From contig NC_133899.1 of NCBI RefSeq assembly GCF_964199755.1, positions 4,030,001 through 4,094,000 of the forward strand: a DNA stretch of 64,000 nt. Direction: 5' to 3'. The stretch's first letter is position 1, and each line of letters opens with the position of its first letter. The stretch is from Larus michahellis. Taxonomy: Eukaryota; Chordata; Aves; Charadriiformes; Laridae. Under the pieces are notes generated by a model. It was not told where the DNA came from and searched no databases. It worked only from the letters and a program-made list of their open reading frames with translations. Shown here piece by piece: positions 1 through 64,000 of this stretch. A program made the translations under genes and the position numbers.

Positions 1-3000
1 ACAGCACATGCACTATCTTTTCTACCATCCGCATAGTTCATAGTATCCAGGAGCCAGTACATTCCTACCCCGGCAAGGCAGGATGCTCTGGGCTACCAGA
101 ACAAAGACAGGCTTTCCCTGTAATGGCTTCCAGCTAGAAAGCTGCAGAGGTGCTTGGCAGTGCCCTGGCAGAGGAAAGCCTTTCTTCTTCTGTGCTTAAC
201 TATACCTGAATTTACCTCCTAGACTACTTTTATCCTTCGAATCCGTGATTTTAAAAAGTAAACTAATACATCTAGACTTGGACGAGGATATTCAAAAGAA
301 AAAAACGGAGGTAGAGCTCTGGGATGAAAAAGCACAACAAGTCCCTGAGTTTTAAGGAATTAAACAAGTTTGACTATAAGCACATTTTTAAGTGATTTAA
401 GAAGCAGATTACAATCATCTCTGGCTTGAGGCCAAAGATGAGGAACAAGAGTTAGATGAAGAGATGACACAGGATCTGAAGTTACTGGCCGAGGCAGCAC
501 AGGGAAAAAAGAAATGGAAAGAACTGGTCTGCGCCTGCCAGACCACTCCTCAAACTCAATTATCACCCAAAATTCTGGAATTGTGTAACCCTACTGTTGT
601 CAGAATTCTCTTTATTTCAGTTACAGCAGTATGTATCTCAGCTCCTTTAATAATACCCCTTCTCTTCAGAATTGCTCCATGTGCTTGAATGCAGCGGATG
701 CCTTTTCCATCCAGGTAAAGGTGATAACTTCGCAGATACAGCATGTGAGATTCAGGATGGCACCCTACTATTTAAAATAAGGAAGTTACACTAAAAATTA
801 TGCTTCTAAAATTAAGTACTCAAAAGCAAAGCTGCACAAAAATTAAGACTGCTCGTACCTTTGTTTGATTACCACTAGTTTGCATACATTCAATATATTC
901 TTTATGTATTTCCACTATTAACGTCTTTGCAGAGGACTAATACCTCACAGGATCAATACAGACCCATCCCAGGGGATGCCACCACCCTGGTTATAAGGAG
1001 AGTGTCATTTCAGTTTGTCAAGTAAGCTGAAAATACACTGGAAGATAAACAAAAATGGGAAAAGAATGGACAGCCTCTGAATAAATGTAGCTAAATACCG
1101 TGGAAAACTAAAATCTGTCCCTAAGAGCACCACAGCTAGACAAGTCACCCACATAACGCTTTTCACAAGCAATTACTCAGGGCAGGATTTAAGATAGCTA
1201 AAGTTAGGTGAGGTAAAAATTAGCTATCTGGACTCCATCAGAAGGCAGAGCCCACCTACCCAGGACTGATACACCTTTTCTGAAGGCCTAACTTTGCATC
1301 TCAACCCTAAATTTCAGAAGTGCTGGATGCTCCGAACTACAGAAAGTTTAATATCAATCTAAATGTGGTGCAAAGTCCTATCAAAACCGCATCAGCCACC
1401 AAGAACAAAAAAAAGAAAATGCAAAAGCTAATGACATTCGGAGCTTGTACACAGGTAACCACCCTGGCAAGGCACCACAAATTTAACAGTGACAGAAAGA
1501 GAAAACACTAGCCAATCATTAAAAACAAATACCTCCCATTCCATTCACCAAGGCCACGCAGTTTTTACTCGCCTTTTTGTTTTGCTGGATTCACATTCCC
1601 ACCTCTCCTCCTGTGCCAGTTCTGGCACATACCAAACTGATCAGCAAGATGACTATGCTCAAACTGAGAGAAAATGATCCTGATAATTATTATTTTTTTT
1701 TGCACTGGGGGTAGGAGGGTTAAGAGAAGGTGAGGAACCAGTGTAAAGCAAAAGAAGTGGCCAGAAGCAAGAAAGAATGAGACTTTCCCCTTTGCAACTT
1801 GTGACCTGCCAAAAATGGGTTATAATCTCATAAAGAAACAGACAGAAATAAACCAGAGAACTTGTGAAAAACACAGTGATTGGTAAATGACTCAAGGGGA
1901 TCACAGAAACAAAACACAACTACCACCATGTAATAGTGTCTCCTGCATTTTAGGCTCTGTAACCACTGATGTTTGAGAATAATTCAACAGAGGTTCTTAC
2001 TCTATTTTCTCTCTGCAGAAACTCAATGCCCTTCCACTGCTTTACCACACGGCACGTGTATGCTGTGTGTCCCCCCGCAGACAGAAACTGGGGAAACCTT
2101 CTACTGTTTTGATCCTCAGTTTGTTTGCAGCCGTCCATCTCTTCTGCCAGTCTGATGCGTGGCTAAGTGGCAGGTGGAAACCTGAGAGGATCTGGCACTG
2201 CCCATGACAGCAGTACAAACAGTATTTTGAAGTCGTATGCAAGTTAAAATGAAAATTGGGACACCACACATATGCCACCTCCTCCTGAGATAGTTTTAGA
2301 GCTTAAGTATCTGCAACACAATTTTATGTAGATGCAAGATAACTGTTAAAATGAATGCAGAGATTAATACACTGTTACAACTAAAACACGGATAGCAGGC
2401 TTACTAACACCCATATTTTTAGATGGCAGCATTAAAAACTGGATGTGAATGTGGCAATAGGTTTATGGTATGACAACACCACTGTTAATTTTGAGACTTT
2501 TTTTTTTTAAGGTATCTCATTTCAAAAGAATAACACTGATAGTAGAGCTACTTCACATCTTTCCTTATACGAGATCTTCTGTTAGCATTCTGATTTCTTC
2601 TGCGCATACGGACACATATGTGTTCTTCTGCACACTCCCACATAATGGGAAACAGAGCACTCAAACTATTTCCCAACACATGCAGAGTATTGAAGATACT
2701 GAAATTCTCTTGCTTTCTGAGAGGTAAGAAGGGACTAAACCAGGGTATACCCTGACACAGTACTAAAGCCCACAACACTAAGATCAGAGTACACAACCGA
2801 CAACCCAAGTACCCCTCCATCCAGGGAGGAGCTGGAGTCACCCCTTCCTTGGCCTGCACATCCAGCCATCTACAAACGGGAGTACTGACACTCGGCAGGG
2901 GAGACAAACACAGCGCAGTGCAGGCTCTTCAGCTCGCTCACTGCAAGGGCAGAGGCAGCAGCAGCTGCTGCCTGCAGTATCCCTGCTCACAGCCCTCACC

Positions 3001-6000
3001 TCCAACAGCACGTCCGCCACTCCAGCACCTTCCATCCTCTCCCTCATCCACCTACGGTACAAAGGAGCGAGAGCGTTTTAGGGGACCCCATGTAAATAGT
3101 GGTAATTTGCCATCTAATCCGCACTGCTGACAAGGTTGAGCAACAACGACGAAACCACACCCTCGTATTTCACCCTGCGTACTGTGAATTTATAATACTT
3201 TCCACTTTCAACCAACACCATTATAGGCAGCTTTTGAAAGGACATGCTTCTCATGTGGCTGTACATTGCCTCCTTTGGTCCCAAACCTAATTAAAAAAAT
3301 CTTGTAAATCATAAAAACATTTGGTAAACACAATCAGTCACTCCTACTATCGTTCAAAATGGCTGTTTTGCAAATAAGACAGAAAATACAAACTGAACTA
3401 AGTTTCAAATCAGTGATGTCTGCCATTTTCAAACATTATAACCTCTGGCTACTCAGTAAATACACTGGATGTGTTGGACACTCATACTTGGAGCTGACCT
3501 TCAAAGATAACATAATAAGCAGTTGTTTACTAATTACAAACATTCTTTTTTAAAAGCTGTCATAAAATAAATAAATTTGACACACAAACACTTACACTAA
3601 ATCTGGTATGCAAACCAAATGGCTGTAAAATACCTTAGCTCTTAGCTAAGCTCTAAGATTTTCAGCTAGGAAAAAAAAAAGTGAAGAACTCAGACTATCT
3701 ATAAAAATCATACTACCAGGAAAATATTATACATGCACATGATATGCAGCTCAGGACGCAATCAAGCACAGCTTCAGGGAATGAGGGACACCTCTAGCCC
3801 ACCGCAACTTTTGATCGTGGTACCCAACATTACTAGCAGCAGCACAAAGCAAAGGAAAAAAGTGTGCACAACCGCCCTAACACATCATTCCAGGGGTGAA
3901 CGCTGATGAGAACCCGGGGAAATCTCTATTTTAAGGATGTAATTACACCGAAGCAGAAAACCATAATGGCCTTTATGTTACAATCATTAGCACAAAGTGC
4001 AATACATAGCCATTGCCTTTATCCTCCCCAATTAAGAAAACTCTGAGTCTTTGGCAACATCTGAAACACCGCATGCCAGCATCTGGTATTTACAGTCGTT
4101 TTGACTCACAGCAACAGGAGTGACCACCACAATTCAGCATTGTGTTTGAACAAGGGAAAAGTTCAAAAGACTGAGAAGACAAACCTGTTGACATGAGCAA
4201 ACTCAACAGCTTTATTTCTTCTGCTCTGAAAGGTGACTACTCTTTCACACTTCCATGATTCTGCTGCACTTAACATTTTCTGCTGCTTGCAATGCCAGGA
4301 TGATAATTTTATGTATCTCATTCTTGCTTGTTAGGAAATTTAGTTAGGGAACTTCTACTACCTCTGATTTGTGGAAGCTTAAACTTCTTGTTAAGGGGCA
4401 ATAGCCTGCGGTCGCAGCCTTCAGCTGAGAAGAAAATGGGAATTGCCTAAATAAGTTGTCTTTGACTTTTTTCCAACTTTGTATCAATTAACTACAGTAC
4501 TCCATAGAAATTTTCAAACAGTGGCAGCTTTGGTTTTGTATCTCAAAGGCAGCAGAGGAACAGCAAGTGAATTTTTCCATGCTTTATGGGCATTACAGCA
4601 CTATTTCTTGCTTTCTTTGGTGACAGCTAGCTATTATTAGAGACCGTATGATTTAATGGATAGACCGAGGTAGACTGGAACACGAGAACTTGATTCTTCT
4701 TGCAATTCAGCTGTAACTTGTGCTGACAATGACTCTTTCTCTCGCTACTTTATTTCCCTCTCCTTTTATCATACCTACTTGTATTTAAAATGACAAGACC
4801 ATCCCATACTATGTACTGGTATAGCATCATTTTTAACCAAATACCCTCATAACTAGCATGGTCCAAAAATATTATTTGAATACAATTAATCTAATTGCCT
4901 GTTGCTACCATTAAACTAAGCAACTGAACTTTTTTCATTTGCCTCTCCATCCACCCTAATGCTTGCAGCAAGAATCAAAGGTATTATCAATATCCTGCCT
5001 CTGCTTCCCCCTTTTTTTCCGGTCAGAGTCGTTTCTTTAACTCCCACCTTGTAAAGGAGGTCTGAATTCATTTCCCTCTTTAAAACTTACACTCAGCCTG
5101 TTCAAACAAGAGCTACGTGCAACAGGAACTCTGCTTCACCAGACACCCAGGAGCGAGAATGTCTGTGGTTTGATACCACGCACAGCATCTGAGGCATTGA
5201 CACAGTCACACAACGAAAGCCAGCACATCTGAAGTCACGCTTGTCGTCTGATACCCGGTAATCCCACGTGCATTCTAGGAGTTTTCAGTGCTAATAACAG
5301 GTGATCTTCAACCAACTTAAACCATGTATGCATATGTTCGCAATACAGGCTAAAGACCAAATTATATACGCGTTCCTGCTGAGATAGGCATGTGCATATG
5401 GCAAAGCAGTTAAGTACTCATGAAAATAAGAACACTACCTTGACACTGTAAGAATCACTATTGGTAACATGTTGCTACACCACCTACAAAAGAATCCCAC
5501 TCCAGCGAGACAAAACATTTTCAGGACAAAAACCTTCACTTCTTTGCATGAATGATATACAATTTCTGTATATTTAAGTTAACACTGGTAAATCCATTGC
5601 CAGCCTGCAATATTCATGTGGAAAAATGAGGTAGGAAACCTGTGAATCACGACAGCAGGCTCTAAATGTTGTATGAAAAAACATGCCCGCTGCACTGAGG
5701 GAATACAGCACTGCTATTTCTGCTAGTATGTTCAGTTTAGTTCAAACAAAACAGAGAGAAGTCTTTCATACACCAGATTCTTTGAAGAAAACCTACTTTC
5801 TTATATGCTTTTTTAAATGCGTCTTTTCACACAACCTTGAGAGATACGTTTTTCTTTACAGTTTCTTACAGATAGGGCATTTTTCTCTCCCACCTCAAAG
5901 ACAAACCCCAACTGGGGGGTTTACTTTTTCAACAAAGTAAAAAAAAGTTACAGAACCCTTAAGTGATTTTCCAGTTTGTGGTAACATAACGTTCAATGGA

Positions 6001-6689
6001 AGCTGATCCATATCCCTTTCTTTCCTACTATAATTCCAATGCAAATAACATACGATGCTCCTTTTAAAACTTCCATACATGATATGAATTCACACACAAT
6101 ACTATAAGTAACAAAATTCCCAAAAGCACTCTTGCACATTTATTTCAGTTTGTATAGCACTAACATTTATGACTGTCATAGGATCTCAAGAAGGCCCTTC
6201 TTAATTTTTGTTAAACACATGCCTTTCCATAAGGCGTTTGATTTAAATAAGCCTTTCACAAACACTTTGTTAGGGCTACTGTGATTTAAGCTACCTCCTG
6301 CCTAACTACAGGTGAAGAAAAACAGACCTTGTAGCACACACCAAAGATCAATAAATCTTAAGCTGTCAAACAAGGAGGAAAAGTTCCTACATGCATTTAA
6401 AATATCAAGGACATCTGCAATTAAATTAGGTATTAGAGAGTCAAATACAAAATGAAAAAGAGTAATGTACTTCAAAGTTTTACTCTGTTAAGAGTGTTAA
6501 TGAATATATTAACATGAACGCTAATCTAGCAAAATCCTTTAAAGTGTTTTAAAAATAATCAACACGGCACCATTATTGGGAATACTTAAAACACAGCCTT
6601 AAATGCATACATTACAATTTCGTAAGATAAAAATAGGGTTTAGAATCCCAATTTTAAAATATCAGACTATTCCATTATGGAGTATTCAT

Positions 6690-6734
6690 TTATATATATA
6701 TAAATATACACACGCACATGTACACACACACACA
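6690..6734. repeat. TA/CA microsatellite
   Basis: A short compound run of alternating TA followed by CA dinucleotides, interrupted by GCACATG. It lies inside USP10 intron 1 and is probably length-polymorphic. Confidence 0.85.
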
Positions 6735-7507
6735 TTTTTTCACTATGAAGCATAACCCTTTGTTTCATAATCCCCAGTTGTATGTTTAATGGTCACACAT
6801 AAAACACTTCCATCAAAAAGAAAAACCGCAGTTCTAGCATGTTTAATTCTTTGGAAATGAACCTCTACATTGCTGAAATGGCATTAGAGTGACAAATGAC
6901 TATAATCCAATGGCCCAAGGCCAGCAACTTCTATTACAACAGATTTGGCTGTTTTGTACGACACAGCATGTTGCATGTATATCACTAAACAGAAATGAGA
7001 CTGCTTAGTTTACCTATAAACAAAACCCCACTTAACTCTACAAGTATTTTATCAGCTACATGAATGGAAAAAGCAGTGTGTCCAAGCAACTGCCTACAAA
7101 AACTGAATTTATTATTAGGTAAATGGCTGGATCCTTTCTAAAAAGCCCCAAATCAGTGCTATGGTCTAGAATGCACTGAATAAATAGCAGTGATTCACAA
7201 ACACTGTGTGTTTTATTCTATTATTTGCAAGCTGCCATATAGTTCCAAATTTAAGTTCTATGTCAGTTTTCCCAGACTTCTTTTTTTTAAGTCAACCAAC
7301 CCACATTCACCCACTGTACTCTGCGTGGATTCACCACTCACATTTTAGAACGACAAATGATACCTTCTGGCTACCTAAACTCACAGCTTCAGCTGCAGCC
7401 TGAATTCCAGAGACCACACGGAAGCCTAGAACAACTGCTCACACCAGAGGCAAAAGCTCTAGCAAAAGGAGGAACCCAGGCCCTTCTCAGCAATGAAAAT
7501 GGGACTC

Positions 7508-7537
7508 AAAACAAACAAACAAACAAACAAACAAAAC
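7508..7537. repeat. (CAAA)n tetranucleotide repeat
   Basis: About seven consecutive ACAA/CAAA units in USP10 intron 1. It is a simple sequence repeat with no coding meaning. Confidence 0.9.
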
Positions 7538-8619
7538 AGGACACACACGACAAATCCAGCTTCTTCACCCCTTTAAAACACAGAACAGCAAGTGCGCAGG
7601 ACAGGGAGAAGCAGCAGCCACAGCAAGATGATGCACTCAAACACCTCTCTCCAAACCCATCCACTGGCAGCCCTTGCCCAGAACAACCTTTCGTTTTGTG
7701 TTCAGGGTGTCCCCCATCGTTTTCTGCTTATTTCAGGAACCTGACAGACAGAATCCACATCGCCCTCTCTCCAAGAACTTCTTTCTGCCTGTAAGGGTAC
7801 TGTAACATTAGACACATCTGCACAGATGCAAGCAAGCTAGCACAAGAAACTCATCCAACTGCATAACAACCTTTTTTCTTTTTTTTTTTTAAGATTATTT
7901 TTGAGACAGACTGATTTCCTAATCAAGGTCACCCACAAACGCCAGGCAATACGCTGCAAGAACAGCGCACAACAACTGCCTAAAGACTGCTTCCCCCCCC
8001 CTCCCTTTTCTTTCAGAAACAGCACGGGCTTTAAGGGAACATCAAACTACACCCTGCCAGGGAGCAACACTCCAAGCCAGCCATAAAAGAGGTAGTTTGC
8101 AGTGCAGTATTTCAGGGAGTCGGATTGCATGCCGTGTCCCGAGTTCCAGTTATTCTGGTTGCCAGGCCAGTCACAGGCTTGGGTGAGGATGAGCAGCTTA
8201 TGAGCTTGTTCAGCTTTTTCTGCACACAAACTCTACTGGTTTTTACTTCAGCTGGGTTTGGGGGCAATACGGTACATTTAAAATGTCACTGAGTTAATTT
8301 GACACCACAGTAATGGTCAAAGAACAAAACAAGCATAAATGATTCATTCTGCTATGGTATCCTTTCCTCTGCTTAACTTGTTTTCCCAATATTTATAAAT
8401 GATGTGTCTGTATTAATTCTTTCTATGAAAAACAATAGGAAAAGTGGCTAAACCAACTGTTTATATAGTTCCTACAGAGCATTACTCTTTCCAAACAGGA
8501 ACATAGTTTTTAAAACGTCTTTTTTTTTCTTTTAAAAGAAGATTTTTAGATGACCTTGATGACTAGTGGTTTCAACAATACCTAGTGCTAAATCAGCTCA
8601 ACATCTGTAGCGTCACATA

Positions 8620-8644
8620 AAACCTGTAGTGATACTACAGGTTT
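8620..8644. repeat. Perfect 11-bp inverted repeat (hairpin)
   Basis: AAACCTGTAGT is followed by a GAT loop and then its exact complement, giving an 11-bp stem with a 3-nt loop. It lies in USP10 intron 1, and no terminal repeats or element boundaries are visible around it. Confidence 0.8.
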
Positions 8645-10636
8645 ACTTCTAGCCCACCTTAATAAAAACTAAAAAATATTTACCGATTTTGAATATACTC
8701 AGAACACGCCCAGAAAACTGACAGCAACACTTAAATATCTCATTAAATGATTACGAAATAATGACATGGAATACAGAGGTACAAACAACCAGCAATATCT
8801 AAACAATGTTACCATATATTCATGTGCTTGCTGACGAGCTGGCTATCCAAAATTAATGCCCCTTTAAAAATATTTATGGTGATGGTTCATGATTCATTTG
8901 TTAGAATGTGCAAACTGATTGATGAAAGATTCCTGCCCGCTATTACATGAATCCATTAATTGGCAGAAATCTGACTATGCATTTTAGCTATTAGAAGAGC
9001 ATGATTTTCTTGAAGACCTTTTTTCCCCAGTGTGACAAAAAAAAAAAAAAGTCTCAATTACAGTACACTCAAATTACAGTCACATGGAAAAACTAAGCAC
9101 TTTTGTCTAGGACTCCGCATTATGACACAAACACAATGATTAAATACTGTTATTTAGTCTTGCGCTCAGAACAGATGACTTTTATCAAAACTCTCTAATT
9201 GGCTACTGATATGCAACACTACCATCCTAACACAAAAAGGAAACACCTACATCACTGAACTTATCTTCAGGCTCTTCATCCAGAAAAGTCTAAAACATTG
9301 TCACCTTACTTCAGCGTTATAGCACTATATTGGTCTAGAATATGTGCAATAAAAACATAAAACCCAGACGGCATTTAAATAAACTGTTTACAGTAGTAAA
9401 AAAAAAAAAAAAACACAGAACACAAAAATAGGCTGCATTTAATGACACAAAGAAAGCATTAACTGAGAAATATCTTACAGATGTGCTTCCAAATTATATA
9501 TAAATTTAAGCAGCAATCCTCACGAGACTTAAATACTTTTCAGACTTAAAGACCTTTACTTACAGAGGGGGGTGATTTAAAATAGTGTATGTACAAGTTA
9601 CTACTAAAGATGAATTTACAGCCCAGTTTTAATTACAGCTATGCAGCACTTCACCAAAAACTAAATCATCAGCTGAACTCTTTTTTGTTTCAAGGTACAC
9701 CAACTTAATTAAGCACAGCCAGAAAAGTGTCCTTAATTCTTATAAATCAAGAAAAAACCTGCAATGTAAAACCCAGTCTTATGAAACTGACCGCATGCAC
9801 TGCTGTCTAGCACTGAGGGGCGGGGAAAACAGCTTCGGAGTTGGACACTGAATCTTTTTGATGTATGGGCATTCTAACTATCATTCATTAGGATAGTAAA
9901 AAAGCGCCCAAAACTAAGCGAGTTTCCTCCACTATGGAAGAAAGTTGAAGGATACAAAGTTTTAAACAATCTCCAGAAACTACAACTGCCCTCAGAACAG
10001 CCACGTTAACAAAATCTTTCTCTCAAACATAAATAAATCAAGCTGGACAAGAAGTGTCATGATAGTTTTCACCGATTACAAACTTTTGTTTATGGAAAAA
10101 TTATTGTCAGTGCCACTAGCACATTGAAGAAACCCACACAATTCAGAATAAAACGTCACCTTGTTTGAAACACTTAAATTTTATGAAAAATACTTTTCCA
10201 CCACAAAAGACCCGGTTTCTTAACAAAATTATTTTTAACACAATCAAAGTTTTCTAAACTTTATTATTTGCTAAAAAGAAAGTTGTGGGAAGCCTTGCAA
10301 ATAAACACCTCCGCGCACTGCACGTGTCGCCTGGCATTTCTGCTTTAAAGCTTTTTAGGAGGAAAACCTTACAGGAAAGGAATAGTGAAGTTAACCCATT
10401 CAATCATTTCTCTAAGCACACACGAGATGAGACCAGGAGCCGAGCTTTTAACTTCCAGTGAAAAACTACCACGACTGCAGTTTGGGTTTGGGTTTTTTTG
10501 TTTTTTTTTTTTCCCACTCCGTGCACAAATCTCCTGGCCGGTTTCATTAGCGGGAGGCAGGGAAACCGCACACGCATCCCCGCGCACAGGAATCTTGCAA
10601 CACTCAGCCCTTTGCACCCCAATGCACCGACTGTTT

Positions 10637-10670
10637 GGGCGGGGGGGGGGGGGGGGGGTGAGGAGGGGGG
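10637..10670 (+). repeat. G-rich tract (18 consecutive G plus further G runs)
   Basis: An uninterrupted run of 18 G at 10641-10658, flanked by GGG and followed by GG and a run of six G. It sits at the edge of the USP10 CpG island, in the part of intron 1 just downstream of exon 1. It is a candidate G-quadruplex on the plus strand, equivalent to a C-rich tract in the USP10 pre-mRNA. The exact run length is prone to sequencing error. Confidence 0.75.
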
Positions 10671-11114
10671 ATTAGTTTACAAATCTCCTTATTCCCTTCT
10701 CATTATAGAATCACTTCTGTCTCTCCCCCTCTCCAAAAAAAAAAAAAAAAAGCTACCTCTTCCAACCATCCTCTCCGCAGCGGCTCAGACGGGGGCACAG
10801 CACCGGCTTCCCCCCGCAGGCCGCCTCCTCCCTCCGCTCCCTCCCCTCGCCGAGGCGCGGTGACACCGGGGCGGCGAGGGGACCAGCCCCGGCGCCCTGG
10901 GCCCCCCGGCAGGGCAGGGCCGCCGTCCCGGCCGGCGGCGAGGCCCCTCCACCGCCCTGAGGAGATTCAATGAAGCTGCAGAATCACCCTGGGCCTAGTC
11001 CCGGCCACCACGCTCCCCCCCTCGGCCAGCCGCGCCACGGGGCCCAGCCGCCCCTCAGAGCCCCTCACCGGCCCCCTCAGCGCCCCGGGCCGGCGGGGCG
11101 GGAGCGGCCAGTAC

Positions 11115-11135
11115 CTGGGCGCTGTTCACCGCCAT
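11115..11135 (-). CDS. USP10: USP10 coding exon 1 (ubiquitin carboxyl-terminal hydrolase 10, N-terminus only)
   Basis: On the minus strand an ATG in good context (GCGCC before it, G after it) opens a seven-codon exon, MAVNSAQ, ending at a CAG|GTAC donor. Human USP10 begins MALHSPQ and, as I recall, its first coding exon also ends after seven codons in phase 0. Position, phase, length and similar residues therefore agree, as does the neighbour KLHL36. The rest of the protein (G3BP-binding FGDF motif and USP catalytic domain) is outside the window. USP10 is a cysteine-protease deubiquitinase known to act on p53 and other substrates and to restrain stress granules through G3BP. The call rests on a very short exon plus synteny, hence not full confidence. 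Confidence 0.82.
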
Positions 11136-11177
11136 GGCGCCCCGCGTCCGTGGGGAGCTCGGCGTCTCCCGGGCGCC

Positions 11178-11204
11178 TCACGCTGCTGCCCCCGCCGCCG
11201 CCAT
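11178..11204 (-). other. Short upstream ORF in USP10 5' UTR
   Basis: On the minus strand the ATG inside the YY1 element AAGATGGCGGC opens an eight-codon upstream frame (MAAAGAA, then TGA), 43 bases before the USP10 start codon. It is part of the mRNA only if transcription begins at or above about 11210. Its sequence context (A at -3, G at +4) is strong, so it might reduce translation of the main frame. Existence is seen; translation is inference. Confidence 0.45.
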
Positions 11205-11712
11205 CTTCTCTCTCGCACGCACCAGCCGGGCGGGCAGGCGGGACGCACTGCGCCTGCGCACGGCGCCGCCGGGGAGGGGCGGGGCGGGGCGGGGCCGCCT
11301 CTGCGCCTGCGCGCGGGGCGGGCGGCGGCGGCGGGCGGTGGCGGCGCAGGCGCAGGGGTGGGCCTGAGGAAGGGGGCCCGGCGGCGGGGAGCGGCGGGGA
11401 GGACGCAGCCTCCCTGAGGGGGGCAGCCCGGGGTGGAAAAGTGGGCGAGGCCGCGAAAAAGCTTCGCTTTCAGCCCCCGGGCATGGTGTGGGGCGGGGGA
11501 GCGGCTGTGAGGCGGGCCCAGGCTGAGGCGGGCCCGCCGTCTCCAGAGCGAGTGGCGGGAGCCCGGTGCCTCAGCCGTGGAGCTGCGGCCCTGCAGGCTT
11601 TGCCCAGCACAGCGACCTGGGCGGGGTGTGCTACCCGGGTGAGGTAGTGCCGCGCAGGAGAAAGGCAGCTGTTAAAAATGCAAGGGTGCAAGCAGGCGGG
11701 CTGTCCTCAAGG

Positions 11713-12063
11713 ATTATAAATACTTAAAAATACTTATAAATACTTAAAGGGTGGGTGTCAGGAGGATGGGGCCAGGCTCTTTTTTAGTGGTGCCCGGGGA
11801 CAGGACAAGAGGCAATGGGCACAAACTTGAGCATAGGAAGTTCCACCTAAACATGAGGAGGAACTTCTTTACTCTGAGGGTGGCAGAGCACTGGCACAGG
11901 CTGCCCAGAGAGGTGGGGGAGTCTCCAACTCTGGAGACATTCAAAACCCACCTGGACGTGTTCCTGTGTAACCTGCTCTAGGTGACCCTGCTCTGGCAGG
12001 GGGGTTGGACTAGATGATCTCCAGAGGTCCCTTCCAACCCTATGATTCTATGATTCTATGATT
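11713..12063 (+). mobile_element. CR1 LINE, 5'-truncated 3' end
   Basis: Typical chicken-repeat-1 3' sequence in plus orientation: the stretch beginning GGGTGGGTGTCAGGAGGATG, the segment with GGAAGTTCCACCTAAACATG, the GGTTGGACTAGATGATCTCC block, and a tail of repeated ATTCTATG ending near 12063. Only the last 350 bp are present, so it is a dead copy without the reverse-transcriptase frame. Its 5' edge carries a small tandem duplication of ATAAATACTTAAA (11714-11750). The open frames inside are repeat-derived. Confidence 0.93.
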
Positions 12064-14372
12064 TAATCATGGGTTCGCCTCGAAAGTCTGTAGGCGGCCG
12101 AGTGCCAAGGGTTGCTCCAGCAGGTGAGCGGGAGGCGGCGTGCCCGTGTGCTGGCAGGGCGAAGCTGTCCCGCGTCGGTCCCAAATAACCAGACTGGGAA
12201 TGGGTTCAGCGTTTGCATCTGGAAAAAAAAAAAAAAAAAAAAAAGAAACTGAATAAGCCAATCTCATGATTTTGAGAGGACTGAGTCATGACTGAACACT
12301 GAAACCCCCCAGGCAAGAATCCAGTAAATCACTAATTTACTCTGTATTTTTTCCCTTAAACAAACTAATGAATCCTGCAAAAGTCTACTTCAGTTGGGAT
12401 GTAAGCGCTAGAGAAAGCTTAGCATGACTGTGAAAGTTGAACAGAAGAAAAGGAACTGAAGAACTTTGTGTCTTTGGCTGCTCAGAAGGGAGGTTCACTG
12501 ACAGTGGAAAGACGACTTCATCCACCTCACTAGGATAAGGACATTTCCCTCTCGTTTTATGAAGTGCAACGCTTAACCTGTGCTCACAACAGTAATGGGA
12601 AGGAAGGACGGCAAATGATTTTCTGTATCAGCCTCTGTCCTTTTAGGTGACACACCCTGCTGCCGCTCCCTTTCTTTTGTTTCTAGCAAGTGTTGCTCTT
12701 CTGTCCTAAGGCAGAGACCTAGCAGTGAAAGTGGCTGTTTAATATTAAAATAGAGAAACAAAAAAGGGAGACAAATGTATAGGCTTTTTGCATACAACAT
12801 TTCAAACATCTGAAATCCCCTCTCCCCTCGGGAGTCTAATTTACAAGGTAAATAATGGAGTGAAAACCCTTACGTGGCTCATCGGGTTGAAGGCAAAATT
12901 CCCTTCTGCCTACAATACTGCCTAAGTAAACTGACTGTTTTTGCTGGAAAGGCTGCCCCTTCAAATGGCTGAAAACACGAATGAGCACAGTGCCTCTCGC
13001 CTGCAAACCGGTTAATTCAAATACCCGTACTGTTAAAAGCCGTAGCTGATGGTGAAAACTGATGTGGGCAGAAAGGATGTCGCTGTCTTGTAGCTCAGCA
13101 ACATTTGAAACACCTTCAATTTTATCCCCTCTTAATACACTTTCATTGTAAAGTCTGTTAACATTTTACCACAATATTTTGTAATAGTGTAATCTGTGTA
13201 AGTTTTCCGGTAATAGCATGCTTTGAAGAAACTTACCTGCTGGAAAGTTTCCACCTCGGTTCTGTTTTATCATTCATTTTTTGACATTTTTAGTGGTCAA
13301 TTACTGCATTACTGCTCACTGCATTGCACAAATCCGTTTTGGTTTTTTTCTGTCCTTTACGCCAGTGGCCACGAATTATAGCTCCCAAAAAACATGTTGC
13401 TTTTCCGACTTCAAAAAAGTGGTGCTGTATTATTCTTTCTTGTGTATCCATGTTCTTAAGATTTACAGAATAAAGTGGTACTGATTTCATTATTTCGTGA
13501 CTTTATCAACAACAACTGAAACAAAGGATTGTCTGACATGAGCTGGTGAGCTGAATAAACCACTCCAAGTCAGCTGCCTACCAGTACCTGCTCTAATTGT
13601 TCTTCTCCTGCTGCAAATGCAAAGTGCTTGGGAACGGCTCACCCCTCCGTGCCGTACTCCTTGTGGTTTCACCAGACCGTAAGACCTGTGCTCCTGGCAG
13701 TGCCCGGGAGGTGAAGGATTTATCCGTGTGACTTTTCCGAAGCGAGCGGTGGGACCCACACGCCCCCTCGTCCAGGGGCAGAAGGGAATATCTTCTCGTG
13801 GTGCTGCAAGAACTGGTTGATCCCTGTGGCAGGTTTAGTGCTGTCCGTGTAAAACTTTCTCCTGGTGCTAAGAGCTTTAGGAGCTCTGAAGACTTTTTCT
13901 TTCAGAGATGCAGAACTTTTATCCTGATAGTTTCTAGGTACAATAAGGGCTTTGCTTCCTCTCCGGTCATTCTGGTAACAAGATTCAACTGGGAAGAAAA
14001 AAAAACCAGTCAGCGCTATGCTGTGCTCAAAAGTCTCACCTTCCTTTCATGTTCTGTCACCGAACCCATCACGATAAAAAAAAAAAAGGTACATTTTTTT
14101 CCCCGAAGCTTTTCTGAGTTCCTGGAAGAGCTTATGTGATGCTAAAAAACGCGTGTGGTATCAGCCAGCCGGCTGCTGGGCTGCGTGGCTCTCGCCTAGC
14201 AGGGAGCTGTCAGAAGGGAGATGGAAACTGGAGCTCGTCCGTGCTCTGACTCGCACAGCGCAGTGACACAACATCTCCATCCGGACAGGGATGCGTCTGC
14301 CCTGACCTAGTCCATAAGACAACTCAAAGCCGTATGATCGTGAAGGCATAATTACCTTCTTTTTTCCCATAG
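12064..14372. other. Intergenic, no gene recognised
   Basis: Between the CR1 copy and the exon-like segments further right. It holds a run of 22 A (12223-12244) and mixed unique sequence. Open frames such as the 113-codon one at 13798-14139 have no recognisable domain or splice support. Confidence 0.6.
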
Positions 14373-14415
14373 AAACTTCTGACTGGTCAGAGCTTCATTA
14401 AGACCTACCAGCAAG
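14373..14415 (+). other. Exon-like segment (possible upstream exon of unrecognised plus-strand gene)
   Basis: A pyrimidine tract ending TTTTTTCCCATAG is followed by 43 bases that are open in one frame and then a GCAAG|GTAAGA donor. Such a segment could be a small exon of the candidate gene at 15157-15834. In the frame that is open here the next segment has stops before its ATG, so it would act as 5' UTR. Evidence is splice-site quality only. Confidence 0.2.
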
Positions 14416-15156
14416 GTAAGAATCGCAGCCAGAATCGAGACCTTTTTTTGCCTGCAAGCTAAATTGTTTCCCAAAAAGAGCACTAAAGGTTGAATAATTT
14501 ATTTAAATTCTCTAGACATGAGACACTATCACTTGATACTGAATCCTAAAGAGCCGTGCTTGGAAGAAAGCGCTCTGATCTCTTACGGAGAAAGACAGAC
14601 ACGCAGGCACGTTTTTCTCAATTTAAGATTTCAACTTGAGAACAAAAATATTTCCAGCTTCTTTCTCAAGCCTTCAAAACAACTGCATCTCACACCACGG
14701 TGTAATTTTTCTCCAGGGCATCTCAAGGGATTTACGTTACCTACCATCAGTGTTAGAGGCAGCAGCTCCCTGACATGCCGATGCCAAGATACCGGCATGG
14801 AAGTGTGGGAAGAGAAAACCTGAGGTTTTCTGGTAGCTGCTTTGTGTCAGGTAAAACAAGCTTTCCTCAGAATTTGGCAACAGAAGCCTTTTTAAAAATG
14901 AAGTAGAGCAGTAGTTATTTTTCCCCAGGGCAGGAAGAAAGAGCTGTGCTTCCCGGCAAGCAGTAAAATGTTTTACAAAGCGTACAGGTGAAGGCAGCGG
15001 CACGCGCAGGTGCAGAGGCCAGGCTCAGTCCCCAAGAGCACAGACCAGGGGGGTAGGTCTTTTCTCTAACGATCTTAATTACTCTCCGAGGGGACTGCTC
15101 CGACTACAAAAATCAGAGTAGAAATCTCCTATGTATTCTCCCTTCCATTTTTGCAG

Positions 15157-15834
15157 GACTCCAGTGCAGCAGTGTCACACAGCAGTTCAGCACTCGGGAG
15201 TTTCAGTGATTCTCAAGCATCGTCCGCTATCTACCAGCACTTCCCGAGCGACGATAAGCCATGTCTGGGTACACAACATCCAAAATCAAGGGCACTCTGC
15301 CAGACTGCACTTTTAGCGACGCTTACTACGGGGTCTTGTAAGTGCAAATGGTAATCATTTCTTCCTTTAATAATGGAAAAATGCTTACGGCAATAACAGG
15401 TACGGTACCCTGGTGACCTCTAATAACAAGAGAGATGTCCCATACTCACCTACAGCCTCTGGTTTTGAAGGGACAATAAATGGACCTGGAAAAATAAAGC
15501 TTACTTCAGTGAGTACTGAGGTTGTATTTTGCCTATGCAATTAAGTTTAATGTTACAAAGTCATAACTCTGTTTATCTATTCCCCATTAAACACTGTCTT
15601 TGAAACCACTGTATAAACTGGATGGAGTCTTCTGTCACAGCTGTAAAAAATGTGAAAAGTCATTTCTGACTGTCTGGTTTGGAGCACGATCTCAGCCAAA
15701 TAAGTTATATTTCTGCTTCATATTGTTACATTTAGCTTCTGCGTATTAAAATGTTTCCACCATTATCACCGCCACCTAAAAATAATACAAAATTACTTCT
15801 TTCCAATTTATCAAAAAAGGAAAACCCCAACTAA
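15157..15834 (+). CDS. Candidate small multi-exon gene, unknown product
   Basis: Three segments on the plus strand join in one frame. Exon A, 15157-15337, follows TTCCATTTTTGCAG and has an in-frame stop just before an ATG at 15261; it ends at a GTAAGT donor. Exon B, 15400-15508, follows a 62-base intron whose only AG after the donor is the acceptor, and ends at a GTGAGT donor. Exon C, 15736-15834, follows TTACATTTAG and ends at TAA. The product would be 94 residues, starting MSGYTTSKIKGTLPD, polar, with no signal peptide or membrane segment; I recognise no family. Caution: exon B contains two AATAAA motifs, the first intron is very short, and chance splice signals are common. The end lies next to the probable 3' end of KLHL36, so the two would be convergent. 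Confidence 0.25.
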
Positions 15835-15881
15835 ATCAATACACAAGTCAGACGGTGATGAATACAATATTCTAAACTGGA

Positions 15882-15887
15882 TTTATT
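15882..15887 (-). terminator. KLHL36: Probable KLHL36 polyadenylation signal
   Basis: On the minus strand AATAAA is followed by a GU-rich stretch (CTTGTGTATTGATTTAGTTG, about 45-65 bases on), the usual arrangement for cleavage and polyadenylation. Other AATAAA hexamers on this strand lie at 16147-16152, 16374-16379 and 16733-16738, so shorter 3' ends are possible. The implied 3' UTR is about 2.85 kb. Confidence 0.45.
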
Positions 15888-18729
15888 GTTTCCAGACATT
15901 AATGTAATACATAAACACATTAAAAGGGGGAGATATAGTAACAAGCAACCCATTAACAGAAACAAAGCAAGTCTTTGAAATTTTTGTTCTATACTTACAC
16001 ATGAAAATGTCCCCAAAAGTTAAGTAGTTGTCAGTCAACATAGCAAGGATTTCAGATACAAAAAAAACCCCAAACAACTCATTAATGAGTTTGTTATAAC
16101 CAAAATGTTTGGTTTGTTGGTTTTGGTTTTTTTTTTTGTATTTTAATTTATTTTTAGGATAAAAAAAAGAATAACCGTTACCTCATGCAGTGTACAAAGG
16201 CTTTAAAATAAATCCATTAATGCAAATAAAACTCTAACTCCTGAGGCTTTTTTTTTTTTTTTGAACACCAAAAAAACCTCACGGAGTTTCACAAAATTAA
16301 TTTCAACTAGTTTTCTTAAATCCTTTTTTTTAGCACTGTAGAAGAAACCTATAACTTCCTCGCACTCCAGAAATTTATTCAGAGGTACCTCTTTCAATAC
16401 AAATGTGTTCTTGTAATATATCTAAGAGTTCTTTAGTTTACAAGAGCTTCGAATGAAGTTAAGTGCAGAATTGTTTTCTTAGTGTTTTCCAATTATTGAG
16501 GTAAATAGTTCGGGGGCGGGGGGGGCGGGAAAGGGCAGCAGGATATCAACTGGATGTACACCAGATGGAAAAAAAGGCAAATCTGAAATACGTGGCTATG
16601 GTGCACAGGGGAGATGCGGAAGAAGGATTGAAGAAGAAATAACAGCAACAATCGACAGTTCCCCAGCAGAACTTTAAACCAAAGCCCTCGAAATCCACTC
16701 AGCAGATCACCACTGGCTGAAAACAAAGCGTGTTTATTAGCACGTCTGGCGAGCCGGACTATCGGGGAAGAGGCCGCACAATAGTCACAGTTATAGCTGA
16801 CTGCCGGACAATGCCGAGAATGTAAGTGCTGCTCTAACAGCTGCACCGCATCCTGACCAGCTACACAAAGGCTAAAAGACCCATCAAATGACGAGTTCCT
16901 GACGGCAACGACGGGGTCACAATTACAGAGCAGTAGCTTCTATAGTAAATAATATCATATATGGCAAACAAGAGACTGAGTTAGCAAAATGTGTTATAAA
17001 AAAGTATAAAAGTTTTGTTTTTTAAAAACTTTCTAAAAATTTCTTCTTTTGGGAAGGAGGAATATTAATCTGTGGCCTGGCATTATTACAATAACCGAAA
17101 TGGTTGTATCAGATTGCTGGTGATCGACTTCTTGCAAATCAGAGGCGCGTTTGTACAATGCCCCAGGGTGAATGCCTGAGAGCTGGCCAGACAGTCGGGG
17201 AATTTTAATATCTGCAGCAGAATCAGCTGTGTTTGTAGAGGGTGGACTAACACTTGGGTCGGAAATCTCTTCCCTTGGTATGCAGAGGATGGTGTGACAC
17301 AGAGACCTAACAGATGACTTTCAGTTCAGTCCCACTGTCTGGATCCCAAACCCAGTCCTGCACGTATTTTGGGTTTCTTCCTTTCGAACCTGTCTGGCTG
17401 GGGAAGGTGTTCGGCCGCACACCTCATGAGCCGTGGCTTCGAGTCCCTGCCAAAGCCATCAGAAAAGGCTACTCTTAGGAAAAGACATTTGAAGTTGGAA
17501 AAAAAAAAAGGGGGGGGGGCGGGGGAAATGTGAGCTCAGGTGAAAAACAAGTTGCTGTTCTTCAGGATTAGCAAACCCCAATTAATCATCCTGGGTTAAT
17601 AACCTTTCTGACAACAGAGAAGTCCAGCACGGGCCCCTGCTCACACTGGCTACTAGCTGTGACCATGTGAGGCTTGAGTTAAATGAAGTGGACCGCAGCT
17701 TCTACAGCCTGGTAAGGCTGGGGAGGGACATCTCCTTCAAGTTCACCTGAAGGATCCTCCTGCCATTTCTCCCCACTGTTACCCTATTCAGCAAACCCCA
17801 AACTCGCAGTGAGCTCTAACGGTTCCATCTGTTTGGAAGCCCAAGGCAAATTGTACAGTTTCCATCCAAATCCTCACATCACCTTTCAAGTTCTTCCGAA
17901 GACTTTTTTCCCCCCTCATTCTGGGGCATGTTTTAAAGCCTAAGTAAAATGTGTTTAGATACGAAAAGCGCCACAACAAGGGATGCAAAAGTCACCTCAC
18001 CTTTCCCAGATTTCAAAGTTAACAATGCTATTAATCCAAGCCCAAGTCAATTCCATCTATTTTTAGCCACACGGTAAGGTCTTCATAATCTGAGAGTATG
18101 GTGGAGTTATTTGCTCTTCAAGCCGATCTGACCTGCATTCACCAAGAGTGATACTCTCTTTGAACACTCATGTCTTCCAGAAATCTGACACAAACAACTC
18201 AAGAATGTATTGCAAATGAAATTTAACATTACAAAGATTCAAGATTTACAACAACATCGAAGATCTGTTTTTTTCTTAGCAGTTGCTTCTGAACTCCATT
18301 GAACTGCTCTGTAACTTCAAACCAGATACTTACTGCTCTGCCTCCTCACCTTTGACATTATCATCTCAGCCACAGATTCAACCTTATTTTAAAAAGGTTG
18401 ATATAATATGATATATGTGGAAATGCCACGAACCACAGAAGTAAAAGACTAAGCCTTAACACTGAGGAGAGCAGCATAACCTTTCTTACCGTATCGCCCC
18501 TTATATAGTAGTAGGGTAGGGTTTTTTTGGTTTCTTTTGTTGTTTTTACCTTAAACATGAGCTTAATCCAAAAACCTCATTCAACTGTACATTTTCTGAG
18601 GCTTCAGAAGATGCCTCCTCCCCCCCCCCCCCCATTTAAAAAGAAAAAGAAGAATCAAGGTTAGATAGAAATGATTAAATACAAAGCTCTTTTGGAGTCC
18701 ACCATGAAAGGGTAGTTATCCAGAAGTAG
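15888..18729 (-). other. KLHL36: KLHL36 3' UTR (probable extent)
   Basis: Downstream of the KLHL36 stop on the minus strand with no recognisable gene. It contains long homopolymer tracts: G14 in the mRNA sense at 18620-18633, C-rich in the mRNA sense at 17510-17525 and 16511-16530, and A/T-rich stretches. The extent is set by the best polyadenylation signal and is inferred. Confidence 0.5.
18620..18633 (-). repeat. KLHL36: G14 tract in KLHL36 3' UTR
   Basis: Fourteen C on the plus strand, so fourteen G in the mRNA, followed by AGGAGG, starting about 97 bases after the stop codon. It is a candidate RNA G-quadruplex. Confidence 0.7.
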
Positions 18730-19285
18730 TCATCTTCCTCGATCTTGATGTTTTTTTGTTTTCGACTTTTTCTTTTTGTCCTCTGTTTTGGGTTTCAATG
18801 CACAGACACACGCAGACACACCAGCAATTGCTTTAGGTAAGTCAGTTCCTTTGTACCACTTATTTTTCTCCTTGTCATAAACCTGGACCGTTTTGGAGAA
18901 GACCGTTTCTTCCCAGCTGTAGCCTCCAAGGATATAAATTTTGCCTTCCCAAACTGCCACCCCTGACTCACTGTTTGCTTGCAACAGAGGAGCAACTCTG
19001 GTCCACTGGTTACACTGAGGGCTGTACGACTCCACGCTCAGAATGTCAAAGCGAGCCATGGTTTCGATGTTGTCATCGCTGCCACCAATGGAGTAGATAC
19101 TGTCCTGTAAGGTGCACATGCTGTGCCACCCTCGGGCAGTGATCATTGGCCTCTTCTCCTCCCAAACATCCGTGCGGTAATCGTAACACAGCAGGTTTTT
19201 TCTATAGGGGCCAATTTGGTAATCATGGCCTCCTGAAATGTACACAAATTCCTTGTAGACTGTTCCAGCATGGCCGTACGTAAAC
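18730..19285 (-). CDS. KLHL36: KLHL36 coding exon 4 (last)
   Basis: Acceptor TGTCCTAG precedes the base that completes the split arginine codon (AG|G), then FTYGHAGT. It encodes kelch repeats 4-6 and the basic tail, and ends in TGA at 18732-18730. Confidence 0.97.
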
Positions 19286-22200
19286 CTAGGACAGGCAAAC
19301 AAAAATGATCCCACTTAATACTTATGGATTTTATCAAGATACACAAGCATTCAACAAGGACTGCTACTAAAGGAGAATATAAACAGTAACTAAAGACAGA
19401 AGAATCCCCGATCCTGTTAGTTACCCGGTAACTATTCTCATTCATACGGCCTCACCCTGCGCTGCAGAGTGCTAAGGTACGACAATCACTTTTTAAGGCA
19501 TCCTTTTCATACCTGGTCGCTACAGAGCGCTAAGGTATGACAATCACTTTTTAAGGCATCCTCTACAGTGTGTCATACAAGAGAAGTAACCCATACTGCT
19601 CTAGTTGGCATGGCCTTCACTCCCATTTTCCTGCTCCAGTGCTTGGGTTGGATCAGTCTGAGAGGGCCAGAGAGGAAAAAATCCACATCTCAGCAAGGGT
19701 TTCTATGACAGAAAGAGGAAATAATCATGACACCTCTCAGACTCACCAGTAGCGATTAACCAAGAAAAACCAACAAGAAAACTACTGCTGCCTTCCCCTT
19801 CCACAGCACTGCACGATCACGGATCACGTTTCTTACCCACCAGTGTTCACAGCCCAGTTTATTTGCAGTCATGGTACATGTAGTGTCCTTTTCACGAGCT
19901 ATCCACCTCTTCTACCACTTCTGCTATACAGGTGATAACTTCTTTGGTCACCCCAAGACAAGGCAACAGACCTCAGTCAATCAGAGTCCACGTCCTCAAT
20001 AGATCAGAGTCCACGTTTGAAATAAGACAAAATGACATGGTAGAAACCAACATCATGCATGCTCTTTCCACAGGGCAGAGAGAACCCCTTTGATCAGCTA
20101 CAAAAAAGCCACTACAAACCTAATTCTTGAGGCCGTTCTTAACTTCACACTACGATATTCCTGACCAAACTCTTTTGGGCTCTTAGAAGTGGGATGCTAA
20201 GGTGAGGGACAGCCTTGGCTTCTTTGAACACATGCCCTTCCTGCACATGCTTTTTTTTGCCTGTTCTTGGGCACGGGGGGCATCAGAAGGTGTAGCTGCA
20301 ACACCAGCCACAGCAAACTGGCTCACACACTGCTACAAAGAGCCCAAACAATTTAATAGCCATTGGGCTGCAGAGCAGTATAGTAAAATCATCATGCTGC
20401 CCTCACGAGCCTCTGCTACCATCCTTTGTAGTCAAGGACTCAAGACAGCTCCAACCTCTATGGCAGACAAACCTACGTTAACATTACTTTAGCCTGGAAT
20501 GCTTTTGAACCATGCCTGAACACGCTCGAAACTCAATGTGGATAGAACCTTGAGCTGTTTTTATTTCACATGGTAATAGTTTGTCTCAGCTACGCAAACG
20601 GTATCATAACTTCTTCCACACACCTAAGTGCCAAGCGCTTTTGTGCCAAGGGAAAAGGTGGAATAGAAAAGAAAACCCACATTTACCCTGAAAGCACAAT
20701 ACTTCTGAGAAAAGCTAAAAGATGTTTGTTATTCTAGATGCCTTCCGAAGCTTCTGATCCCTGACCAGTGTCTGAATCAGATATTTTAATAGGCTCCAGC
20801 TCCAAGAAACAGAGAAATCCTTGACACGCTTGGCCTACGAATGCCGCGTGGCCAAAACAGACCTTGCAACTATCGGGGCTGGAGCACCATCCCTGGAGAC
20901 CTTGAAGAGATGACTTCAGTACTGTACTGCTTCTTAGCCACTCAGAAAAAAGAAAGAAAGAAAAAAAGACAGGCACCTAAAGCGTAGTTATGAGACTATA
21001 CCCAAAAGGGCAACTCAAAAAATCCACAGCTCACAATCTGCCTAACCATGGAAGCACCTAACTCTTGCTTGGTGCTTCTGTTTGACAGGAAATACCCTGA
21101 GCACCCGCGCTCCGGCTTTCGCACCTGCCAGAAACGCTATGGCAGGCGGAGCGTACACAAACGCTGCTCTACCTTGCTTTGTGGTCTCTTACAGACAAGA
21201 ACTGGGAGCATACGTCTCCAGCGGCACCCGGTCTGGTTACTAGAGTCTTTGCTTCTCTATATACACAGGAATGGGTCTTAAGAAGCGGACTACTTATCTG
21301 GGAAGTAAGATGGACAACTTGAATTCGTTTGCTTTCTCAAACTGCAATTGATTTTAAACCCACATGTAACCAGCAAGCTACTTGCCGGACGTGCAGTGCG
21401 CTCCACTGCAGAGGCTGTGTTTAAACGTTTTCCTACACTAACCGAAAAGTGGAATTCTCTACAAGTAAGCAAGCAACAGACTTTTTGTCTCAAGCACACG
21501 CAAGCAGCCTAGCACAGACAGCCACAGAAAGAACACTGATGGTTTTCTTTCTTTTTGCCTCAGTCAACGGGTATGTCTAGTGAACAGCAATAGCTGCAAG
21601 AGTAATTTGAAAGAGGCAATCATATTTGAAGCATCAAATCGACCATCAATTCGTTATTTTCCAATATAGGGAGATTACCCGTTGAAATACGCTGGAGGTG
21701 TTGCACTTTTTGCCTGACTTCTGAAAAGCTCATCCAAAATTGCGCATACCGGGCTTCACATGAATAGAAAACTGCACGAAATATACTGCACAAATTGAAA
21801 ACAATCACTAAGAATCCTTTCTGCAAGCCCTGTGGTCTAAACAGGGCCACTTCTAAATGTGCAACAGAACAGGACGCCTCAATACAGGGGGTTCCGACAT
21901 AGAATCACAGAATAGCTTGGGTTGACACCCTCCAACAGAAAGCGTCAAGCGTTTTGGCAGCGTTATCTATAAGACTGGCCAGAAAAAAGAGGCATTAAGG
22001 AGAAAGAAGTTTCGATCCAGAACATCTGCTAGAGCTAGCTGCCGATTTTGAATAACTTACCTAGGCACAATGCTGCAAGAACTACAGTTTCTGACACTAA
22101 CACCATTCAGTAAATGCTAGAAAATCTAACATTTACTTTCTTAAACAGAAAAACACTTGGCCTAACCCCATAGAGCTTTGGGAATCCCCTACTCCAACCA

Positions 22201-25200
22201 AAGTCCAGGCGAGCTGTGGTTGCTCTGAATCTCGGTGTCCACCTGTTGCAACCCTGCGAGATTATTCATGACGCAACTGGTAGAGCAGATACCATCATTC
22301 GTTAACCTGTTCCAACACATTTCCTCATACAACTGCTTTCAGTTGTTCTGCCAAACTTTAACCTAGGGACGCTCAGTTAATTTCCCTGATGTCTGCAGCA
22401 GACTTTTTCATGGTCTATTCAACATTGCACCAGCTTCTGCTCTGCCAAGCTTGTCAGCCACCGCTGTTCCCTTCCGGGCTAGAAACTATGGCAGCAACTG
22501 CTCCCAAAGAGCCTGGGAAAATGGTGAAAAAAATACAGGACCTCTCTGAAGAATGGGAAAGGTATCCCACAACCAAGGACTCGAATGAGAGTCGGGCAAA
22601 ATTCACTTATAGCAAACCTGGACCAGGTCCACCCTGTAGATAGCTTGGCTGAAGTCTTCCACGTTAAGCATCTGCCTCAAGAAGATGTGTTTGCTTCTTC
22701 AGTAAGACAGCGTTATTTCAGTCAAAACAGCTCAGCTCCTTCCAAGAAAGTGGTGAGGGAAAATGATGCGTTGTTTTGACCATGATGGGCTGGGAAGGGG
22801 GCGAGGGAAAGAAGAGATAAAAAAGAGCTTGCAAAGCTCTTCCTTAGAGGAGCGTGACTGTGCCTGCGTACAGCAACACGGACACCAGATTTGGCAGCGG
22901 ACAGGAGACGTGTATTCAAGGACGCAACCGTTGCCTTTCCCCTGAAAATCTCCACACACATGGCAAGCTATAACCCTTGGGAAGAAAAAAGATACAACCA
23001 TTTTCTGCACGTTCAGAGCAGAAGCTTTAACAAATATAACCTCTGAGAGTCCAACCCCACACAGCTCAAATGGAGCTATGCAAGCCTACACCCCAGAATG
23101 AGCTCAGCGTGTGCCTATCGCTCCAGGGAATAATCTTCCAGGCAGTAGCTGGCTTAGAGCAGTCAGAAACACCACCAGAGCCATGGGCAGGGAGCCTGCT
23201 TCTGGCGGCCATGCACCCAAGAGGACAAAAATCCTGCACATGTTCTCTTCAGAGGGAAGAAGACAGGAAAATGCAGGAAACAAGGCAGCTCTGTTGGGAC
23301 ATGTTGCCTGATCAGGCGATCGGGAAGCAGAGGATTGGAGCTTCTGATTTTCCTCTACATGAGGAGAAGAGACTTGCTGCTAGAATAGGGCTGGGGAAGA
23401 CATTATTTGGTTAAAAAGAGTAACTAAAATCAGTTTGAGGAACGAAAGCATGTGGTGGGGAGGAAAGCAAAGATCAGATCAAGAGTATTTTGAAGGGAAG
23501 ATAGTAGTACACAGAAGGAACTGCAGCTAGCATGCTTTCTTCTAGTCTTGAATAGATCAGAAAACTCTCTCTCATCCTTCCTCCACTGTCAGCAAATCCA
23601 TCTGAAGGACATCAGGACTGCCCAGATCCCTTCTGGCAGCCACCCACACCTGCCAGAGTCACATCTCTCTGAGCTCAAGCAGCGCTCACTTGTCCCTGCA
23701 CTGAGAAAGGTCTCCTTCTGTTGGTCACCTCTGCGACAACTTTTACCTTTTGCAACCTGCATGAGGTTTTTTTTTGTCTTTTATTCCTTCTGCACAGAAA
23801 ACCAGCTAACAACATATTGCCCAACGCAAGAGTTCTCAAACAGGAGAAAGAGGGCTGGAAAGACAGAAAACCTGAAGGTACTAAGTGTCCATTAAGATCT
23901 AACTGAAGACATATTAAGATGCAACAGAGCAGCTACAGAAAAGCGTGAAACTACCTAGTTCACTACGCAGCTGCACAAACACCTGAGCAGCACAGGACAA
24001 GGACAGTGCAGGCAGGAGGAGAGAGGGCAGAACTATTTCTTTGGGATGCGGCAATAACTTAAATAGTCGTCGTGTTACAGCCTAACCCTGCAGTTTCGCA
24101 AACAGCTAAGTCAATGTGAGCGGAGTCTATCCCATAAGGGGGACTTTTGCCTAGTCCAAGCGGATCAGCTACGCAATCAAATAAAAAAAATGAACACCCC
24201 CCACATCAAAGTCCACTTTTAAACGCTGCAGCTGCAAAATTCCCAAAGCCAACCCACAAGCAGCAGGAGGAACTTGCAGAAAAAACACCCCTTTTTGGAC
24301 AGCTTACAGTCTGCAAGCTTCCCCAGGACCACTTATACGCTGGGAAAAAAAAATCCATACCTGTTCCACTGTGAGTGGTTTTGTAATAAAATACAAGGCA
24401 GTCAGGTCACATCTATAGCTCTTTGAAAAATGTTATTAAAAATAAGCAAAAAGGAAAAAAAAAAAAGCTGCGCTATGATTCCTGTGAGACGTTACTGGTA
24501 TCTCACAGGTCACCCCAATTAACAGAAGGGCTTAGGAACTGAAGACATTCAAGCACAGCTTCCCAGGCAAGATTGTGCCGTTTAGCCTCAACTGCTAGAT
24601 CTGTCTATGCGAGCAGAAATAAACCGGAAAAAAGCATCCTGCTTCTGAAGAGCGCTCGAGCCCAGCTGTTAGCCTGGATCAGGCTCGCATTGCAGCACCT
24701 GCCCAAAATAGAATTGGGCAACAGGCTTCTGTGCCTTCACTGGCTGCCTATGGCTCTGCAGCTCTGCAGCGAAGGGAATAAGGGAAAAAAACCCTGAACT
24801 CTCAAATCAAATTGCAGCTCTCTTATTCGTGATGCCGCTAAGACAGCAAGCACTGCTGCTGAAGTTGCAGGTTTCAGACACCATGAAAATACCATTTGTA
24901 TAGCCAATACTCCTGTAATTTCCATGAATGTGAAACATTACTAAATCTGAATAGCTGTTTGCAAATGAAATGCTATCGTAGCATTCTTATGAAGTCACTA
25001 CTCAAACATTGATTCAAGATAGAAGCAGTGTCCTGTTGGCTGTTACAAGAAGAGCTGCAGTATGAAAGCCTCTCAAAAGTAAAGCAGCTGAGTTTTAACT
25101 CAGACTGAGAGAAAGAGAGGCCACATTTACCCGGGTTATCTGTATTCACAATACAGATAAATGTGGTTTATCTGCAACAGCCAACCTGAGCAGCCAAACA

Positions 25201-28200
25201 GAGAGAAACACCTTGCAAGGAAAACAATCACAACAAGGTGACAAAGTAAGGCCAAATAAATTACAAAAGCCTTTGATCAAGATCTAAAAAGTGCCTCCAA
25301 AAAGACTCAATTCCAAGTGACATCAGGAAAAACCTTTTAAGAATAGCAGAGCGAAATTACAAGGGCTCTTCCTCCCATCCTTCAGATGTACCTCAGGACC
25401 AAAATTAAAACCAACGAAGCTGACAGGAGGCACGCTGCCTGGAAGAGATGGTTGCTCAAATACCAAATGCCGATATGGCTTGTTCCTTGCTGATACCATA
25501 TTGGTGATATATCCCCTTGCCTCCCTTCTACGGATACACATTCATCAGCTAAAGTCACACAAGCTCCCTCTACTACTGTTCTTCAAACACGGGATAACTT
25601 TCCAAACATCTCGGTTACCTTGGCAAGCCTGCTATATAGGACCATGAATCCTTCTGAGGACTGTAGGTCTCAACTGAAGAAAGTGCCCCATTTTCATTCC
25701 TGCCACCAACAGCTACCAGCATGTCGGTAATAGCTCCCAGGTAGAAATCTACACGGCGTTGTCTCATGGAGGCAACCTGTCAAAAAAAATAACGTGCTGA
25801 CATCTTCAAACGTCTGGTGAGCAAGCTGACTTAACGTATATTCATTTCTGAAGATAGAATTTCCTCCTTCCCACTTATTTGAAAAGGAGAGCTACTGGTT
25901 TTCATCCATTATATTCATAAGATACTTATGAATGTAAGCTTTTCTGCAGTAGCATGTTACGTAGCACGCCTTTTCAAAAAAAAAAGGGGGCAACAGAAAG
26001 CATGTAAGAGACAGGTCATTCTGTAAAGGTTTGTGTTACATGGGCCTCCTTCCAAAACTCTGCAAGAAACACAAATTGGAATCACTCAGAAACACAACTG
26101 AACCACACAGTACGATTGGTTCAAAATACGGGAACAGTGTAATATTTTAAAGGTCCTGCACTGGCCGCAGGGTTTTACAGGAGGACTGGAAGTGAATAGC
26201 TTGTTCTAAGAGACATTTAGCACATAGACATTTGGCAAGTGTCAGAGACATTTTCTTTTTACATCAGAACCGTTTTTTTTTCTTTACTTAGATGTGCTAC
26301 TGCTTGAGAAAGACAAACTAAGCAATCGCGTCTGTAAGTCCAGTCTAGCATTATTCCTAAAAGTAATCTTGAGACTTGCAGATGGATGCTGACCAGGAAG
26401 TTCACAGATGAGATGCTCAATTCCCAAGTGAAGCTGAAAATCTGCCCCAAAGTCTTTTGCCGCGTGTGTAACTTAAGCATTCCCACAAAGGATTTAAGTA
26501 GCTGCTTTTTCAATTTAAATAACTCAGTTTGCCATTTGCAAGCATTGCTACATTGGCTATTTTAACAAGCCCTGTCTTTCCACCAAAAATAAGAAAACAC
26601 TTTAAACATTAAGGACTTTAAACAGAGAAATAATACAGCTTAAGTCTCACCTTTATCCACTGGTTACAGCGGGGATCATACCTATATAGGAGATTTGAAG
26701 CTGCATCCCCTCCGTTGTCTCTTGAAAAGCTGCCTCCGGCGATGAAGATGAAGCCTCCCAAGACTGCGACACAGTGGTGACTTCGCCTGGCTGGCAGAGG
26801 GGTTTCTGCTACCCAGTGCCCCTTTCTGATGTCCAAGAAGCAGGTATCATCACTCAGTTCCAGGCACCGTTCGGAAACCTCCCCGCCCACAAAAAGGAGC
26901 CTTTCCTCGCAGGTCCGCAGGGCTGTCCGCTTGTTCTGCAGCACTGGCTGAGCTGTGACGTTGTTATGGTAGTTCACCGCTTCCTCTATGAACCCCTCAC
27001 AGTTTGCTTCTTTGGGAAGAAGAGAGCAGACAGCAGGCTTGACTCGATGGAGGAGATCACTTTTAGGTATCAAGGGAAAATGAATGTTATCCAGAACCTG
27101 GTAAGCTTCGTTCTCCCTTTCCGGGTACTGGGTAAGCCACTGCAAGGCAGCCTGCAACAAGTCGTGCTCACACTCCTGCTGCACGTTGCTGCTGTCCAGG
27201 TATTGGCACAACTTCTGCAAGGAGATGTTCTGCAGGAAGTCCGGGGTGAAAGACAGCGTGCCGAAGTTCTGCAAGATGAAAGAATCAATGTAGGAGTCAA
27301 GGCGCTTCAGGTTGTAAATTGAGGCTAGCTCCTGCAGGTACAAATAGTTCTCCTCGCTGACTTCATTCTCCAGGTACTCACAACAGAAGTCGACCACCTT
27401 CCAGATCTGCAGCAGGTGAGCTGTTTCGAGCACATAGTCGATATTGCCTCCATCTAAAGACAGCTCACTGCCATAAAGGAAATCCACCACAGCCTTAAGA
27501 CCAATGTAAGAGGCTCCAAAAAGTTCAACCTCTTTTTGGTGGGCTTCTCGCATGCCAATGGTGAACATCGAGTTGAAGTAGTCACTGCAAACAGCGAGGA
27601 GGTTCCGATGGGCAGGGACTCTCTGTTCATCCACCACAAGGACAATGTCACAGAAGAGGCCTCGATGCCTCTGCTCATTCAGGCTCTGAAGAACTAGACT
27701 GGAGTGGTCATCCCACCTGTACACCTGGAATAAACAAACAGGATCAGGCAGATGTTATCTTCACCAAGATAAATTTCAGTGTGCACGAAGTGTTTTCCCA
27801 TTAGATGCAGTCCTACACGAGAGAGAAAGCTTACTTATGCTGTACATTTATAATAAATTATGACTTAGAACAGTTGGCAAGCAACATAGTGAGCCCAAGC
27901 TCCTCACCTTCACTTTGAAAGGACTATGCAGAGTTTTACTGCTTCTGCTCCCCTTTTTTATTATAATTTACTTCTGCCTCCTCCACAACGCTGCATCTAA
28001 ACCTCTTCCCAGATGATTTCTACAAGCACAATTTTCTGAAACTCTTCCACTCATTGTCCTCGAGACATCTTGCTGACACTTGCTTTCTTACTTGTCCCCC
28101 AAATGACTCCTTACAGAGTTCTTCTCAACTAGGCTGCTCGCTAAATATTGTAGTGGGAGATACACATGCAGCAAGATGACAGATTTTCATTCAGCCCATG

Positions 28201-31200
28201 TATTGTTTGGGTTAGTGCTTACTTGACAGCTACCCCCCCGCCTTAAATCTTTTCAGAAGTCTGCATTTCTGAGCTCGTTAGGGTAAAATCCCTGTCTTTC
28301 TCTCCATATTATTCCAGGCACACACACTGCATTCAAAAATAATAGCTGTTTATTCATGTGCAAAGCCACACATGTGGATAACTTATTCCCATAAGACTTT
28401 TACTTGCTTCCAGAAGCCGAGGTAGCTTTTGTTTTAATGAATACAACTAAATATTTTTCTTTTAAAGAAAGGGGAAAATGCCCTCAGAACATGGCCATTA
28501 AGTGCTCTTCTGGGATCCCTCTGGTCCAGACATTCTTCCCACCAGTTCTGTACGTGCCACAGAGCTTTTGAAGCAAAGAGTATTTGCCTCTTTCTCGCAG
28601 ACTCGCGTTACCAGTCTTAAGAAGAACCAAAATGGAAATATTTTGTTACCCCTTGAATATCCTGCAGAACACGTACTGAAGGGGCTGGTCACCCCAGTAT
28701 GTCAAGTGATGCCGCTTTTAGGACCATTCTTCCGGAGGAATGGCATGCTGGATGGTACAGTCAGTTACCTTGTGATCTCTCTTAATAAAAGCCAGGTTAA
28801 GTTAAATGCAAATACATAACTTTAATTACCAAATCCAGAACAGGCAGAGTTGCAGAGCCTGTAAGAACATGTAAGAGAAATGAAAGGAGGTGGAAAGGAA
28901 ACACATCTTTGTATCGTACCTAAGTTAGCTCTGAAGACTTCTGCTGTAGGACCCTGGGTCTTGCCCAGTTCTACACCCCCAGACTGCATTCCTACCAGTG
29001 ACACCCTGAAAAGGTGTTTCCAGCCACGTCTACATTGAAAACAGTCCCACAGATGACCTGAGGTTCCTTCAAGCCTCTCAGGCGTTCAACCTTTCCTTCA
29101 CCAAACTGTTGCTTCTCCTAGAAACCCTAACTATCTGTGGCTTTCCTCGTTTCCCAAACAGAAAGCACATGATCGTTGCTGTCTGGTTAAGCCATTAATG
29201 GGTTGGTTAAATCATGGTGAGACAATCTCTCTACCTACCTGGATGGGAAAGGTTCACCTCCTAGAGCCAAGGCTTTTCCCCTGCCTGCAACCCTCACTCG
29301 AGATATGCACTCTGTGTACACAATTTGGTAACTGTACTTTTATAGGATGAGGTAACGCACGCAGCTCACCACGGTCCAGACGTGATGGCAGCCAATCATC
29401 CTGAGCTAATACCAACCTTGGGAGCCTCACCTCCCACGTCTGCCTTTTAGCAGCCGGTGGTATAGCGACAGGCAGTCCACCAAAGACGAGACCCAAATTA
29501 ATAACCAAATGTGCTGCTCTTAGTGTGATATCCCAGTGGTTTCTTTTTAGTTTTGCTTACACTCTTTTCTAAACAATGGAGACTAAGTTGCCAAAAAGCC
29601 TTCTGTTGGAGTAACTCTGTACATGCAAGTGTACAGTTAAACCAATCTAAGTGAAGAGGCTTCGATAATTATAAGTATTCTGGGCCAAAACTCTTTAATT
29701 TGCCTTACACTCATGGCCTCACCGTATCTCTGAGCTTAAAATGGGATCTATGGCATAGACAACAAAGTAACTTCCACTGAACAATAAAACTGTCAGAGAT
29801 CTGTAACAGAAAAAAACCATGGGGTTTAAGGACTGTGAAGTTTTTAATCTTCTTTTTTCTGAGGTTGAGAAATGCTGATATCATACAGGAGCCCACACAA
29901 AGACCAGGGGATGGAGGAGGTGGGAAATACGGCAAAGGACAAAGCATACATTTGTGGCAACTCTGACAAAGGATAGTGGATGAGCAGACAATAACTAACA
30001 CCTTACAGCACCCTCTTCTGAATCATGGGGGACAGTTATTGGATTAAACCAAACCCATACTCCGTCTCGTCTCTGTAAATTGGCTGATCATTTCTCTCTA
30101 ATATTCTCTAATACCCCCATAGTGCATACAAGACTACACCCGCATATAAGATTTGCCAGAGATGCCTATTTACTCAGCTGGCTGTCGAGTCAGCAGCATA
30201 ATCCTGACCGCAAATATGCCTGACAACTTGTACTCCCAAAATCCTTGTTGCCATGTAGAACTGCCGCTACTTCAGAAATCAAGCATAACATCGTTACGTA
30301 TGGCATTGGACGGACTCGCAATACATTAACATACTGCAGCCACTTCGCAAGTTCATTCGTTCAGCGAGCAAATAACAGAAGCTGATAGCTGCACGTTTCA
30401 AAACCAAGACTAATTTTATACTAAACACAAACATCTTTCTCAAGCTATTTATATTCTGTAGAACAGCTTTAGCATTATCTACTAATTCTAAATTTAACAG
30501 ATAGTGACAGCTGCTGTCTAAGCAAGAAAATAAAACAATGCTGTCAAGTTAATTAATTTTTAATGCGATGAATTATTATTACATTCAGACTAAACCATTT
30601 AAATGGCAGACAGGATCAGCACTTAGGGAAAGAATATATTTGTAGGGATGCATTTAAAAATTAGTCCTATTTATCTTTTCTTAATTGTATCAGAGCAGTA
30701 TTTTAACTTCTTTCAGATTCAAAGATCTAATTTCTTTCAGATTGTTAATGCAGTACCACTGTTCATCAGCGATGCAAAAGAAAATGAGATCTGTCTCATT
30801 CAACTTTGAGAAGACAGATACGGGCACTGAAAAGTTTTTCTCTTCTAGCTGTTGTTGGTAGCACAAGGTACTTGCTCTGCAGCATCTGTAACCTAGTACT
30901 CGCTGTTCACTGCTATGAAACAAAGTGAACATAATAATTACAGCTGATATTAACATCTTATTAACATCTTATGACGACCTGCATAAAGAGCTACCTAAGA
31001 TCGACTTCCATGGATTCACAACTAAAATCAATGTATTTGTGCAGACAAAGATTCTATACAAAGAAAATTAACCTCAAAAACCTAAGAAAAAGTCTCGAGT
31101 TCACTGGAATAACCACTGTTTGCAGAATCAAGGCTCCCAGTTTATATAAAACAAAGACTAAATCTAAGGAATAGTCCCAGCTTTGCTCCTGTAACTAGCT

Positions 31201-31626
31201 TGGATTTTATGAGATGGATCAGTACAAAAAATTCCCCAAATAAACACATCGTATTTAATGACTGAATTTCTGGTGTAGAGAAAATACTGTGCTGCGATTA
31301 TGTGGGTTTCCTTTTTAAGTTATGAGTCATGATGAGCAGATGCCCATTCGCTGCTGCTGCTGCTTTTTTTTTTTTTAATCACTAGGAATCAACTTCTTCT
31401 ATCAAAAATATTCGAGCAGGTAGACCACCGTTTTCATGCCTCTTTTTAAGAGCTCAGAATAGTCACATTCTTCCAAACCAGCCCATCCAAAGGAGAACCT
31501 TTAACCCCCCCCTTCTTGTTTTTTCTGTAACTTGCTTTTTTGGTAGGCAACACAAAATGTACAAACCTTTGAGGATTCACTTATCTTGTGGGGACGACAA
31601 ATCCTGCTTTGCCTGGTTCCCTCCAT
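18730..31626 (-). CDS. KLHL36: Kelch-like protein 36, complete (4 coding exons)
   Basis: Coding exons on the minus strand are 31626-31567, 27724-26651, 25776-25619 and 19285-18730 (60, 1074, 158 and 556 nt), all with GT-AG borders. They sum to 615 residues plus TGA; the human protein is 616 as I recall it. In order: an N-terminal lead ([20 protein letters not shown]), BTB domain (about residues 40-150, with [19 protein letters not shown]), BACK domain (about 155-260, with [15 protein letters not shown] near its end), then six kelch repeats with paired glycines (FVGGEV, IAGGSF, AVGGRN, ISGGHD, SIGGSD, ILGGYS), and a lysine-rich tail ([17 protein letters not shown]). BTB-BACK-kelch proteins are substrate adaptors for cullin-3/RBX1 ubiquitin ligases: BTB binds CUL3 and the kelch propeller binds the substrate. 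The KLHL36 substrate is not well established. No frameshift or missing segment is seen. Confidence 0.98.
19441..19562. repeat. Imperfect tandem duplication, period 58-65 bp
   Basis: Two copies of a unit containing CAGAG(T/C)GCTAAGGTA followed by TGACAATCACTTTTTAAGG-type sequence, first from about 19465 and again from 19523. They differ at a few positions, so the duplication is not brand new. The right edge is about 160-280 bases downstream of the final coding exon acceptor in plus coordinates, i.e. inside the intron near its 3' end. Confidence 0.85.
21901..21936 (-). mobile_element. CR1 LINE 3'-end fragment
   Basis: AGAATCACAGAATAGCTTGG followed by GTTGACACCCTCCAAC matches the complement of the CR1 3' terminus. 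Only about 36 bases remain. It lies in KLHL36 intron sequence. Confidence 0.7.
24481..24509. repeat. Perfect 9-bp inverted repeat
   Basis: CCTGTGAGA, an 11-base spacer and TCTCACAGG form a simple stem-loop in KLHL36 intron sequence. Confidence 0.75.
25136..25174. repeat. Three-part inverted repeat (two competing hairpins)
   Basis: TTATCTGTATT (25136-25146) pairs perfectly with AATACAGATAA (25150-25160) over a 3-base loop. The right arm can instead pair with TTTATCTG (25167-25174) over a 5-base loop. The two structures exclude one another. It lies in KLHL36 intron sequence. Confidence 0.75.
25619..25776 (-). CDS. KLHL36: KLHL36 coding exon 3
   Basis: Acceptor TTTTTTTTGACAG then [12 protein letters not shown]; donor CCAAG|GTAACC. 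It has 158 nt, ends in phase 2, and encodes kelch repeat 3 ([20 protein letters not shown]). Confidence 0.96.
25777..26650 (-). other. KLHL36: KLHL36 intron between coding exons 2 and 3 (874 bp)
   Basis: GT-AG intron without recognisable genes or repeats. An open frame of 84 codons at 26259-26513 has no support. Confidence 0.9.
26651..27724 (-). CDS. KLHL36: KLHL36 coding exon 2 (BTB, BACK, kelch 1-2)
   Basis: Acceptor TTTATTCCAG then VYRWDDHSS; donor ATAAAG|GTGAGA. It has 1074 nt (358 codons, phase 0 both ends), residues 21-378. It carries the whole BTB and BACK domains and the first two kelch repeats. Confidence 0.98.
27725..31566 (-). other. KLHL36: KLHL36 intron between coding exons 1 and 2 (3.8 kb)
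   Basis: GT-AG intron; nothing recognisable inside. A 105-codon plus-strand frame at 28502-28819 shows no domain or conservation clue. Confidence 0.85.
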
Positions 31627-31648
31627 GACAGGCTGATCCACAGTACCT
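31567..31648 (-). CDS. KLHL36: KLHL36 first coding exon
   Basis: The acceptor CTTTGCTTTTGTTCCAG gives an exon starting at 31648 with 22 bases of 5' UTR. The ATG at 31626 opens [20 protein letters not shown], close to the human start MEASRQTRVSRPYKISESSK, and the exon ends TCAAAG|GTTTGT. Only 31567-31626 is coding. Confidence 0.93.
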
Positions 31649-31949
31649 CTGGAACAAAAGCAAAGAAAGATGTTAGCAGCATACCAATGCTTTCGGAGGG
31701 CTAAATACCATATTGTGCTGAATAAACAACACGATTGAGACCACCTGCACGCGCTAATCTGCAGCTTGAAAACGTTTGAGTTAAAAATAAAAATTCGCTG
31801 CTTGATGAAAATGGCAAGAATTCTCCTGTTATTAACGCTTGGTTGTGTCAACAAGTCGGGTATGTGCTATCATCAGACCAGCGCGTATATTATTGATGAT
31901 AAGTTATTTACTTACTGCTAGTCCTCGCTACGGCTGCCGGGGCTACCAT
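31581..31949 (-). other. Possible uORF overlapping the KLHL36 start (spliced)
   Basis: If exon 1 ends at 31916 and joins 31648, an ATG at 31949 (G at -3 and +4) opens MVAPAAVARTS, crosses the junction in frame and continues out of frame through the KLHL36 start codon to TAA at 31583-31581. That gives 33 codons in total. The sequence is directly visible; the splice pattern and translation are inferred. Confidence 0.4.
31649..31915 (-). other. KLHL36: KLHL36 5' UTR intron (267 bp)
   Basis: From the donor AGCA|GTAAGTAA at the inner edge of the CpG island to the acceptor at 31649-31650. The donor is an excellent consensus, but which exon 1 is used is inferred. Confidence 0.6.
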
Positions 31950-32540
31950 CGCTTCCCTTTCCTCGCCAGCCGGACCCCGCTTCGGAGCCCGAACCCCCCC
32001 CGGGGCCGGCGAGACCCGGCTCCGCTCCAGCGCATCCCCCGCGGGCTACATCAGCCGGAAAAAAGGTGGGGGGAAAACCAGCAAAACGGCAACAAACACC
32101 AGGAGGCGACAGCGGCGGCCGGGGGAAGGGGCCTGGCAAGCGGCTCCTCCGGCCGCTGCAGCCGCAGCGTCCCCCGCGGCGGGTTCCCGCGGGCGCTGCG
32201 TCCCTTCCCCGGGGGGAACGCGGGCAACGCCGGCTGGACGGAGCGGGGAGGGACCGCGGCGGGGCGGGGACCGGCGGCGGGGCCGGGGGAGGCGCCGCGG
32301 GGCCGGGCCGCGCCGCCGCCGCTCGCCGCGCAAATGGCGGCCGGGCACCTCGCTGCCGGGGCGGCGGCGGGGACTCCCCCCGCCTCCACCTCCAGGAGGG
32401 ATTTGGCGGGGGGGTCTTTCCCTGCCGGCAGCCGGGAAAGGTGGTGCTGGCAGGGCGAGGAGCGCAGGGCCGGGGCGCAGAGCCCGGCCGGCATCCATGG
32501 CCGTGCAGCCATCGCTACCTCTGTGTCATGGGGGTGTCAG
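31920..32540 (-). promoter_or_regulatory. KLHL36: KLHL36 CpG-island promoter and non-coding exon 1
   Basis: A dense CpG-rich block immediately upstream of the KLHL36 first coding exon, ending at a strong minus-strand donor (31915). A plus-strand AAATGGCGGC YY1-like element lies at about 32335, and there is no TATA box. The start site cannot be fixed by eye. Long open frames on both strands here are a by-product of GC richness. Confidence 0.7.
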
Positions 32541-32594
32541 AGCCAGCGCGGGACGCTTGGTGTTGTTGTGTAAAGCGGTGACAAATGTGCACAA

Positions 32595-32610
32595 TGTGTG
32601 TGTGTGTGTG
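32595..32610. repeat. (TG)n microsatellite
   Basis: Eight consecutive TG units just outside the KLHL36 CpG island. Confidence 0.85.
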
Positions 32611-33232
32611 CATGAAGGGACAGCGATAAGCCCTGTCGCCGTCTCATCTTGCTTACCTGGACGTGAAACTATCTGACCTCAAAAATGCCCAGCCCTGCAA
32701 CTGGCGCCTCTTGAGCAACGTGTGCTGCTCTAGGGCTTTTTCTCATCGATCAGGGCCCAGGAGGCTTAGAAGTTAATAAAAAGCATCTTGGTGAAGAGCA
32801 GGGCTGACAGGCCATCTCCTTGAGGGATGAAGTAAGAAGCAAAGACTCTACGCAGACTCCACTGAGTCCCATTTCGGTGCAATGGTTTTCACTAAAACAC
32901 TACAGGTAAAAAACCCCTTTGTTAAGCCAGACCTCCAGAGGCTGTCGTCAGGACAGCAGAAGCCAGCAAGATTTCCATGTGTCCAAGCTCCATCTGCTCT
33001 CACTGAGGACAGCCCAGCTTGGACACATGTCCCACACGGTGACAGGGCAGTTGTCACTGGCAGAAGAAGATGTGCACAGGGTGGATTAGCAGCAATACAA
33101 ACAAGTGGACCGTGCCAGGGCTTCCTGGGGTGGCAGCACCTTCACCTACCCCAGCTGCCATCCAGTGCTCCACTGCAGGTAACGCCTCTGGCGCTGGGGC
33201 AGTAGCATCCATCTGGCTGTGTCTGTTCTTCA
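32611..33232. other. Intergenic, nothing recognised
   Basis: Unique-looking sequence between the KLHL36 promoter and a CR1 copy. There are no supported genes. Confidence 0.6.
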
Positions 33233-33945
33233 CAAAATCATAGTATAATTTGGGTTGGAAGGGACCTTTAAAGGTCATCTAGTCCAAGCCCCCTGCAGTG
33301 AGCAGGGACATCTTCAGCTCAATCAGTTTGCTAAGAGCCTTGTCCAACCTGGCTTTGAATGTTTCCAGGGATGGGGCATCTATCACCTCTCTGGGCAACC
33401 TGTTCCAGTGTTTCACCACCTTCATTGTAAAAGATTTCTTCCTTCTATTGAGTCTAAATCTACCCTCTTTTAGTTTAAAACCATTACCCCTTGTCCTATC
33501 ACAACAGGCCCTGCTAAAATGTTTGTTCCCATCTTTCCCTTAACTCCTTTTTCAGTACTTTAAGTACTGGAAGGCTGCAATGTCCCCCCAGAGCCTTCGC
33601 TTCTCCAGGCTGAACAACCCCAACTCTCTCAGCCTGTCTGCATAGCAGAGGTGCTCCAGCCCCTGATCATCTCCATTGCCCTCCTCTGGACCTGCTCCAA
33701 CAGGTCCATGTCTTTCCTGTGCTGAGGCCCCCAGAGCTGGACGCAGTACTCCAGGTGGGGTCTCATAAGAGCAGATAGAGGGGCAGAATCCCCTCCCTCA
33801 CCCTGCTGGCCACGCTGCCTTTGATGCAGCCCAGGATACTGTTGGCTTTCTGGGCTGCGAGTGCACGTTGCCGGGTCGTGCCCAGCTTTTCATCCACCAG
33901 TACCCCCAAGTCCTTGGTTGTACTGCTCTTCTTCAGCCACCCCAG
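33233..33945 (-). mobile_element. CR1 LINE, about 0.7 kb of 3' region
   Basis: Minus-orientation CR1: it opens with AATCATAGTATAATTTGGG and TTGGAAGGGACC, the complement of the 3' end. It continues through GCAACCTGTTCCAGTG, CTTCTCCAGGCTGAACAACC, ATTGCCCTCCTCTGGACCTG and CAGTACTCCAGGTGGGGTCT, and stops after CCCAAGTCCTTGG. It is 5' truncated, with no intact reverse-transcriptase frame. The short open frames inside are repeat shadows. Confidence 0.95.
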
Positions 33946-36038
33946 AGAAACCAGAGATGATGATGATGGGTTTTTACCAATCTAATTGATTATTTAGTCC
34001 AAAAATGAGAAGCATTTTTTGCTAGCTTTGGTCTCCTCTATAGCCCTTGTGACAATGGGGACCCAGGATAAAGACCAGCAATTCCTGGACTCTCTCAGTA
34101 GACTAACTACTTTGGTGACAACCCTATTGCGACCTGTGATCTGCAAATTTACAGCAGTCTTCTCCTGAAAGAGGGTATTGTTCTCTCCATTATTTTCTCT
34201 GCTCCTGCACAGAAAAGACAGAGATAGAGAAGCAGGATTGGGGACAGCCACATAGAAAGACCAGAAAAGAAGCCAAAAGGTGTGATGGCAAAGAGCCACG
34301 GGAGCAAGGCACTAGCAATATATTCTAGGAGAAGAGCTAAGCCTCCTGTGGAACCACGGCTCTGCAGAGCCATCCTGTTTGCTCTGCTCCCTCTACCCAT
34401 TCTGAGGCCCTTCTTGAACCTCACTAGTACAGTCCAGACAGCTGAAGGTCAGTCCAGATATCCAAGACTTCATGCTTGCTGGAGATACTTTTTTGAGGAA
34501 GTCCAAGTCTTTTAAGTCCTCTCACTTTCTCTGTTGTCTGTGCTTCCTCTCTGAGGACTCCTGTGAGATGGACAGATGCTTCTGCCAGGCCAGTGACATC
34601 TTCCTGCACAGCATGAAAAGACCCGTGTGCAGAAGGTGGAGGTCTCAAAACTCCCATACGAAAAGCAAACCAGAGCTCACTGAAGCCAGACAAGTAGGTA
34701 TTTTCCTCTCTCCAATTACAGCCTGATGAAACCGAGCACTAAATTTATTCCTCCACGTGTGAAAAGAAAAAATCCGTAAAAATATGTCAAAGACAAGGAA
34801 GAGAAGCAAAGAGAGGAGGTCTGATCCCATGAAGGCGTCAGACGTTTCTGAGGCTTGAATCTGGCACTTAGAAGTGTGAGGCATGAAGATACTGATGACT
34901 ATAATTCAAGCGCTCCAGCCACTGGGTCACAGAGACCTAAACAAAGTTGAGGTTTTCTCCTCTAACATCAGGAGCTGAGGAACAAGCTTGAAGAGACAAG
35001 GACAACCAGCAGTTGTTACAGGTCTAAACAGCAGCAAAGTAGTGCCAAAGGATGATAAATGCAGACTATGAAAAAAAGTATTTTTATGAGCAGATAATGA
35101 TCAGCATAAAGGCTTTTAAAAAAGAAAAATTGTTCCTAAAGACAGTTCCAAAAGAAAATCAATAGAAATTCAGAACTATTAACGTGTGATTATATTATCA
35201 TCTAGAGCCTGCAGTCTACAGAGATATTGAGTGTGATTCACCCAGATGCCGTGTCCTGCACTTACACTGACTTCAGAAATATTTCTCTCTTCCCTATGAC
35301 CTCACCTACATCCCAGAGATGCACTGCAGCAATACGCTCATGTTTTGGGCCCTGATGCTACAGGGAACCTCCCGTCATTCAGGGCTTACTCTGGAAGAAG
35401 CTGCACGCAGGATTAGGGCTTCATATTGTATGGCAGTAAATGATGTACCTTACAATTAGCACATGCTCTGGTGATCTTGTTCCTTGAGATGTCTGAAAAC
35501 GCTGAGTACCTGTGTGTGGTAATAAGGTTTCTCACCGTTCTGACTTCATGTTTACAATGTATTGACGTGAAATAGATAACGAACATCCCACTGTAAACTT
35601 TAAAAGAAACAAAATGTGATACTTTTTATCATGAAGTGTAGTTTTTATTAAATTTGCAGTATCCAGACCCCCGGCATTAGGGTAGAAACCCACTAATATG
35701 CACAAGGACTAGTATTTAAAACTCCGGTCCTGGGGCACAACATCTGCTGATGTTTATTTCAGGCTGAGTTCTGCAAAGCGAAGGACCTGACTCTATTTCT
35801 GTGGACATAGGACTGAAGTGCAATCTTACAGACAACCCTTATCCTTTTGCCTAAAACCCAGCATATCTCATTAGCGTACTGACTACACATTAGCAGTGCT
35901 GGAAGGGCGGCCCGGTAGGGGGAGATCGCTCCATCTGAAACGGGGTAAAACACACACAGGGACACCTACACGCAGGCACCCAGCGCCTGCACACACACCT
36001 GAACCGGCAGCGAGCTGTCACCACTCAAAGTCACCCCC
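33946..36038. other. Intergenic between KLHL36 and COTL1
   Basis: No supported gene or named repeat. It becomes GC-rich at its right edge as it enters the COTL1 island. Candidate regulatory sequence between divergent promoters cannot be judged without conservation data. Confidence 0.6.
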
Positions 36039-36940
36039 ACAGACCCCCTTAGAGGTCTGGGCCAGCCCGCAGGGATGGAGACGGCAGCGGTCCCAGCTCC
36101 CACCCGCGGCCGCGGGGGCGATGCTCCCGGCCGGCGGCCTCACACGCAGCGGGGCGCTTTACCCGGCTCCTGCCCTTGCCCCGGCCGGCGCGGCCGGCGC
36201 AGCCCCGCATCCCGGCCTCCAGCCCCCCGTCCGGAGCCGGTCCCTCGCCTTCCCCTCGCCTTCCCCTCGCCTACCTGCTCTCCGTCCTCCGGCTCGGCTA
36301 CCTCCCGTGCGCCCGGCCCTGCTCCCGGCCCCGCCGCGCAGGCAGCGGCTGCTCCATCTTGCGCATCGCTTCTCCTTCCTTCCTCCTCCCGCCCGTCGGG
36401 GGCTGGAAAAACATCGGGAGGGGGGGGCTGGAAAAATATCGGCGGCCGAAAACAGCATCACTGCGGAGGGCCCTCCGCGCCGGGACCAGCCCCTCGCCCC
36501 CCTGCCCGGGCAGCGCCCTGGCTTTGCATCCTCAAGACAGGTGTCCCCCCCTCTCCCTCCCGGTTGTTCCCCTCCCCCCGCCTTCGTCCCCGGGCTATTG
36601 CATCACCCCGAAACCCCCTCGCCGGGGCCGGGAGGGGCGGGCGGGGGCAGGCTCAGCGCAGGCGGCCGAGCCATTGGCAGCCGGCGGCGGGGCGGGGGCG
36701 GGCGGCGGGCGGCAGCGCGCTCGGCACTGCGCGGCGCGGTGCGGCAGCGGCAGCAGCAGCGGATCCCCCCACCCAGCTCCGCGCCGCTCCGCGCTCCCCC
36801 CCCCTCCCCCCAACCCCCCCGGCCTCCCCGGCCGGCCGCCCCCATGGCCACCAAAATCGACAAGGAGGCGTGCAGGGAGGCGTACAACCTCGTCAGGGAC
36901 GATGCCACCGAGGTGAACTGGTAGGTGGCCCCCGGCATCT
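36039..36940 (+). promoter_or_regulatory. COTL1: COTL1 CpG-island promoter
   Basis: A dense CpG block leading into COTL1 exon 1. About 170 bases before the ATG is CCATTGG (36671-36677), an inverted CCAAT box of NF-Y type, followed by GGGGCGGGGGCGGGCGG GC boxes (about 36688-36705). I infer transcription begins downstream of these, roughly 36720-36790. There is no TATA box. A 25-base-period tandem duplication (GGCTGGAAAAA(C/T)ATCGG) lies at 36399-36442. Confidence 0.75.
36844..36920 (+). CDS. COTL1: COTL1 coding exon 1
   Basis: The ATG at 36844 matches the family start. The exon ends GAACTG|GTAGGT in phase 2, splitting the tryptophan codon (TG|G). The frame stays open upstream of the ATG through the GC-rich 5' region, so the start is chosen by homology. 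Confidence 0.97.
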
Positions 36941-39900
36941 CCGGGACAGGCACCGGTGCGCTGTGATTCCCCTTCTCCTCTCCCCCCTCCCGAAAGGGTG
37001 ACTTTTACCGACCTTATTCCCCTTCTCCTCTCCCCGCCCCCCCCTTCCTCAAGGATGTTTCTTTTACAGTATATTCTTCCCCATCTCCTCTTTTCCCTTC
37101 CAAAAGGCTGACTGTTAAATATATTACTCGCCTTCCCTTTTCCCCTTCCCAAAGGGTGGCTTTTAAATGTAATATTCCCCTTTTCCCTTTCCCAGAGGGT
37201 GACTCTTAAATGTATTATTCCCCTTCTTTTTTCCCCTTCCCAAAGGGTGACTCTTAAATGTATTATTCCCCTTCTTTTTTCCCCTTCCCAAAGGGTGACT
37301 TTTAAATACAATGGCTCTACAATCGTCCCTGGAGACCAAGGGGTAGACTATGAAACCTTTAAAAGGAAGTGCACAGGTAAGCTCTGTCTCGATTGCTTTG
37401 GCACCTTACCGTGTTTTTCACTGCCCGGTGCAAGGGGGGAAAAGGATGGGCGAAAACTTGGGTAAACTGGAATTAGTGCTGCTGCTTCCCCGAGTCTGCC
37501 CTGTCCTGCATGGTCGGGTTTCCAGCCGCCACAGAGCGCAACTCACTCAAGTCCATAGTCCAGCTGGTCCTTTGTCTCACCCTTAGACTTAAGGTCCTTT
37601 GGGCTTTTTTCCCTCCTTTGCACAATTTTTCATTGCTTCTTCGTTCTAATAAAGATAAAATGCTTAATTAGAAACGGCCTCCTTGTTTAGCGCTGCAGTT
37701 TCAAAGCATTGCTGAAGAGCAAAAAAGACTCAATGTTTGTGGCTAAAAGGATGCAGTCATACAGTTCATTTTGCAATAAAATTCTTCCGTAAATTGTGTT
37801 TATAGTGCTAAAGTAACTGCAGTTAGGCGACTTGCTGGGATTTTTTAAGAATATGAAACCTGAGAAGAGAGTGGTTATGCTGAAGATTGGCTCGAACAAT
37901 ACAGCACTGAAAACAATCGTATATGTGGCATTGCACAACCGCAACAGTTGCGGCTCTAGGTTTAAACGTGGCAGTTGATTGTTCAACTGTCAGTTGTAGA
38001 ACATTAACAAGAGAAAAGAAGCCTGGGGAAAATGAAAATAAATTGAGGAATATTTAACTTCATGTGATCTTAACTTTTGACGTGTTTTACAAGAGTGGGC
38101 TTTGATTTCTCTCAGAATAATTTATAGGGAGAAATGGTATAGCTTTTCCTTCTGTCCTGGCTGCTATTTACCAGGTGACACAAGATATGAAGCATTTGTA
38201 ACTAATACCGGACTATAACAAAGTCTTCCTCGCTCATCTAGTTACTCTACAATCGAGCATTACGGTTAACCTGTACTTTTAGAATTACGTATCTGTACTG
38301 TGAAGGAACTGTGTATTGAGCAGCTTCTCCCTTCTCAAGGTGGGGCGGGTCCCGGAGGCACTGTAGTCAGAGTCCCACGGCTACTGAAACGCCAGTGCCT
38401 GTCCAAATCGCTCTGCCAAGTCCTAGGGCTTGGCTATATTGTACTGAGTTGGAGAGGAGAACTTCCAGTAACTCAAATGAAGGCAGGACTGGTCTGATCA
38501 GTCAATAAATATCATAGGAGAAAAATACGTTTTAGTCCTTGTAAGGCAGCCTGTAAATCAAGATGGTTTACACTGCTCTGCTATGACATTTGCAGCGGGG
38601 TCTTACTAGGATTAACACAGCTACTCGTTTCCAGCTGTTCTTGAGACCTTTGCAGGGAAAATTGTCAAAACCGAAAAGGATCCTCTTGTAGTTGATGTTA
38701 GAAGAGCTGATACCCTGTACAAGAACTCCTTCCCACCCAACTCTTCTTAATGGCACCATAAGAAAAAAAGCAATTCCTGAGTATACAGGGAAACCCTGGG
38801 CTCAGCACTTCTGAAGTTCATGCCAACATTATCTAAAGGGTTAGTAGTTTTCTTGGGAGGTCAGCAGCCTCATATCTCAGTGCCATGTTCTCGGTCTCTC
38901 TTGTGGCCAAGATAACTGAGCATCTCCAGCGTCTCCAGACATCTGAGGCTTGCAGAGGAACCTTCCCCATTTATTTTCTCTCCTTGTTTTTACGGAGTCC
39001 CTCTCTTATTTTTTCAGAACTATTTTTAATGTTTTGTCTGGAGTGGCACCCTCTCAAGAACAGTTCCTATCTTCCTTACTGTAGCAAAGGGAATACTTTT
39101 CTCAAGTGGCTAAGCAGGCAGAGGGGCTTTGGCAGAGAGCAGTCACCGGTTGGGCTGGGCAGGATGCGTATAACAACTAATGGAGGCACATATTGCACTT
39201 TGGAATACGGCCAGTTTTATTTTCTTGCCACCATTTTCATGTGCCACACCCTTATTTATAAACAGGGTATTAAAGCAGACAGAGTTTAAGGAAACCTGGT
39301 TTCCTTAAACCAGCAAAGTGCCAAACTGGCCCCAATACTGAAGCATTTTTACAGCAAAAAGGAAATGTTGCATATTTTAGGCATTAGCACAGTAAGGGAA
39401 GAGTTAAATAAAGGGCATCTGTGGGGTGGACTGTGGACTATTGTTAGCCTTTAATGTGGAGATAAATCCCTTGTAACTGCTCCATTGCTCCCTTTCCCTC
39501 TTCCTTCTTTCCCTCTTCCTTCCCATGCGCCTGGTATGGGCAAGAGGTTGTCCTCAAACCTACGTCTGGAGCACAGTTGTTGGAGGCTTCAAGAGCTAGG
39601 CAAATTCGGGTTCCGGGTTCTTGGCTAAGTGCTAGAAAGGATCTTCCTCCACCCATGAATTACGGTGCAGCAGTTGGGGAAGCAAGAGATGCAAGTTTCG
39701 GTGCCTCCATCTGTGCAGCAACCCTTTGCCTGGACCACTAGACGTAGTCAGAAAACAAGGCTCCTGCCAGCAGTGAAGTTAGAGCTTTCCTCCCATCTGG
39801 AAGAAAGGTGCCAAATGTTACTATGAAGTAGAGCTGGTTGGAATATTTCTACTGAAAAAAAGTCAGTAAAAAAGAATAGAAAGGGATGGGAAGAGCTGCT

Positions 39901-42900
39901 AAATATTATTCCTTCCTATTGCTATGTCTCTTCCCTCCTGGTCCACACCCCGCCTCTTCTACATTTTGCTGGAGGGGAGAAGAGTTACTATCAATGCAAA
40001 CAGATTCGGAAAATGTCATTAAAAGATTAAAAAAACTGGCACCAGAATAAACTTCCTTCCTTGTTTTGAATTCCTGTTTTGTGAAAAACGCTGCCCTGAA
40101 AGCCACAAAGTACTGCAGCTGCCTCTGGTAGAAGCTGAGCATAATTGGGTGGTTGAAGGTGAGAGCGGGAGCTGGAATTGAAAACCTCAGGGTGCAAAGT
40201 GTCACCAGGACCCTCTGTCAGACCTTGCTCTGTTCTACTTTCTGCACCAGCTATTTCAGTGCCGTTCTGAGTGGCAAACATCTGTGTCCTTCACTTTCTT
40301 TAATAACCATTCTTATTAAAAGCACCTTCGGCATGTGGTACATATTGCTTCCCTCCAGGGCATTAAATTACAGAGCAGGCGGTGTCAGTGTGTGCTAATT
40401 CATGTGGCTCTGAGACCAAGAAGGTCTTTTGTACCGCTTTGGAAGACATTTGCCTGTGGTGGATATCCTGCCTTGTGCAACAACAGAGGTTAGGAAGGGC
40501 TGGAAGGGGTTGTTGGTAGCAGGGTTGTATTTTTGCTTGTTCTTCCCCCCATACATCGCCCTTTTCATGCAAACCATGGCCCAACCCATTACTGATTCTG
40601 CAAACCTCCTGGGGGAACGAGAGTGGTTGAGGACAAAGGGAAAAGCAAGAAACTGAAATTGCTTCTTTTAATGGAAGTAGCAGTTCAAAAAGACCATGTT
40701 AGAAACCAGCTCTCTGCAAACCTCCAGCAACACCCTGTGGGCCGCTGTTGAAGGAACGCACGACAGAGATGCTGAGCTCCTGGGGCAGTGAGGCCCGTGC
40801 CCTGAGCCAGGAACTGCTGCTGCCCCCGGTCCTCCTTGTGCGGGTTTCATTGCTCCCACTGCTCTACTCTCAGATACGCGTTGCACATCAGACCTACACG
40901 TGACCTATGCTGGGGTGGAGGCTTTCTCTTCCTAAAGCGCTTTACTAAGCTTTGTGTACTAGCAGAAAAGTTTAAGGAACTGGAAAATCAAACTACCATC
41001 CTTTTCCCATCCCACTGTTTGGGGACAGCAATTGCCACTCTTAAAGGAAGGACACATGGTAAGAAAAGCTTCTTTAGTGCCCTTTTGTTCGAGGTCCCAG
41101 GATTATGCTGCAAACACAGCCTGAACCCTGGATTTTTGCATTATCAGTTGCTGTCATGCTGTTGCTGTCAAGGTCTGTGAAAGGCCGCAAGACGACTCAG
41201 ACATTTTGGCTGGGGGCTAGTAGACGCTGCTTTAGTCTCAGGCAGTAGTCTTCTCTGTCCTCCAAAGACCAGCCCCAGCTGTGTGAATGTCTTTCCTCCA
41301 GCCTATCCCAAAGTAAAGTCAAGGAGGTTGGTTTAAACCACAGGCACTTCTTGTATGATTAGGAGGTGGCTGCTGGTGGCACTTCCTCTTGCAGTCCTGC
41401 ATAATGACCAGTGTACGTGACTGTCTTGTCCTTTGTCTGACCTAAAGAGTCTGGAGACCAAAGTTGAGGACATTAATTGTGTCAGGGTCATTAAACACAC
41501 AGTGTAGACACCCCCTGCGTCTTCTGGCTAAGGACTGTTTTGGTTGGGCTTAACAGCACAGATTACCTCTGCATTAAACAAGGACTTAATTCAAGGCTTT
41601 TGATCCATTTTACTTCACGGTTACAGCCCTTGCCTCTGCAGATGGCACGGATCCAGATGTAGCATTAATTTGGTGTTTAGTAGTACGTGCCATCAGTACA
41701 CTTCAAAAAAAAAACAGCTGAGCTGGTGGATTTGAAGCCAGAAACACAGATAAGAGTTGAAGGTTATTGTACGGAAGGATGTGAAAGCTCTTGGGTTTTT
41801 TTTGTTGTTGTTTTTAATTTCAAAGTCTTATAACTGGGCTGGTGATGCTGTTACTGAGAAGAGTAGAATGACATACAACCGACATACTGAACTAAAAGTC
41901 CATTCAAAGAAATCCGCTAAAACTTTTCTGTGTGCCAGTAATACCTGACTGCACCAGACAGCTTGCCTCAGTTTCTGTATTACAAAGCAGCAGAGCATTG
42001 CATTGTCTCTGTGGTTTATTTTAATTTTTTAAAATGTGTATTCTGCCCTTAAGTAACAGAGAGGTCGGAAGACCGCGTTTCCCCCATGCCACATGTGAAC
42101 AGTCGTTTTTCAGTGCATCTCTGACAAAAGAAATAATGAGCCTTTCATTTGGAAAGCCCCAGTCCAGATAAATAATTGCAATGACAGCATGAAATGGGAT
42201 AGTTATTCATGTGTCTGAAAAGATCAGACCAAAACCACACTCTGCATTCAGCACAAGGAAGAACCGAAAATCTTTGGTCTGACATAAATACTCTATAAAA
42301 TCATTTCTGGTTGACATAAAATATTAGGAAGAAAATAGAAATAGAACTGGCTGCTAAGACAAAAGCAAGCTCTTTGGGGTTATGACAATTGCCCTATCAA
42401 GCCTGGCCTGCATATAAAATTTAGGAGCTCAGAGTTGCGAGATCACCCAGATTCCGTTTGCACCTTAGGTTGTAGGAAAGATTTGTAAAAATGCACGAGG
42501 ACATATAATGAGATAGGTGCTTATCTGTATTTGGCTACATCTTAAGTTGCTAAAATGGGCCTTGTAAATCAGTCTCCTACTGCTTTTGTTTTTCCTCTTT
42601 AATGTTTGTCTTGCCTGCTTTCCCTTAGTATCTATTTAAAGGAAGACCTGGGGCCATGGGTGGCTTATGGGAATTTCACACTGTCTTTGCAGCATTTCCC
42701 TGCCCCTGTGCCCTCCCTGCTCGCTGTGAAAATCCTGCTCTTGGGAGGGTCAGCTGAAATGGCACGTGTTTGGCAGCGATCTCCTGGCCTCCAGCTGGAA
42801 CTGTGGCTTAGATTGTCCCTTGCAATGGACAGGAGGTTGTTTTAGGGAATATTCTCATTCATTTTTGTGGGAGTAACTCATCAGGTCGAGTTCTGCACTG

Positions 42901-45900
42901 AAATAGTAAGTCTTTGTATTCAGTGTAGTTTTGCGATGCTTAATTAAAATAGCACGGCTGTGGGTCTGCATTTTACCACCCGGTGGTAGGCATAAGAGCA
43001 GGTAAAGAGTGTTACATCTTTTGCATGCCCTTTGTTTTGGGGCTTCCTGGCCCTTACTTGTGGCCGACAAACACGACCATTCCTTCCTTCAGGGAAGGGG
43101 AACAAAGATTAGCTGGATGCCCTGTTCCTCCCACCCAGCCCTCCAGTACATACCCAGGTCAGGAGAGAGACCAGTAGAGGACCACTGTCACTGGGGTAGC
43201 ATCAACTCATTCTGATGAAACGCTGCTGGTGGCTTCACTGGAGGAGAGAAAGCCAGACAAGTCAGTGTGGGGTCATCCTCCCCACGCACTCGTGCCCTGA
43301 GCGCCCTGTACTCATGACAGCCACCCCAGGTTACACGGAAAAGGTGTGGTGTCCCAGCTACAGCATGCCCTGTGGTTATGGTGCCGAAGTCAAACATCTT
43401 GTATTTGTCTTACATGACTTAATGAACATGTCTGCATGGCAGCATTGCATCAGAGATATATGGGTTTCAGTTCAGGGTTAGAGAGGGGAAAAAACAGTGC
43501 AGTAAGAGGAAGGGAAGGTTTTCTGTCTGCACTTCTAGCCACGTGGCTACAGGGGGGACTGAGGAGGTGGAAAATTGACAAATGAATCTAAAATGAATCC
43601 AATTGAAACAAACAAAATAAATCCTTCATGAAACCTGTCACGTGCCATCAGTAATTCATTGTTGGACAGAACACAAAAGCAGATCGTTCCATCAGCTGCC
43701 TTGCTGTATGTGACCTTGATTTAGCAGGCAGGTGAAGCTGGGAGTGGTGGCCTTATCTTGGCACGTCTCTGGCTTGGCCATTCAGAGCTGTAAGACTAAG
43801 AACCGTGAAGCTCTTGACAGTGTATTTCTTTCCTGCAGCTATTATCTTTTACTGATGAGTCAGTGCATTTTAATCTAATGGGGAATTTTTTAGTATAGCA
43901 GAACCAAAGGGTCTGAGTAAATGAAAAAGAGAATCCCATCGCGGAAATCTCTACAGCTTGGCATCGAGCTTTGCTGACAGCCAAGGGCAGCTTAATCAGT
44001 ATATTTGGAAAATCCTGCCTACTGATACGTAAGGGGTTTGGAGAAAAATAATAAATGATGCTCATTAAGGCATTAATGGTACTTTTCATTGTTTGTATAG
44101 CCCTATTGTCCTGCTGTACAGCCTTAGTTAAAGGCGTAGTGATATTAGTAGGAATTAACATTGTTAATTTCTGCTGTCTGTAACTAGTGAGACCTTCTCA
44201 AGTAAAGCTGCTATTTCGGTTCTACCCAGAGCTATTATTTGCTTCTCTCTGCCCTGAAATTCATGGCTTAATGACTAGGAAGATGGTTGCATACAGCTAG
44301 GCAGGATTTCCTCTTTCAGAGGAAATCTACTGTCTCTCTATGGTTTGTTAGATTCCGCCTCCCCAACCCCCAGCAATTCCTAAAACCACTATAAGTGGCT
44401 TTGTGTGAAAATGGGGGGTGGGGTGGATATTAATGCCTTGAGATTTCTAGGGAAATTGGCACTGATCGCCTTGATGACTTCCAGCGGAGCGAGGTGATCT
44501 GCTAGCGTAGAACTGATTAACTGTGAAGGAGGAAATCTGGGTGTATAAAAGATTTTGTGTTTTGATCCCGTTATCGCTCTGAACATGCTTCAGACTAATT
44601 GTGAAACTCAGCCACTTCTGCTTAGGGATTTCGACCTGCAGTTGGAGGGGCTCATACCCAGGCTGAACTAGTGCTAAAAATCTCCACGTCTGTCCCTGTT
44701 GCCCTTTTAGGAAAAGAGCCGTGTTAATTGCTAAGGGCTCCAAATCACATTCCCTCTTGCCTTTATCTGCAGCTGCTGAAATGCTCCTCAGCTGCTGCAA
44801 TTCACAGACTGGCACATTACATTAAAGCATCGCGTATTGGTAGTTTATATTAAATATAAACTGGAAACTAGCAGCTGAAGAGCCTGTTCTGTCTACTGTG
44901 GGGATACAACCTCCATGGGGAGGCAGGAGGAGAAAGCGCGCTGCTCGGGTGTAACCTTTCAAGCCCCCACAGGTAAACCTGCCTCAGGTAAATTCTGCCA
45001 AAGACAGTGACTCAGAGCCCCACATCTTCCTTCAGTTGCTCATTAAACTTATTGGGACTTAACATGATGAAGTAAGAGTTGCTCATAGTCGCTGAGTAGT
45101 AGGTGCTGTAATAGATAAAAGCCCACCTGGAATTGCTGCGTTTGGCTCTCTCCGGTGCCCCTGATCAAGCTGCTTTCAGGCAGGATGGCAAAGCACTCAA
45201 ACTGTTCTGCTGAGAAGCAAATCCTGCTGCGGCCAGTGATCTGTGGGTACATGTCAAATTAAAGTTCACGCTGACAGATAAATTCCTTCAACCTCCTTTC
45301 GACGTTGCTCTGAAAAAGCACTGCAGAAAAACTTGGAATCCTTCACATTCATTCTATTGTTGCATTATCTTCATTACAAAGGGGCATATTCCAAAGCACT
45401 CTTCTGTAACAACCTTGGGTAGAAGGGGCGGGGATGGAAACCCTACATACTCAAGGTGGAAAGTGACGGGTCCAGGGGAAGGGCTGTGACACGGTTACAG
45501 TATAGTAGAGGCCAGGACTTGATGACATTAAAGTGCCTCCAGCACTCTGTTCCCATAGGAACCCCAGTACAATTCTTAGCAGAGTGTGGCCTCCTTTCCT
45601 CTCAGATCTGGGAAAGCAAGGTTTTTTCATAGAACTGTTAATAGTAACATTAGGGGATTTACTGTCTCTCTTCACCTTGGGTATTTCCTGGCTGTCGGTT
45701 CATTTATGGTTCTAATCAATCTTGGGAAGAGGATTTACTGTCAGAAACGGGAGTCTCTCTGTGCATTTCTTGTACTTGCCAGTAACAGGGTATCTGAGAG
45801 AGAAGTTTTGTGTGCCTGCACTGTCGATACAGATGATTCTTACCCTCCTTCCAAAGATCCATCTAGATTTTTCTTTTGAGTAAGCTCCCTCTTTCTCTTT

Positions 45901-48900
45901 GTTTCAATTTTGAAATCTTCAGAGGAGTTTGTCTGAAACATTGTACAGGCTCACGCACCCCCCGCATCCATTTTGCAGTTCTCCCCAGTAGTCCTCTGTC
46001 AGTGGCAAAAAGGTACACAGAGAACAAAATAGGGAGAGCATAGGTGTGTTTTTGTCAGACTTAAAAACGTCTTTTGTCAAGGGGAAGTGGTCTTTACTCA
46101 CACTTTGGCAAAACAAAGCGTTAAAGAAGTTCTGACATCTTTCAGAGAACATCCCACTTTTTTGCATGGATTTCTAGCAGCTTATTTTCTGGGGATGAGC
46201 AATTTAGCACTGCTTATTCCCTATCCCTGGAGCTCCTGGGGCTGTCCTGACCGTTCATGGAGCATGCTGTAACGGATCCAAGGATGGGGATGTTGGCAAA
46301 CGTTACTAACCGCGTTTTCACCTGGCAGTAGTCAAGACAGCAAATAACTATAAAACATGTTGAACTGGTCACAACAAGTGTAACCAGGATTAACATGATT
46401 CTTTTCAACCAGCAAGTTTGTTCTTCTATTTTGAGTCATCTCATTTAATTTAAAAGGTCTTGAGTGACCTGTAACAGATGAAGTAGCTATGATTAGGTAT
46501 ATTCCACGATTGCACAACTGTCCATCTGCTCTGCTTTTCTGCACAATCCTGGTTGAAGGCTCCAGTATTGTGCACGCTACCGAGGCTGGGGATATGAGTA
46601 GATGGTATCACACGCTCTGTAAGTGCCTGTGATTGTGAAGGCGTCCAACTGCCTCAGTTGATGAGTCACCCTGCAATGAAGGAACGAACTCTTCGAGACA
46701 AGGAGTTTACAAGGTTTTTACACATGTGGCCAGACTAAATAACTCTAGTCTGCTGTGATATAGCAGAAACCAGCTGTGAAACAAAGATCAGAACAGTTTT
46801 AAAATCCAAGGCCTTTGGAAGGAGTAGAAAAGCACATCTGGGGAAGTAATTGCAGATTTTTCTTTTGCTCCTTCTTCTCCCCTCCGTCTTTGAGTTTCTT
46901 TGAGTCTCATTTCTTCTATGAGTTTACAACTCATACCACAAGTGAGACAGAAATGTTGCTGAAGGGAAGGAAAGGATCAGATTTGCACAATGGCCCGTTT
47001 CTGGATATACGTTATAAAATGTGACCCTAATTCTGCTGTCCTGTAAGAAAGAGACACTGGGAAATCACTTTCTTCCCTTCTTGACCAGTGACCTGCAGAT
47101 GAATGATCTGGCTGAATGTAAGTGGGGTTAGCTCTGTGCTCTTGAGCTGCCTGTTGACTGTATTTTAGCCACTTCCAAACTTACTAGCAGCACGCTGATG
47201 TGGCGTGGGGTGGCTGTCACAGCCAGCTTCCTCCCAGTTAACTCAGAGCACGCTAGGAAGAGGCAGACCTAACACTGGCAAAGTGCACCTTGCAAGTGAA
47301 AGGCATGTGAGCAGAGCCCCTGTATTGCCCTGTTAATCCAGAACGACGGTATTGTAACACAGGATCAGTGCCTTGACTTGGTCTTTAAGTTGAGAGCAAT
47401 AGTCTCACCCTGGAAAATGGCAAGGCGAGGATGTTTCTGTTTTCAATCACTTTACCCTTGTTGCTTTGTCTTTCCAGATGATGTTCGATTGTTCGGCTTT
47501 GTCCGATTCACCACCGGTGATGCCATGAGCAAGAGAGTCAAGTTTGCCCTCATCACTTGGATTGGAGAGGATGTCAGTGGCCTGCAGAGAGCCAAAACTG
47601 GGACCGACAAGACTCTGGTCAAAGAAGTAGTACAGGTAACCTCTTACTTCTGCTTCTAACCACAGTTCTCATTGCCCCTAGCTCTACAAACACCAGCAGG
47701 AGGTAAGAGAGGGGAAAGGATTGGATCATCCTTTAACTTAGTAGTTAATCCTTTAAAAAAAAGACGTTTTCCTATTGCCTGTCTTCCTACTAGGAAGACC
47801 TAACATCTGCCCTTTGAGCACTCAGGTATAAAGAAGCACCTTTGAACTTAAGTCTTTACTATTTCATGAAGAGGGAGTATATGCTCTCCCCTTCTTGTCA
47901 CCATTAAGATGTTTCCCATCTACTTCCTTGATATGGAAATCACATAATATTGAACGGTAGAGAACAAGGCAGTATTAAGCTAAGCAGATAAAATTAAACA
48001 GAAAAACCCACACCCTTGTTTAAAGTTTTCTCTTGAAGCCTTTTGTCTCAGCACAATGAATTCATGGATTGAAGTCCGAAGTCCCTATCAGTACCAATTA
48101 ACTAACAGCTCTTAATAGCTAACTAGATTTGAATAGTCTTCTGTTTGGCTTTGGGCGTATCAGGGAAAAAGAGAAATGTGCTTAGTACACACCTTGGAAG
48201 GGCTTCACTTGAATTTGCCTGCCCCAACCGAGCTTATCATTTAACTCTGTCAAGGCCTCCCAGGGTACTCTGAGCTGGGCTCGCTCTGTCGGGCTCCACG
48301 CTCAGACCAAGCCGGTGAAGACAAGCAACTGCTGCAAGAGAAGGGAATTGTTTCCTCTGAAGAAGTATTTTAAGCAAGATTAGCTCTTGCAACTAAACCT
48401 GAGAAATGGTCTTACTGCACTTGGAGAACAGGCTGACCATTGAAACAATCTCCCTCAATAATCGCGTTCTTGCCTATAGAAAGGAATCTCCCAGTAGGAC
48501 AATATGAAGGATGAGAATGAAGTCCCCCTCAGTTGATTGGTAGTTTGTATGATACAGGTTATATTTAGATAAGAAGCATGAAGAATGTAAAAAAATCATA
48601 TTCTCCCAGAAGATAAGCACTGGTGCTAAATCTTTCAAAATGACGACTACGCAGAGGAGTCCATCTGAAAGGAAACTTCCATAATGACACCTGAGAGATA
48701 GGAAAGCAAATCTCTGTTCATCTGAAGCAGCTGAAACCGTGTAATTGCAGCTGAAGATAAAATTATAGAGTACTAATGAATGACTCTTCTATGAATCACT
48801 AAGCCCAAGATTTTTAAAAAAATATGTTTAGACTGTTTCTTCCTGTTGAGTTGAATAGCATTCCTGAATGCTGTTCGAAGATCTGTCCCGCAGGTCTGTT

Positions 48901-51900
48901 ACATGTAATTTACAATTTCACTTGTTTCATCTTTGATTAGTAGACTGAGTTAATAATCTGGTGGAACATTAACCATTCTTGGCTGTTACTTAAAAGCTTT
49001 CATATTCCAATTAATCTGTACTAAAATATGGAAACAATACAACTTCTGCATAATTCTCTTTTATTGAGCAACCATGTCTATAACCCACTCCAGAGCGTTT
49101 TGAATGTAACGTCAATGGTGATATCCTTTCCATAGGAAATTATCTTGACAGCTATTTTGAATAGTTCTCTACATGTGCAACTGAATCCCTGAGCGGAGTG
49201 GGATAAAAGCAGAACCATTTTCTTCTTTTTATGAATGTAACCTTGCAGATAATCTGTCGAAACAAAACAGGAAAAGAAAGTCCAACTGAAATTTAGTGAA
49301 GGGAATTTATCCCAGAGCTATTTCACTCTTACTAGTTCTCTTAACCTTCAGGTACACTCCCAGTCACCCCCCTGCTTCTGATTTTTACAGAGATTATTTG
49401 GGATGTGAGTTATACATAGAAAAATATAGTTGTTTTTTTGCTGTAGTGATAAACTACAAATCTGACTCAGTGTTGGTTCATCATTTGGAATAAGTAGTAC
49501 CCTAAAGTGGGAATTTTTTCTTTAAAAACCCAGAAGAGGATCTAGGCTATTGACGCAGTTTTAGTTACCCTGTGCGACAGGGCTCTCATTTCAAGGAAGT
49601 GTGGCACAAGGAGGCTTTTTGTACAGCAGATACCAGCTTTGATTTTGTGATGTGCAGAGGCGATCAGTTGGGATTCCGGAACACCAGCTCTTCAGTCCGA
49701 GAAGCCCTCAGTAAAACGTGAAGGGTGCTCGCTATCTTGTAGTATTTGCCAAAACTGTGTCTCTTTATTTAAGACTAAAGCTCCAGTGCGGGGCGGGGGG
49801 GCTGCTTTGTATCCTCTGCTATGGTGTAGCTACATTGATGAGCTACGCTTGAGCTCTGCTCAAAGCTGAACAAACGCCAATAAACATTGTTCTTCTGCTG
49901 AGACACTCAAAGTGAAAGACAGTCAGCTTGAATCCTGCCTAGCAAGCAAAACCCACCATGTTGCATCTGTAGAATAAAGAGTGTTCACACGTGGTCATTA
50001 TTAATGGTCTCCTAGAAGCACCTGCCATAAGGAAAATGTAAGGGATATTTACTGTTGAAGAGTAGATTGTGGGCTTGTGAACAAAAGGATGAAATTTTAT
50101 AAAGCAAGGAGAGGAACCGGGTTGCCCTCACTTTTATATTCCTCTCTTGGAAAGGGGAGCAGGTGCTGTGGAGTCTATAGAGAGGTGGCTTGGGAAGCAA
50201 TGCTGATAGTCAGAGGAGGAAGATGCCAGAAAATCTCTCAGGAAGAAAGGACAATTGATTTTTAGCTGTATTAACTGTAAAATAACAGGGAATGGATCTC
50301 ATCTGGTGCAAATAGCCATAGTTCAGGAGAACTAGCTGGAACTAGCATAGATCAGGAGATCTGCACTAGCTGAGAATCAGGTCTTCTTGCTTATTTGGGA
50401 CTATCCTTATTACCTCTTTAATGTTGTTGGGTTTTGCGTTTATTGTATTTATTTTGGATTGTAGGAAAACGCATTTTTCATTTAAGGAACATTCAGTAGC
50501 TTTTTTTCACAGCCATTTATTTTCCGTCCTTTCTTCTTTACCTCATCTGGAAGTCTTGGATCATGCCTGTGACGTGGTCCAAGCAGTTCAGCTGAGAGCA
50601 GGTTAGAAGTAAGGCCAGGATGGGGAACAAGTATTTATCTGTATCTTCTTAAGGGTATAGCTAAGTACTAGTGTGTGGAGACTTTCCTGCGTAAATGGAG
50701 ACACGGAGTAAGGTGATGCAGTATCCCAGCTTTTCTCCGCTGAGCTTCTGTCTAGGCCAAGGACAGAGCTAGGGGTGGGGGGCAGTGGCACAGAACGTCT
50801 CGTGCTTTGCAGACTGTCGCTTAAGATCTTGGTGAGTTCAGTTCTGGGGTACAGTCTAAACCTAGATCTAAAATGAACTAAACTTAACAGCTAAGGAACT
50901 TTATGAAACAGTAAGGCAGGATGACTTAAATTACAAGGCTGCATCTATTTTGTGATCAGCAGTAGCGTGTCTTACCTTGTGCATGTGGGTGAGCTGGCAG
51001 CTGCTTACAGTGAGCCAGAGCGCCACAGACCCCACAGCATTCGTGTTGTCCTCTGCATTGCTGCAGTTTGATGAGTGTGAGCCACCAGTTGTCATGCCAA
51101 GGTTGTACCCAGCTGCCAGTAGATAGCAGTTGAACGGAAAGGCTTTGGTTATATTTTCTACTTGGCTAAAAAGAAAATCATCCAGACCTGGTTTTAAACT
51201 CCCATTTTATGTCCCTGGCAAAATAAGGACGGTTCTGCCTTTTACATCCTTCATATGCACAAGCTGTGGCTTATTCAACAGCCTCAGTACAAATCCATCC
51301 AGGGGACTCTCTGTGCTCTGAGGGCTGTTGTTTTGACCTCCTTTATTCCAGAGGCCCACAAGAAACAGGTCGGTCAGCTTAAGCCCAGAAATCAAGGCTA
51401 TTGTAAGCTGCTTGTCACGGCCAGGAACGGCTGCCAGCATAAGGTTCAACTCAGCCATAAAAATTCCTAAAAATTCCTGGGTTTTAAGTATAGGAGCATC
51501 GGGCCTTCCAGTGAAAGGCCCTGTTCGCTTTGAGGAGAGGCAGAGGGATGATGTTATGGTGCTTTTCTTGGAGTAAGGACAAGCCCCGGCATAACAGTTC
51601 TGGGGTTGGGAGTGGCAACTGTGGTCAGGTTTTGATGTAAACGCTGAAGAACTGAAAACAGGACTTGGTTTCCCTCTGAGCCTTGCTTCCTCGCTGTGAA
51701 CTTCTTGCCCTTCATGACTGCTTTTCCTACCAGGAGATTTTAACCCTTCATTAGGCAGCGTGGAGGTCATTCTCCTGGTGGGACTGAATTCCTCTGCAGG
51801 GCTGTCTCAGCAAAGGGACTGCCCAGCCATTGCCAGTTTGTCTTATTTTACACAAATTTTGACTCTTCTCTGTTCTCTTCAGCACTCCTGCCCCCACAGA

Positions 51901-54900
51901 GTCATGTGCTCTGTTATTTGCCTAAATCACATTCAGAGTAAAACAGCTCTGTTTCTGTGAGCAAATATTCGTGGCATTTTATTCATTATTCTTTTTGGTG
52001 AGGAATTTGCTTGCCTTTAGTGATGCCAGCAAGCTTGCTGAGTTCCTGCTTTGAAGCTCATGGCCAGGTCTTTTTTTGTTCACCTTTCTCTCTCTGGATT
52101 CCTCACTGCAGTGATGCTGGTACCTCGTGAGGGAGGACCCACTTATGGGGTTACTGTCCCTGGTCTTGGGACAGATACAACACATATAACTCCATGTACG
52201 TGCATTAGGTTTCTCATGTTAGTACAGTGGCCTAAACAGAAGATGGATTACTAGTTTTGTTAGAGGCAGTCAGAAAATCAAACTCATACGGCAACGGCTG
52301 TGTCATGGTGGCTCTGAGACAGTCTTTCTCAGGAGGGTGAGTGAGAGACTGCTGGGAAGCCAAGCAGAATTGTGCTTTTTGACTGATTTTCCTATTCTGG
52401 TTTGCTGTAATGACCATACCAAATGGATATGGATTTACAAGAACTCCTAGTTCTAGACTAGAGAAAGTGGTAACTTTATAAGTAACTTCAGGCCGGAATA
52501 AGCAGCCTCTCCTCACCCCACATCTGACACACAGCCCCGTGACTTTTTCAGTGGGATGCAGCACAGATAGGAAGAATTTGCAGATCAGCTGAAATGCAGT
52601 TCCCATTGGTGAGAGATGTGTTTGCCAGAGGTTTGGGCTGCCTGCTCCCAGCTGCTGGAATGGTTCCATGTAAAAACTGGCACGGAGTAAATTTGAAGAG
52701 AAGGGTTTGCTGATAGCTTGGACTGTGATAGCGGACTGCAGGACCAGGTTTGGTGTAGCCAGAGTAGAGCGGAGGGCAGTGGTACTGTATTGCTATAGGC
52801 ACTTGTCACTTTATGGCTCTCCTTGCACTCAGAGAAGCCCTCCTAGAACATAGCTCTGCTGCAACCATAGGACATGTCCTTTCTTCCCCATGACCACAGG
52901 TCCAGGACTAATACCATGCTGGAAAGGAAACATGGGAGATGTCATCTCCTCTGCCCTGCATCTGCATTGAAAATAAGATGACAAGTGGATGGGGGTGGTG
53001 ACATTAAGCACAGTGGAACTGAATATTCTGAACATCACTGGAGGCTGCTGCAAGCCCCCATGTAAATAAAAACAGCAAGAAGCTGCTCAACTACCTGGCA
53101 CCGTCCCTAGCTGCTAAGAACCCATGTGTCTATAGATGATACAAGGATTTTCTTTCTGGCTTCAGGCCTGCCCATGCTGGGATTTATAAGGGCCTCTGCA
53201 GACCTTTTTGGTACAGTATCTGCACCAGACAGGTTTTCCCTTGGCCAGCTTAGGGAAATTTTATGGCCCCATATGCTAAACATTCAGGGCCTGGAATAGG
53301 AAGAAAATCTACTCCACCCTTTCTTTTCCCCCCATAAAGTTGTCTGGATGAGAAAGGCTGGACTGAGCTTGCTTCACAAACTTCATGTTTCCCAGGGAGA
53401 GATGCAGGCTCAGTTTTTGCAACCTGACCTGTGTGGTTGGAGCCCTTTTATCTGTGTCGTGTTGCATGGGGGTTGACGCAGGGGGTTAGATTGCAAAATT
53501 GTGACCCTCTGCTACTCAGGCACAAAGTGAAGCATGTACTAGATAGGTATACTGAAGAAGCCTGAGTAAACCTTACTTTTTAAGTTGTGTTCAGTGATTT
53601 CAGAAGCAAAGCAAAGAGGCTGTGGTCACTATCGTGTCGTGAGAGTGATAAAGATAAATGGCATCATTGTTTTTTTTATCTATAGGCCTCTGCTGACTCT
53701 GGGATGAATACAAAGGCTAGAATTCACTTGCAGGGCTTGCTGCGGTTGTAAAAAGCTTGGGGATAGGGGGAGGAGAAGAAAAAAGGAAGTGGAGGATGTA
53801 AAATGAAGACGCATGTCAGCAAAGCGAGGGCCCAAGCATCAGAGTTGTGCCCTGTGCCTCAGGCGGCTGTAACTGTTCTGCAATTCTCTTGAAAGGCACT
53901 AGATATTGGTATGTGTGAGAGAAGAGAAAGCAGGGACTTTCCTCAGACCAGGCTCTTAAGGGCAGAAAGAAAATCTGGTGGCACAAATCTGACTGAAGTC
54001 GCACGCCTGTTTGCATTGCTGTTAGCCGCTTGAAGCTAGGATCTTTCCTGGTGTTTTGCAGGAGCCAATTTGCTATGATCGGTTATTTATAATTGCAGAT
54101 GACAGTCATGCCAAGTAAGGACCATCGCCTGGTCTAGCTAACATCACACCCAATTAAATCAGTTGGGAATATTTTTATATTCTGGCAGTTTCAGCGGGGA
54201 CAAAAAAGAGTGAACTCTGGGTAAGATGGCCCTCGGCTGAGAAGTGTTGCTGTTGATCATGAGTGCCCAACCTCTTCATCTGAGAGCCAGAGTCCCTCCT
54301 GTCTTCCTGCCCTGATGACACTAGAGGCAGTTTCAACTGTCTCTGAAATACTTATATGCCTCCTTTCACCTTAAGATTTGCGCCATGAGCCAAAGCTCAA
54401 TGCCAAAGAGCTCAAATAGTGAATTCAGAGTCACGAGAGAGGCTATGGCAGAAGAAGGGTCAAGGAGGATATTGAAATCAGGAGTTCCAGGCAGCAAACT
54501 CACCCGAAGCATCTTCTCCCCTTGGGACCAGGTTTGATGAGGCATCGTGGTGGTAAGAGCTGTTGTGAAGAACCAAAGAAGTCCCCGACAGCGCCTGCCA
54601 GCAGAAAGGAATAAAGAGTTATTAATAGCAGTGACCCAGATTGCACTCTGAGGGTACAAATCTGGCACAAGAGGTGGCCCAGTCAGCTAAGAGGATATTT
54701 AAGAGTGGCTGGGAACATAACCCATCTGGCCACTGCTAGGGGGAGATTGTTCCAGCCTTGCAAGATGTTTCGGTGGCATTGACATGAAATAGTGGCTGCT
54801 GCCCACAGATCATCACCCAGGAATCATCTGGATAACTGTCTAGTTGAGAAGACATTTGAGTAATTACAATTTCTTCGTGGTACATATAATTTAGTTCCCC

Positions 54901-57289
54901 TCTGTTCATGCATGAGTGCACTTGCAGTTTTAAATTCAGAATCAGCTGGATTCTGCAGACTGGACATTGAAGGAAACCCTCCCTGCATTTCCAAAATACA
55001 CATATTTTAATGCAAGCCCTCTCAGAACTGATTGTACAGGCCTTCCCCAGTTCTCACTAAAGTCAAGGCAGAGACTAGCACTGAAGTCGCGTAGTCTTGT
55101 TTCTTGAGTTGAGGAAAAGTTGTTAAACCTGTTAGCATGTAGAAAAGATGTTGAAAAGGCTCAGCTCAAAAATCATGTAGGTAGCACACCTCAGTGAGCA
55201 TCAAATAGCTGAAAACCATTTGTTTGGTCTTGGCAAGAGCTGAGCTTTGCAAAGATCTCACACAGGAGATCTGGAAGTAGGACACTTGTGAGCATGACCA
55301 AATCTGATGTTTTGAGCGGTCTGCCTCTTCATTTCCCATCTCAAAAAAAAGGTTTCTTTCTCTAAATGAAAAAATTTCTTTCCCTTTTCCCCTGAAATCT
55401 GCTAAGACATGTCTGAGTGCCTGTCATGTCTGTCTGTCCTCACACCACAAAAACCAACCATTGAAGTGCAGAGCAAAATGGTGCCGTTGTTTATTTCTAA
55501 GGATTTTGTCTAACTGCTAATAAACTAAAGCAGAGCAGACAAGGCTTCTTGTAGCTGCTATAAGCTTTTGGGTTTTTTTCCCCGTAAGCAACTCTTCGGT
55601 AGTGAGGATTTCCTACAGTGTGAAACAGGATCAGCTGCAGGCTGGGAGACTGGCGTGGGGGAGGGAGCTGTTTTGCTCTCCCTTCCATTTTTTCCACCGC
55701 ATGAAAGAGGTGCTGAGGCTCTTTCAAGCTGAATCCTTCTCCACCCCCTCCTTTACCCGACTCTGATCCCAAACTGAGACCCTTGAGACGCTGCCAAATA
55801 AAGAGCTCTCCCATGGCTTAGAGTCTGAAACCAATTAGAAACGCCCCCCCCTCCACAGTTGTGCCGGGGCTGTTCTAGCGCTGGGGGGACCTGGACAAGA
55901 CGACTGCTGCTCTCTCAAAGCATTGCCTAATTCTCCCAGGCAGCCTCCATCACCTTTCGGGGCACTCGCTGCCCAGGGAGCCAGGCATTGCAGCTTTCCT
56001 GAGACATTTCAGTAGGGCCGTCCGGATTTTAATTCATTTTTTTTTTATTGTCAGTTTGTCCCTGGCCCTGCAGAGAGCAATGGATGCTTGTGTTTTTCAT
56101 GCTGTCTAAAAACCTCTGTGGGTTGGGGGGAAGGGAAAAACATATACAGTGTTTTCAGTTGTGGTTGGGAAGTGAATGAAAATGCTAAAGCAAGAATCAA
56201 ATGTGCGTGTTTGCATGAATGCCTGTGCACACACATGCATGCTACCCTTGCTCTGTGGCAGGAGGGACAGCCCCCACAAAGAAGCAAATCCCTGACTGTA
56301 GGGACGCTGCCGTGACAAGCGCCCTAAAGGCATCATGGTATCCCATTCGCAGCGATCTGTTCTGAGAAAGGTTTTCTCTGTTCACAACCTCACATCACAG
56401 CATGCTGCCTAGGGCTTCCCCAGCTCCCGTAAGTTGCAAAGAGCATTCAAGCAGCTAGACAGCTGCCCTGCAGTACACAAGTGTATTAATAAAGCGTATC
56501 CTTAAAGGTCATTTTGGATCATTAGACCACAGAGCATAGTGGAGCCTATTAACAACACCAGCAGACTGTCTAGTGCAGTATCTTGGTTTTGGCCATGACA
56601 TGTATTCGATGGTTGAGAGGAGGAGTCAGTAAGTCTACTGAAGTAGACTTATTTGCTCCTGGTACCATCTACGTGTTGCTCAATCTTTAATCGAAGCATC
56701 CTCCCGTCAGCTGGTGGGGTACAGTACTGCAGCGTACTATGGCCTCCTTGTTTTGGGAGAAAGGCTTCTAAAAAAGATCAGGGCACAGACAGGATTAGTG
56801 ACTTGACAAAGGTTATGCTGAGGGACTGTGTCAGTTAGAAGGTCGACAATTTTGAGCTTTTCAGTTTTCATACTACTTAGGAAACTTGACCTAACCTAGA
56901 CTGTGCATTTATCACTAGGAAAACTTGTTTCGTAGGGCAGGTTTTGGTCTTGCAGCCAGTGACTTTAGAAGTAGGAACATAAAATTTCTCCAGATTAAGT
57001 CTTGGGTTTGGCCATCACTAGTCTTCCGTCTCATCCACAGCTTTCTATTTATCATCCCTGCCACAGCAGATAAGGGTACACAGCTCATAAAGCCATGGCA
57101 GCTGGATAAACACCACTTTATTCAGGTACTCGGACAAGTATCCCCTTTTGTGACAGGCTTTTTCTTTATCTCTTGCAGAACTTTGCCAAAGAATTTGTGA
57201 TCAGTGACCACAAAGAGCTGGATGAGGATTACATCAAGAACGAGCTGAAGAAAGCAGGGGGGGCTAATTATGATGCACAGACTGAGTAA
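36844..57289 (+). CDS. COTL1: Coactosin-like protein, complete (4 coding exons)
   Basis: Coding exons are 36844-36920, 37294-37376, 47478-47635 and 57179-57289 (77, 83, 158 and 111 nt), all GT-AG, giving 142 residues plus TAA, the same length as human COTL1. The product is one ADF-homology (cofilin-like) domain covering nearly the whole chain: MATKIDKEACREAYNLVRDD at the start, VRLFGFVRFTTGDAMSKR in the middle, ending KKAGGANYDAQTE. Lysines matching human K75 (actin binding) and K131 (5-lipoxygenase binding) are present in KRVKF and ELKKAGG. COTL1 is cytosolic, binds actin filaments without severing them and opposes cofilin; it also supports 5-lipoxygenase. Differences from human lie mainly at residues 21-25 and 43-51. 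Intron 1 is unusually built (see the minisatellite at 36967-37309). Confidence 0.98.
36921..37293 (+). other. COTL1: COTL1 intron 1 (373 bp)
   Basis: Starts GTAGGTGG and ends CCCTTCCCAAAG. About 88 percent of it is the tandem repeat described in its own entry. Confidence 0.93.
36967..37309 (+). repeat. COTL1: Minisatellite made of copies of the COTL1 exon 2 splice acceptor
   Basis: Seven tandem units start at about 36967, 37017, 37075, 37127, 37175, 37218 and 37266. Lengths are 50, 58, 52, 48, 43 and 48 bases, and the seventh is the real exon 2 border. Each has a pyrimidine tract (TTCCCCTTCTTTTTTCCCCT in the best copies), then CCCAAAG or a variant, then GGGTGACT(C/T)TTAAAT, which equals the first 16 bases of exon 2. 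Similarity rises toward exon 2: units 6 and 7 are identical over the whole tract and differ only once before ATAC/ATGT. The plus strand is strongly pyrimidine-rich. Confidence 0.93.
37294..37376 (+). CDS. COTL1: COTL1 coding exon 2
   Basis: Acceptor CCCTTCCCAAAG, then the G that completes tryptophan, then VTFKYNGSTIVPGDQG. Donor GCACAG|GTAAGC, phase 1. Confidence 0.96.
39284..39310. repeat. Perfect 12-bp inverted repeat (hairpin)
   Basis: GTTTAAGGAAAC, loop CTG, then GTTTCCTTAAAC. It is the longest perfect stem of this kind I noticed in the window, inside COTL1 intron 2. Confidence 0.8.
44842..44862. repeat. AT-rich near-palindrome
   Basis: AGTTTATATT, a single A, then AATATAAACT. It is cruciform-prone sequence in COTL1 intron 2. 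Confidence 0.75.
47478..47635 (+). CDS. COTL1: COTL1 coding exon 3
   Basis: Acceptor GCTTTGTCTTTCCAG completes the aspartate codon, then DVRLFGFVRFTTGDAMSK through TLVKEVVQ; donor GTACAG|GTAACC, phase 0. It holds the core of the ADF-homology fold and the actin-binding lysine. Confidence 0.98.
47636..57178 (+). other. COTL1: COTL1 intron 3 (9.5 kb)
   Basis: No supported gene. The longest open frame outside known genes that I looked at, 187 codons on the minus strand at 51207-51770, lies here and is discussed under rejected items. There is a short hairpin at 56630-56651. Confidence 0.85.
56630..56651. repeat. 10-bp inverted repeat
   Basis: TAAGTCTACT, GA, AGTAGACTTA in COTL1 intron 3, about 530 bases before exon 4. 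Confidence 0.7.
57179..57289 (+). CDS. COTL1: COTL1 coding exon 4 (last)
   Basis: Acceptor TTTATCTCTTGCAG, then NFAKEFVISDHKELDEDY and the C-terminus GGANYDAQTE, with TAA at 57287-57289. Confidence 0.98.
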   Translation, partial: NFAKEFVISDHKELDEDYIKNELKKAGGANYDAQTE

Positions 57290-58545
57290 ACGCACAAACC
57301 TCCTGGCACCATCACCTGGATCTCAAAGGGAGGGGAAAGGCACAACAAACTAACACAACTGAGAGATGAGGCAACTGAAATCCCCGGCTTTCTGTCTGTG
57401 CACCTAAGAACTCCCTTTCTTTGCATACAGCGGACTTTTCTTTTCCATTCCATCTCATGAAACATCCCTCTCTGGGGTTCTGTGGTTGTTTTTTTTTCCC
57501 TCCCCATTTTTTTACTCATAACTCTGTCCATGTTCTTGCATCTGTGGCATTTAGGTTTGGCTCTGCTTTGGTCCTATTCAGCACTGTGTTCGTAGAGGCT
57601 TGCCATTGTGTCCTTCTTCGTATGCATGCATGTCTGTGTGTGTTTTAGTTGGGCTCAACCTGGTCTCTGAGGGGAGAAAGTTTTGAGGGAGTTCTGAACA
57701 TCCGTTATTTTAATATTTTTTAAATTTGTTCTTACGAATAATATTTTTTGCTGTTCTAGGCTCAGATCAACTTGACTTCACTCAAACTTTGATTAAATTG
57801 TCTAAGCTTAAATGGCCAGCTAAGATGTTATCCAACAGCTTAAACAACAAAGCGAACAAACAAAAAAATTCTTCAATTCTTAATAAATGGGAATAAATTT
57901 GCCTTAAACATTGCTTGACAGTTGCTATGCTATGTGCTGCATCTCTGTCCCTCCCTCTCAAAAATAAGATCCAACATGATCTGAATGTGGGGGTTTTGTT
58001 GTTTTTTGGAAGTACCATGGCACAGTAAACTGAGGGGTTTAGAAATGTCTGGACACTTGTTCACTATTTTGTGTACATTGGTCTCTGGGTTTGTATTTGA
58101 CTTTCCTAATGCTGGGGCTCAGGAGGTGAAACTGAAATGCATAGATTTCCTTTTTAAATGATGTCTGCAAAAATAGCAGCCGCTGAATCCTAGCAGCCTT
58201 CTCTGCCCATGCCCCCCCTGGTTTTTTTTGCAATGAAACACAACATCTTGAGTTATTTGGGGCCTTCAGGCAGTGAACCACCCTGCAGCTGCGACCGAGG
58301 GATGGAGCAGGGCAGCTCTGTCCCAGGCCGGATGGAACATTCAACATCAGAGGCTCAGAGATAACCTGGGCACAGTTTGTTTGGTACCAGACTGTTTGTT
58401 TTGGGGGGCTTCTTTGTATGACTTTTTTTTTCCATCAAAGGTAACTGTCCCCAGAATTATGTGCAGGGGGAAAGCTGTGTTGTACTGGGGCTTGGGAGTC
58501 AGCGCTATAAACCCATTACAGAAATAAATGTTTTTCAAGAACAGT
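57290..58545 (+). other. COTL1: COTL1 3' UTR (probable extent)
   Basis: Non-coding sequence after the stop, with AU-rich stretches (TATTTTAATATTTTTTAAAT near 57710). Two AATAAA hexamers (57882-57887 and 57892-57897) could give a short form, and AATAAA at 58523-58528 a 1.25-kb form. Extent inferred from signals only. Confidence 0.6.
58523..58528 (+). terminator. COTL1: Probable distal COTL1 polyadenylation signal
   Basis: AATAAA followed by TGTTTTTC and, about 30 bases on, a U/GU-rich CTCTGTTGTTCTTTTACC. This is the better-placed of the candidates. Confidence 0.55.
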
Positions 58546-61019
58546 TCTCAGCGACTCTGTTGTTCTTTTACCTTCCCTGCAACAGCAAGCCTATATTTAG
58601 GAGGTCTCTTAATCCTGGGTGTAAGCTCTTGCAATCTTGGTGCTATTAGGAGAATTAAACACTGGCTTAAATGTAAAATGATCTCAGTGCCTGCAGCCCT
58701 TGTCTGCTCATCTCCGCTCTGAAAGGCAGAGGTGACCACAGTGCATCTGACACACTTTTTGTGCAGCAGCTCTACATCTAAATTTCCAGCACCAAAATGC
58801 CAAGTGGGAATTGTAATTAGGTCAAAGAGAATTTCACACCCACGTAAAATAAACGTGGGGAGGTCAGGAACAGATTTGGGAGCAAGAACAACACTTTCAG
58901 AGTGAAGTTTTGCAGCTTCCTGCACAGGTGTTACAATTCCGGGACTAAGCTTACTAAAACTTGTCCTGAAAGAAGGGAAATGGTTATTTTTTACAGGACT
59001 AACAGTAGAGACAGGTGTAAGTAATGGGAAAGAGCTTTGCAGAGAGCCCAAGATGCTCTGAGGCTTTGCCTTAGTGGTTCAGTGACGGCGATAAACTTTT
59101 ATTTGACAGCTTGTAAGGTACTGAGACAACGATCTCTGTCTGCTCTTGAAGCCTGGAAGCAGCAGTGCAAAAAATTCATCAGCACCAGCCGTGGTGTGGG
59201 GTTTGATGCGCTGCTCAAGAAAAGAGCTCAGCACAGAAGCAAAACAGCTTTCTCAGCCACTTGAAGGTGTCTCAGCAAGACAAAGTGGAGGACTTGTGCT
59301 GCCAAGGCAAGCTGGCTCCAGGGATGGAGGAAGTGAAGGCATCACCCTGGCCTCTTTGGTTGCTTTGCTATCCTCAGTCAGCATACGTCTCCCACAGAGT
59401 CTTCTTCTAAAGACTTTCTAAATCTTTTCTAAATACTTGTCTCCTCCAGGTAACTTCTCCAGGCGTCTGTGCCCTGTTTGACAGCTGCCATTGGGGCCGC
59501 CTCAGTGCCCTGCATCTGGGGCTGACTCACCAGTGGCAGCTGGACAGGCTGGGAGCGGAGAGACAAGGGCTTATCCCTCCCTTGGATTTTGTCCTGACTT
59601 CTGCAGTGGTTTGAAGTGAGACTCCAAAGTACTCATACAAGATAACCATCCCATTTGCCTTTAGTCAGTCCAGTTCACAGAATACACAAGATCCCATACT
59701 CCCTCTTTGAATCTCCTCTGCGGTGTACTGGCACGTGTGGTCCCCTTTGACCACAGGAATATCAATCGTGCAGTCGCTAGTTCAGCAATTGCATGAGCAA
59801 CATCGGGTACACATGAGAAAAATAATGAATAGAAGGAATTACTCATTTGTGATAAGACATCGGGATAATCCTTATGAAAAAAAAACCAACAAAAGCCTAA
59901 TGAATGATACTAAGAGAATTAGTGTGGGTTTTTTTCCAGCCTCTATTCCATCTTCTCAGGCAGGCTACTTAGCAATACCATCTTGCCAATGCTCTGAAGA
60001 GCTTCATGGGGAAAAATCAGGATGAGATGTACTAAAGCATTTGCTGCAGGTTTTTCCCTGGCCCCACTGGAGCACAGTTGGGTCGATTCTAAAAATCCCA
60101 CTGGGGACTTCTTGTTTGTACAGTCCTGTTTGCAATAGCCAAGTTAATCAAGTCCGTGCTTGTCGAACCCTCACTCAAATGTAAGATTATCTTTGTCACA
60201 AAGAATGTCTTGGAAACACAACCAGCCCCGACCACAGCCCCAGCTGATGAATCTACATCCCAGGTGGCTGCCTAGGAGCATTTGGGGCAAAATGTGTTTC
60301 AAGAATGTCATGCTTCCCTCTCTCTCTACTCATCACCCCTATAAAAGTCATCAGAATTAGACATTAAAAGGCTTTGTTTTTAAAATGTTGATTATACTTC
60401 AGCATTACCAAATGGTCTTAATTTTCCTCAAGAGGGTGACATTATTGGTATTAAGTCAAACCCTTCTCATGTTTGTAACAGGAGCAGCTCAGCTAGTCAC
60501 AGGGGCTACAGACGCCTGGTATAACTCATAATCTCCTCTGCAGGCTAAAACTTATCTCTGGGGTCTGCTGTTGCCTGGCTGGAAAAGTATTTACCCCACA
60601 GTGTTTGCATGCATTATCCTTGCTTGCTAATAATTAACAATGCAGGAAACAATTGACAAAAAATGAGCAGAAGAAAAACTGGAACATGAAGAGTAAAAGC
60701 TAAGACCAACCACGCTTGGCATACCACAATAACACAACGCAAATTGGAAATTGTCTCTATTTTAAGACTCCTCAGTATCATCCTTCGCAGCACATTAGTA
60801 TAGCTGAGCAAATGGCTGATGCTCTGATCAGATATATTAGGGACTCTATTATAGACTGTATTTTGCACCTGGAGTGGTGGAGACAAAGAAGGAATTAAGA
60901 ATACCTAATTTTTCTGTAATACTTCTCATCAGGAGGTCTCAGAGTATTTCAGAAAGATTAGTATAAACCAGACTGTACCGTTGTTCCCAGAGCACAATAC
61001 CCTTGTTTAGGAAAGGGCC

Positions 61020-61045
61020 TTTTACCATGATTCCATGGTAAAAAT
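61020..61045. repeat. Perfect 11-bp inverted repeat (hairpin)
   Basis: TTTTTACCATG, loop ATTC, CATGGTAAAAA. It is intergenic. Confidence 0.75.
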
Positions 61046-61745
61046 AGCAAAAATAGCAGGCCATGTGTTACAGGGCCCCTCAGCCTAGCCAGGGGGGTTC
61101 AGCCTCTTAATATATGCATTCCTCACCTTATCAGAAATGCTGATAACGCTCCATCCTGAGATTTATGCTAATGACCATGTGAGACATGGGGTTTCTTTTT
61201 CATTTTTAATATATTTTTTATATACTCGGGTGCCCTGTTTTGTGTCCATTTCAGTATTCAAAGCCCGGTTTTGCCTTATCAGCCCTTTCATCAGGCTTTA
61301 AAGACCTGCTGCTGCACAAAGGCTTGCGGGCTGTGTTACAGGAGCCTGCGGCGTCCCTTGCGCCGCAGCTCAGTCGGGGCTTTGCCGTATGTCAGGGCCG
61401 GGGAGGCTCTGCTCTGCCTCCGACAAAGCGAGGAAGAGCGTGAGCGGCAGCGACAGCGCGGTGGGGCTGCGTCTGGCAAGGAACAGACTGAAACGGTTCA
61501 ACGGCTGTTTTATATTTGGCATCGGCAAAGGATTTTCTATTCCTCCACATGACAAGTGCAGCAGATACGAGGAAGCATTCACTTCTAGCAAGGAGGGAGC
61601 AACAGAGCTGAGCGAAATATCCTCCAAAATCTTTTTGCTCAATACAGAGTCAGACACAGCAGATGACTTCACTTTAGCAAACTCAGATTGGGAGGCTTTT
61701 ATGCAGTGCAGTCAGATGGTGGTAAAGGATGGTATGAATGGGTGA

Positions 61746-61763
61746 CCCCCCCCCCCCCCCCCC
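61746..61763 (-). repeat. C18/G18 homopolymer
   Basis: Eighteen C on the plus strand, G-quadruplex-prone on the minus strand. The run length is uncertain in any assembly. Confidence 0.75.
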
Positions 61764-64000
61764 AGACATGTTTAGGAGGCCATTGTGGCCATCAGGGAGA
61801 AAAAGGCTTGGTGCACAGAGATGAAGTCATGGTTTGAGCATGGGAGACAGCAAGGCTGCTCTGAGCCATAGCAGGCTGCAACATGCGAACAGCAAATTCT
61901 CACTCCGAGGAGTAAGTGGGCCTTTGCAGAATAGAAAATAGCTGAACCAGACAACCCTGTCCACGCAGACCGGCGCACGGAAACTGCCAGCGTGCTCTCC
62001 CTGTGTTTTTATAGACTGCTGCCCCAAAGAGCGCGTAATGCCAGATTACTGGCTGGTGTTAAGTAGGCTCTGCTGTACAGACCCCTGGGGTGATCTAATC
62101 TCTCCACTTTGAGTTGTTGCAGATATTTAGCAACAAGGCACCGGATGAGCGGCAGAGAGGGGTGAAGGGGGGATGCAAGATATTTTGTGCACGACGGTAT
62201 GAGTCTAGCTCAGTTCAGAGCTCCACGCCACAGCACAAAAAGGGACATTGTTCAGTCGCCGTCAATACACGAGCTATAAGCTCTATTCCAGGCGTGACGA
62301 CAGCGGCTCATTTGCTTGCCTCGTCCCCAGCGGATGCATTCCCACTTACTCCTGGCACTGCATCTCCTACAGTCCTGGTGGTGCTTGGGTGGGGGCTGAA
62401 AGAAGGGAACTGGGGGATCTCGCACAGATTTCCCCAGTCTGGAACCATGGGCTTGTGGAAGCGGAAGGTATCTGTTACTGAGCTATGAAGTGAGACCTCC
62501 TCTGCCCTCAAATCTCACGCTTTTGGGACCTCTTTGTTGTATACTGGGGGCAATGTGTTAATGCAGTCCTCATCTAAGTCTTGGCTTTATAGCCCAGTGA
62601 GGCAAACACTGAAAGACATGGTTTAATTAGAATCATAGAATGGTTTTGCAGCATGATGAACTACATATTGCTTGGTGGGAATGAGTGCAATAAAAAACCA
62701 CTCACAGCCCACTCGAGCCTTAATCCCTGGAGTGGTACAGCCTTTCCTAGTGTGATTTGCACCTATGCTGGCAATCCATCCACTAAAAACGTGGTCTCTT
62801 CAGCCTTCACAGACATCTGTTTCTGGCTTGGAGTAGCTCCCTTTGCTCCTCTTATGACGCCTGATTGATTTGTGTAAGTTTATCAGGGCTGGGAAACAAA
62901 GAGAAACCTTCCAAGATATTTCACCTTTCTCCCTCCCTCCCCCATCAAAATGTCCAATAAGGTTTTTCATTAACCTTAAGACATCTTCAGAATGAAAGCA
63001 CATTTCCATGTAAATGCAGCTGAAGGGGAACAAACAGCATCTGTTCTGCAAATATTAAATGCGGGCAGTAGATGAATAGACTTATCTCCTTTATCATGAT
63101 TAGCCACATTTCTGCCTTGTAATTTTGGCCTATCACTCAACAGAAACTGTAATCAGGATGTAATACATCCTATTGGCAAATTACAGCAATGCAGCTGTTC
63201 AAGGCAGCAGCTGAAGCCTTTGGCAATTTAAACTAGGTTTTATTACACCCAGGGCAAGACTCCAGTAAGTATATTAGTGACCTGATTTAAAAATAATAAA
63301 GAGTTGAATCTTGTCCCACTGAAGTTAATTCTGATGTCGGTTTTCATGGGAGAAAGTGTTTTGCCAAAATCAGAAATCAAACAGGTCTCAGAGGTGTCCT
63401 CAGCAGAAGGCAAGGCTCTGAGAGCAAAGGAGCTGTGGTGAGATCGCCCCTATGCGAAGGTGTGAATGCTGCCTTCTCACATTGATTTCTAGGTTACTAT
63501 GCACCAGGAGAAGTTTCATGTGAGGAAACTCATATGAAATCTGACTACAGAACACAGGGCTCAGAAAAGACTTAAAATGTGCTATGACAAAGCCTGAATT
63601 CTCAGGTCTCTTCCATCTAGACATAACAAGGAAGGGTGTGTTATCATAACAAAAAGCACAAAAAGTGTATTTAACTTAAAATTTCAATGTTTCAATTTTG
63701 ACAAGTTCCAAACAAACAAACCAAAAAAAGCCAGCACAATTCTAGAGAGCAGGAATCCTGCAAAACCTCCTAAAGTTTTGTGCAAAAATTACTAGCACTT
63801 TTTCAGAAAAAGAACCATAATTCTCTATCGTAAAATGATACACGTTATAAAGTGACAAATTATTCTGTTATCTGTAGGCTAGTAAAAGCATTTGAAAATA
63901 ACTGGTAAGAATAGAGAGAAGCACTATATTCTAGATGAAAAGTGACTCTTGTCTATTTTGCAATGAAAGGGTTTCAGTACCCTTATCAAAGTATCAGTAT

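Follow-up and report, generated by a model that had tools for sequence, protein, structure and literature searches.

Intron 1 of COTL1, a gene carried by the window analysed here (64,000 nucleotides of Larus michahellis DNA), offers the spliceosome several acceptors, since every unit of the repeat that makes up most of it resembles a 3' splice-site module. The locus raises the question of how an intron comes to be made of copies of its own end, and of what becomes of the message. The earlier note on this DNA asked how the spliceosome picks the last AG; since an isoform annotated in a cormorant matches the use of an acceptor located 48 nt upstream, the question is better put as whether it always does.

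A minisatellite of acceptor units in COTL1 intron 1

A complete COTL1 coding region resides in the window on the + strand, and its four exons, once spliced, encode a coactosin of 142 aa (Table 1). The product is a full-length coactosin sequence, and hence a coactosin-like protein of the ADF-H family. Searched against solved chains, it matches six distinct coactosin-like proteins, with E values from 1.4e-78 to 4.9e-77, and a seventh chain, a cofilin-family protein, at E 1.6e-8; it also matches the Pfam family Cofilin_ADF. The assignment of the locus to bird COTL1 is borne out by these matches. Upstream of the gene, reading frames of a BTB-BACK-Kelch protein are found on the - strand at 26618-27754 and 18730-19314; they would fit KLHL36, a neighbour of COTL1. 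Open frames are present on the - strand at 33279-33889 as well, and contain phrases resembling those of a decayed CR1-type reverse transcriptase.

Six copies of a unit, each consisting of a pyrimidine tract ending in AG and of the first 16 nt of exon 2, precede the real acceptor of intron 1, and make up a minisatellite of 344 bp. The array overlaps the exon-intron border, and homology extends to about base 16 of exon 2. Intron 1 contains 11 AGs. Seven of them occupy equivalent positions in the units, and close blocks B0 to B6 (Table 1), the first six being located 297, 240, 187, 139, 96 and 48 nt upstream of the last. Branch-point-like cores (TnAy) lie 25-30 nt upstream of the AG at five of the seven acceptors, though the motif is loose and carries little weight. 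To the eye, TTTCTTTTACAG, at 37058-37069 in B2, comes closest to a textbook acceptor among those of the intron, yet its use would lead to a premature stop. The end of B4, CAGAG, holds two overlapping AGs at 37194-37197; the first (CAG) would lead to a stop, the second is in frame.

A run of a tandem-repeat finder had been set beforehand as the test of the units. Tandem Repeats Finder recovered the array at 37072-37307, with a period of 48, 5.0 copies, 82% matches and a score of 286, thus as head-to-tail units within the range of about 10-100 bp that defines minisatellites. A second reading of the same program (37086-37308, period 91) scores 285; of the 82 rows obtained for the window, the remaining 80 score no higher than 62. 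Related copies were followed out to 36966 by repeat search. In the 1.4-Gb genome of the species the array has two matches, both inside the array itself, in a search that skips simple repeats.

The level expected by chance was set by 1000 dinucleotide shuffles of the intron, queried with the first 14 or 19 nt of exon 2. Allowing up to 2 mismatches over 14 nt, the intron contains 4 matches, the shuffles at most 0; allowing up to 4, the intron contains 5, the shuffles 0.188 on average and 3 at most. Over 19 nt with up to 5 mismatches, 5 intron matches are to be compared with a shuffle mean of 0.006 and a maximum of 1. Exon-derived segments in intron 1 thus exceed chance. The + strand of the 64-kb window has five occurrences of the 14-mer with up to 2 mismatches, four of them in the intron and the fifth being the exon; the - strand has a single one.

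Repeat finder and shuffles together confirm the description of intron 1 as a minisatellite of its own 3' splice site and exon 2 start. The statement that nearly the whole 373-bp intron is repetitive was also correct, for length as for extent, the array covering 328 bp (88%). The unit had been described as a complete module, made of a pyrimidine tract, an AAAG or AGAG acceptor and 16 nt of exon 2. Tract, AG and exon 2 bases are indeed there, but the acceptor of B1 is CAAG, and the blocks between acceptors are uneven in length (57, 53, 48, 43, 48 and 48 nt). B2 retains only 8 of the 16 exon bases when compared without gaps; in each of the remaining five copies, three positions deviate from the exon.

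Table 1. Positions in the window of COTL1 exons, intron 1 and the blocks of the intron 1 array
Feature	Position	Strand	Remarks
COTL1 exon 1, coding part	36844-36920	+	77 nt from ATG
COTL1 intron 1	36921-37293	+	373 bp; real acceptor AG at 37292-37293
Unique 5' part of intron 1	36921-36965	+	45 nt; donor GTAGGT
Minisatellite	36966-37309	+	344 bp
B0	36966-36996	+	pyrimidine tract at the head of the array, with the first copy of the acceptor (AG 36995-36996)
B1	36997-37053	+	57 nt; copy of exon 2 start, pyrimidine tract and CAAG
B2	37054-37106	+	53 nt; copy with most divergence
B3	37107-37154	+	48 nt; copy with C16T
B4	37155-37197	+	43 nt; copy with A15G and C16T; ends in CAGAG
B5	37198-37245	+	48 nt; same sequence as B6; starts past the -96 in-frame acceptor
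B6	37246-37293	+	48 nt; starts past the -48 in-frame acceptor; the real acceptor has its pyrimidine tract, AG and presumably branch point here
COTL1 exon 2	37294-37376	+	83 nt
First 16 nt of exon 2	37294-37309	+	source of the exon-derived part of every unit
COTL1 exon 3	47478-47635	+	
COTL1 exon 4, coding part with stop	57179-57289	+	end counted from translation

Growth of the array

Copying plausibly proceeded from exon to intron. This direction is likely because the exon-derived 16 nt encode (W)VTFKY, the consensus obtained by aligning 34 vertebrate coactosins; F and Y are invariant among them, and V, T and K are absent from the 90% list. Leaving out the diverged copy B2, three changes relative to the exon 16-mer form a nested series: B1 has none of the three, C16T is found in B3, A15G in addition in B4, and T8C in addition in B5 and B6. 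B1, B3 and B4 each carry private changes, the one of B3 affecting base 8 (T8G). B2 must be gapped to be aligned, and ungapped has C at base 8 too. B5 matches B6 at 48 of 48 positions, but neither matches the exon. Around the last two acceptors, no base differs within 50 nt upstream and 7 nt downstream.

Similarity had been described as growing toward the exon, as if tandem duplication had started at the exon border and displaced older copies upstream. The gradient is evident when whole blocks are compared to B6, identity increasing toward the exon with a rho of 0.89 (12 of 720 orders as high), but is weak for the likeness to the real exon, which over 19 nt amounts to 14, 10, 15, 16, 15 and 15 matches in B1 to B6 (rho 0.64, 66 of 720 orders as high). 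The notion of repeated starts at the border is not supported, since the nearest copies resemble the exon no better than B1 or B3 do, and changes are nested. As these nearest copies are young, and still no closer to the exon, the border plausibly seeded the array, and later rounds occurred inside it. Seeding by the exon border followed by duplication of array units is the course supported by the nested changes. The broader idea that the intron grew through acceptor duplication is supported as well.

The process probably started with an early tandem duplication of about 48 nt spanning the 3' splice site of intron 1. Of the duplicated block, roughly 32 nt would have been pyrimidine tract and AG, and 16 nt would have come from exon 2. 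The duplication would have been tolerated because the downstream copy still connected exon 1 to an intact exon 2. Slippage or unequal exchange between units of the array, and not repeated copying of the border, would have later extended the intron to its present length. The last acceptor gives the normal coactosin, and the acceptors at -48 and -96, if used, would give proteins with one or two 16-residue cassettes, respectively.

Upstream acceptors and related arrays in other birds

Splicing to the acceptors at -48 or -96 leaves the reading frame intact and would lengthen the protein by 16 or 32 residues, respectively; for six further sites (-98, -139, -187, -224, -240 and -297), premature stops result. 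The open frame in the units is expected from composition, since 81% of the units remain open when the intronic part is shuffled, and by this measure selection on the reading frame is not evident. The last AG is probably favoured, because it is the only one followed by a full-length exon 2. Downstream of the real acceptor lie 83 nt of exon and the exon 2 donor, downstream of -48 a 16-nt exon copy and another tract. By analogy with published constructs carrying a duplicated beta-globin 3' splice site, the last AG would be expected to prevail in most cases.

The -48 form was used to search 5.8 billion clustered proteins, and 328 were found, the best 120 of which were listed. Clusters were judged by their representative, and the search is no survey, because it makes visible open, in-frame units alone. 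The first match (P0001) is an NCBI entry from Phalacrocorax carbo, coactosin-like protein isoform X1, which has 158 aa and departs from the query at one residue. It carries a 16-residue insert, VTFKCIIPLLFSPSQR, between W26 of exon 1 and the V of exon 2; the corresponding sequence in the window starts with VTLKC. This isoform, annotated in another bird, has exactly one unit, and alternative transcripts may conceivably differ by whole units. A search limited to the insert region had 28 candidates, four of which (P0001, P0004, P0121 and P0122) were returned with an E value of up to 10; a search from P0004, an emu protein, had 11 candidates and returned the identical four, itself included.

The emu protein has two units, VAFKYIIPCLLFSPSQR-VNFKCISLLLFSPSQR-VTFKYDG, ahead of exon 2, and is devoid of exon 1; one of these units is 17 residues long, not 16. 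P0121 and P0122 are reading frames of contigs which include the unit and continue into intron 2. In all four the passage from exon-derived to intron-derived sequence falls at the identical place, after exon-derived codon 5, and in 4 of 4 the Tyr of the exon is replaced by Cys in the proximal copy. As read from the peptides, P0121 has a B3-like unit (RLPF.PSQR), one Cys-type unit and the exon, and the window has three Cys-type units, which suggests that the copy number of the array changed between lineages. A unit-by-unit orthology between emu and window was considered and discarded, as the distal emu unit (VAFKY) is like B4 in one residue and like B3 in another. The Egretta protein P0012 (MCQRVTFKY), a candidate for intron read-through, is indistinguishable from an alternative first exon and was not counted. 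The fold predicted for the 158-aa P0001 from 34 aligned sequences is unusable (mean pLDDT 48.1), the acceptor motif had 0 matches in the viral contigs scanned, and a narrowly worded search for literature on the avian COTL1 isoform and intron found none.

The cormorant annotation suggests that an upstream copy is used at least sometimes. Whether such use is meaningful is about an even bet. The array may have had the same history and no use at all, being a neutral minisatellite placed on an acceptor, with the last AG selected essentially always, and the cormorant X1 an artefact of gene prediction or rare noise; we give this possibility slightly less than an even chance. Among the matches listed, exon 1 is joined to a copy in a single protein, and one of the four proteins discussed speaks for a splice junction, because the emu model has no exon 1, and P0121 and P0122 are contig frames. 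P0002, the largest named bird cluster among the matches listed (65 members), has a representative without insert, and pyrimidine-rich units are open by mere composition. With a duplicated beta-globin 3' splice site, splicing was inefficient, and exclusively involved the distal site (PMC5389562). Against a total lack of use stands the sequence identity around the last two acceptors of COTL1; since they share 50 nt upstream and 7 nt downstream, the immediate surroundings leave room for the use of either. A more ambitious hypothesis holds that birds have kept the array as a working tandem alternative acceptor since before the crown-bird split, and that copy number sets the number of 16-residue cassettes in coactosin. 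We regard it as decidedly unlikely; if true, an old intron-borne repeat would be used, or at least tolerated, as a length-variable protein insert in birds.

As to the age of the array, the simplest reading of the peptides is a single origin before the emu/neognath split. Judging from the four proteins, this type of array probably arose once, and copy number has probably shifted since. Alternatively, one inherited intron end and exon start could have been duplicated independently in emu and neognaths. Parent sequences alike across birds would then yield peptides alike, and the emu unit of 17 residues would find an explanation; against independent events, which we deem unlikely, stand the place of the exon-to-intron step and the change from Tyr to Cys, both common to emu, cormorant, P0121 and P0122.

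The boundary of intron 1 seems in turn older than the array. In a tenrec isoform with a different N-terminus (P0114), the COTL1 sequence sets in right before V27; in a hoatzin model (P0013) it sets in right before W26, the codon of which spans the junction. Because of these junctions, the boundary seems common to mammals and birds. Tandem duplications have been reported to create introns (PMC2891723 and PMC2812944), and a new intron could have been born here by tandem duplication of exonic sequence, as in the proto-splice-site model. This is hardly credible, since the tenrec and hoatzin junctions would put the boundary before the array, and the duplicated block includes a pre-existing tract and AG. 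The locus does not look like a case of intron gain by tandem duplication, as the mammalian protein sequence switches at the intron 1 boundary; the array looks like the expansion of an old intron, rather than the birth of one. An assembly artefact, which the identity of B5 and B6 could evoke, is highly improbable, because the array is no longer than 344 bp, the assembly has its 1.4 Gb in 616 contigs, and related units are found in proteins of cormorant and emu as well as on two further contigs (P0121 and P0122). Confidence in the structure and history proposed here for the array, taken jointly, is good.

Splice-site repeats in known systems

COTL1 intron 1 represents a natural counterpart of a classic splicing experiment. 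Similar 3' splice sites, two of which are identical over 50 upstream bases, are arranged in series, and differ mainly in the length of the exon that follows and in the distance from the donor. If copy number varies among birds, species would provide replicate constructs on which rules of proximity, scanning and exon context could be monitored in living tissue. The array is also a stepwise example of an intron lengthening from its 3' end with the main protein unchanged, and illustrates how a repeat could turn into a protein cassette.

Artificial duplicated 3' splice sites were reportedly studied by Reed and Maniatis in 1986, and human introns are said to have been traced to tandem arrays or tandem duplication by Zhuo et al. 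in 2007. Unlike artificial duplications, the COTL1 array is natural, and includes seven sites of varying likeness, two of the upstream ones being in frame. In the constructs described in PMC5389562, the 3' splice site of beta-globin intron 1 was duplicated, and the stretch of exon 2 behind the upstream copy measured 14, 55 or 205 nt. The resemblance is close, as both systems feature identical tandem 3' splice sites, with little of exon 2 behind the upstream one (14 nt in the shortest construct, 16 nt in COTL1).

Tandem repeats at exon-intron boundaries alter splicing in recently duplicated human genes (PMC2812944, Genome Biol 2009). These are likewise minisatellites; they vary in number and, where located at exon-intron boundaries, give alternative splicing patterns. 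The genes concerned are primate ones of recent duplication, and half of the repeats sit inside coding exons. In contrast, the COTL1 repeat is almost wholly intronic, is present in a single copy in the genome, has a 3' splice-site module as unit, and has related arrays in emu and cormorant. Introns have been gained through tandem duplication in Drosophila (PMC2891723), and there as well duplication takes place at or near splice sites, and lengths that are multiples of three permit alternative forms. Unlike in these cases of gain, no intron was apparently born at COTL1, where an existing one seems to have grown. COTL1 differs from the systems mentioned in that an old intron has been expanded from its 3' end by units resembling 3' splice sites, with relatives in emu and cormorant.
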